A DNA stretch of 37,571 nt, from assembly GCF_027568515.1 (NCBI RefSeq), contig NZ_JANKZF010000037.1, forward strand, positions 1 through 37,571, written 5' to 3'. How positions within the stretch are numbered: position 1 is the stretch's first letter; the number at the start of each line of letters is the position of its first letter. Source of the stretch: Arthrobacter sp. HY1533. GTDB lineage: Bacteria; Actinomycetota; Actinomycetes; Actinomycetales; Micrococcaceae. Shown here piece by piece: positions 1 to 37,571 of the stretch. The notes below the pieces were generated by a model. It was not told the DNA's origin. It did no database searches and saw nothing but the letters and a program-made list of their open reading frames with translations. The position numbers and the translations under genes are program-made.

Positions 1-28
1 AGGTGAGTCTGGCATTAGCGTGGGACAT
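1..28 (-). CDS. IS481-family transposase, N-terminal fragment (window edge)
   Basis: Only nine codons are visible, reading MSHANARLT from an ATG at 28. This opening is characteristic of many actinobacterial IS481-family transposases, whose following residues form a helix-turn-helix and then a DDE integrase core. A GGAGG ribosome-binding site lies at an ideal distance upstream on the minus strand. The rest of the gene is outside the window, so intactness cannot be judged. A nine-residue match is short, but the combination of this exact opening, a strong ribosome-binding site and a gene-free left end makes the call reasonable. Confidence 0.5.
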
Positions 29-29
29 G

Positions 30-90
30 GGAACCTCCGGACCGTGAAGGATTAGACAACTCCACTAAGCCCGGAGGCTCCCCCTTTTTT
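30..90. promoter_or_regulatory. Inverted repeat over the transposase ribosome-binding site
   Basis: GGAACCTCCGG (30-40) pairs with CCGGAGGCTCC (71-81). In the minus-strand RNA this gives 11 consecutive pairs, one of them G-U, around a 30-base loop, and the 3' arm contains the GGAGG of the transposase. Such hairpins in insertion sequences are known to hide the ribosome-binding site from read-through transcripts. On the plus strand the same stem is followed by a T6 run (85-90), so it could also act as a weak terminator. Confidence 0.45.
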
Positions 91-128
91 CAAGACCCGA
101 GCGTCACCAACCTCATGGCCAAGTACAA

Positions 129-1418
129 CTAGTCGTTGATCAGGTCGTAGCGCACGATTGTCTGGTCGCGGGCAGGGCCAACGCCGATGGCGGAGAGCCT
201 GGTGCCGGACATGCCCTCGAGAGCCAGCACGTAGTTGCGCGCGTTCTCCGGCAGGTCCTCCAGGGTGCGGGCCGTGGTGATGTCCTCGGTCCAGCCCGGG
301 AAGTACTCGAAGATGGGCTTCGCGTGGTGGAAATCGGTCTGCGTCATGGGCATTTCGTCATGGCGCACCCCGTCAACGTCGTAGGCAACGCAGACCGGGA
401 TGGACTCGATGCCGGTGAGGACATCAAGCTTGGTGACGAAGTAGTCCGTGAAGCCGTTGACGCGCGAGGCGTGGCGGGCCAGGACGGCGTCGTACCAGCC
501 GCAGCGGCGGGGGCGGCCGGTGTTGACACCGAATTCGCCGCCGGTCTTCTGCAGGTAGATGCCCATCTCGTCGAAGAGTTCCGTGGGGAACGGGCCGGCG
601 CCAACACGCGTGGTGTAGGCCTTGATGATGCCCACGGAACGGGTGATGCGGGTGGGGCCGATGCCCGAGCCAACCGAGGCGCCGCCTGCTGTGGGGTTCG
701 AGGAGGTCACGAACGGGTAGGTGCCGTGGTCAACGTCCAGGAACGTGGCCTGGCCGCCTTCCATGAGCACCACTTCGCCGCGGTCCAGGGCCTCGTTCAG
801 CACGAACGTTGCGTCAATGACCATGGGGCGCACGCGCTCGGCAAAGCTGAGGAAGTACTCAACGACTTCCTCAACCTCCACGTCGCGGCGGTTGTACACC
901 TTCACGAGAAGCTGGTTCTTCTGCTTGAGCGATCCTTCCACCTTCTGGCGCAGGATGGACTCGTCGAAGAGGTCCTGGACGCGGATGCCCAGGCGGGCCA
1001 CCTTGTCCATGTAGGCCGGGCCAATGCCGCGGCCCGTGGTGCCGATGGCACGGCTGCCCAGGAAGCGCTCCGTGACCTTGTCCAGCACCTGGTGGTACGG
1101 GGCCACCAGGTGGGCGTTGGCGGAAATGCGCAGCTTGGATGTGTCCGCGCCGCGGGCCTGCAGGCCCTCGATTTCCTCGAACAATGCCTCCAGGTTCACC
1201 ACGCAGCCGTTGCCGATGATGGGTGTTGCGTTGGGGCTCAGAATGCCGGCAGGAAGGAGCTTGAGCTCATACTTCTCACCGCCTACAACTACTGTGTGCC
1301 CGGCGTTGTTGCCGCCGTTGGGCTTCACTACATAGTCGACCAAACCACCCAAAAGATCTGTGGCCTTGCCTTTTCCTTCGTCACCCCACTGGGCGCCGAC
1401 GATTACGATTGCTGGCAT
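129..1418 (-). CDS. purA: Adenylosuccinate synthetase PurA
   Basis: PurA joins IMP and aspartate using GTP to make adenylosuccinate, the first committed step to AMP, in the cytoplasm. The 429-residue length matches the family. The N-terminus has the glycine-rich GTP loop GDEGKGK at residues 12-18, the catalytic pair Asp13 and His41 (in GGNNAGHT), and the IMP loop [10 protein letters not shown] near 128-137. I start at the ATG at 1418 because the conserved [18 protein letters not shown] opening begins there and GGGGGAGG lies just upstream. The longer open frame beyond it has no homology. The stop codon is one base from the probable insertion-sequence border. In mycobacteria purA lies near fba, as it does here. 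Confidence 0.97.
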
Positions 1419-1787
1419 GGGACCCTCCCCCTTGCTCATAAGTTGAGCCGGGCGCTGCGGATTCCGGCAGAGGTTCCGCCGTACAGCGTCCGGGCACGAA
1501 AATGCCCCTTGGAAACCACCGCCCAGCCCTGCAATTGCTGCGGGCCGGCGAATGGACAAGGGGGTCTTACCCACTAAGTTTACCGGAAGTGCCCACCACG
1601 GCGCACATTGGCCACACTGTGTGGACACTCCCGCACGCCATTCCCGCCGCCGAGACGGCAGATAACGACGCATTGAAAATTCAAAGCGTCATGATCTGCA
1701 GGGTCGGTGCAGGGGATTTGGACGAGGGCGTGGGGATCATCCGGATGGTTGATTCCAATTGGTTTGTAGCAGGCATAGTGTGAAGTC
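1419..1787. other. Divergent intergenic region between purA and the MFS gene
   Basis: This 369-base gap holds no gene that I can support. It must contain the purA promoter; a TAAACT box on the minus strand at 1577-1582 is a candidate -10. It also holds the exporter promoter, with candidates TTGATT at 1749-1754 and CATAGT at 1774-1779, only eight bases before the ATG. Three short inverted repeats could be operators: CCACACTGTGTGG (1612-1624, perfect), TTGAA-AA-TTCAA (1673-1684), and CATCCGGATG (1738-1747), the last abutting the putative -35. Confidence 0.45.
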
Positions 1788-3437
1788 ATGCAGCTAACGA
1801 ACAGTGCCAGGGCAGCTGGACCGTCCCGCAACAAGTGGGCGGGGCTGGGCGTCCTGGCGGCGGGCCTGTCCATGATCGTCATCGACGGCACCATTGTGGG
1901 TGTATCCCTGCCCACGATCATTGAGGACCTCCACCTGGACCTCAACGAAGCCCAGTGGGTCAACAGCCTCTACTCGGTGGTCCTGGCCGCACTGCTGCTG
2001 ACCAGTGGTCGCCTGGGTGACAGGCTGGGGCGCAGAAAACTGTTCATTGCCGGCGTCGTGCTGTTCATGGCGGGCAGCATCTTCGCGGCCCTGTCGCACG
2101 ATGCCAGCGGACTGATTCTCAGCCGTGTCCTGCAGGGTGTTGGCGGTGCGGCGGTGCTTCCGGCAACGCTCTCAAGCGTCAACTCCACCTTCTTCGGCAA
2201 GGACCGGACCACGGCGTTTGCCATCTGGGGCGCCGTCATCTCCGGCATGGCTGCCATCGGGCCGCTGCTGGGCGGCTGGCTGACTTCCTCCTTTGCCTGG
2301 CAGTGGATCTTCATTGTGAACATCCCCCTTGGCTTGGCGGTGCTGGTGGGCGCCGTGCTCTTTGTGCCTGAAACCCGGTCCCCGCATCACGCCGCCGGCC
2401 TGGACGTGCCGGGCCTGCTGCTCAGTGCATCCGGCTTTGGCTTGTTTGTTTTTGCCCTGATCGAGGGACCCACCCTCGGCTGGTGGCAGCCCAAGGGCGA
2501 ACTGGTGCTGGGGCCCATCACCTGGCCGGCCGACGCGGCCATCTCCGCTGTCCCGCTCACACTGGGCGCCGGCATCGTGCTGCTTCTGGGCTTTGTGCTG
2601 TGGGAGCGGCGGCGTGCGCGCATTGGCCGCTCCGCGATCTTGGACCTGTCGCTGTTCAAGGTCCGCACTTTTTCCTGGGGCAATGCGGTGGCCGCCACGG
2701 TGGCCATCGGCGAGTTTGGCCTTCTGCTGGTCCTGCCCCTTTACCTCATCAACGTCCTGGGCCTGGGCACGCTCTACGCCGGATTTGTGCTGGCCGCCAT
2801 GGCCCTGGGAGCGTTCTTCTCCGGAGCCTCGGCCAGGCACCTGGCAGCCCGGATGGGCCCGCCAAAGGTCGTCATCTCGGGACTCGCACTGGAAGCCGCC
2901 GGCGTGCTGGCACTTGGCCTGTTCATCACTTCCAACACCTCGATCTGGCTCATTGCCGCGCTCCTGGTGGTCTACGGGCTGGGCCTGGGCCTCGCCTCGG
3001 CGCAGCTGACCGGCACGGTCCTGGCCGATATTCCCACCGCCGTGTCCGGGCAGGGTTCAGCCACTCAAAGTACGGTCCGGCAACTGGGCGCCGCCCTGGG
3101 TTCGGCCATCATGGGCAGCGTGCTGGCGCACTTCGCGGTCACGCGGGCCACTGAGCTGCTGGGGAATGTTCCGGGAATTTCGACAACCCAGGCCGGCACC
3201 CTGGCCGGCCAATTGCGCGATACGGCCGGCGGCGTGGTTCCCCAACTGGAGCAACTGGGAACCACCGGCCCATTGGGCGACGCCGGGCCCGCCGTTGCCA
3301 GCGCCCTCTCCGACGGTTTTGCCCAGGCCATCAGCGCCTCGGTGCTCGCCGCGGCCGTGTTCTTGTTCATTGGCCTGGTGGGCTCGTTCGTCGTGGCTGC
3401 CGCGTCCAGCAAGGTCCACGCCGGCGCTGAAGGCTAG
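1788..3437 (+). CDS. MFS drug exporter, DHA2 (14-helix) family
   Basis: This is a proton-driven multidrug exporter of the EmrB/QacA type in the cytoplasmic membrane. The 549-residue protein opens with a membrane segment carrying VIDGTIVGVSLPTI (about 31-44), the DHA2 form of motif D. Motif A, GRLGDRLGRRKLF, follows at 74-86, then RVLQGVGGAAVLPATLSSV, and the exporter motif C as GAVISGMAAIGPLLGG. Length and hydrophobic pattern fit 14 helices. The substrate cannot be read from sequence. It stands alone and no regulator gene adjoins it, although short palindromes precede it. No good ribosome-binding site is seen and the gene may be leaderless. Confidence 0.9.
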   Translation: MQLTNSARAAGPSRNKWAGLGVLAAGLSMIVIDGTIVGVSLPTIIEDLHLDLNEAQWVNSLYSVVLAALLLTSGRLGDRLGRRKLFIAGVVLFMAGSIFAALSHDASGLILSRVLQGVGGAAVLPATLSSVNSTFFGKDRTTAFAIWGAVISGMAAIGPLLGGWLTSSFAWQWIFIVNIPLGLAVLVGAVLFVPETRSPHHAAGLDVPGLLLSASGFGLFVFALIEGPTLGWWQPKGELVLGPITWPADAAISAVPLTLGAGIVLLLGFVLWERRRARIGRSAILDLSLFKVRTFSWGNAVAATVAIGEFGLLLVLPLYLINVLGLGTLYAGFVLAAMALGAFFSGASARHLAARMGPPKVVISGLALEAAGVLALGLFITSNTSIWLIAALLVVYGLGLGLASAQLTGTVLADIPTAVSGQGSATQSTVRQLGAALGSAIMGSVLAHFAVTRATELLGNVPGISTTQAGTLAGQLRDTAGGVVPQLEQLGTTGPLGDAGPAVASALSDGFAQAISASVLAAAVFLFIGLVGSFVVAAASSKVHAGAEG

Positions 3438-3464
3438 GCCCGGCGTACGCCAGGTGTCAGGGCG

Positions 3465-3800
3465 TCAGGCGTCGTGGGCAGCCAAAGCGGCTTCGGCCAG
3501 TTGCGGCCACATCCCGGAGGACGCCAGCGGCACAACAACCCAGTCCTTGAACGGCCGGCCCATGCCCGACGGGTCAAAGAGCGCCGCCCCGGGCAGGGCG
3601 AGCGCCGCGGCATGCCCGGGAGTGTCGCGGCCCAGCTTGAAGGCCACACCGTCCCCGTGCAGGCAGCCCAGCGCCTTGCTTCCCACCATGAGCGAGGTGG
3701 CGCCAAACATCTTGCCCACGCTCACCCCGGCTTGGGCAACGTCGGCGGCAAGCGCCTCAAAAGCGGCCGTGGCGGACGGCGACGGGATCAATTTCTCCAT
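3465..3800 (-). CDS. TfoX N-terminal domain-like small protein
   Basis: This 111-residue protein resembles the TfoX N-terminal domain (PF04993). It contains VGKMFGATSLMVGSKALGCL, matching the family pattern of a basic residue, MFG, a short strand and a glycine turn, followed by a strand ending in VAFKLG and a C-terminal stretch with W and a helix. In gamma-proteobacteria full-length TfoX controls competence, but stand-alone domains like this one are common in actinobacteria and have no established role. I chose the ATG at 3800 because the protein then starts close to the domain. The open frame extends to a TTG at 3863, directly after the terminator, with no better ribosome-binding site, so the start is uncertain. 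Confidence 0.65.
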   Translation of the reverse strand: MEKLIPSPSATAAFEALAADVAQAGVSVGKMFGATSLMVGSKALGCLHGDGVAFKLGRDTPGHAAALALPGAALFDPSGMGRPFKDWVVVPLASSGMWPQLAEAALAAHDA

Positions 3801-3861
3801 CTGCACATCATGCCGGACGGTGGCCCTGCCGTCGAGCCCCGGATGTCCCGCGGCCAGGCAC

Positions 3862-3925
3862 AAAAAAGGACGGCGTTTGCGCTTAAGGCGGGTGGTGTAA
3901 CACCAGCCTTAAGCGCAAACGCCGT
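3862..3925 (-). terminator. Rho-independent terminator of fba-DUF3151, overlapping the DUF3151 3' end
   Basis: Two perfectly complementary 20-base arms, ACGGCGTTTGCGCTTAAGGC (3870-3889) and its complement (3906-3925), enclose a second small stem TGGTG/CACCA. On the minus strand the structure ends in CC and then TTTTTT (3862-3867), a textbook terminator. The DUF3151 stop codon (3883-3885) lies inside the 3' arm, so the terminator is also coding sequence. Confidence 0.88.
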
Positions 3926-4365
3926 GCCCTTAGGAAAAGCTCCAGGGCGGCTTCGATCGCGGCGGTTGCCAACGGGTCGGAGTCGTTCAGGAACGTAGCG
4001 ATCCGCTGTGCCTCATCAACCTCGGCAATGGAGCGTGCCGCGCGGCCCAGGGCGTACAGCGCACGCAGGAAACCGCGGTTCCCCTCATGCGAGTACGGGA
4101 CCGGGCCCGTTCCGCGCCAGCCATTGCGGCGAAGTGCGTCCAGGCCGCGGTGGTAGCCCGTGCGGGCGTAGGCGTAGGACTCGATGGTCCGGCCTTCCGC
4201 GTAGGCTTCATCGGCCAAGATCGCCCACAGGAGCGAGGACGTCGGATGCACGGCGGCGAGGTCAACGGCCTCGTCCCCGGCAGCCAGGCGTGCCAGCACG
4301 TCCTCCTCGGCCGGGAGCAGCGTGGGCTCCGGGCCGAGGAGGTTCCGGCGGAATTCGTCGCTCAT
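3883..4365 (-). CDS. DUF3151 domain-containing protein
   Basis: A conserved actinobacterial protein of unknown function, 160 residues here. It opens MSDEFRRNLLGPEPTLLP, then shows the alanine-rich helical core with AYARTGYHRGLDALRRNGWRGTGPVPYSHEGNRGFLRALYALGRAA, which is the family signature. It begins one base after the fba stop codon, so translation is probably coupled, and I see no strong ribosome-binding site of its own. DUF3151 next to fba is a recurrent arrangement in actinobacteria. The last 17 or so residues (rich in Arg, Leu and His) are encoded by the terminator hairpin and look unlike the rest of the domain, so they may be a recent extension. Confidence 0.88.
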   Translation of the reverse strand: MSDEFRRNLLGPEPTLLPAEEDVLARLAAGDEAVDLAAVHPTSSLLWAILADEAYAEGRTIESYAYARTGYHRGLDALRRNGWRGTGPVPYSHEGNRGFLRALYALGRAARSIAEVDEAQRIATFLNDSDPLATAAIEAALELFLRARRLRLRLVLHHPP

Positions 4366-4366
4366 G

Positions 4367-5389
4367 TTACTTGAACGTCTTGCCTGCGGAGCCGAGCTGC
4401 GCGGCAGCTTCAACAACGCGTGCTGCCAGGCCCTTTTCGGCCGAGGCGCCCCAGACGCGGGGATCGTAGGTCTTCTTGTTGCCGACTTCGCCGTCAACCT
4501 TCAGGACTCCGTTGTAGTTGGTGAACATGTGGTCCACCACGGGGCGGGTGTACGCGTACTGCGTGTCCGTGTCGATGTTCATCTTGATGACACCGTAGGC
4601 AACGGCGTCGGCAATTTCCTGGTCGGAGGAGCCGGAGCCGCCGTGGAAGACCAGGTCGAACGGGCTGGCCTTGCCAACCTTGGCGCCAACGGCTGCCTGG
4701 ATTTCCTTCAGGATCTCCGGGCGCAGCTTGACGTTGCCGGCCTTGTAGACGCCATGCACGTTGCCGAAGGTCAGGGCCGTGATGTAGCGGCCGTTCTCGC
4801 CGGAACCCAGTGCTTCAACAGTGGCCAGGCCGTCTTCAATGGTGGAGTACAGCTTGTCGTTGATGGCGTTCTCCACGCCGTCTTCCTCGCCGCCAACAGC
4901 ACCAATCTCAACCTCAAGGATCATCTTGGCAGCGTGGGTGCGGGCCAGCAGTTCACGGCCAATGCGCAGGTTTTCTTCGAGGGTCTCGGCGGAACCGTCC
5001 CACATGTGCGAGTTGAAGATGGGGTCGCGGCCGGCGGCTACTTCACGCTCGGAAGCTTCCAGCAGGGGCAACACAAAGCCATCCAGCTTGTCCTTGGGGC
5101 AGTGGTCCGTGTGCAGGGCCACGTTGATGGGGTAGTTCTTGGCAACTTCACGTGCGAATGCTGCGAAGCCCAGGGAACCGGCAACCATGTCCTTGACGCT
5201 GGCGCCTGACCAGTAGGCTGCGCCACCGGTGGAAACCTGGATGATGCCGTCGGTGCCGGCGTCGGCGAAGCCCTGAAGGGTTGCATTGAGCGTCTGGGAT
5301 GACGTCACGTTGACCGCCGGGTAGGCGAAGCCGCCAGCCTTGGCGCGGTCGATCATTTCGGCATACTTGTCCGGTGTTGCAATGGGCAT
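4367..5389 (-). CDS. fba: Class II fructose-bisphosphate aldolase
   Basis: This zinc-dependent aldolase interconverts fructose 1,6-bisphosphate with DHAP and glyceraldehyde 3-phosphate in glycolysis and gluconeogenesis. The 340-residue length is normal for the class IIA form. HTDHCPKDK at 93-101 holds the catalytic Asp95 and zinc ligand His96. His212 in NVHGVY and His249 in HGGSGSS (249-255) are the expected other zinc ligands, and NIDTDTQ (271-277) binds phosphate. The ATG at 5389 follows AGGAGC. Upstream is a good promoter (5459-5487). DUF3151 follows in the same transcript, which ends at the terminator at 3862. Confidence 0.97.
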   Translation of the reverse strand: MPIATPDKYAEMIDRAKAGGFAYPAVNVTSSQTLNATLQGFADAGTDGIIQVSTGGAAYWSGASVKDMVAGSLGFAAFAREVAKNYPINVALHTDHCPKDKLDGFVLPLLEASEREVAAGRDPIFNSHMWDGSAETLEENLRIGRELLARTHAAKMILEVEIGAVGGEEDGVENAINDKLYSTIEDGLATVEALGSGENGRYITALTFGNVHGVYKAGNVKLRPEILKEIQAAVGAKVGKASPFDLVFHGGSGSSDQEIADAVAYGVIKMNIDTDTQYAYTRPVVDHMFTNYNGVLKVDGEVGNKKTYDPRVWGASAEKGLAARVVEAAAQLGSAGKTFK

Positions 5390-5458
5390 TGAGAGCTCCT
5401 ATGGGCTGAACGGTACTAAGAGGCTGGCAACAGGCCGGCCTCCCGCATGGCTCTCCCC

Positions 5459-5487
5459 ATCTTAGCGATTGCGCTCACAGTGTCGAA
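5459..5487 (-). promoter_or_regulatory. Predicted housekeeping promoter of fba
   Basis: On the minus strand TTCGAC (5487-5482) and TAAGAT (5464-5459) are separated by 17 bases, close to the sigma-70 type consensus. Transcription would start near 5452, giving a leader of about 60 bases before the fba ATG at 5389. Confidence 0.5.
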
Positions 5488-5590
5488 GAAGATGAAGCCA
5501 CAGCCCGGATTCTGGACCTTTTCCAAGCACGACGCCGGCCCTGGCCACCGCTTTTCGGCGCACCTTCCGCCTCTCCCTGAGCGTGCGTCA

Positions 5591-6259
5591 CTACCCGACG
5601 GTTTGGTTGAACACGTGCCGTCGGATCCAGGCGTGCATGGCGATGCCCGCGGCCGATGCGGCGTTGATGGAGCGGGTGGAGCCGAACTGTTCAATGGACA
5701 GCGTGGTTTCCGCGGCCGCGTGGACCTCGTCGCTGAGCCCGGGGCCTTCCTGGCCAAACACAAACACACAGTTGCGGGGCAGCTCGTACGTTTCCAGCTG
5801 CTCGGAGTCGGGGAAGATGTCGATGCCGATGATCGCCAGGCCCTCGCCGCGCGCCCAGGCCACAAACTCCTCAACCGTTGCGTGGTGGCGGACGTGCTGG
5901 TAGCGGTCGGTGACCATGGCGCCGCGCTTGTTCCACCGCCGTCGTCCGATGATGTGGACCTCCTTGGCCAGGAAGGCGTTGGCGGTGCGCACCACGGTGC
6001 CAATGTTCATGTCGTGCTGCCAGTTTTCAATGGCAACGTGGAAGTCGTGGCGGCGCGTGTCCAGCTCGGCCACAATGGCTTCCATGGTCCAGTAGCGGTA
6101 TTCGTCCAGGACGTTGCGGCGGTCGCCGTTGGCCAGCAGTTCGGGGTCCCAGTGGTTGCCCTCGGGCAGCTCGCCCTCCCACGGCCCGACGCCCACCTCG
6201 TGGTGGAGTTCCGGGTGTTCGGGGGCCTCTGCTGCGGGGTTTTCCTGGGTTTTGCTCAC
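5591..6259 (-). CDS. SpoU/TrmH-family RNA methyltransferase
   Basis: This is an S-adenosylmethionine-dependent 2'-O-ribose RNA methyltransferase of the SPOUT knotted fold. All three family motifs are present in the 222-residue protein: NIGTVVRTANAF (motif 1), CVFVFGQEGPGLSDEV (motif 2) and STRSINAASAAGIAMHAWIRRH (motif 3), the last forming the knot that binds the methyl donor. The first 60 or so residues are an acidic, actinobacteria-type extension. Whether it modifies tRNA or rRNA cannot be decided from sequence. It starts at a GTG (6259) with only a weak GAGCG upstream. It is divergent from the HAD gene. Confidence 0.9.
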   Translation of the reverse strand: MSKTQENPAAEAPEHPELHHEVGVGPWEGELPEGNHWDPELLANGDRRNVLDEYRYWTMEAIVAELDTRRHDFHVAIENWQHDMNIGTVVRTANAFLAKEVHIIGRRRWNKRGAMVTDRYQHVRHHATVEEFVAWARGEGLAIIGIDIFPDSEQLETYELPRNCVFVFGQEGPGLSDEVHAAAETTLSIEQFGSTRSINAASAAGIAMHAWIRRHVFNQTVG

Positions 6260-6352
6260 CGCTCAACTTTACGCATATGGCCCACGCAACGGCGCATCGG
6301 GCGGTTCTCTGCAAGACTGGAGCCCAAGACCCTGCAACGCCAAGGAGAATCC

Positions 6353-7147
6353 ATGACCCTGCAAGCCGCACGCCAACCCGCAGACATTGAATGCTGGCTC
6401 ACCGACATGGACGGCGTCCTTGTCCATGAAAACAAGGCCGTGCCCGGGGCCGCCGAGCTGATCCAGCGCTGGGTGGACACGTCCAAGCGCTTCCTGGTCC
6501 TGACCAACAACTCAATCTTCACGCCCCGCGACCTGGCGGCCCGGCTGAAGGCCTCCGGCCTTGAGGTGCCGGAGGAGAACCTGTGGACCTCGGCCCTGGC
6601 AACGGCCCAGTTCCTGAAGTCCCAGATGCCCAACGGGCGCGCCTTTGTCATTGGCGAGGCAGGATTGACCACGGCGCTGCACGAGGCCGGCTTCATCCTC
6701 ACCGACCAGAACCCGGACTACGTGGTGCTGGGCGAGACCCGCAGCTACTCCTTCGAGGCCATCACCCAGGCCATCCGCCTCATTGGCGACGGCGCGCGGT
6801 TCATCTGCACCAACCCGGACGCCACCGGACCCTCCCGCGAGGGCCCGCTGCCCGCAACAGGCGCCGTTGCGGCCCTGATCACCAAGGCCACGGGGCGCGA
6901 GCCCTACATTGTGGGCAAGCCCAATCCCATGATGTTCCGTTCGGCCATGAACCGGATCGAGGCCCACTCGGAGACCACGGCCATGATCGGCGACCGCATG
7001 GACACCGACATCATCGCCGGCATGGAGGCCGGGCTTCACACGGTCCTGGTGTTCAGCGGCATCACCCAGCCGCAAGACATTGACGCCTACCCGTTCCGGC
7101 CCAACCAGGCCCTGAACTCGGTGGCGGACCTGCTCGAGCACCTGTAG
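6353..7147 (+). CDS. HAD superfamily IIA phosphatase (NagD-like)
   Basis: A 264-residue haloacid-dehalogenase phosphatase with a C2 (NagD-type) cap. Motif I is DMDGVL with nucleophile Asp18 and acid/base Asp20, motif II is LTNNS, the lysine of motif III is in VGKPNPMMF, and motif IV is MIGDRMDTDIIAGMEAG. Such enzymes dephosphorylate small sugar or nucleotide phosphates or repair toxic side products, and the substrate here is unknown. The start at 6353 is supported by AAGGAGAATCC upstream. The much longer open frame upstream runs antisense to the methyltransferase gene and is not real. The next gene follows after 16 bases. Confidence 0.92.
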   Translation: MTLQAARQPADIECWLTDMDGVLVHENKAVPGAAELIQRWVDTSKRFLVLTNNSIFTPRDLAARLKASGLEVPEENLWTSALATAQFLKSQMPNGRAFVIGEAGLTTALHEAGFILTDQNPDYVVLGETRSYSFEAITQAIRLIGDGARFICTNPDATGPSREGPLPATGAVAALITKATGREPYIVGKPNPMMFRSAMNRIEAHSETTAMIGDRMDTDIIAGMEAGLHTVLVFSGITQPQDIDAYPFRPNQALNSVADLLEHL

Positions 7148-7163
7148 CGCCGGCGGCCAGTCC

Positions 7164-7685
7164 ATGGGAACCACAACGCGGCTGCTCGAGCTCTCGGACG
7201 TCGGGGAACTGACTGAACTCCTCGCGGCAAACCGTCAATTCCTGGCGCCGTGGGATCCCGTGCGCGGGGATGAGTTCTTCACCGAAGCCAAGCAGCTTGA
7301 GATCGCCCGAACAGTGCTCGGAGCCCACTCCGACGGAACCATGGTTCCGCTGGTCATCGTCAACAGCTCAGGCGGCATTGCCGGGCGGCTGAACATCAAC
7401 GGCATTGTCCGCGGCGCCCTGGAATCGGCGGTGCTTGGCTACTGGGTTGCCGAGGGGCAGAACGGCGCTGGCCTGGCCAGCGCCGCGGTGGCCGACGCCG
7501 TGGAGCTCGCCTCAGGAACTCTTGGCCTGCACCGCCTGCAGGCCGAGACCCTGGTCCACAACGGACCCTCGCAAAGGGTGTTAGAGAAGAACGGCTTCAC
7601 CCGCTACGGCCTTGCGCCCGAGTACTTGAAGATTGCCGGGCGCTGGCAGGACCACGTCATGTTCCAGCGGATCCTGGCGGCCTGA
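7164..7685 (+). CDS. GNAT-family N-acetyltransferase (RimJ/RimL type)
   Basis: The 173-residue protein has the layout of RimJ/RimL-like acetyltransferases: an N-terminal strand-helix, the strand pair around VPLVIVNSSGGIAGRLNINGI, the segment LGYWVAEGQNGAGLASAAVADAVELA that forms the acetyl-CoA pyrophosphate loop and following helix, and the terminal LHRLQAETLVHNGPSQRVLEKNGFTRYGLAPEYLKIAGRWQDHVMF, which is diagnostic. The family acetylates N-terminal amines of ribosomal proteins or small molecules, and the acceptor here is unknown. It lies 16 bases after the HAD gene and probably shares its transcript. No clear ribosome-binding site is visible. Confidence 0.88.
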   Translation: MGTTTRLLELSDVGELTELLAANRQFLAPWDPVRGDEFFTEAKQLEIARTVLGAHSDGTMVPLVIVNSSGGIAGRLNINGIVRGALESAVLGYWVAEGQNGAGLASAAVADAVELASGTLGLHRLQAETLVHNGPSQRVLEKNGFTRYGLAPEYLKIAGRWQDHVMFQRILAA

Positions 7686-7707
7686 CAGACAGGCGGGACC
7701 GGGCCGC

Positions 7708-8334
7708 TCAGGAGCCGAGCCGGCCCCCTGATGCCTCCAGGTAGCAGTTGCCGCAGAGCGACTCGTACCAGACGTCGGCACCCTCGATGGCGACCTGGTC
7801 GCCGTCGAACGTGATCTCGCTGCCCACGCGCCGCGTGTTGAACATGGCCTTGCGGCCGCAGCGGCAGATGGTCTTCAGTTCCTCCAGGGAGTGCGAGATT
7901 TCCATCAACCGGGCGGCGCCGGGGAAGGCGCGGGTGCGGAAGTCGGTGCGCAGGCCATACGCCAGGACGGGCACGCCGTCCAGGACAGCGATCCGGAACA
8001 GCCCGTCCACCTGCTCGGGGTCCAGGAACTGGGCCTCGTCCACGAGCAGGCAGGCCACGGGTGCCATGTCCACGTGCTCCAGCAGGGCGTCGGGGTCATC
8101 GCCCAAGGCCTGCCGGGCGAAAAGTTCGCGGACGTCTGAGCCCGGGGGGATGACAAAGTCCACTTCGCGGCTCACACCGAGCCGGGAAACGATGGAATTC
8201 TCGCCCTTGGTGTCCACGCCGGGCTTGGCCAGGAGCACCCGCTGGCCGCGTTCCTCGTAGTTGAACGCAGCCTGCAGCAGTCCTGTGGACTTGCCCGAGT
8301 TCATGGCGCCATGGCGGAAGTAAAGCTTGGCCAA
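7708..8334 (-). CDS. tdk: Thymidine kinase, type II
   Basis: It phosphorylates thymidine with ATP in nucleotide salvage. The 208-residue protein has the P-loop GAMNSGKST, the Walker B/catalytic segment LLVDEAQFL, the substrate segment YGLRTDFRTRAFPGA, and the structural zinc site made of CRCG and CGNC. I start at a TTG (8334), giving MAKLYFRHGAMNSGKST, because AAAGGA sits at the right distance and family members begin here. The open frame runs 12 codons further but that stretch contains the ribosome-binding site. It is convergent with the acetyltransferase gene and divergent from the DUF4242 gene. Confidence 0.94.
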   Translation of the reverse strand: MAKLYFRHGAMNSGKSTGLLQAAFNYEERGQRVLLAKPGVDTKGENSIVSRLGVSREVDFVIPPGSDVRELFARQALGDDPDALLEHVDMAPVACLLVDEAQFLDPEQVDGLFRIAVLDGVPVLAYGLRTDFRTRAFPGAARLMEISHSLEELKTICRCGRKAMFNTRRVGSEITFDGDQVAIEGADVWYESLCGNCYLEASGGRLGS

Positions 8335-8390
8335 AACGGTCCTTTCATGTTGTCCGGGCCCTGCGCACAAGTTACGCGCCCGTACTGCTG

Positions 8391-8417
8391 TTGCTGCCGA
8401 AATCTCGAACCTATAGT
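8391..8417 (+). promoter_or_regulatory. Predicted promoter of the DUF4242 gene
   Basis: TTGCTG (8391-8396) and TATAGT (8412-8417) are separated by 15 bases. The -10 box is close to consensus. Transcription would start near 8424, about 48 bases before the ATG. Confidence 0.45.
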
Positions 8418-8471
8418 TGAACCGCCGCCCGCAAACCCTGCGGGCCAGTTCAAGACCTAAGGAAGTGCGCC

Positions 8472-8720
8472 ATGCCTGAGTTCATGGACGTCCACAACCA
8501 CATGAAGGGCATTTCGGCCGAGGACCTGCGGGCCGCCCACGAGGCCGACCTGCAGGCCCAAGGCGAGGAAAACGTGGTGTTCAAGAACGCCTGGGCCGAC
8601 CCTGAGACCGGCAAGGTTTTCTGCCTGTCGGAGGCCCCGTCGGCCGAGGCCGTGCTGCGCGTCCATGAACGCACGGGCCACGCCGCCGACGAGATCCACG
8701 CCATCACGCTCGCGGTCTAG
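8472..8720 (+). CDS. DUF4242 (SCO4226-type) small nickel-binding-like protein
   Basis: The 82-residue protein matches the DUF4242/SCO4226 family: MPEFMDVHNHMKGISAEDLRAAHEADLQAQ, then VFKNAWADPETGKVFCLSEAPSAEAVLRVHERTGHAADEIHAI. Streptomyces SCO4226 is a ferredoxin-like fold dimer reported to bind nickel. The histidines in HNHMKG, in AHEADL and in the HERTGH stretch are the likely metal-binding residues. The cell role of the family is not established. The start is supported by AAGGAAG upstream, and a good promoter precedes it. A hairpin separates it from convergent pyrE. Confidence 0.88.
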   Translation: MPEFMDVHNHMKGISAEDLRAAHEADLQAQGEENVVFKNAWADPETGKVFCLSEAPSAEAVLRVHERTGHAADEIHAITLAV

Positions 8721-8730
8721 CCGGAGCCGT

Positions 8731-8760
8731 GGTGGGCCCACGCGTCGGAGCGGGCCCGCC
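8731..8760. terminator. GC-rich hairpin between convergent DUF4242 gene and pyrE
   Basis: GGTGGGCCC (8731-8739) pairs with GGGCCCGCC (8752-8760) with one G-U or A-C position depending on strand. It fills the 47-base gap between two convergent stop codons, where a bidirectional terminator would be expected. No T-run follows on either strand, so efficiency is uncertain. Confidence 0.4.
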
Positions 8761-8767
8761 GAAATGC

Positions 8768-9334
8768 TTACTCCAGGCCGAGTTCGTCCTTGCCGAAGAT
8801 GAACAGGTACGGGACGTTGGCCTCGGCCTCGATGCGCTCCTTGGCGCCGGTGTCGCGGTCAACGATCACGGCCACGGCCTGGATGTTGCCGCCTGCCTTG
8901 AGCACGCCCTCGACGGCGGTCAGGGCCGAGCCGCCCGTGGTGGAGGTGTCTTCCAGGACAACCACCTTGCGGCCGTCAACGCCCGGGCCTTCCACCTGGC
9001 GGCCCATGCCGTAGGACTTCTGTGCCTTGCGGACCACGAAGGCATCGATGGCGCGGCCGGCATCGCCTGCTGCATGCATCAGGGCCGTTCCGACGGGGTC
9101 TGCACCCATGGTCAGGCCGCCGGCGGTCTCAAACTCAATGCCGGCGTCGTCCAGCATGGCCAGCATGACGCGGCCGGCGAGGCGGGAGGCCTCGTGGTGG
9201 AGCGTAATGCGGCGCAGGTCGATGTAGTAGTCGGCCTCCTTGCCGGAGGAGAGAGTCACCTTGCCGCGGACAACGGCGAGTTCCTTGACGAGTTCGAGCA
9301 GGCGGGCGCGGTCAGCGGCGAGAGTCTGGGTCAT
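8768..9334 (-). CDS. pyrE: Orotate phosphoribosyltransferase
   Basis: PyrE transfers ribose 5-phosphate from PRPP to orotate, giving OMP in pyrimidine synthesis. The 188-residue protein has the type I phosphoribosyltransferase signature [15 protein letters not shown], which binds PRPP, the mobile loop region [14 protein letters not shown], the early [14 protein letters not shown] segment, and [14 protein letters not shown] start at ATG 9334 ([22 protein letters not shown]). A TAGAAT box ends eight bases upstream, so the transcript probably begins at the start codon. An ATG six codons earlier is possible but would lie before the expected transcription start. It is divergent from nadE. Confidence 0.95.
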
Positions 9335-9341
9335 GGCATCC

Positions 9342-9347
9342 ATTCTA
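9342..9347 (-). promoter_or_regulatory. Predicted -10 box of leaderless pyrE
   Basis: TAGAAT on the minus strand (9347-9342) ends seven bases before the A of the pyrE ATG. With normal -10 geometry the first transcribed base would be the start codon itself. I see no convincing -35 box. Confidence 0.4.
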
Positions 9348-9390
9348 ATGGCGCACCCGGACACCCCATGCCGTGGCCGCCAGCGTGTAT

Positions 9391-9456
9391 GGCCCCTCGG
9401 AGATTACGGCTTCGCTCGTCGGGGGCCCCTCGGACGCTACGCTTGGCTCATGCGCG
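9391..9456 (+). repeat. Two tandem 33-base degenerate units in the nadE promoter
   Basis: GGCCCCTCGGA occurs at 9391-9401 and again at 9424-9434, exactly 33 bases apart. The bases after each copy stay similar (TACGGCTTCGCTC against TACGCTTGGCTC) with a one-base shift. The second unit contains TACGCT (9438-9443), a likely -10 box six bases before the nadE ATG. The units could be a tandem operator or duplicated promoter, or copies of a dispersed repeat. Confidence 0.5.
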
Positions 9457-10271
9457 AACTACAGGCTCAGATCATTGCAGAACTCGGCGTCCAGCCCAGG
9501 ATCGACCCGGCCGCGGAGGTTGCCCGCCGCGTCCAGTTCCTGAAGGACTACCTCAAGGCCACCGGCACCAAGGGATTTGTGCTGGGCATCAGCGGCGGGC
9601 TCGACTCAAGCCTGGCGGGCCGGCTGGCGCAGCTGGCCGTTCAGGAGCTGGCGGCCGAAGGGGTCGAGGCCAACTTCATTGCCGTCCGGCTGCCCTACGG
9701 CGTCCAGCACGACGAGGCCGACGCCCAGAAGGCCCTCGAGTTCATTTCCGCCAAGACGGAGTGGACGTTCAACATCGCCCCGGCCGTTGACGGCTTCGAG
9801 GCCGAGTTCGCCAAGACCGCCACGGAAAGCGTCAGCGACTTCAACAAGGGCAACATCAAGGCCCGCAGCCGCATGATCGCCCAGTACGCCCTGGCCGGCC
9901 ATGACAACCTGCTGGTCATCGGCACCGACCATGCCGCCGAGTCCGTGACAGGTTTCTTTACGAAGTTTGGCGACGGCGGGGCCGACATCCTTCCGCTGTT
10001 CACCCTGAACAAGCGCCAGAACCGCGAACTCCTCAAGCACCTGGGCGCCCCGGAACAGCTCTGGGCCAAGGTGCCCACAGCCGATCTCCTGGACGGCGTC
10101 CCCGGCCGCACCGACGAGGACGAGCTCGGCATCAGCTACGACAACATTGACGACTACCTCGAGGGCAAAGCCATCCCCGAGACGGCCGCGGCATCCATTG
10201 AGCGCCGCTACCTGCAAAGCCGCCACAAGCGCACCACGCCCGTGACCCTGCTCGACAACTGGTGGCGCTGA
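9450..10271 (+). CDS. nadE: Ammonia-dependent NAD+ synthetase
   Basis: NadE adenylates and amidates deamido-NAD+ with ammonia to make NAD+. The 273-residue length matches the short ammonia-dependent form without a glutaminase domain. GISGGLDSS at 46-54 is the PP-loop that binds ATP pyrophosphate. Further conserved parts are [64 protein letters not shown] and the C-terminal [17 protein letters not shown]. The start is set by the family N-terminus [14 protein letters not shown]. No ribosome-binding site precedes it, and a -10 box six bases upstream points to a leaderless transcript. Confidence 0.96.
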
Positions 10272-10486
10272 CTTCCCCACAGTCAGGCCGCACGACGGCG
10301 GGCCGTCACCTTCAGGGGACAGGTGCGGGAGCGTTCGGGAAAAGGCAGCATCAGCAGATGCAGCGTTGCCGAAAAATGGCCATTAAGTGATGCCGCGTCG
10401 GGGAGGGGCGGGCAGTTTCGGGGAACCTGGCAGTTCGCGTGCCGCCCGGGGCACCCCGGGGCGCCAGAACTTGATAGCTTGGTTAC

Positions 10487-11290
10487 GTGAAGATTGCTAC
10501 CTGGAATGTGAACTCGCTGCGTGCCCGTGCCGACCGTGTGGAGGACTGGCTGCGCCGCACCGACGCCGACGTTCTGGCCATCCAGGAAACCAAGTGCAAG
10601 GACGAGAACTTCCCCTGGGAGCTCTTTGAAAACAACGGCTACGAGGTGGCCCACTTTGGCCTGAGCCAGTGGAACGGCGTTGCCATTGCCTCCCGCGTGG
10701 GCCTTGAGGACGTGGAACGCACGTTTTCCGGCCAGCCCGCCTTCGGCAAGGGCGGCAAGGACCCTGTCCAGGAGGCCCGCGCCATCGCCGCCACGTGCAA
10801 CGGCGTGCGCATCTGGAGCCTGTACGTGCCCAACGGACGCGCGCTTGATGACGAGCACATGCCCTACAAATTGCAGTGGCTGGACGAGCTGAAGAACCAG
10901 GCCACCGGCTGGCTCGCGGAAGATCCGCAGGCACAGATTGCCCTCATGGGCGACTGGAACATCGCCCCGCAGGACGATGACGTGTGGGACATCGATTTCT
11001 TCATTGAGCAGGGTCTCACCCACGTCAGCGCACCCGAGCGGGCAGCGTTCTCGGCGTTTGAGACCGCCGGATTTGCCGACGTCGTCCGTCCCTTGCACCC
11101 GGGCCCCGGCGTTTACACCTACTGGGACTACACCCAGCTGCGCTTCCCCAAGAAGGAAGGCATGCGCATTGACTTTGTGCTGGCATCGCCCGCACTGGCC
11201 GCTCGTGTCACCGGCGCCTCGATCGACCGCGAGGAACGCAAGGGCAAGGGCGCCTCCGACCACGCCCCTGTCATCGTGGAACTGGACTGA
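10487..11290 (+). CDS. xthA: Exodeoxyribonuclease III (AP endonuclease)
   Basis: This DNA-repair nuclease cleaves at abasic sites and removes 3' blocks. The 267-residue protein shows the exonuclease III order of motifs: MKIATWNVNSLRAR at the start, LAIQETK with metal-binding Glu34, SLYVPNGR, MGDWNIAP with catalytic Asp and Asn, and the terminal KGASDHAPVIVEL with the Asp-His pair. It starts at a GTG (10487) without a ribosome-binding site. TAGCTT at 10475-10480 is six bases upstream, so the gene is probably leaderless. The next gene begins three bases after its stop. Confidence 0.95.
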   Translation: MKIATWNVNSLRARADRVEDWLRRTDADVLAIQETKCKDENFPWELFENNGYEVAHFGLSQWNGVAIASRVGLEDVERTFSGQPAFGKGGKDPVQEARAIAATCNGVRIWSLYVPNGRALDDEHMPYKLQWLDELKNQATGWLAEDPQAQIALMGDWNIAPQDDDVWDIDFFIEQGLTHVSAPERAAFSAFETAGFADVVRPLHPGPGVYTYWDYTQLRFPKKEGMRIDFVLASPALAARVTGASIDREERKGKGASDHAPVIVELD

Positions 11291-11293
11291 GCC

Positions 11294-12136
11294 ATGGCTT
11301 CCGGGCTGTATTTGGGCGGGGTGCAACTCCCCTTTGTCTCCAGCCTGCGCATCTACCTGCCCCGCGAGGCCTACACGGACACCGAGTTCAGCTACCTGGA
11401 ACGGCGGATGGAACCCGGGCAGAACGCCGTGAGCGTTGACGCCTCCGAACTGGCCGATTCCCTGGGCAGGGTGGGACGGCCGCGCCCCAATCCGCTGCCG
11501 TTGTTGGCCGGGGACCGGGTGCGGGTGCTCCAAATGGATGCCGACGAACCTCTTTTGTACGCCCCCAACCAAGTGGTGGCGCGGTCCATAGCCGGAGCCG
11601 CCGAGCTGCTCTCCGGCCTCATGGAACCGCTGGCAACCCTGATTCTTCCCGCGGAACGCTGGGCCGAGGACCTGGAACGTGCCACAACCGCACCCCAGCT
11701 GGACCTGCCGTTGCAGACCCGCACGTCCACGTGGGGCGTCCCCTTTAGCTGGTTCACCCTGGTCTATGCCAACGACCGCATGGAGGTGGTGGAATCCGGC
11801 GGCCGCATCCTCACCGTGCGCATCCAGGTCCCGCTCTCCGTTGCCGTGGGCAGGGCCGAGCGGACGCTGCTGATGCTTGCCCGCATGGCACCGGACCTTG
11901 ACTTGTTCACCGAGCTCGAAGACCTGGGCCGCTGGTTGTCCGGCTTCGACGGTGATGGCGTCGTGGAGCTTGACTACGGCCCCGTGGCCAACAGGGTCCA
12001 CCCCGACGACTCCCCCGCCGACGTCCACATGGGCTTGGCCTGCCTGGCCGAAGGGGACTTCACGGGCGCGGCCGCGGCCTACCGCAGGCTGGCCAACCGC
12101 TGGATGCCCATCAGGCAGCTCGCCCGGGCCAGCTGA
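11294..12136 (+). CDS. Uncharacterised conserved protein downstream of xthA
   Basis: I recognise this 280-residue protein only as a conserved actinobacterial hypothetical, possibly of the DUF8083 type. It opens MASGLYLGGVQLPFVSSLRIYLPREAY and has a middle part, WGVPFSWFTLVYANDRMEVVESGGRILTVRIQVPLS, typical of a soluble alpha/beta protein. There is no signal peptide, membrane helix or obvious catalytic motif. The C-terminal 40 residues (DVHMGLACLAEGDFTGAAAAYRRLANRW) resemble a single TPR-like helix pair. It starts three bases after xthA with GGACTGAG overlapping the xthA stop, so the two are probably co-translated, which hints at a link to DNA repair. Confidence 0.75.
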   Translation: MASGLYLGGVQLPFVSSLRIYLPREAYTDTEFSYLERRMEPGQNAVSVDASELADSLGRVGRPRPNPLPLLAGDRVRVLQMDADEPLLYAPNQVVARSIAGAAELLSGLMEPLATLILPAERWAEDLERATTAPQLDLPLQTRTSTWGVPFSWFTLVYANDRMEVVESGGRILTVRIQVPLSVAVGRAERTLLMLARMAPDLDLFTELEDLGRWLSGFDGDGVVELDYGPVANRVHPDDSPADVHMGLACLAEGDFTGAAAAYRRLANRWMPIRQLARAS

Positions 12137-12145
12137 GGCTGGCCG

Positions 12146-13156
12146 TCACAGCAGGGGCGCGGTGCTGTTGCGCAGGATGAGCTCAAAGGGCATGACCCGT
12201 TCCTGGACCGCACCGGGCGTCCCGGCCAGCTCGGCCAGCACCATGCTGGCCGCCGCCCGGCCGTGCTCCAGTGGTTGCTGTGCAACCGTGGAGAGGCCGG
12301 CCGGGGCGGAAAAATCGTGGTCGTCAATGCCGATGATGGACAAGTCCCGGGGAATCTGGATGCCCCGGCGCTGTGCCTCAAACATGGCCCCCAGCGCCAT
12401 CTCGTCCGAGCTGCAAAAAAGAGCTGTGGGCTTCTCGCCAGGCAGATCAAAAATGCTGGCGGCGGCCCGCACACCGTCGGCCACGGTGAAGTCGCCGGAC
12501 ACCATCCATTCGGGCCGCAGCTCCAGCCCGGCACGCCCCATGACATTTTCAAAGGACACCGTGCGCAAGGCCGGGACCCTGAAGTTGCGTTCGTCCTCCA
12601 CCCCGCCGTGCAGGTAGCCGATCCGGGTGTGGCCCAGCCCGATCAGGTGCTCCGTGGCAGTCGCTGCCGCAGCCATGTCGTCGATGTACACGCCGGTGCA
12701 GCCGTCCACGGGGCCACCCACCGACATCAGCGGGATTTCTGTGCGCTGCAACTGGAGCAGCTCCTCGTCCGAGAGGCCCAGTGAGAAGACCAGCAGGGCG
12801 TCAATGTGCTTTCGCACCATGCTTTCGGTGAAGCTGCGCTTGCGCCCGTGCAGGTATCCGCCCAGGCTGAACAGCAGCAGGTTGTAGCCGTGTTCGCGCA
12901 GCACCTGGTCCACGCCCTCGATGGCGTGCCCAAAATACCAGCGGTCCACATAGGGCACCAGGACACCCACCGTCTTGGTGCGCCCGGTGGCCAGCCTGCT
13001 TGCCGAGGGTGAGGGGACGTAGCCCATTTCCTGGGCCACTGCCAGCACCCGGGCACGGGTGGCGGGGTTGACCTTGGGCAGTCCCCGCAATGCCCGTGAC
13101 ACTGTGGCCGTGGAAACCTCCGCGCGTGCTGCCACGTCGTCAATGCTGACCTTCAC
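12146..13156 (-). CDS. LacI-family transcriptional regulator of the adjoining sugar operon
   Basis: The 336-residue protein has a LacI N-terminal helix-turn-helix (SIDDVAARAEVSTATVSRAL, residues 4-23), a hinge helix ending in PSASRLATGRTKTVGVLVP, and a periplasmic-binding-protein-like effector domain with SVGGPVDGCTGVYIDD and ALFCSSDEMALGAMFEAQRRGIQIPRDLSIIGIDDHDF. Such proteins repress sugar genes and release DNA on binding the inducer. It is the last gene of the importer operon and starts at a GTG behind GAAAGGGG. A LacI-type operator at 16882-16895 in the operon promoter suggests autoregulation. The sugar is unknown. Confidence 0.93.
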   Translation of the reverse strand: MKVSIDDVAARAEVSTATVSRALRGLPKVNPATRARVLAVAQEMGYVPSPSASRLATGRTKTVGVLVPYVDRWYFGHAIEGVDQVLREHGYNLLLFSLGGYLHGRKRSFTESMVRKHIDALLVFSLGLSDEELLQLQRTEIPLMSVGGPVDGCTGVYIDDMAAAATATEHLIGLGHTRIGYLHGGVEDERNFRVPALRTVSFENVMGRAGLELRPEWMVSGDFTVADGVRAAASIFDLPGEKPTALFCSSDEMALGAMFEAQRRGIQIPRDLSIIGIDDHDFSAPAGLSTVAQQPLEHGRAAASMVLAELAGTPGAVQERVMPFELILRNSTAPLL

Positions 13157-13198
13157 GCCTGCCCCTTTCGCGGTTTCCCCGGCCCCAGTCCGCTTGCT

Positions 13199-13456
13199 TT
13201 AGTTTTGTCGCCTGCCCCGCCTGGCAGGGAGCCTGCGGCGCAGCCGGACCATGCCCCACAGGCCCGCGCAAACCAGCAACAATCCTAGCGCCCACATGAG
13301 TGCCGGCTGTCCCGTGACCTCCATCCAGACCGTCACGCCAAACAGGACCACAGCCCAGAAACCGAGGAAGCCGATGATGATGTCAAAGTCCTCGGCACTC
13401 TTTTGCCTGCTGGTGGGGATGTGCAGTCCGTTGGACTCGTTGTCCTTGTGCGCCAT
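13199..13456 (-). CDS. Small two-helix membrane protein in the sugar importer operon
   Basis: This 85-residue protein has a polar N-terminus (MAHKDNESNGLHIPTSRQKS), two hydrophobic segments (about 27-46 and 51-69) and a strongly basic tail (RLRRRLPARRGRRQN) that should lie in the cytoplasm. It begins three bases after the second permease stop codon and precedes lacI. I do not recognise a family. Its place inside the operon suggests an accessory role in the transporter, but a chance passenger is equally possible. Confidence 0.65.
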   Translation of the reverse strand: MAHKDNESNGLHIPTSRQKSAEDFDIIIGFLGFWAVVLFGVTVWMEVTGQPALMWALGLLLVCAGLWGMVRLRRRLPARRGRRQN

Positions 13457-13459
13457 GGC

Positions 13460-14350
13460 CTACTTCACCGCCCCGGCTGTCAGCCCGGCCACGATCTTGC
13501 GCTGGAAGATCAACACCAGGATCACCAGTGGAATGGTGACCACCGTGCCTGCTGCCATGACTGCCGTGTACGGTTCCTGGTGTGGTTGGGAGCCGGCAAA
13601 ATTGGCGATGGCAACAGTAACTGTTTGCGTGTCCTTGTTGGAGAGAATGCTTGCAATCAAGTACTCGTTCCAGGATGCGATGAAGGCAAGGATTGCTGTG
13701 GTGAATACCGCCGGAGCGGCCAGCGGCATGATGATCCGCCGGAACGCCTGCCCCTGGGTGCACCCGTCAATGCGGGCCGCCTCCTCCAGTTCCCACGGCA
13801 TTTCCCGGAAGAAGGACGTCAGGGTGTAGACCGTCAGCGGCAGCACAAATGAGATGTTGGGAATGATCAACGCCTGGTACGTGCCATTCCAGCCAACGTT
13901 GCCAAACAGCTGGAACAGCGGGGTCACAATTGCGACGCCTGGGAACATCGAAGCACCAAGAACCACGCCCAGCACCATAAACTTGCCGCGAAAGTTCAGC
14001 CGGGCCAGTGCGTATGCGGCGAAGACGCCGAACAGCAGGGCAACAATTGTGGTCACCCCGGAGATGAACAGGGAGTTCAGCAACGCCCTGTCAAGGTGGT
14101 TGCCCAGCTGGGAGGAAAACGCCGTGGCGAAGTTGTCCCAGGTGACGTGGGTGAAGAACGGGGTGGAATCAAAGGTGTAGCCAACATCGCGGAAGGCCGT
14201 GACAATCATCCAGTAGAAGGGCAGCAGGCACCAGATCACGATGACGGCAGCACTGATGTAGGTGCGGGTGCTTGACCAGTTCTCCCGGCGCCTGGCCACC
14301 GATTTAGCGGCTGCGGTGTGGGACTTCACGGTAGAGGTGGTGGTGCTCAT
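13460..14350 (-). CDS. Carbohydrate ABC transporter permease, MalG type
   Basis: A 296-residue inner-membrane permease of the CUT1 sugar importers. It has a short cytoplasmic N-terminus, about six membrane helices, and the EAA loop EEAARIDGCTQGQAFRRIIMPLAAP that contacts the ATPase. The terminal RKIVAGLTAGAVK is characteristic of MalG-like subunits. Its ATG overlaps the preceding permease stop (ATGA), which indicates translational coupling. It works with the permease encoded at 14347-15378 and the binding protein encoded at 15502-16785. The substrate is a sugar or oligosaccharide that sequence alone does not identify. Confidence 0.95.
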   Translation of the reverse strand: MSTTTSTVKSHTAAAKSVARRRENWSSTRTYISAAVIVIWCLLPFYWMIVTAFRDVGYTFDSTPFFTHVTWDNFATAFSSQLGNHLDRALLNSLFISGVTTIVALLFGVFAAYALARLNFRGKFMVLGVVLGASMFPGVAIVTPLFQLFGNVGWNGTYQALIIPNISFVLPLTVYTLTSFFREMPWELEEAARIDGCTQGQAFRRIIMPLAAPAVFTTAILAFIASWNEYLIASILSNKDTQTVTVAIANFAGSQPHQEPYTAVMAAGTVVTIPLVILVLIFQRKIVAGLTAGAVK

Positions 14351-15378
14351 TTGATTTTCCCCTTCGCTCCGCCGCTGGCGGATTCAACGGCGTTGGCTCC
14401 GAGGAACCGCACGAAGATGAACGCCACGATGAAGATGATCAGGAAGGTGATGGTGGACAGGGCCGCGGCGGAATTGAAGCCGACGCGAATCTGGTTCACC
14501 ACCAGGATGGACAGTGTTGTGGTGCCGTTGGCGCCGCCGGTCATGATGGCCGGCAAATCGTACATGCGCAGGGCATCCAGGACACGGAACAAGATGGCCA
14601 CCATGAGCGCCGGCTTGACCAGCGGAAGCGTGATGAGGCGGAATCGCTGCCAGGCGGATGCCCCGTCCACCTTGGCCGCCTCGTACACCTCGGCGGGGAT
14701 CATCTGCAGACCGGCCAGGATGAGCAACGCCATGAAGGGCGTTGTCTTCCAAACATCGGCAATGATGATGGCCGCCTGGGCGGGACCTTGGCTGCCGGTC
14801 CACAGGATCTCCGTGTTGAACAAGGTGTTGGCGATGCCGTCAAAGGCGAAGATGAAGAACCAGAGCTTGGCGGTGACGGCCGTGGGGATGGCCCATGGGA
14901 CCAGCACTGCGGCCCGCAGCACGCTGCGGCCGCGGAAGGTGCGGGCCATGATCACTGCCATCCAGAATCCCAGGAGGGTTTCAAAGAAGACTGTGACTGC
15001 CGTGAAGAAGAAGGTGACTCCTGTGGCGCTCCAGAACTGGGCACCCAGAGTTCCGGGCGGGCAGCTGGCCGCGCCAGCGGGGGTGTCGCACTGCTGGAAC
15101 AGCCAGTGGATGTAGTTGGCAAAGCCGGCAAAACCCCCGGCCACAAAGCTGCCGGTCACGGGGTCCAGGCCCTCGTCCTGTTGGAAGGACATGTAAATGG
15201 CATTGAGTACTGGGTACAGAATCACTATGGCCAGCACAATCAGGGTGGGGGCAACCAGCAACGCTGCCGCACGGCCCTGCGTCTTTTCCTTGCGGTCCGC
15301 ACCGACTTCCTTGTTCTCACCACCCTTGCGGGCTGTTTTTCGACCGGGCAGTGCACCCGGTTCAAGTTGTGTTGACAT
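14347..15378 (-). CDS. Carbohydrate ABC transporter permease, MalF type
   Basis: The partner CUT1 permease, 343 residues. A long basic cytoplasmic N-terminus (about 35 residues, many Lys and Arg) precedes the first helix, ALLVAPTLIVLAIVILYPVLNAIYMSF. A periplasmic loop with two cysteines (CDTPAGAASC) follows, and the EAA loop is EAAKVDGASAWQRFRLITLPLVKP. The two close cysteines could form a disulfide. GAAAGGAAAG lies upstream of the ATG at 15378. The 122 bases before it, back to the binding-protein gene, carry two hairpins that probably lower expression relative to the binding protein. Confidence 0.95.
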   Translation of the reverse strand: MSTQLEPGALPGRKTARKGGENKEVGADRKEKTQGRAAALLVAPTLIVLAIVILYPVLNAIYMSFQQDEGLDPVTGSFVAGGFAGFANYIHWLFQQCDTPAGAASCPPGTLGAQFWSATGVTFFFTAVTVFFETLLGFWMAVIMARTFRGRSVLRAAVLVPWAIPTAVTAKLWFFIFAFDGIANTLFNTEILWTGSQGPAQAAIIIADVWKTTPFMALLILAGLQMIPAEVYEAAKVDGASAWQRFRLITLPLVKPALMVAILFRVLDALRMYDLPAIMTGGANGTTTLSILVVNQIRVGFNSAAALSTITFLIIFIVAFIFVRFLGANAVESASGGAKGKIK

Positions 15379-15408
15379 GCTGCTTTCCTTTCACCACGGC
15401 TCTGTGTG

Positions 15409-15484
15409 GCATCACGCTAGCGGTGATGCGAGGGCAGGCGCTGCGGCGTTCCCGGCGTGGTTATCCACTGCCGCGAACGCCGCA
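15409..15484 (-). promoter_or_regulatory. Two intercistronic hairpins between binding-protein and permease genes
   Basis: The first, TGCGGCGTTC (15442-15451) with GAACGCCGCA (15475-15484), encloses a second stem built around GTGG-TTAT-CCAC. The other is GCATCAC (15409-15415) with GTGATGC (15423-15429). Neither is followed by a T-run. Structures in this position in sugar-importer operons are known to protect the upstream mRNA and to attenuate the downstream genes, which keeps the binding protein in excess. Confidence 0.6.
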
Positions 15485-15501
15485 CGCTCACTGTTGAGGC
15501 G

Positions 15502-16785
15502 CTACTTTGCCCCGGCAGCATTGATGGCCGCCTGCATGTCAGTCATGGCCTGGTCAACACTCTTGGTGCCGCTGATGGCAGCAAAGCTGTTTTGCTGGAT
15601 GGCCAGCGTAACCGCCGGGTAGAAGGGTGTGACGGGACGCGGCACAGCGTTCTGGATGGAGGTCAGCAGAACGGGCAGGTAGGGCAGCTTCTCCACCAGG
15701 GCGGCGTCGGTGTAGAGGCTTTCCGTCACCGGAGCCAGGGATCCCTGTGTTGCATAGAACTTCTGGGTTTCTGCACTGGTCATGAAGGCCACAAAGTCCT
15801 TGGCCGTGGCCTTGTGCTTGGAATCAACACTGACGGCCAGGCTGTGCCCACCCAAAGAGGATGCGCCGGGGCCGGTCTTGCCGGGCAGCGGCGCAATGCC
15901 AAAGGTGTCCTTGACCTTGGAGGAGCCATCTGTCTTGGCCAGGTTGTACACGTACGGCCAATTGCGCAGGAACATCAGCTTCCCGTCCTGGAAGGAAGCC
16001 CGGCCCTGCTCTTCCTGGTACGTCACGGCCTGCTTGGGAATGTTGCCATCCTTGTAGGCCTGCACCAGGTTGTTCAACCCGGCCTTGGCGTCGGCGGTGT
16101 CAACAGTTGCCTTGCCATCCTTGTCCACGACGGTCCCGCCGGCGGTGTTGATGGCCTCGGCAACGTTCACTGTCAGGCCCTCGTACTGGGCCATCTGCCC
16201 GGCGTAGCAGTCGATGCCCTTTGCCTTGGCGATGGGGCACATTCCCATCATCTCGTCCCAGGTCTTGGGCGGGGTGGGAACCAGGTCCTTGCGGTAGTAC
16301 AGGATGCCGCCGTCGGAGGTCTGCGGGGCTGCGTACAGGGTGTCCTTGTAGGTTGCGGCCGCCACGGTTGCCGGCAGGAACCCGGTGGTGTCAACGGCCA
16401 TCTTGTCCTTCAGCGGCTGAAGCCAGCCCTTGGCTGCGAACTCTGCCGTCCACACCACGTCAACGCTGGCAACGTCGTAGTCGCCGTTCTTGGCCTGGAA
16501 TCGCTGGACCAGGTCGTCGTGCTGCTGGTCGGCCTTGTCGGACTGCTCGTTGAAGGTGACCTTCTCGTCCGGGTGGGCCGCGTTCCATTTGTCCACCAGG
16601 GGCCGGATCACATCCGAGTTGTCCTTGCCCTGGACGTAGGTGATGGGCCCGCGGGAATCCAGGTTTTCAGAGGCAGCTCCGCCTCCACCTCCGCCACCGG
16701 TTCCGCCGCCACATGCAGTCAGCGCCAGCGCAAGCGTCGCGGCAGCTGCCATCGGCACGTACATCCTTGAAATCTTGATTCCCAT
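15502..16785 (-). CDS. Sugar-binding lipoprotein of an ABC importer
   Basis: The 427-residue protein is an extracellular solute-binding protein of family 1. It has a lipoprotein signal: a short basic start, the hydrophobic run AAAATLALAL and the lipobox LTAC, with the cysteine at about residue 25, so it should be anchored to the outer face of the membrane. A glycine-rich linker follows and then the two-lobed domain. The C-terminal PFYPAVTLAIQQNSFAAISG with a following helix is typical of CUT1 binding proteins. I start at ATG 16785 because TAGGAG lies upstream and the signal peptide begins there. No gene for the operon's ATPase is nearby, so a shared MsiK-like ATPase is likely. Confidence 0.95.
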   Translation of the reverse strand: MGIKISRMYVPMAAAATLALALTACGGGTGGGGGGGAASENLDSRGPITYVQGKDNSDVIRPLVDKWNAAHPDEKVTFNEQSDKADQQHDDLVQRFQAKNGDYDVASVDVVWTAEFAAKGWLQPLKDKMAVDTTGFLPATVAAATYKDTLYAAPQTSDGGILYYRKDLVPTPPKTWDEMMGMCPIAKAKGIDCYAGQMAQYEGLTVNVAEAINTAGGTVVDKDGKATVDTADAKAGLNNLVQAYKDGNIPKQAVTYQEEQGRASFQDGKLMFLRNWPYVYNLAKTDGSSKVKDTFGIAPLPGKTGPGASSLGGHSLAVSVDSKHKATAKDFVAFMTSAETQKFYATQGSLAPVTESLYTDAALVEKLPYLPVLLTSIQNAVPRPVTPFYPAVTLAIQQNSFAAISGTKSVDQAMTDMQAAINAAGAK

Positions 16786-16860
16786 GCTCGTACTCCTAGG
16801 GTGAAAATTTGATTTGCAGCGCACAGTTCAACGTGTCGCGGCGAGTGGTGTAGCTCACAC

Positions 16861-16895
16861 TAATTAGTCAAAGTGCAATAGTGCAAGCGCTTACA
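16861..16895 (-). promoter_or_regulatory. Operon promoter with a LacI-family operator
   Basis: TGCAAGCGCTTACA (16882-16895) is a near-perfect palindrome with the CG centre typical of LacI/GalR operators. On the minus strand it overlaps the expected -35 region, and TAATTA (16861-16866) is a plausible -10, placing the start of transcription near 16855. LacI bound here would block polymerase. The likely regulator is the LacI protein encoded at the operon end. Confidence 0.65.
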
Positions 16896-16985
16896 CCAAT
16901 TTGTTACCCTTTTGTTTCAGGAGGATGGGCGGCGGTTTTTCAGGGCACTGCACGCACACAGGTGCGCAAATTCGGCTTAAACAAG

Positions 16986-17087
16986 GGACCGCGGGGTGTT
17001 TGGGGGTGTCTGTTATTTATTAACACCCAAACCCCCCGCCGCCTGTTGGGGCTTGAAATATTTTCAAGCCCCAACACCCCGCGGTCC
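16986..17087. repeat. Nested palindromic element with 15-bp terminal inverted repeats
   Basis: GGACCGCGGGGTGTT (16986-17000) is perfectly complementary to AACACCCCGCGGTCC (17073-17087). Inside are a second perfect hairpin (arms 17044-17058 and 17062-17076, loop TAT) and a third weaker one (TGTTA 17011-17015 with TAACA 17021-17025, extendable through GGGTGT and ACACCC). The second hairpin shares bases with the outer arm, so the two cannot form together. No U-tract follows. No coding frame is credible. It lies between the LEA-like gene and the sugar-operon promoter. Confidence 0.7.
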
Positions 17088-17101
17088 TGGTGGTTCTTAT
17101 G

Positions 17102-17116
17102 CCCGCTGCCAGCGGG
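17102..17116 (-). terminator. Small hairpin directly after the LEA-like gene
   Basis: CCCGCT (17102-17107) pairs with AGCGGG (17111-17116) around a three-base loop, eight bases beyond the stop codon. It lacks a T-run and may only protect the 3' end. Confidence 0.35.
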
Positions 17117-17123
17117 TGCCCTG

Positions 17124-17453
17124 CTACTTGTCGTGCTTGAAGATTCCGGCGATCTTGGCGCCGAGGCCCTTGGCGTGCTCCACGGCGTCGCCGGCGAATT
17201 CCTTCACGTTCTCAACCGCGTCCTCGGCGAACTCTTTGATGTTCTCCGTGGCGTCACCGGCGAACTCCTTGATGTTCTCCGTTGCATCACCGGCGAAGTC
17301 CTTGGCCTTCTCGGCGGCATCGGCGGCCACATCCTTGGCCTTCTCGGCAGCGTCGGCTGCGAAGTCCTTGGCCTGTGCCAGTGCATCGGCACCGGCCTCG
17401 CCAGCCTGGCCTGCAGCTTCTTCGATCGGGTTTCCAGCGTTGTTTTCAGTCAT
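17124..17453 (-). CDS. LEA-like protein built of 11-residue repeats
   Basis: The 109-residue acidic protein contains six consecutive 11-residue repeats at 29-94, each like K-(D/E)-F-A-x-D-A-x-E-x-x, for example KDFAADAAEKA and KEFAGDATENI, plus a degenerate unit before and after. This is the pattern of group 3 LEA and related proteins, which are disordered in solution and fold into amphipathic helices on drying or at membranes. There is no signal peptide or membrane helix. The start (17453) follows GGAGGGCACC. It lies 69 bases downstream of the Asp23-type operon, on the same strand, and could be co-transcribed as part of an envelope-stress response. Confidence 0.8.
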   Translation of the reverse strand: MTENNAGNPIEEAAGQAGEAGADALAQAKDFAADAAEKAKDVAADAAEKAKDFAGDATENIKEFAGDATENIKEFAEDAVENVKEFAGDAVEHAKGLGAKIAGIFKHDK

Positions 17454-17522
17454 GGTGCCCTCCGTGTTGCGTCGATGCGGTCCCCCAAGCAAATAGCACC
17501 CGAGGGTGTTGATGAAATGAGA

Positions 17523-18143
17523 CTAGCGGACTCGTTCGGCTTTCGTGAACCGTGACCTGGCCGCCGTGCCAATGCTCAGCAGCACCGGCACTTCAAGGCC
17601 CAGCAGTTCATCCAGAGCCTCCACCAGTTCGGCGATCTCAGCGGCGATCTTGTGCGGGGCAACCCCCTGGCGGGGCAGGACCCGGACCTTGACGGCCGTC
17701 TGGCGCGCAAAGTCATAACTCGTCACAGAAACGCCGAGCAGGTCCGTCCGTTCCAGCAGGGCGCTTTTAAGCGCCTGCTCAGCCACGGCGCAGCTGATCC
17801 TGACCGCCCCGGCGGCGCCGTCGTCGTCCGCGTCCCCAGGACGGTCCAGCAGGGTGGCGGCACGTCCCTTGCCCTGATTGGCGATCCAGCTGATCATGGC
17901 AATGACCACCAGCAGCGAGAGGGCCGCCCCGGCTATCCAGATCCAGCTTTCATTGCCCAGCAGGAGCCGGGACCGGTTTTCGTAGTCCCGCAGCCAGTCG
18001 AGCTGTGCGCCCGCATAGCCCTGCCACCACTGGGCGGCGGATGGAACCGTGGCCAGCACCACCAGGCCTGCCCCGGCAGCCAGGAGCACCAGCCCCAGGA
18101 GGGCCAGCAGGAACCTGTTAAGTCCGCGCGGTGTGCCGTTCAT
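17523..18143 (-). CDS. AmaP-like membrane protein of the alkaline-shock operon
   Basis: The 206-residue protein has two membrane helices, FLLALLGLVLLAAGAGLVVLATV (about 11-33) and WIWIAGAALSLLVVIAMISWIA (about 67-88), and a C-terminal soluble domain of about 110 residues. That arrangement is typical of AmaP, which in staphylococci anchors Asp23 at the membrane. The soluble part (SVTSYDFARQTAVKVRVLPRQGVAPHKIAAEIAELVEALDELLG) has the alternating strand pattern of the Asp23 fold. Its ATG overlaps the preceding stop codon by four bases. It is the last gene of the five-gene overlapping chain. Confidence 0.8.
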   Translation of the reverse strand: MNGTPRGLNRFLLALLGLVLLAAGAGLVVLATVPSAAQWWQGYAGAQLDWLRDYENRSRLLLGNESWIWIAGAALSLLVVIAMISWIANQGKGRAATLLDRPGDADDDGAAGAVRISCAVAEQALKSALLERTDLLGVSVTSYDFARQTAVKVRVLPRQGVAPHKIAAEIAELVEALDELLGLEVPVLLSIGTAARSRFTKAERVR

Positions 18144-18715
18144 ACGCCAATCACCCCGCTGTCGGCCAGTTTCACAGTGACGGCCGGCGCCGGATCCAGG
18201 GCCATGTCAGCCAGCTCGGCCTCAACGGCCGCCTGGATGGCGGCTTCGGAGAGGCGGATTCCGGAGGTTGGCCGGATGTTCACCTGGACCAGGCGGGCCG
18301 AAACCACCACCATGACCTGCTCCCGGGTGACCCCGGCGGCCATCCGTGCGCACCGTGCCAGCGCCGAGGCAACCACCTCGTCGTCCACCACAATGGCCAC
18401 ACGCGGATCGGCAACCACATGCCGTGCCCGCCGCCCAGGCAGCAGCCCGTTGCCGAGGAAAATCAGGCCGAGGAGTGCAAGAACGACGCCGGCCGCCCCG
18501 AGTAGGAGCGGCGAATAAGGTCCGGGCAGCGCGGCAAGCCAGGCGCCCGCGTCCACCGGGTGGACCAGCCAGCTGGGCTGTCCCAGCGCCGCCAGCGTAA
18601 ATTCGAGCATGCAGTAGATGGCAAGGGCGGCAACCGCAACGGCCACCACCACCGAGAGTGCCGAACGGGGTGAATGCGTCTCGCGGCGCAGGGCACGCTG
18701 CATGGGACCGGTCAC
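18140..18715 (-). CDS. DUF6286-type membrane protein of the Asp23 operon
   Basis: A 191-residue protein with two membrane helices (about 20-44 and 69-91) and a C-terminal alkaline-shock-like domain, RVAIVVDDEVVASALARCARMAAGVTREQVMVVVSARLVQVNIRPTSGIRLSEAAIQAAVEAELADMALDPAPAVTVKL. The layout matches the DUF6286 family, found next to Asp23 genes in actinobacteria. It starts at a GTG that overlaps the previous stop (GTGA) and ends inside the start of the AmaP-like gene. It probably forms a membrane complex with the other operon products. Confidence 0.78.
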   Translation of the reverse strand: MTGPMQRALRRETHSPRSALSVVVAVAVAALAIYCMLEFTLAALGQPSWLVHPVDAGAWLAALPGPYSPLLLGAAGVVLALLGLIFLGNGLLPGRRARHVVADPRVAIVVDDEVVASALARCARMAAGVTREQVMVVVSARLVQVNIRPTSGIRLSEAAIQAAVEAELADMALDPAPAVTVKLADSGVIGV

Positions 18716-19119
18716 TGAACCCTCCCCTCGGTGTTTGCCAGCAGCCCGGAAATGCGCACGTCGACGCGGCTCAGCTGCGAACCGGTGAGCCGCTCAACCT
18801 CGGACAGTATCTGCAGCTTTGCCGCCGTGGCACGGGCCAGGACGCTGCCGCCGCTGAGGGCAACGCGTGCCGGGTTGCGCCTGACATCCTGCAGGGACGG
18901 GGCACCCATGGCGGAGGCAACGGACAGGGCGAGTGAGCCGGCGTCGTCCGACCAGCTGATCCGGACCTGGGCGGGGGCAACGGCCAGCACCTGGGCCGCA
19001 GCCGCCTTGGCAACTGAGGTCAATGCCTGCGTGCTGATGCGGTTGTGCCCCGCATGGGCAGGGTTGCGGGCCGGGTCCAACCCCTGTGGGGCGGGATCGC
19101 CCGCGGGTGCGGCGCTCAC
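18712..19119 (-). CDS. Small Asp23-fold-like soluble protein
   Basis: The 135-residue protein has no membrane helix. After a proline-rich start (PAGDPAPQGLDPARNPAHAGH), residues 28-135 carry strand-helix patterns like those of Asp23: RISTQALTSVAKAAAAQVLAVAPAQVRISWSDDAGSLALSVASAMGAP, and at the end SEVERLTGSQLSRVDVRISGL, which mirrors the family's closing LTGxxVxxVDVxIxxL. I read it as a divergent Asp23 paralogue. The start is a GTG at 19119 that overlaps the DUF2273 stop by four bases. A much longer open frame exists upstream but runs through two other genes and is rejected. Confidence 0.72.
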   Translation of the reverse strand: MSAAPAGDPAPQGLDPARNPAHAGHNRISTQALTSVAKAAAAQVLAVAPAQVRISWSDDAGSLALSVASAMGAPSLQDVRRNPARVALSGGSVLARATAAKLQILSEVERLTGSQLSRVDVRISGLLANTEGRVQ

Positions 19120-19307
19120 GATGATGAGCGCCGTCCGGTCAGGGCGTCCAGCACGCCTCTCCAGTCGAGCTTGCCGCCGGCCGCGCGGCCCACGAACGCG
19201 CCAATGGCAATGAAGGCCGCCGAGACCACAAAGCCCCAGAAGCCAAAGGCAAAGGCCATGAACGCCAAAAAGGCGCCGAATGCTGCGCACACCACACTGA
19301 GATTCAC
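19116..19307 (-). CDS. DUF2273 small membrane protein
   Basis: A 63-residue protein with two tightly packed hydrophobic helices (CAAFGAFLAFMAFAFGFWGFVVSAAFIAIGAFVG) and a short basic tail containing KLDWRGVLDALTGRRSSS. This matches DUF2273, which occurs between amaP and asp23 in many Gram-positive bacteria and is thought to help fix the complex in the membrane. It begins at a GTG overlapping the Asp23 stop by four bases and ends in a four-base overlap with the next gene. Confidence 0.85.
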   Translation of the reverse strand: MNLSVVCAAFGAFLAFMAFAFGFWGFVVSAAFIAIGAFVGRAAGGKLDWRGVLDALTGRRSSS

Positions 19308-19843
19308 GGCTTTTCCCCGGCTTCCGTTGAGTTGTTGAAAGAATCTTGGGCCGGCACACCGGCGTCGGCCGGCTTGTCCAGCGATGCCGGCCTTGCCGGC
19401 TGTGACAGCCGCTCGGACAGGCGCGGGCGCCCGGCAGGCTTCTCGGTGTCGGCCGCTGGGATGAACACGTCGGTGATTTCAATGTTCACCTCAATGACGC
19501 CGCGCCCCACGAGCTCCTCCACGGCCGCGTACACGCCGGCCCGGACGGTGTTGGCGAGCGTTTGCAGCGGGTAGCCGTACTCGGCCACGAGGACAATGTC
19601 CACGGCAACCTGGGATTCGCCCACCTCGACGCGCACGCCCTGCGTGAGATCGGTGGCGCCCACCACTTCACGGATTGCCCCGATGGAGCGCGAGGCTCCG
19701 GAACCGAGTGCGTGGACGCCCGGGACTCCGCGGACGGCGACGCCGACAACCTTGGCCACCGCCGTCTCGGCAATGACGGTCCTCCCCTGGGTGCCCTGCC
19801 CCGTGGCGTCCGTGCCCTGTGAAGCCTGGTTGTGCGAATCCAT
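19304..19843 (-). CDS. Asp23/Gls24 family envelope stress protein
   Basis: The 179-residue protein contains the Asp23 domain at about 21-128: GRTVIAETAVAKVVGVAVRGVPGVHALG, then GVRVEVGESQVAVDIVLVAEYGYPLQTLANTVRAGVYAAVEELVGRGVIEVNIEITDVFIP. The remaining 50 residues are a low-complexity, proline- and serine-rich tail. Asp23 proteins are abundant membrane-associated stress proteins, induced by alkaline shock in staphylococci. It heads the operon; GAAAGG upstream supports the ATG at 19843. The four downstream genes all follow by 4-base overlaps, so expression is probably stoichiometric. Confidence 0.92.
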   Translation of the reverse strand: MDSHNQASQGTDATGQGTQGRTVIAETAVAKVVGVAVRGVPGVHALGSGASRSIGAIREVVGATDLTQGVRVEVGESQVAVDIVLVAEYGYPLQTLANTVRAGVYAAVEELVGRGVIEVNIEITDVFIPAADTEKPAGRPRLSERLSQPARPASLDKPADAGVPAQDSFNNSTEAGEKP

Positions 19844-20041
19844 GAATGCGCCTTTCTGTTTGTCCTAACGGTAAGCCTATGCAGCACAAACTTGAGGGGC
19901 AACGCCGGTGGGGGCCAGAAAGCCGCCTGGCCGGCGCACGGATGGGACCTGGTTGCGGGCCCCGCCGCGGAAGGCGCGGGACAAAACGTGAGACGAAACA
20001 CAGCCGCCAGGGGTGGCGGGAAAAGTTCCCGGGAAACGCAA

Positions 20042-20067
20042 AAGACCCCCAATTTCTTGGGGGTCTT
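20042..20067 (-). terminator. Rho-independent terminator of the tRNA operon
   Basis: AAGACCCCCAA (20042-20052) and TTGGGGGTCTT (20057-20067) form a perfect 11-pair stem with a four-base loop, starting two bases beyond the 3' end of tRNA-Phe. On the minus strand the stem ends in TT and runs on as TT, giving a short U-tract. Confidence 0.88.
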
Positions 20068-20069
20068 GC

Positions 20070-20145
20070 TGGTGGCTCCGACCGGCGTCGATCCGGTGAC
20101 CTTTCGATTTTCAGTCGAACGCTCTACCAACTGAGCTACAGAGCC
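20070..20145 (-). tRNA. tRNA-Phe (GAA)
   Basis: A complete 76-base cloverleaf on the minus strand: acceptor GGCTCTG paired with CGGAGCC, D-arm around AGCTCAGTTGGTAGAGC, anticodon stem TCGAC/ATCGA with loop CTGAAAA (anticodon GAA), and T-arm ending GGATCGACGCC. The 3' CCA is encoded, unlike in the two neighbouring tRNA genes. A terminator follows at once. Confidence 0.96.
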
Positions 20146-20202
20146 TTGGTGATCTGAAAATCTCGTCACCAGATTCCCTTGCACTAGTCAAGAAAACCAA
20201 AG

Positions 20203-20276
20203 CGACCCTGACGGGACTCGAACCCGCGACCTCCGCCGTGACAGGGCGGCGCGCTAACCAACTGCGCTACAGGGCC
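20203..20276 (-). tRNA. tRNA-Asp (GTC)
   Basis: A 74-base cloverleaf on the minus strand with acceptor GGCCCTG paired to CAGGGTC (one G-U), D-loop AGTTGGTTA, anticodon loop CTGTCAC (anticodon GTC), T-loop GTTCGAGTC and discriminator G. CCA is not encoded. It lies 57 bases upstream of tRNA-Phe in the same direction. Confidence 0.96.
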
Positions 20277-20375
20277 ATACTTGTACTTCTTTTTGCTTCA
20301 TTCACCCTCTCGGGTGATTTTCACGAGTTATAGCTTAGCAGCTTTTTTCCGGCTGTTTTACCACTCACTCGCAAG

Positions 20376-20448
20376 TACCCCCAACGGGATTCGAACCCGT
20401 GCCGCCGCCGTGAAAGGGCGGTGTCCTAGGCCGCTAGACGATGGGGGC
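20376..20448 (-). tRNA. tRNA-Glu (TTC)
   Basis: A 73-base cloverleaf on the minus strand with acceptor GCCCCCA paired to TGGGGGT (G-U at the first pair), anticodon loop CTTTCAC (anticodon TTC), T-loop GTTCGAATC and discriminator A. CCA is not encoded. The spacer of 99 bases to tRNA-Asp contains TATAAC on the minus strand (20332-20327), a possible extra promoter for the two downstream tRNA genes. Confidence 0.96.
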
Positions 20449-20589
20449 CTAAGTCAGCTTCAAGGCGTCCGCGTTGTTTCCAGCGCGTTGCTCCGAAGTG
20501 GACTCCAAAAACTATAGGGCCTATTTGCTCCATGCACAAATCGAGCATCCGCGGGCCTTTTCCGGCACGGCCGAACGTAGGCTTGTGGC

Positions 20590-20997
20590 ATGCATGAAAA
20601 CCCCCTCGCCGGCATCCCGTCCTTCGGTCCGTTCAGCATGGACGAGGCGGAATTTGACGACGCCGTGCAGGCGGCCATCGCCCGGATTCCGGCGGACATC
20701 AGGGCGGAAATGGACAATGTGGCCATCTTCATTGCCGACGACTACGTACCCTCGGCCGATGAGGATCCTGACACCGTGCTGCTTGGACTGTATGAGGGCA
20801 CGCCGCTGACGGAGCGGGACTCCTGGTGGGGCACAGGTTCCCTGCCCGACCGGATCACCATCTTCCGCAACCCCATCCTCGAGATCTGCACGAGCCGCGA
20901 AGAGGTCATCCACGAGGTGGCCGTGACCGTGACCCATGAAATCGCCCACCACTTCGGCATCAGCGACGAGCGCCTGCATGATCTTGGCTGGGGCTAA
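20590..20997 (+). CDS. Minimal zinc metallopeptidase (MMP, zincin-like)
   Basis: The 135-residue protein belongs to the small zincin-like metallopeptidase family (PF06262). The zinc motif near the C-terminus is TVTHEIAHHFGISDERLHDLGWG, giving HExxH with a following GxxD in which Asp is the third ligand. The upstream helix starting SREEVIHEVAVTV is also typical. It has no signal peptide, so it acts in the cytoplasm. The natural substrate of the family is not known. No ribosome-binding site is seen; TAGGCT at 20578-20583 lies six bases before the ATG, suggesting a leaderless transcript. Confidence 0.9.
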   Translation: MHENPLAGIPSFGPFSMDEAEFDDAVQAAIARIPADIRAEMDNVAIFIADDYVPSADEDPDTVLLGLYEGTPLTERDSWWGTGSLPDRITIFRNPILEICTSREEVIHEVAVTVTHEIAHHFGISDERLHDLGWG

Positions 20998-21000
20998 ATG

Positions 21001-21047
21001 ACACCAATGTGATTCATGTTGCTGGTGTTTCCCTTGTTGCAAAAGGG
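21001..21047 (+). terminator. Hairpins after the metallopeptidase gene
   Basis: ACACCA (21001-21006) can pair with TGGTGT (21023-21028), followed by TTCCCTT. A second small stem CCCTT (21031-21035) with AAGGG (21043-21047) follows. This is a weak terminator candidate or the leader of the NlpC/P60 gene. The remaining 100 bases to that gene show no feature I can name. Confidence 0.35.
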
Positions 21048-21148
21048 ATCTTGCAGGCCGTAGGGTCGGTTTCAGCTGTGCAATTGCGCGCCCACCCCCG
21101 CCCGGATGCGTGCGCCCCTCCCCCTGATTTCTGCAGTAAGGCAAATGG

Positions 21149-22573
21149 ATGAGCAAGCGACTCCTGGTACGCGGCACAACGGCCCTGGCCTGCGCCGCCG
21201 TTGCCTCATCGGCCTTCATTGCCCCTGCCGCGGCAGCACCGCACTTTGGCACGACGGCGGCGCAACAGTTCTCGCTGCGGCCCTCCAGCCCCGCCATTCC
21301 CAGCCAGGAGGACATTGCCAAGGCCAAGGAATCGGAGGCGGCCACGGCTGCCACCTCGGCCGAGCTGGACGCCATCATTGCCTCCGCCAATGACAGGCTG
21401 CAGGCCGCGACCATGGCCTCCATGGGCGCCAACGATAACTACACGCAGGCCCTTGTGGAACTCGAGCAGCGCCAAGCCGAGGCCGGGACAAGCAAGGCAA
21501 AGGCGGCAGCGGCCGCCGCGGCGCAGAAGCAGGCCAAGGCCCAGCTGGGCCAACTGGCCGGCAGCCTGTACAAAAATGGCGGCCTCGACCTGAGCGTGCA
21601 GGGCCTGCTCACGAGCACCGATGCCGACAACGCGCTGTACCAGGCGTCAACGCTCATGGCCCTGGGCAACAACCGCGCACACACCTTTGACACGGCCGAA
21701 TCGGCCGCCGCCACCTCGGCTGCCCTGGAAGCCCAGGCCACGGAGGCCAGCGGGGCCGCCACCGAGGCGGCCAAAACGGCCGAGGCCTCCCGTGCCCGGG
21801 CCCAGGCTGCAACCGACGCCCAGGCGGCGGTCGTGGCAGAAAACCAGGCCCAGCGCGGGGTCCTGCTGGACCGGCTGGCCGCCTTGCACAACACCACTGT
21901 GGCACTGGAAGGCGCCCGGGTTGAGGAACTGCAGCGCAAGGCCCAGGAGGAAGCCCTGAAACAGCAGCTTGAGGCCTCCAACAATGCCCCTGCGCCTGTT
22001 CGTCCGCCGGCCACGGGGACCACACCGCCCGTTCGTCCCGCTGATCCCGCCCCGGCGCCCCAGCCTCCAGCGCCCAAGCCCCCGGCACCCAAGCCGAGCA
22101 GCCCGGCACCGAAGCCGCCAGCCCCCACCACTCCCCCGCCGGTCAAGCCGCCCGTCACGACACCGCCGGTGCAGCCGCCGGTGACCCCGCCGCCGTCGGG
22201 CAACTACATCAACGTCATGGTCAACTACGCCATGTCCAAGGTGGGCGGCCCTTACCAGTGGGGCGGAACCGGGCCCGTGGCCTTTGACTGCTCCGGCCTT
22301 GTCCTGAAGGCGTTTGCCGCGGCGGGCGTTGCAGTGCCGCGGCAGGGCACCGACCAGTTCTGGGCGGCCCCGCAGCGCGTGCCGATCTCGCAGATGCGCT
22401 ACGGCGACCTGCTGGTCTTCAACGACAACGGCAGGGGCCAGTTCACGCACATCGCCATCTACATCGGCAACAACCAGGTGGTGCAGGCGCTGAACCCGGA
22501 GCAGCCCATCCAGGTGACGCCGCTGTCGTGGATGTCCGGGATGCAGCTGTACCCGTACGCGGCCAGGTACTGA
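21149..22573 (+). CDS. Secreted NlpC/P60 peptidoglycan hydrolase (RipA-like)
   Basis: This 474-residue exported cysteine peptidase should cut peptide stems in peptidoglycan during growth or division. A signal peptide (residues 1 to about 31, ending AAAAP) is followed by a long alanine-rich coiled coil (about 50-270), a proline-rich linker (about 278-350) that may span the wall, and the NlpC/P60 domain. The catalytic Cys381 is in FDCSGLV, His434 in THIAIYIG, and Asn449 is a candidate third residue. The order coiled coil, linker, catalytic domain matches RipA-type hydrolases. The ATG at 21149 follows TAAGG. A terminator hairpin follows. Confidence 0.94.
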   Translation: MSKRLLVRGTTALACAAVASSAFIAPAAAAPHFGTTAAQQFSLRPSSPAIPSQEDIAKAKESEAATAATSAELDAIIASANDRLQAATMASMGANDNYTQALVELEQRQAEAGTSKAKAAAAAAAQKQAKAQLGQLAGSLYKNGGLDLSVQGLLTSTDADNALYQASTLMALGNNRAHTFDTAESAAATSAALEAQATEASGAATEAAKTAEASRARAQAATDAQAAVVAENQAQRGVLLDRLAALHNTTVALEGARVEELQRKAQEEALKQQLEASNNAPAPVRPPATGTTPPVRPADPAPAPQPPAPKPPAPKPSSPAPKPPAPTTPPPVKPPVTTPPVQPPVTPPPSGNYINVMVNYAMSKVGGPYQWGGTGPVAFDCSGLVLKAFAAAGVAVPRQGTDQFWAAPQRVPISQMRYGDLLVFNDNGRGQFTHIAIYIGNNQVVQALNPEQPIQVTPLSWMSGMQLYPYAARY

Positions 22574-22594
22574 CCTCTTTCTTAGGCTCCAACG

Positions 22595-22639
22595 AAAGGG
22601 CGCCTGCCTCCACGAATTCCGTGGAGACAGGCGCCCTTT
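22595..22639. terminator. Bidirectional terminator between NlpC/P60 and USP genes
   Basis: Arms of 20 bases (22595-22614 and 22620-22639) pair with one mismatch around the loop AATTC. It sits in the 81-base gap between two convergent genes. The stem ends in TTT on each strand, so it probably serves both. Confidence 0.75.
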
Positions 22640-22654
22640 GCGATGCGGCTGGAG

Positions 22655-23656
22655 TTAGACCTCCAGCAGCGGCCCAAACGCCGCGCGGTCGTTCTGGCGG
22701 GGGTCTTCCTTGTCGCGGACCACCATGATGGGCCCCTTGGCGTGGTGGCGCACCCCGTCGGTGGTGGAGCCGAGCATCATGCCCGCAAAGCCGCCGCGTC
22801 CGCGCGTGCCCATGACCAGCAATTCAGCGGTTTCCGTGGCCTTGACCAGGACCTCAACGGCGGCGCCTTCAACAAGCTGAACCTCAATGGGCAGCTTCGG
22901 GAAGTGGCTGCGCAGCCACCGCTCACCGGCGTCCAGCTGCTCCTGGATCTCCGCGAACAAGGCTTCGCGGTCCACGGGCGCGGGCATCCAGGCAAGTGAT
23001 CCCGTGTAAGGCTGGACGGCGCAGATGATGCGCAGCGTGCAGCCGCTGCGCTCGGCCTGCTCGGCCGCAAGAAGCACGGCGTAGCGGGCCTGGTCGGATC
23101 CGTCCACGCCCACCACAACCACCTTTTCAATGGCCTTGGCGGGAGTTTCCCCTGGCGCGTCCGCGAAGCGCTTGGCGCAACTCAGCGGCACCGTCACGGT
23201 GGCGCATTTCGAGTGGGCCGGGAGCGCCGTGCTGACACTGCCCAGCAGGCGGCCAATGAAGCCGCCGCGCCCGCGGGAGCCGAAAACCAGCAGTTCGGCG
23301 GTTTCGCTCATGTCCAGCAGGACTCCTGCGGCGTCGCCGTTTTCGACGCGCGCGTCCATTTCCACGTCGAGGTGGGCCACCTTGGCCGCGGATTCGCGAA
23401 GGACCGCTTCGGCACCCTGGCGGATGACGTCGTCGTCCACGGTGGCGTAGCCGCCGTCAAGGCCCGAGGCGGCAAATATGGGAACGGTGTAGGCGGTGAC
23501 CAGGTGTAGCGGGAGTTTGCGCAGCTTGGCTTCGCGGGCGGCCCAGACCAGGGCGCAGTTGCTCTGCTCGGAGCCGTCGATGCCAACCACAATGCCTGTG
23601 GGATCGGGCGCGGGGGCGGGTGTTGCGCCCTGCGTTTCTTCCTGTGGGGTGCTCAT
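22655..23656 (-). CDS. Tandem universal stress protein (two USP domains)
   Basis: The 333-residue protein carries two UspA-type domains, the common actinobacterial arrangement. Domain 1 starts TGIVVGIDGSEQSNCALVWAAREA and ends with the ATP-binding pattern GSRGRGGFIGRLLGSVS. Domain 2 starts VVVVGVDGSDQARYAVLLAAEQA and ends GTRGRGGFAGMMLGSTT. Both keep the G-x2-G-x9-G-S/T signature, so ATP binding is expected in both halves. Such proteins help survival in hypoxia and stationary phase. I place the start at 23656, where AGGAGG precedes MSTPQEE; the open frame extends further but the extra 45 residues are basic and unlike the family. Confidence 0.94.
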   Translation of the reverse strand: MSTPQEETQGATPAPAPDPTGIVVGIDGSEQSNCALVWAAREAKLRKLPLHLVTAYTVPIFAASGLDGGYATVDDDVIRQGAEAVLRESAAKVAHLDVEMDARVENGDAAGVLLDMSETAELLVFGSRGRGGFIGRLLGSVSTALPAHSKCATVTVPLSCAKRFADAPGETPAKAIEKVVVVGVDGSDQARYAVLLAAEQAERSGCTLRIICAVQPYTGSLAWMPAPVDREALFAEIQEQLDAGERWLRSHFPKLPIEVQLVEGAAVEVLVKATETAELLVMGTRGRGGFAGMMLGSTTDGVRHHAKGPIMVVRDKEDPRQNDRAAFGPLLEV

Positions 23657-23872
23657 GGTGCGCCTCCTGGTTCTTGTGTGCCGGAGGGTGCGGCTGCGCC
23701 TTGGCGCCTCTCCATCGCGGCCTGTACTTGTGACTATTGCCGGTTCGGACACCCCCGTCAAGTTGCCCCGCAGCAGGAGCAAAAAAGTCACGTAATCTGC
23801 TTTTCACACAGCGGCGCCGGGATGTGGCAAAGTGTACGCAGATTAAGTTACTGGACAGTAGCGTGAAAGTGG

Positions 23873-25177
23873 ATGGCAACGATGCAACTGCTTAAGCAAA
23901 ACCTCGAGGACGGCCGTGCGGGCAGGCCCGCGCCCGCCGCAATGTGGCCGGCAGCCAATGCCGCGTGCACCGGTCTGCAATTCCCCCTCGCCGCCCTGGA
24001 CCTGGCCGCCCTGTCCCACAATGCCGGCTCCTTGTTGCGCCGGGCTGCGGGCAAGCCCATCCGCGTGGCCAGCAAGTCCATCCGCAGCAAGGAGGTCCTC
24101 AAGGCCGTCCTTGCACAGCCCGGCTTTGCCGGCATCCTGGGGTTCACGCTGCCGGAGGCCCTCTGGCTGGCCCACGACCCCTCCGATGCCTTCACCGACA
24201 TTGTGGTGGCGTATCCGACGGCGGACGCGGACGCGGTGCGGGCCCTGGCCGCGAGTGCCTCGGCCTGCGCCAGGGTCACCTTGATGGTGGACTCCACTGA
24301 ACAGCTTCAGTGGCTGGCGGCAACCCTGCGGGGGCACAGCCCGGCCGCCCCCATCCGGTTGTGCCTGGACCTGGATGCGTCCTGGCGGCCGTCGCTGGGC
24401 GGACGGACCCTGGGGCACATTGGCGTGTACCGCTCGCCGCTTCGCACCGGTGCCGACGCGATCGCCGTTGCCCTGGCCATGGACGCCCACCGCAACGGCC
24501 CCGAGCCGCTGTTCAAGCTGGTGGGGATCATGGCCTACGAGGCACAGGTGGCCGGCCTGCAGGACACCCCGCACACAGCCAACAAGGTGGCCGACCTGGC
24601 CAAGTCCGCCGTCCTGACACAGATCCAGCGCTCGTCCATGGCGGAAATCAACCACCGCCGCGGCAACGTGGTGGCGGCAGTGCGGAACGTCGCCGAACTG
24701 GAGTTCGTCAACGGCGGCGGCACCGGCAGCCTGGAACTGACCACTGCCGACCCCTCAGTCACAGAGCTGGCCGCAGGATCGGGCCTCTTTGGCCCCACCC
24801 TCTTTGACGGCTACTCGCGCTTCACCCCTGCCCACGCCGTCGGATTTGCCGCCCCCGTGGTCAGGCGGCCGGGACCGGAGCTGGTCACGGTCCTGGGCGG
24901 CGGCTGGATCGCTTCGGGCCCGTCCGGCCCGGACAGGTCCCCCGTGCCCGTGCACCCTGCGGGGCTGTCCCTCATTGGCACTGAGGGCCCCGGCGAGGTG
25001 CAGACCCCGCTGCGCGGTGCGGCCGCGGCCCAGCTGCGCATTGGCGACAAGGTGTGGTTCCGGCACGCCAAGTCCGGTGAAATTTGTGAACATGTCGATG
25101 CCCTGGAAGTGCTCGACGGCGGGCACCTCCAAGGCAGCATCCCCACCTACCGGGGCGAAGGGAAGGCATTCGTATGA
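23873..25177 (+). CDS. PLP-dependent alanine-racemase-fold enzyme (D-threonine aldolase / D-serine dehydratase-like)
   Basis: The 434-residue protein has the N-terminal alanine-racemase barrel (about 40-290) and a C-terminal D-serine-dehydratase-like beta domain. Lys68 in RVASKSIRSKEVL is the probable PLP lysine. The C-terminal SGEICEHVDAL places Cys405 and His407 where related enzymes bind a metal. Relatives cleave D-threo-3-hydroxy amino acids or deaminate D-serine, and actinobacterial copies are annotated amino acid deaminase/aldolase. The true substrate is unknown. The next gene overlaps by four bases (ATGA), so the enzyme works with the lactone oxidase. The ribosome-binding site is weak, and ATG codons at 23873 and 23882 both fit. 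Confidence 0.85.
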   Translation: MATMQLLKQNLEDGRAGRPAPAAMWPAANAACTGLQFPLAALDLAALSHNAGSLLRRAAGKPIRVASKSIRSKEVLKAVLAQPGFAGILGFTLPEALWLAHDPSDAFTDIVVAYPTADADAVRALAASASACARVTLMVDSTEQLQWLAATLRGHSPAAPIRLCLDLDASWRPSLGGRTLGHIGVYRSPLRTGADAIAVALAMDAHRNGPEPLFKLVGIMAYEAQVAGLQDTPHTANKVADLAKSAVLTQIQRSSMAEINHRRGNVVAAVRNVAELEFVNGGGTGSLELTTADPSVTELAAGSGLFGPTLFDGYSRFTPAHAVGFAAPVVRRPGPELVTVLGGGWIASGPSGPDRSPVPVHPAGLSLIGTEGPGEVQTPLRGAAAAQLRIGDKVWFRHAKSGEICEHVDALEVLDGGHLQGSIPTYRGEGKAFV

Positions 25178-26481
25178 GTGAGTGGCGCAATTGGGCCGGC
25201 GACCAGCGGTGCAGGCCCGCGGCCGTGTCCCGCCCCAGCACAGTGGCGGAGGTTTCGGCACTTGCCGCGGCCGCCGCGGCGTCGGGCGGCACACTGAAGG
25301 CCGTGGGTGCCGGGCACAGCTTCACCGACATAGCCCTGACCAACGGCACCCAGCTCAAGCTGGACGGCATCAGCGGGCTGCTCAGCGTTGACCGGGAGGC
25401 CAAGCTGGCCACGCTGGCCGGCGGCACGCGCCTGCACGAGGTTCCGGCGCTTCTGGCACCCTACGGGCTGGCCATGGAAAACCTGGGCGACATTGACCGG
25501 CAGTCCATCTCCGGGGCCATCTCCACCGGCACCCACGGAACGGGCCTGAAGTTTGGCGGCATCGCCACCCAGGTGCGGGCATTGACGCTCGTCACGGGCA
25601 CCGGCGAGGTGCTGCACTGTTCCGCCGTTGAGAACGCCGACGTCTTTGCCGTTGCCAGGGTGGGCCTGGGCGCCCTGGGCATCATCACATCCGTGACTTT
25701 GCAGTGCGTTGATGCGTTCATGCTGCACGCCGTGGAACAGCCCGAGCCCCTGGTCTCCGTGCTGGAGTCGCTGCCCGGGCGCTGGGGCGCCGGAGACCAC
25801 TTTGAGTTCTACTGGTTCCCGCACACGCAGACGGCCCTGACCAAGGCGAACACGCGCCTTGCCCCGGGGAGCCTGCCGCCGGGTGTTGGGCCGCTGTCCA
25901 CGGCACGGCATGTGGTGGACGACGTGCTGGTCTCCAACAAGTTGTTCTCCACCCTGTGCACTGTCTCCGGAAAGGTTCCCGCGGCCATTCCTGCCATCAA
26001 CAGGACCGCCGTGAAGCTGACCGGGAACAGGGAATTTGGCGACGCCTCCCACAAGGTGTTTGCCACAGAGCGCACCACGCGCTTCCGGGAAATGGAATAT
26101 GCCGTGCCGCTGGAGGAGGTCCCCGCCGTGCTTGGCGGGCTGGAAGCCATGATCGAGCGGCGGGGGCTGCAAATTTCCTTCCCCGTGGAGGTGCGCTGCG
26201 CCGCTGCGGACAACATTGCCCTGTCCACGGCCAGCGGCCGCGAAAGCGGCTACATTGCTGTCCACCAGCACATCAAAAGCAACCCTTTTGAGTACTTCCG
26301 GGCGGCCGAGGAAATCTTCCGTGCCCATGGCGGGCGGCCGCACTGGGGCAAGTGGCACTTTCTCCAATCGAAGGACTTTGAAGGGCTCTACCCAGACCTC
26401 GAAAAGTTCTGTAAGGTTCGAGATGTTCTCGATCCCAAACGGGTTTTCAGCAACGCATACCTGGACCGGGTTCTCCCTTGA
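25174..26481 (+). CDS. FAD-dependent aldonolactone oxidase (D-arabinono-1,4-lactone oxidase family)
   Basis: The 435-residue protein is a VAO-family flavoenzyme. The FAD-binding half (about 10-180) contains VGAGHSF, in which His48 corresponds to the residue that binds FAD covalently in plant, yeast and Streptomyces homologues, and SISGAISTGTHGTG. The C-terminal ALO domain ends with RPHWGKWHF (HWGK at 390-393) and DPKRVFSNAYLDRVLP, both diagnostic. The family oxidises aldonolactones or polyols (alditol oxidase belongs to it) and most members reduce O2. Coupling to the preceding PLP enzyme by a four-base overlap suggests a joint catabolic or cofactor role. The physiological substrate cannot be read. 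Confidence 0.92.
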   Translation: MSEWRNWAGDQRCRPAAVSRPSTVAEVSALAAAAAASGGTLKAVGAGHSFTDIALTNGTQLKLDGISGLLSVDREAKLATLAGGTRLHEVPALLAPYGLAMENLGDIDRQSISGAISTGTHGTGLKFGGIATQVRALTLVTGTGEVLHCSAVENADVFAVARVGLGALGIITSVTLQCVDAFMLHAVEQPEPLVSVLESLPGRWGAGDHFEFYWFPHTQTALTKANTRLAPGSLPPGVGPLSTARHVVDDVLVSNKLFSTLCTVSGKVPAAIPAINRTAVKLTGNREFGDASHKVFATERTTRFREMEYAVPLEEVPAVLGGLEAMIERRGLQISFPVEVRCAAADNIALSTASGRESGYIAVHQHIKSNPFEYFRAAEEIFRAHGGRPHWGKWHFLQSKDFEGLYPDLEKFCKVRDVLDPKRVFSNAYLDRVLP

Positions 26482-26558
26482 TTTCCCCCTCACGGACCCA
26501 CCATGCTCCCGGCAGGTCCGCCATGAAAGTTCTCCCACCGTTCGAGGAGGCATTTGCC

Positions 26559-27167
26559 ATGACTGCTGCACCCCTGGCCGCCACGCGCCCAGCCGCGGAA
26601 GCAACCACCACGATTGTGATTGGTTCCGGCTTTTCCGCCCTGGCAGTTGCCGCCGAGCTCAACCGGCAGGGCATCAAGGCAATTGTTGTGGACAGCTTCT
26701 GCCCCCTGGGGCAGGCCACCGTGCCGCAGCCGGTCACGGGCAGCATCAGCCTGGCTGACCTGAGCGAACGCAGCGAAATCCTGCGCCTGCTGGAAAACTA
26801 CGCCCGCCGCCACAGCTTGGACATCCGCCCGTCCACACAGGCACTGGAGCTGACGCGCCAGCCCCACGAGGCGCAGGCCCACCGGCAGTGGCGCGTGCGC
26901 ACGGCAACCGGGACCCTGAGCGCCCACAGCGTGGTCTTCACCCGCGGCGCCCTGAGCCAGCTGCGCCGCGTGTTGCACAGCGTGGGAGTCACCACGGCGG
27001 CCGATGTTCGCGACGGCATGCACTCACTGGGCCTGTACCTCGTGGGGGTGGGCGACCTCGCCATCCCCAGCACCCAGGAGATCCTGCACCAGGCCAAGCG
27101 CGCCGGCCAGTCCATCAAGTCACGTGTGGCCATCCCCGAAGCCGGCCACGCCCTGGCCTTCGCCTAA
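26559..27167 (+). CDS. Miniature flavoprotein-like Rossmann protein
   Basis: This 202-residue protein starts with a dinucleotide-binding fold, TTIVIGSGFSALAVAAELNRQGIKAIVVDSF, where GSGFSA fits the GxGxSG of flavin monooxygenases. A middle region follows, RSEILRLLENYARRHSLDIRP and WRVRTATGTLSAHSVVFTRGA, resembling parts of FAD-dependent monooxygenases, and it ends in GLYLVGVGDLAIPSTQEILHQAKRAGQSI. At about half the usual length it lacks the separate NADPH domain. ATG 26559 is supported by GAGGAGG. It follows the lactone oxidase by 77 bases and probably shares the transcript, which ends at the terminator at 27179. Function unknown. Confidence 0.75.
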   Translation: MTAAPLAATRPAAEATTTIVIGSGFSALAVAAELNRQGIKAIVVDSFCPLGQATVPQPVTGSISLADLSERSEILRLLENYARRHSLDIRPSTQALELTRQPHEAQAHRQWRVRTATGTLSAHSVVFTRGALSQLRRVLHSVGVTTAADVRDGMHSLGLYLVGVGDLAIPSTQEILHQAKRAGQSIKSRVAIPEAGHALAFA

Positions 27168-27178
27168 CCCCAAACGCG

Positions 27179-27213
27179 AGAAGGCCCGGCCATGTGATGG
27201 CCGGGCCTTCTTT
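27179..27213 (+). terminator. Rho-independent terminator after the oxidoreductase operon
   Basis: AGAAGGCCCGGCCAT (27179-27193) and ATGGCCGGGCCTTCT (27197-27211) form a perfect 15-pair stem with loop GTG, followed on the plus strand by TTCTTTG. It lies between convergent genes and may also stop copC transcripts less well. Confidence 0.88.
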
Positions 27214-27231
27214 CTTTGCTTGGCGCGGAAG

Positions 27232-27861
27232 CTAGTCCTCGCTGGTGAGGCGGCGGCGGGCCACCACCACCATGGCAACGACAACGCCCACCAGCACCAC
27301 AACCAGTCCGATGACGCTCCACGGCACGGCGCTGTCGTCGGCGGCAGCTTCCGGCGCGGCCTCCGGAATTGCCGAAACCGAGGCTGCCGGGCCGGCGCCG
27401 ACAACAGGTCCCGCGGTTGCCGCGGAGCTGGCGCCGCCGCCGGCCGCCGTGGCGGTGAAGCTGAATTCACCCTCGATGGGGTGGGAATCCGAGGACACAA
27501 GGCGCCACTTGACGGTGTACTTGCCCGCCGGAGCCCCGGGCTTGAGCGCCTGCGCGGCCACCTCGTCCAGGACCTCCACAGTTCCGGAAGCCCAGTTGGT
27601 GCCTGCCGCGTCCAGGACCTGCACCTGGGAACCAATCACGGCAGGGGTGTTGCTCATGGTGATCTCGATCTTTTCCGGCACGGCCGCAACTGTCGACCCG
27701 TCCGCGGGCGAGGTGCCGGTCACGGAGTCGTGGGCCAGGGCTGCGCCCGAGGCGCCCAGCAGCAGCAGGAAAACGGCCGCGGTTGCGGCCAGCAGGCGCC
27801 GAAACAGGGACTGCGGTGTCATGTTGGTCTCACTGAACCGGCGGCGTGCAAGGCTCTTCAC
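27232..27861 (-). CDS. copC: CopC/YobA-like copper-binding exported protein with membrane anchor
   Basis: The protein has a signal peptide (RRLLAATAAVFLLLLGASGAALA), after which the mature chain starts HDSVTGTSPADGSTV, putting the copper-binding His at the first position as in CopC. The CopC domain continues through YTVKWRLVSSDSHPIEGEFSF, where the Asp and His of SDSHP complete the Cu(II) site. A low-complexity linker and one C-terminal helix (WSVIGLVVVLVGVVVAMVVV) anchor it outside the cell. I choose the GTG at 27861 because GAAGGA precedes it; an ATG at 27822 is a shorter alternative. No copD or other copper gene is next to it, so its partner is elsewhere or it acts alone. Confidence 0.88.
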   Translation of the reverse strand: MKSLARRRFSETNMTPQSLFRRLLAATAAVFLLLLGASGAALAHDSVTGTSPADGSTVAAVPEKIEITMSNTPAVIGSQVQVLDAAGTNWASGTVEVLDEVAAQALKPGAPAGKYTVKWRLVSSDSHPIEGEFSFTATAAGGGASSAATAGPVVGAGPAASVSAIPEAAPEAAADDSAVPWSVIGLVVVLVGVVVAMVVVARRRLTSED

Positions 27862-28098
27862 AGCGTGGAATCCTTCGTTTGTTTTAGGGCAGTTCATCCC
27901 ACGGTAGCCCAGAACCTTGGGAGTTTGCCCAAGTCCGGCGGGGCCCGGGGGCGGGCCGGGCACCCGGGCGCGTGCCGCCGTCCTGCGTTCAGGAACGGGG
28001 AAACTGCAGCAGGACGCAAGCCACTGCGGCGTTGCTCTACCGGCTAGTATTTCCTCGGTTAACTATTTTCTTTTTTCACTTCGCCGGGAAGGCTCCTT

Positions 28099-29553
28099 AT
28101 GGCTACCAAAACGGACGTCCGTCTGTCAGCGGTCGACAAATACTTCAAGATCACCGAACGCGGCTCGAACTACTCGCGGGAAATCCGGGGCGGCTTCGCC
28201 ACGTTCTTCGCGATGAGCTACATCGTGGTGTTGAACCCGCTGATCCTGGGCGGCGCGGACTCCTCCGGCGAGGTTTTGGGTCTGGAGCGCGTCGCGGCCG
28301 TCACGGCGTTCGTGGCCGGTGTCCTGACCATCATCATGGGCGCCTGGGCCAAGCACCCCTTTGCCATGGCGACCGGCCTGGGCGTCAACGCGTTCGTGGC
28401 CGTCACGGTGGCCACCAACCCAGGCCTGACCTGGCCTGATGTCATGGGCCTGGTGGTGCTCTCCGGCATCACCATGTTCATCCTGGTTCTCACCGGCTTC
28501 CGGACCGCCGTGTTCAAGGCAGTCCCGGAAGGCCTGAAAACGGCCATCGTGGTGGGCATCGGCATGTTCATTGCGCTGATCGGCCTGGTCAACGCCGGTT
28601 TTGTGCGCCGCATCCCCGACGTTGCCGGAACCACCGTTCCGGTTGGACTGGGCTTTGACGGCAAGCTCATGGGCTGGCCCACGCTGGTGTTCGTGGTGGG
28701 CCTGGTCCTGACCATCGGCCTGGTGGTCCGCAAGGTCAAGGGCGCCATCCTGATCGGCATCGTGGTCTCCACCATCCTGGCCAACATCCTGGAAATGACG
28801 CTGCACATTGGCCCGTCCTTCGACGGCAAGACCGCCAACCCGCAGGGCTGGTCGCTGGTTTCCCCGCAGTTGTCGGAGTGGTCCATGCCCGACCTGTCCC
28901 TCATCGGCCAGGTCAACATCTTCGGCGCGTTCAGCAAGCTGGGCGCCCTGGCGGCCATCCTGCTGGCCTTCGTGATCCTGCTGAGCATCTTCTTCGACGC
29001 CATGGGCACCATGGTGGGCCTGGCCGCCGAGGCCGGCACCATGCGCAAGGACGGCTCCATCCCCGATGTAGACAAGGTCCTGCTGGTTGACGCGTTTGGC
29101 GCGATTGCCGGCGGTGGCGCCTCCACCTCCTCGAACCAGATCTACGTGGAATCCGGCGCCGGCATTGGCGAAGGTGCCCGCACGGGCCTGGCCTCGATCG
29201 TCACAGGCCTGCTCCTGCTGCTGGCCATGTTCGTCACCCCGCTGATCAAGCTGGTCCCCTTTGAGGCTGTGGCCCCGGCCCTGGTGGTTGTTGGTTTCAT
29301 GATGGTCTCCCAGGTGGGCAAGATCGACTGGTCCGATTGGGGCATCGGCATCCCGGCATTCCTGACGTTCACCCTCATGCCGTTCACCTACTCGATCGCC
29401 AATGGCCTGGGCGCCGGCTTCATCGCGTTCGTGCTGATCCGCCTGTTCCAGGGCCGCGCCAAGGAAATCCACCCGCTCATGTGGGTTGTCGCGGCGGCCT
29501 TCCTGCTGTTCTTCGGCATCGGCACCGTGGAAGCGCTCTTCGGCATCGGTTAG
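28099..29553 (+). CDS. NCS2 purine permease (AzgA/PbuG type)
   Basis: The 484-residue membrane protein is a guanine/hypoxanthine/adenine permease of the AzgA-like branch. It starts AVDKYFKITERGSNYSREIRGGFATFFAMSYIVVLNPLIL, which is the branch's signature, and continues with ATGLGVNAFVAVTV, the segment FFDAMGTMVGLAAEAGTM, and DAFGAIAGGGASTSSNQIYVESGAGIGEGARTGLASIVTG, which lines the substrate site. About 12-14 helices are expected. GGAAGG precedes the ATG. Upstream, TAGTAT at 28045-28050 is a possible -10. It probably feeds purine salvage. A long palindrome follows the stop codon. Confidence 0.94.
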   Translation: MATKTDVRLSAVDKYFKITERGSNYSREIRGGFATFFAMSYIVVLNPLILGGADSSGEVLGLERVAAVTAFVAGVLTIIMGAWAKHPFAMATGLGVNAFVAVTVATNPGLTWPDVMGLVVLSGITMFILVLTGFRTAVFKAVPEGLKTAIVVGIGMFIALIGLVNAGFVRRIPDVAGTTVPVGLGFDGKLMGWPTLVFVVGLVLTIGLVVRKVKGAILIGIVVSTILANILEMTLHIGPSFDGKTANPQGWSLVSPQLSEWSMPDLSLIGQVNIFGAFSKLGALAAILLAFVILLSIFFDAMGTMVGLAAEAGTMRKDGSIPDVDKVLLVDAFGAIAGGGASTSSNQIYVESGAGIGEGARTGLASIVTGLLLLLAMFVTPLIKLVPFEAVAPALVVVGFMMVSQVGKIDWSDWGIGIPAFLTFTLMPFTYSIANGLGAGFIAFVLIRLFQGRAKEIHPLMWVVAAAFLLFFGIGTVEALFGIG

Positions 29554-29563
29554 CCCTTCACAT

Positions 29564-29632
29564 TCTGTGGCGCAGTAGTTGCAAGAATTTCCCTTCTTTT
29601 TGGGGAATTTTCTGCAACTACTGCGCCACAGA
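29564..29632. repeat. 69-bp palindrome between the purine permease gene and hutG
   Basis: TCTGTGGCGCAGTAGTTGCA (29564-29583) is perfectly complementary to 29613-29632, and the inner bases continue the stem as AGAA/TTCT and TTCCC/GGGAA around TTCTTTTT. It would terminate transcription by stem strength, but no U-tract follows. The arm sequence is unlike the other palindromes in the window. Confidence 0.7.
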
Positions 29633-29651
29633 TGTTTGTGGGGTGTCTGAC

Positions 29652-30677
29652 ATGACAGACGTAGAGGCGGCCCGCGGGCTGGAGTTCCACGCCTCCATGC
29701 TGTTGGCTGGAAGCATGGACTTTTCCCAGCTCAGCGTTGACGCCCCCGCCCCTGCCTGGACCGGAAGAAACGACGGCGACGGCCCCGCCCACCGCCGCTG
29801 GTGGCAGGCAGTGTCCACGGCAGCCGAACCGGCGCCCGCACAGCTGGATGCCTCCCTTCCCGGCCCGGCCGCCATGCTCGGCTTCCGCTCCGATGCTGGC
29901 GTGGCCCGCAACTTTGGCCGCACCGGGGCAGCCACCGGCCCCGCAGCCATCCGCGCGGCCCTGGGCTCCCTGGCATTCCACGGCACCCGCAACGTCACCG
30001 ACGCCGGGGACGTCGTGGTGGCAGGCGATGCACTCGAGGACGGCCAGGCCCGCGCAGGAGCTGCGCTGACCGCCATGCTCGATGCCGGAAACCTCACCTT
30101 TGTGCTGGGCGGCGGCCACGAGACAGCCTTTGCCAGCTACCTGGGCGTGGCCGGCACGGCGGCAGTGGCCAACGGTGCCCGGCTGGGCGTGCTGAACCTT
30201 GACGCGCACTTCGATCTGCGCGACGCACCGGCACCGAGTTCGGGGACCCCGTTCCTCCAGATGGCCCGCATGGAGGCGGCCGCTGGACGGGAACTGAACT
30301 ACGCCGTGGTGGGCATCAGCGAGCCCAACAACACCCGGACGCTGTTCGACACGGCGCACGAGCTGGATGTGAAGTACCTGCTGGACGAAGACTGCTCGGC
30401 CGAGCGCACGGAGGGATTCGTGTCCGCGTTCCTGGAGACCGTGGACATTGTGTACCTGACGATCGACCTGGACGTGCTCCCAGCAGCCGTGGCGCCCGGT
30501 GTAAGCGCCCCCGCCGCCTACGGCGTGCCGCTGCCGGTCATCGCTGCAGTCTGCCGGCAGGTGGCCGCCAGCGGGAAGCTGTTCCACTTTGACGTGGCCG
30601 AGCTGAACCCGGAGTACGACATCGACAGCCGCACGGCCAAGGTGGCCGCGCGGCTGATCGACACGCTCCTGCGGTAG
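29652..30677 (+). CDS. hutG: Formimidoylglutamase (arginase family)
   Basis: HutG hydrolyses N-formimidoyl-L-glutamate to glutamate and formamide, the last step of one histidine-breakdown route. It has the binuclear manganese sites of the arginase fold: GGGHETAF, LNLDAHFDLRDAP (Asp-x-His-x-Asp) and LTIDLDVLPAAVAPGVSAPAAYG (Asp-x-Asp), plus SSGTPF, which is characteristic of HutG. The early WTGRNDGDGPAHRRWW also fits. The start is uncertain: ATG 29652 has GGGGTG at fair spacing, while ATG 29715 would give the more usual N-terminal length. hutH lies about 4 kb away on the other strand. hutU and hutI are not in the window. Confidence 0.92.
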   Translation: MTDVEAARGLEFHASMLLAGSMDFSQLSVDAPAPAWTGRNDGDGPAHRRWWQAVSTAAEPAPAQLDASLPGPAAMLGFRSDAGVARNFGRTGAATGPAAIRAALGSLAFHGTRNVTDAGDVVVAGDALEDGQARAGAALTAMLDAGNLTFVLGGGHETAFASYLGVAGTAAVANGARLGVLNLDAHFDLRDAPAPSSGTPFLQMARMEAAAGRELNYAVVGISEPNNTRTLFDTAHELDVKYLLDEDCSAERTEGFVSAFLETVDIVYLTIDLDVLPAAVAPGVSAPAAYGVPLPVIAAVCRQVAASGKLFHFDVAELNPEYDIDSRTAKVAARLIDTLLR

Positions 30678-30692
30678 GACGGCGGTGGAGCC

Positions 30693-30715
30693 GGATCTCG
30701 ACAAGCTCGATCACC
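30693..30715. repeat. Short imperfect palindrome with TCTCGACAAGCTCGA core
   Basis: The bases GGATCTCGACAAGCTCGATC form an imperfect inverted repeat between the stop codons of convergent hutG and the exporter operon. From memory, a core like TCTCGACAAGCTCGA recurs in intergenic regions of Micrococcales, so this may be one copy of a dispersed repeat that doubles as a terminator. Confidence 0.4.
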
Positions 30716-30737
30716 GGGGACAAGCTCCTCCAGCCGG

Positions 30738-32759
30738 CTAGTGGGCCTCTGCCGCCACCTCGCCTTCAAGCTCGTGGCCGCCCTGGAACTGCGTCATGTA
30801 CAGGTTGTAGTACGCACCCTGCCGCTTGAGCAGTTCCTCATGGTTGCCGTGCTCCACGATGTCGCCGTCTTCCATGACCAGGATGGTGTGCGCATCGCGG
30901 ATCGTGGACAGGCGGTGCGCGATGACGAACGAGGTCCGGTCGGTGCGCAGTGCCGCCATGGCGTGCTGCACCAGCAGTTCCGTGCGGGTGTCTACGGATG
31001 AGGTTGCCTCGTCCAGGATCAGCAGGGACGGCTGGGCAATGAAGGCACGGGCAATCGTGAGCAGCTGGCGTTCGCCGGCGGAGACGGAGCCGCCGTCGGC
31101 GTCGATGACGGTGTCGTAGCCGTCCGGGAGCTGGCGCACGAACCTGTCCACCATGGTGGCCTCGGCAGCCGCCACGATTTCCTCGTCCGTGGCGTCCAGG
31201 CGCCCGTAGCGGATGTTCTCGCGGATGGTGCCCTCAAACAGCCACGCGTCCTGGAGGACCATGCCCACCTGGGAACGCACCTGCTCGCGGGACAGCTCGC
31301 GGATGTCCACGCCGTCGAGCAGGATCCGCCCGCCGGTGATCTCGTAGAAGCGCATGATCAGGTTGACCAGTGTGGTCTTGCCTGCTCCCGTGGGACCCAC
31401 AATGGCCACGGTCTGGCCAGGTTGCACGGTGAAAGAGACATCCTTGATGAGGGGGGTTTCCTCCGAGTAACTGAAGGAGACGTTCTCGAACTGGACGTGC
31501 CCGTCGGTCCGTTCGGGCAGCAGCTCCGAGTCCTCCTCGGCCTCCTGCTCGTCGGCGTCGAGGATCTCAAAGGTGCGCTCCGCGGAGGCAACGCCCGACT
31601 GGATCATGTTGGCGATGCCAGCAATCTCGCCAATAGGCTGGGAGAACTCGCGCGAGTACTGGATGAACGCCGTGGCATCACCGAGCGTCATCTGCCCTGT
31701 TGCCACGCGCAGGCCGCCAACCACGGCGACAAGCACGTAGGAGAGGTAGGAGACGAACTGCATGGCCGGCATGATCATGCCGGAGACAAACTGTGCCCCG
31801 AACGACGCCGTGTAGAGGTGCTCGTTGCGGTCGTCGAACTCGGCCAGCATTTCCTCGTCACGGCCATAGGCACGCACGAGTTCAAGGCCGGAGAAGGTTT
31901 CCTCGATGTGCCCGTTGAGGGAGCCGGTGTGCTTCCACTGGGCGGCGAAGAGCTTCTGCGAGCGCGTGCCGATGACACCGGCAATCACGCCGGACAGGGG
32001 CAGTGCGATCAGGGCGATGAGGGCCAGCTGCCAGGACACGATGAACATCATGACGCCGATGCCGATGACAGTCAGTGCGGATTGCACGAGTTGCGAGAGC
32101 GCCTGTTGCAGCGCTGACTGGATGTTGTCGACGTCGTTGGTCACGCGGGACATCAAGTCGCCGCGCTGGCGGGTGTCAAAGTAGCCCAGCGGGATCCGGT
32201 TGAGCTTGCGCTGAATGTCTTCGCGCAGCTTGAACACCACGCGCATGACCAGTGCGTTGAGCAGGTACCCCTGCAGCCACATGATGGTCGAGGCCACCGT
32301 GTACAGGGCCAGCACGAAGAGGATCAGCCGGCTCAGTTCCACGAAGTCAATGCCGGCACCGGGGACAATGTTGGCCTTGGCCAGCATGTCCGCGAACTGG
32401 TTGTTTCCGGAGGCCCGCTGCGCCTCGATGAGCGCTTCGATGGGGACATCCGCGGGAAGCTGGGAGCCGATGACGCCGTTGAAGATGACGTCCATGGCCT
32501 GCCCGAGGATCTTCGGGGCGATGACCGTGAGCACCACTGAAACAACAACCAGTGCAATGACCACGGAGAACATGACGCGCTCGGGGCGCAGCAGTCCCAC
32601 GAGGCGCTTTACTGATGGCCAGAAGTGTTCAGCCTTCTTGGCCGGGGTGCCACCGAACATGTCGCCGTCGGCCTCGGTGGGCCGGTATTCGGGAACCAGT
32701 TCCTCGTCGGCGTCCACGGCCACGTCCAGGGGAGCTTCGTTCTTGCCTTTGCGCGCCAT
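30738..32759 (-). CDS. ABC exporter subunit with consensus ATPase site (heterodimer partner 1)
   Basis: A 673-residue fused membrane/ATPase subunit. A soluble N-terminal extension of about 50 residues precedes six helices (about 60-350) and the nucleotide-binding domain: Walker A GPTGAGKTT with Lys461, signature SAGER (560-564) in place of SGGQ, Walker B LLILDE with Asp583 and catalytic Glu584, and switch His615. The partner starts upstream and its stop overlaps this ATG by one base. Together they resemble BmrC/BmrD and TM287/288. This subunit supplies the catalytic Walker residues to the good ATP site and the altered signature to the weak one. The substrate may be a drug or lipid. Confidence 0.95.
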   Translation of the reverse strand: MARKGKNEAPLDVAVDADEELVPEYRPTEADGDMFGGTPAKKAEHFWPSVKRLVGLLRPERVMFSVVIALVVVSVVLTVIAPKILGQAMDVIFNGVIGSQLPADVPIEALIEAQRASGNNQFADMLAKANIVPGAGIDFVELSRLILFVLALYTVASTIMWLQGYLLNALVMRVVFKLREDIQRKLNRIPLGYFDTRQRGDLMSRVTNDVDNIQSALQQALSQLVQSALTVIGIGVMMFIVSWQLALIALIALPLSGVIAGVIGTRSQKLFAAQWKHTGSLNGHIEETFSGLELVRAYGRDEEMLAEFDDRNEHLYTASFGAQFVSGMIMPAMQFVSYLSYVLVAVVGGLRVATGQMTLGDATAFIQYSREFSQPIGEIAGIANMIQSGVASAERTFEILDADEQEAEEDSELLPERTDGHVQFENVSFSYSEETPLIKDVSFTVQPGQTVAIVGPTGAGKTTLVNLIMRFYEITGGRILLDGVDIRELSREQVRSQVGMVLQDAWLFEGTIRENIRYGRLDATDEEIVAAAEATMVDRFVRQLPDGYDTVIDADGGSVSAGERQLLTIARAFIAQPSLLILDEATSSVDTRTELLVQHAMAALRTDRTSFVIAHRLSTIRDAHTILVMEDGDIVEHGNHEELLKRQGAYYNLYMTQFQGGHELEGEVAAEAH

Positions 32760-34489
32760 CAGGCTGCTCCTTCAATGCTCATCTGCGATTCAACAATTTC
32801 GCGGTACGTTTCGTTGCCCTCCAGCAGTTCGTCGTGCGTTCCGGAGCCAACCACTTCGCCGCCGTCGAGCACGATGATGTGGTCTGCCTCGCGGATCGTG
32901 GAGATGCGCTGGGCCACGATGATCACAGTGGCACCCGAGGTGGCCTCATGCAGGGACTCGCGCAACCGCTGGTCGGTGGTGACGTCCAGGGCCGAGAAGG
33001 AATCGTCAAACAGGAAGATCTTGGGCCGTGCCGCCAGTGCGCGGGCGATGCACAGCCTCTGCCGCTGTCCGCCGGAGACGTTGGTGCCGCCCTGGGCAAT
33101 GGGGGCCTGGAGCTGCTTGGGCTTCTCCTGCACAAAGTCCTTGGCCTGTGCCACGCGCAGCGCCTCCCACAGATCGTCGTCGTCCGCGTCGGGACGGCCA
33201 AACTTCAGGTTGGAGGAAACAGTGCCGGAGAACAGGTACGGCTTCTGCGGCACAAGACCCACGAGCCCCGCCATCTGCTTCCGGTTGAGCTCATTGACGT
33301 CCACGCCGCCAATGCTCACGGATCCGCCCTGCGGATCGAACAGCCGCGGGATCAGGTTCAGCAGTGTTGACTTGCCGGCACCGGTGGAGCCCACGATTGC
33401 CGTGGTCTTGCCGGCCTGGGCAGTGAAGCTGACATTGTTCAGCACGGGCCGCTCGGCGCCCGGGTACCCGAAGGACACCGAGGAAAATTCGACGTCGTGT
33501 CCGGCCGGCAGCTCCCGGCCCGCCGGAACGGCAAGGCTGGGCTCGGCCGACAGGACGTCGTCGAGGCGCTCGGCGGAAATGGCTGCGCGCGGAATCATCA
33601 TGACCATGAAGACGCCCATCATGACGGCGACAAGGATTTGCAGCAGGTACTGCAGGAATGCGGTGAGGGAGCCAATCTGCATCTGGCCGGCGTCCACCCG
33701 GTGCCCGCCGAACCACAGCACGGCGGCCGTGGCCAGGTGCAGGATCATCATGATGGCGGGGAACATGAGCACGAACAAGTTGCCGACGCGCACGGAGACG
33801 CGGGTCAGGTTCGTGTTGGCGTCGCGGTAGCGCTCGGACTCAAACTTTTCGCGCACAAACGCGCGGATGACCCTGATGCCCACGATCTGCTCGCGCAGCA
33901 CGCCGTTGACGGAGTCGATCCGGTCCTGCATTTCACGGAACAGGGGCAGCAGGCGCACCACAAGGAAGCCGACCACGATGAACAGCAGGGGCACGGACAC
34001 CCACAGCAGCCAGGAAAGGCCAATGTCCTCGCGCAGGGCCATGACGATGCCGCCGATGCACATGATGGGCGTGGACACCATGAAGTTCAGTGTCATGAGC
34101 ACCAGCATCTGCACCTGCTGGACGTCGTTGGTGTTGCGGGTGATCAGGGTGGCCGTGCCGAAGCGGCTCACATCCAGCGCGCCAAGGGCGTTGACGCGGT
34201 AGTAGACCTCGCGGCGCAGGTCGCGGCCAATGGCCATGGCCGTGCGGGCACCAAAGTAGATGCCGCCGATGGCCGCGGCGACCTGGACAAAGCAGACAAT
34301 GATCATGGTCATGCCTGTTGACCAGATGAAGTCGGTGTCGCCCTTGGAAATGCCCTGGTCAATGATCTGGGCGTTCAGGCTGGGAAGGTAGAGGGCGGCG
34401 ATGGTTGAGATCAGTTGCAGCACGAGCACGGCTGTGACCCAAACCCAGTACGGTTTTGCGTGGCGAATGGCCAGGCGGAAGAGTTTCAC
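32759..34489 (-). CDS. ABC exporter subunit with degenerate ATPase site (heterodimer partner 2)
   Basis: A 576-residue fused membrane/ATPase subunit. Six helices lead to a nucleotide-binding domain with Walker A GSTGAGKST (Lys373) and a good signature VSGGQ (471-475), but Walker B is FLFDD, so the catalytic Glu is replaced by Asp496, and the switch His is Gln527 (IVAQRIST). This asymmetry is a hallmark of heterodimeric exporters. I start at the GTG at 34489, giving MKLFRLAIRHAKPYWVW; the open frame runs 14 codons further, but those lie across the predicted promoter. It is the first gene of the two-gene operon. Confidence 0.95.
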   Translation of the reverse strand: MKLFRLAIRHAKPYWVWVTAVLVLQLISTIAALYLPSLNAQIIDQGISKGDTDFIWSTGMTMIIVCFVQVAAAIGGIYFGARTAMAIGRDLRREVYYRVNALGALDVSRFGTATLITRNTNDVQQVQMLVLMTLNFMVSTPIMCIGGIVMALREDIGLSWLLWVSVPLLFIVVGFLVVRLLPLFREMQDRIDSVNGVLREQIVGIRVIRAFVREKFESERYRDANTNLTRVSVRVGNLFVLMFPAIMMILHLATAAVLWFGGHRVDAGQMQIGSLTAFLQYLLQILVAVMMGVFMVMMIPRAAISAERLDDVLSAEPSLAVPAGRELPAGHDVEFSSVSFGYPGAERPVLNNVSFTAQAGKTTAIVGSTGAGKSTLLNLIPRLFDPQGGSVSIGGVDVNELNRKQMAGLVGLVPQKPYLFSGTVSSNLKFGRPDADDDDLWEALRVAQAKDFVQEKPKQLQAPIAQGGTNVSGGQRQRLCIARALAARPKIFLFDDSFSALDVTTDQRLRESLHEATSGATVIIVAQRISTIREADHIIVLDGGEVVGSGTHDELLEGNETYREIVESQMSIEGAA

Positions 34490-34499
34490 GGGGTTTCCA

Positions 34500-34531
34500 T
34501 TCGAATATACGTTTGAATTTCGACGTACCAA
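34500..34531 (-). promoter_or_regulatory. Promoter and possible MarR-type operator of the ABC exporter operon
   Basis: On the minus strand TTGGTA (34531-34526) and TATATT (34509-34504) are 16 bases apart, with transcription starting near 34497. TTCGAA (34500-34505) and TTTGAA (34512-34517) form an inverted repeat with a six-base spacer across the -10 box, a size and position expected for a MarR or TetR-type repressor. No regulator gene adjoins it. The promoter is markedly AT-rich against its surroundings. Confidence 0.5.
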
Positions 34532-34592
34532 ACATTAAACACCCGGCCTATGACATCCACAAGTGATTTCTTGCCGCCCGGATTCACCGCCC

Positions 34593-34653
34593 AAAAAGAC
34601 CGCGAACTCGCACTTTTCGCCCCCAGCCAGTGGGCGAAAACTGCGAGTCCGCG
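34593..34653 (-). terminator. Rho-independent terminator of hutH
   Basis: Arms of 22 bases (34601-34622 and 34632-34653) match at 20 positions around a nine-base loop. On the minus strand the stem is followed by GTC and then TTTTT (34597-34593). It begins nine bases beyond the hutH stop codon. Confidence 0.88.
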
Positions 34654-34662
34654 GCGGCGCTG

Positions 34663-36234
34663 CTAGTTCAGCGGGCCGGTGGCCTTCTCGGCGGCCGCGC
34701 GGATGGCGCCGGAGCCCACCAGGCGGTCGGCTTCTTCCAGCTCGGGTGACAGGAAGCGGTCGGTGCCCGGGCCCTGCACGGTCTCGCGAAGCACCTCGAT
34801 GACTGCCGCGCCGGCGGGGCCGGGGACCAGTTCGCCGCTGGACATGTCGGTGCGCATGTCAATGGCGCGGGCGGCCGTGACCAGCTCAATGGCGAGCACG
34901 CGGCGCAGGTTCTCCACTGACTTGCGCAGCTTGCGGGCCGCGTGCCAGCCCATGGACACGTGGTCCTCCTGCATGGCGGAGCTGGGGATGGAGTCCACGG
35001 ATGCGGGCACGGCCAGTCGCTTGGAGTCGGAGACCAGACCGGCCTGCGTGTACTGGGCGATCATGAGGCCGGAATCCACGCCGGGGTCCCCGGCCAGGAA
35101 GGCGGGCAGGCCGTGGGAGCGGGCGGGGTCCAGCATGCGGTCGGTGCGGCGCTCGGCGATCGAGGCGACGTCGGCGGAAACAATGGCAAGGAAGTCCAGC
35201 ACGTAGGCCACCGGGGCGCCGTGGAAGTTGCCATTGGAGGAGACGCGTCCGTCCGGCAGCACCACCGGATTGTCAATGGCGGCGGCGAGTTCGCGGCTGG
35301 CCACCATGAGGGCGTGGTCCACGGTGTCGCGGGCGGCGCCGGCAACCTGCGGGGCGCAGCGCAGCGAGTAGGCGTCCTGGACGCGGGTGTCACCCACGCG
35401 GTGCGAGGCCACGATGGGCGAGTTGGCCAGCACGCGCAGCATGTTGTCGGCACTGGCGGCCTGGCCGGGGTGCGGGCGCAGTTCCATGTGCAGCTCGGGC
35501 AGGAACACCTGGTCTGTGCCGAGCAGGCCCTCGACGCTCATCGCGGCGGTGATGTCCGCCGTCGTGAGCAGCATGCGCAGGTCGGCGATGGCCATCAGGA
35601 GCATGCCGAGCATGCCGTCGGTGCCGTTGACCAGCGCCAGCCCTTCCTTCTCGGCCAGCTCCACCGGGGTGATGCCTGCCTCGGCGAGCAGTTCGGGCAC
35701 GGGACGGACCACGCCGTCGGGCCCGGCAGCCTCGCCCTCGCCCATGAGGACCAGGGCGCAGTGGGACAGCGGCGCGAGGTCGCCCGAGCAGCCCAGCGAG
35801 CCGAATTCGCGGACCACGGGGGTGATACCGGCATTGAGCACGTCCACCATGGTCTGCACCACCACGGGGCGCACGCCGGTGCGGCCGCTGGCGAGGGTCT
35901 TGGCGCGCAGGAACATCAGTGCACGCACCACCTCGCGCTCCACGGCCGGGCCCATGCCGGCTGAGTGGCTGCGAATGAGCGACTTCTGCAGCTGCGTGCG
36001 CATGTCCGTGGGGATGTGCCGGTTGGCCAGCGCGCCGAAGCCCGTGGAAATTCCGTAGGCCGGGGTCTCGGAGTGTGCCAGCGTGTCAATGTGCGCGCGC
36101 ACGCGTTCGACGCCGGCCAGCGCCTCCTCGCTGATGGTCACCTTTGCGTTGTGACGGGCCACGGCGATGACGTCCTCGGGCGTGACGCCGGAGGAGGAGA
36201 GAAGGACTTCTTGGGACAGGACGGTGGCGGTCAT
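34663..36234 (-). CDS. hutH: Histidine ammonia-lyase
   Basis: HutH removes ammonia from histidine to give urocanate, the first step of histidine breakdown. The 523-residue protein contains GSLGCSGDLAPLSH, in which Cys149-Ser150-Gly151 should cyclise into the MIO cofactor. Most lyases use Ala-Ser-Gly, and a Cys in the first place is also known for functional MIO enzymes. Tyr60 in AYGISTGFGALANRH is the catalytic base region, and the C-terminal half has QDAYSLRCAPQVAGAA and SSNGNFHGAPVAYVLDFLAI. ATG 36234 follows AAGGAACGCC. It is transcribed alone and ends at the terminator at 34593. Confidence 0.96.
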   Translation of the reverse strand: MTATVLSQEVLLSSSGVTPEDVIAVARHNAKVTISEEALAGVERVRAHIDTLAHSETPAYGISTGFGALANRHIPTDMRTQLQKSLIRSHSAGMGPAVEREVVRALMFLRAKTLASGRTGVRPVVVQTMVDVLNAGITPVVREFGSLGCSGDLAPLSHCALVLMGEGEAAGPDGVVRPVPELLAEAGITPVELAEKEGLALVNGTDGMLGMLLMAIADLRMLLTTADITAAMSVEGLLGTDQVFLPELHMELRPHPGQAASADNMLRVLANSPIVASHRVGDTRVQDAYSLRCAPQVAGAARDTVDHALMVASRELAAAIDNPVVLPDGRVSSNGNFHGAPVAYVLDFLAIVSADVASIAERRTDRMLDPARSHGLPAFLAGDPGVDSGLMIAQYTQAGLVSDSKRLAVPASVDSIPSSAMQEDHVSMGWHAARKLRKSVENLRRVLAIELVTAARAIDMRTDMSSGELVPGPAGAAVIEVLRETVQGPGTDRFLSPELEEADRLVGSGAIRAAAEKATGPLN

Positions 36235-36536
36235 GGCGTTCCTTGGGTAGCTGTTCAGGTTTCCTGTTCTCAACTATCCCGCTTAACCGCGCGGAAATCT
36301 GCCCCCTTGGGCACCCTGCATCCGGGATTCCAGACAGTGCGGAGTGGCCTGGTCAAGCGGCCCGGGGGTGGTTGTTGCCATTCGCGCCCGGTGCACCGGG
36401 GGCAAATGGCAAGCACCACCCCCGCAGCACGTCCGCCCGCCCCGTGGTTGCTCCACAGGCCCACCCAAGCGTGGAGTTGTGCACCTTCTGCCGCCTCCTC
36501 CTTTCGACCCAAAAGCTTCGGACTGAATCTTGACTC
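36235..36536. other. Gap between hutH and the AbiEi-DUF559 gene
   Basis: This 302-base gap holds the hutH promoter (not clearly visible), the palindrome at 36363-36424, and a possible promoter for the rightward gene: TTCGAC (36503-36508), 17 bases, AATCTT (36526-36531), five bases before the ATG. I see no credible gene. Confidence 0.5.
36363..36424. repeat. 62-bp palindrome, left copy of a repeat pair flanking the AbiEi-DUF559 gene
   Basis: The two 31-base arms (36363-36393 and 36394-36424) match at 27 positions and meet without a spacer at GGTGCACC. Each arm follows the pattern CGGGGGTDRTTGTTKCCATT and then a C-rich end. The same pattern makes up the palindrome at 37497-37560, so the two are members of one repeat family. 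It lies 112 bases before the gene start. Confidence 0.8.
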
Positions 36537-37505
36537 ATGACTACCTTCAAGGTGCCGCCGTTCATCACTCCGGAAAGCAAGTTCGCCGACGAATACTCAG
36601 CCCGGAGGCTGGCACGGGCGGCTTCGTCCGGGCAATTGGTTCGCGTTCGCCGCGGCTTGTACCTGCCCGCCGGGGACTGGAACTCGCTCAAACCATGGGA
36701 GAAGTACCGCGTGCGGATCCAAGCCGTCCAGGCAGCGTCCGTCCACCCGCCCGTTTTCGCGAGGGAATCCGCGGCCCAGATCATGGGCCTGCCGGTCATC
36801 GGCGTACCGCAGGATGTGCAAACCGTTGTCCCGCGTGGGGGCAGCGGGGGCCAAAGCAATCGAGGGGTGCGCCGCGTCAACGCCATCGACGGCGACCCCG
36901 CCCCTTGGGAAATGTTCGGCCTGCTCACAACTCCGCCACCGCAAACAGCTCGGGACTTGGCGGTCCGGCTCCCCCTGGCCATGTCCCTGCCTGCAATGGA
37001 CCGGGTCCTGCAACAGAAGCCGCTGGAGGGATCCCCGAGCTACGTCAAAACCATCTTCACCGAGAGCGACATACTGGCAGCAACCGAACTGCTGCCCAAC
37101 GAAACCCAGCGGCGTCGAGTCACGCGGGCGCTCAGCGTCGCCAACCCGCTGTCCGGGTCACCCGGCGAGTCGTTCAGCCGCGCCCTCATGATTGAGCAGG
37201 GCTTCCCGATGCCCACCCTGCAGGTGCGGTTCTCGGACAGCCGCGGCTTCATCGGCATGCCCGACTTTGACTGGGAAGAGTACAAAACGCTCGGTGAGTT
37301 CGACGGCTATGAAAAGTACTCCGCCCAGAGATTCCTGAAAGGCCGCGCCCCGTCCCAGGTGGTTGTGGACGAGAAGAACCGTGAAAATCGCCTGAGGGCC
37401 AAGGGCTACAACGTGGTTCGCTGGGTCTGGGACGATCTCCGCCAACCCGGCAGGCTGTTCCGGCTGCTCCGTGAAGCAGGGCTGCCACAAACTGTGCGGG
37501 GGTAG
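36537..37505 (+). CDS. AbiEi-like winged-helix protein fused to a DUF559 nuclease-like domain
   Basis: The 322-residue protein starts with an AbiEi-type winged-helix segment (about 20-50: SARRLARAASSGQLVRVRRGLYLPA), has a middle linker domain, and ends in a DUF559/Vsr-like domain (about 205-310). Glu211, Asp243 (in MPDFDW), Glu254, Asp256 and Lys260 (in GEFDGYEKY) fit a PD-(D/E)XK-type active site, and EKNRENRLRAKGYNVVRWVWDDL is the usual DUF559 close. Such genes are often annotated as AbiEi antitoxins, but no AbiEii-like toxin is beside it here. The right side is cut by the window at 37571. Palindromic repeats flank it on both sides and the right one overlaps its stop codon. Role unknown. 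Confidence 0.82.
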   Translation: MTTFKVPPFITPESKFADEYSARRLARAASSGQLVRVRRGLYLPAGDWNSLKPWEKYRVRIQAVQAASVHPPVFARESAAQIMGLPVIGVPQDVQTVVPRGGSGGQSNRGVRRVNAIDGDPAPWEMFGLLTTPPPQTARDLAVRLPLAMSLPAMDRVLQQKPLEGSPSYVKTIFTESDILAATELLPNETQRRRVTRALSVANPLSGSPGESFSRALMIEQGFPMPTLQVRFSDSRGFIGMPDFDWEEYKTLGEFDGYEKYSAQRFLKGRAPSQVVVDEKNRENRLRAKGYNVVRWVWDDLRQPGRLFRLLREAGLPQTVRG

Positions 37506-37560
37506 TTGTTGGCCATTTGGCCCCGGGGGGCGGGGGGCAATGGGAAACAATAACCCCCCG
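37497..37560. repeat. 64-bp palindrome, right copy of the repeat pair
   Basis: The left arm (from 37497, CGGGGGTAGTTGTTGGCCAT) and the right arm (ending 37560, complement CGGGGGGTTATTGTTTCCCA) are imperfect complements. The left arm matches the left arm of the 36363 copy at most positions with one inserted base. It covers the last two codons and the stop of the AbiEi-DUF559 gene. No U-tract follows. Confidence 0.75.
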
Positions 37561-37571
37561 GCCCCCAAATA

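Follow-up and report, generated by a model that had tools for sequence, protein, structure and literature searches.

The best-studied example of a domesticated nuclease living alongside dispersed repeats of its own is the HUH enzyme, encoded in single copy, of the REP palindromes. According to two accounts of such REPtrons, or REPIN-RAYT systems, a single-copy gene is flanked by its own palindromes, several gene-repeat pairs occur per genome, solo copies of the repeat are intergenic, and the type of repeat is specific to the gene clade (PMC6006769, PMC8266576). Inverted repeats are also bound by AbiEi antitoxins, in their own promoters (PMC7319586). PMC3710099 treats the MTES_1575 nuclease, in a different context, as a domain of Vsr fold; the text examined contains none of the terms "palindrom", "inverted repeat" or "AbiEi". 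Among the papers listed from an open-access library (subscription papers and preprints being outside its scope), none was recognised as linking AbiEi-DUF559 genes to palindromes.

The window, i.e., the whole stretch of DNA analysed here, is an entire contig of 37,571 bases (genome G000) and contains the following features:

36537-37505, + strand: solitary gene for a protein of 322 aa, an AbiEi_4 winged helix joined to a Vsr/DUF559-like PD-(D/E)XK nuclease
36363-36424: first palindromic repeat, upstream of the gene, 62 bp, with 87% complementarity between its arms
37497-37560: second palindromic repeat, downstream, 64 bp, a relative of the first and less perfect
3865-3925: solo palindrome from a different repeat family, a copy of which lies beside a homologous gene (L066) of the same genome

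A preliminary description had placed the gene between two related palindromes, one 112 bases before the start codon and the other over the stop codon. The coordinates agree, with the TAG stop at 37503-37505 falling within the downstream palindrome, and the relationship was confirmed by alignment, the two aligning best in inverted orientation, with a score of 24 over 68 bp compared with 19.5 in direct orientation. An arm motif written from the window repeats, with up to three mismatches, matched each of the four arms and a single further place, 5129; shuffled sequences gave an expectation of 0.30. Several arms show spaced half-sites by eye. Folding of the DNA compared with shuffles gave z values of -5.6 for the upstream and -2.8 for the downstream palindrome, the latter being absent from inverted-repeat listings of the window. 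The window's own pair is among the weaker pairs found in this study. No intrinsic terminator (hairpin plus T-tract) was detected in the window between 36250 and 37571. Other long inverted repeats are present at 29564-29632, 22595-22639 and 34600-34654, the last directly past the hutH stop. The contig stops 11 bases past the downstream palindrome, and another contig of the genome, C66, stops 9 bases past a palindrome (G000:C66:82389-82431); the homologues L029 and L036 are likewise situated at contig edges. It looks as if hairpins break assemblies at such places.

The N-terminal part of the window protein matched the Pfam family AbiEi_4 with 24.3 bits, the curated cut-off being 25. Among 14 homologues, AbiEi_4 was matched by 11 (Pfam scan, E up to 0.1) and PADLOC AbiEi by 13, and weak profile matches were obtained to MTES_1575 and to DUF559 in four each; the Pfam scan of these proteins showed nothing else, i.e., no Y1 (HUH) and no known transposase domain. 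Invariant columns in the alignment of 14 divergent homologues included E211, R215, D243, E254, D256, K260, E279, R282 and E283. The residues which had been named from the window sequence as plausible for a nuclease, and which we take to be catalytic (E211, D243, E254, D256, K260), are thus all conserved in 14 of 14. A structure model built from two sequences only had a mean pLDDT of 55, with the first 132 residues poor; Foldseek ranked Vsr endonuclease (1cw0) first for this predicted model, as a weak match (E 0.026, probability 0.99), then 1vsr second and I-Bth0305I (3r3p) fifth. A search of the PDB by sequence gave no relative.

Homologues occur in all 23 genus genomes searched (E up to 0.001) and in 111 of 148 genomes, representing 68 of 82 genera, sampled from the class; the plasmids searched contained four distant records and the viral contigs searched no relative. 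Repeats were examined in 96 loci. For the pairing test, 450 bases on each side of the conserved domain were compared in loci oriented by the gene, a local score of at least 16 being required; displaced windows of the same geometry at the same loci served as controls. A matching repeat pair was present at 47 of 67 genus loci, taken from the matches listed with many weaker genus matches left out, and, beyond the genus, at 26 of 29, a non-random set of 28 of the 29 best class matches (the window's excluded, L191 dropped) plus Tomitella biformata (L051). The controls were positive in 2 of 117 cases, both from L088 and L090. Besides L191, short flanks led to the removal of L021, L029 and L036. A version of the test anchored on the stop codon, which did without L076, gave 48 of 68 loci, Tomitella included, versus 2 of 152 controls. 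The 26 outside positives comprise nine families (f1, the window's own, f4, f6, f11, f22, f23, f29, f30 and f31) and that of Tomitella, which may equal one of the nine. No pair was detected by the test at L198, L206 and L207 outside the genus, nor at 20 of the 67 genus loci. Bracketing by palindromes is usually the rule for AbiEi-nuclease homologues, and the copies do cluster beside such genes, as the preliminary description had asked to be checked. Its statement that a toxin partner is missing gains support from the homologues, since the closest downstream ORF was convergent in 81 of 93 loci, so that no operon partner is located there, and co-directional in 12; for the window itself, the contig ends 66 bases past the stop of the gene and the downstream neighbour lies beyond it.

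The repeats differ from gene to gene. None of 43 pairs of same-genome paralogues had a repeat sequence in common (score of at least 18; 48 genus loci with a pair). Between genomes, sharing rose with protein identity, from 0 of 842 comparisons below 55% to 3 of 191 at 55–65%, 12 of 43 at 65–80% and 8 of 9 above 80%. From these sequence comparisons, each gene clade appears to carry a private repeat. In 27 of 35 loci, but not in the other eight, the two copies resembled each other more closely than they resembled their counterparts at that site in other species; at the window locus the scores were 22 within the locus and 21 to the counterparts. This merely suggests that a locus tends to change in both copies at once as species diverge, because the way in which the repeats were excised favours the within-locus score.

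Copies away from the genes were traced in the 23 genus genomes with five repeat queries, and numbers of genomes with at least one solo were compared by one-sided Fisher tests, in which kinship was ignored and two of the five queries concern one broad family. Solos were counted, and gene clades assigned from a tree, by hand, with a G018 orthologue of L060 counted from a search match. The L022 repeat was found in exactly three genomes, the nearest clade of the window; solos were present in 3/3 genomes with the gene clade versus 0/20 without it (p 0.0006; with at least two solos, p 0.012). For the palindrome of 3865-3925, found in five genomes, the values were 5/8 versus 0/15 (p 0.002; 0.008), for L050, found in nine, 6/8 versus 2/15 (p 0.006; 0.032), and for L039, found in eight, with 11 places in G001 (two of them at the gene) and nine in G003, 4/5 versus 4/18 (p 0.033; 0.003). 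The L071 type was found in 12 genomes, with solos in 5/6 versus 6/17 (p 0.060; 0.081). An earlier version of the comparison, which included gene-flanking copies and had query-dependent thresholds, had given p values of 0.0006–0.018; counting solos only weakens the co-occurrence, and the L071 type is no longer below 0.05. Repeat and gene clade tend to co-occur for four of the five queries, the fifth being unclear; the check set in the preliminary description, whether genomes lacking the gene lack the repeat, came out favourably to that extent.

In the window's own genome the repertoire is small. BLAST with the upstream palindrome of the window found nothing significant except itself, and the arm pattern with up to two mismatches gave six matches, two of them lying in the downstream palindrome and four being loose ones without a palindrome there. 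With the repeat of a relative (L022) as the query, and only then, one diverged solo was detected, at G000:C62:61168-61229. An existence as just two copies, which had been named in advance as speaking against the idea, is therefore nearly true of the window species, but not of its relatives: G011 has four full L022-type solos, G003 has five, and G085 has at least 22 solos of the L201 repeat (below). The 3865-3925 family has four places in the window's genome, namely that solo, the copy beside L066 (gene at G000:C20:21057-22043, copy at C20:22173-22240), and solos at C43:39671-39738 and C11:19877-19938. Several arrangements were seen in passing. At L153 (G011:C1:4433600-4433809), a complete repeat precedes three half copies, arranged as a tandem of about 50 bp, which resembles BIME clusters. 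L096/L101 of G003 are two repeats about 580 bp apart, each just past a stop codon, which bracket an apparent MOSC-type gene (translation read by eye). Other recurrent palindromes were noted at L018 (G000:C16), L006, L074 and a G006 site among the five G022 sites treated below, one of them resembling the sequences which flank gene L086 of the window's genome, and another, of the type ACGACGGCGG, standing without an assigned gene.

The clearest case was that of G085, outside the genus, where the L201 repeat occupies at least 24 places, two at the gene and at least 22 solos (a count resting on 40 scored of 44 candidates). It was found neither in six congeners of G085 nor in two other genomes. In twelve aligned copies the unit measures about 91 bp, ends abruptly and has two hairpins. 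In these hairpins both sides of a pair had changed in nine cells, a number reached by 1 of 500 shuffles; counted by pairs, two had changed on both sides, a number which 465 of 500 shuffles also reached. Symmetry for a dimeric protein would give the same paired changes. Closely related species can differ in whether a given intergenic site holds the repeat: at five of seven repeat sites of G022, which were the five compared, G006 was empty at three and retained the repeat at two, and in G009, where three sites were decidable, two had retained it. At L141 of G006, compared with L068 of G022, the gene has decayed and the downstream repeat is gone, and solos of the family persist elsewhere in that genome; G006 has four L039-type solos alongside a decayed gene remnant only, and an L071-type gene with two flanking copies and zero solos.

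A REPtron-like system which is run by an unrelated nuclease appears to be the best reading, with a probability of about 0.58. The protein probably acts on the repeat; that it also drives the spread of the repeat is a possibility to which we would give slightly less than even odds. The nuclease would bind, and probably cut, at the palindrome which flanks its gene on either side, the winged helix reading it and the Vsr-like domain cutting there. Such recognition is plausible because AbiEi antitoxins bind inverted repeats of promoters. Gene and two repeats would form a fixed home locus inherited at one chromosomal site, from which single units would be copied in trans into the spaces between genes, chiefly at gene 3' ends, perhaps by a break and its repair from another copy of the repeat; small, lineage-specific repeat populations could result. 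The same repair may keep both home copies alike while the repeat and the specificity of the protein drift together. Gene-repeat pairing, private repeats, dispersal, presence or absence at sites, a tendency of the two copies to change in concert and conserved residues were read from the data, and binding, cutting and copying are what we infer. The REPIN/RAYT-like design tied to the gene, as proposed in the preliminary description, accordingly gained from the pairing and from the co-occurrence in four of five queries, and the protein may recognise or mobilise the repeats. Against the REPtron-like reading it may be said that some loci have no pair, that the L071-type query is unclear, that the window's own repeat has a single diverged solo, that the fold match is weak, that joint change of the copies could be ordinary recombination, and that shared descent alone would give related species the same gene and repeat.

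Autoregulation is the main rival, because AbiEi antitoxins bind inverted repeats in promoters: the palindromes would be operators of an AbiEi-like winged-helix repressor and the solos sites of its regulon. The AbiEi_4 matches in 11 of 14 members fit this, and so does the position of the upstream copy, 80–308 and mostly 95–215 bases 5' of the conserved domain. The second copy sits at the 3' end of the gene, however, and the invariant nuclease residues would be unneeded for repression. The surroundings of the solos were examined with a crude gene caller which overextends 5' ends. In the genus, a 5' end was found within 60 bases of 8 of 34 solos (random points 10%) and in G085 of 6 of 10 (random 5.5%), as for a regulon, but 3' ends were commoner, within 60 bases of 23 of the 34 (random 5%), some of which are the same site in sister species, and of 8 of the 10 (random 4%). 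No solo lay inside a called ORF in either set (random 61% and 79%, respectively). Autoregulation seems unlikely.

The gene with long terminal inverted repeats could also move as a unit, as a transposon of which the solos are leftovers. Pairs outside the genus would suit this idea, being mostly inverted (21 inverted, 4 direct and 1 tie among 26), whereas orientation in the genus is mixed (14 inverted, 31 direct and 2 ties among 47). The genes keep their site across species, in same-site groups reaching 15 loci; hutH adjoins the nuclease gene in the window and in G003, G011, G018 and G019. Among 48 repeat-bearing loci no two of the same genome exceeded 61% protein identity, and a near-identical second gene copy in G006 turned out to be a contig-end overlap and no duplication. 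The solos of G085 which were examined are single units, with two close pairs among the 24 copies. Movement of the whole element is, on these grounds, quite improbable.

A repeat spread by some other enzyme might simply have been kept near the gene, the protein being inert towards it. Cutting of the repeats by the nuclease is indeed inferred, and orphan solos of the L071 type exist in four genomes which do not have that gene clade (G011 five, G013 six, G015 four, G021 five), so that the adverse outcome named beforehand, with repeats next to unrelated genes and in genomes lacking the nuclease gene, is partly seen: solos do adjoin unrelated genes, and these four genomes hold four to six each. G011 carries a Y1_Tnp gene, too. 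But each of the paralogues is flanked on either side by a repeat of its own, and Y1_Tnp (PF01797), the enzyme which would usually be the alternative, is missing in 22 of 24 genomes, those of the window and of G085 included, with one gene each in G011 and G017; such a passive neighbourhood is very improbable. Least probable of all are ordinary terminators or gene-end hairpins, alike through chance or composition, since their strong folding and the location of solos and downstream copies at gene 3' ends are opposed by a sequence-specific pairing which exceeds the controls, by repeat families private to a gene clade, by the abrupt unit ends in G085 and by the absence of a T-tract terminator at both window sites.

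The AbiEi-DUF559 proteins of the class may have evolved independently as another kind of REPtron enzyme, with cutting of its own palindrome, copying by break repair, coevolution of specificity and repeat, and several private populations per genome; we put this forward tentatively and consider it, on balance, somewhat doubtful. If true, a way of life with dispersed repeats would have evolved twice, the second time with an unrelated enzyme. Proteins now labelled as solitary antitoxins would gain a function, and many naturally matched pairs of protein and site should become available for studying changes of nuclease specificity.

Compared with known systems, the N-terminal winged helix is of the family found in AbiE type IV toxin-antitoxin systems; unlike AbiE, the C-terminal half bears nuclease residues, a co-directional partner directly downstream is missing in 81 of 93 loci, and repeats flank the gene on either side and also occur dispersed. 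With Vsr, MTES_1575, DUF559 nucleases and I-Bth0305I the proteins share weak profile and Foldseek matches and the acidic residues conserved in 14 of 14; none of these is known to have scattered palindromes of its own. Insertion sequences with MITEs resemble the present loci in having a gene between often inverted repeats and short dispersed relatives of the ends, but here the gene is fixed at one site per clade, with no close copies in the same genome, the examined solos are single units, and the protein has no known transposase domain. REPtrons or REPIN-RAYT systems come closest: the AbiEi-nuclease gene is likewise single, nuclease-like and flanked by its own palindrome, which is also dispersed, with several gene-repeat pairs per genome, intergenic solos and a clade-specific repeat, although for the window's own repeat the dispersal amounts to one diverged solo only. 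The differences are the repeat units of about 60–100 bp and the enzyme, in which the Y1/HUH domain is replaced by a winged helix and a Vsr-like nuclease.
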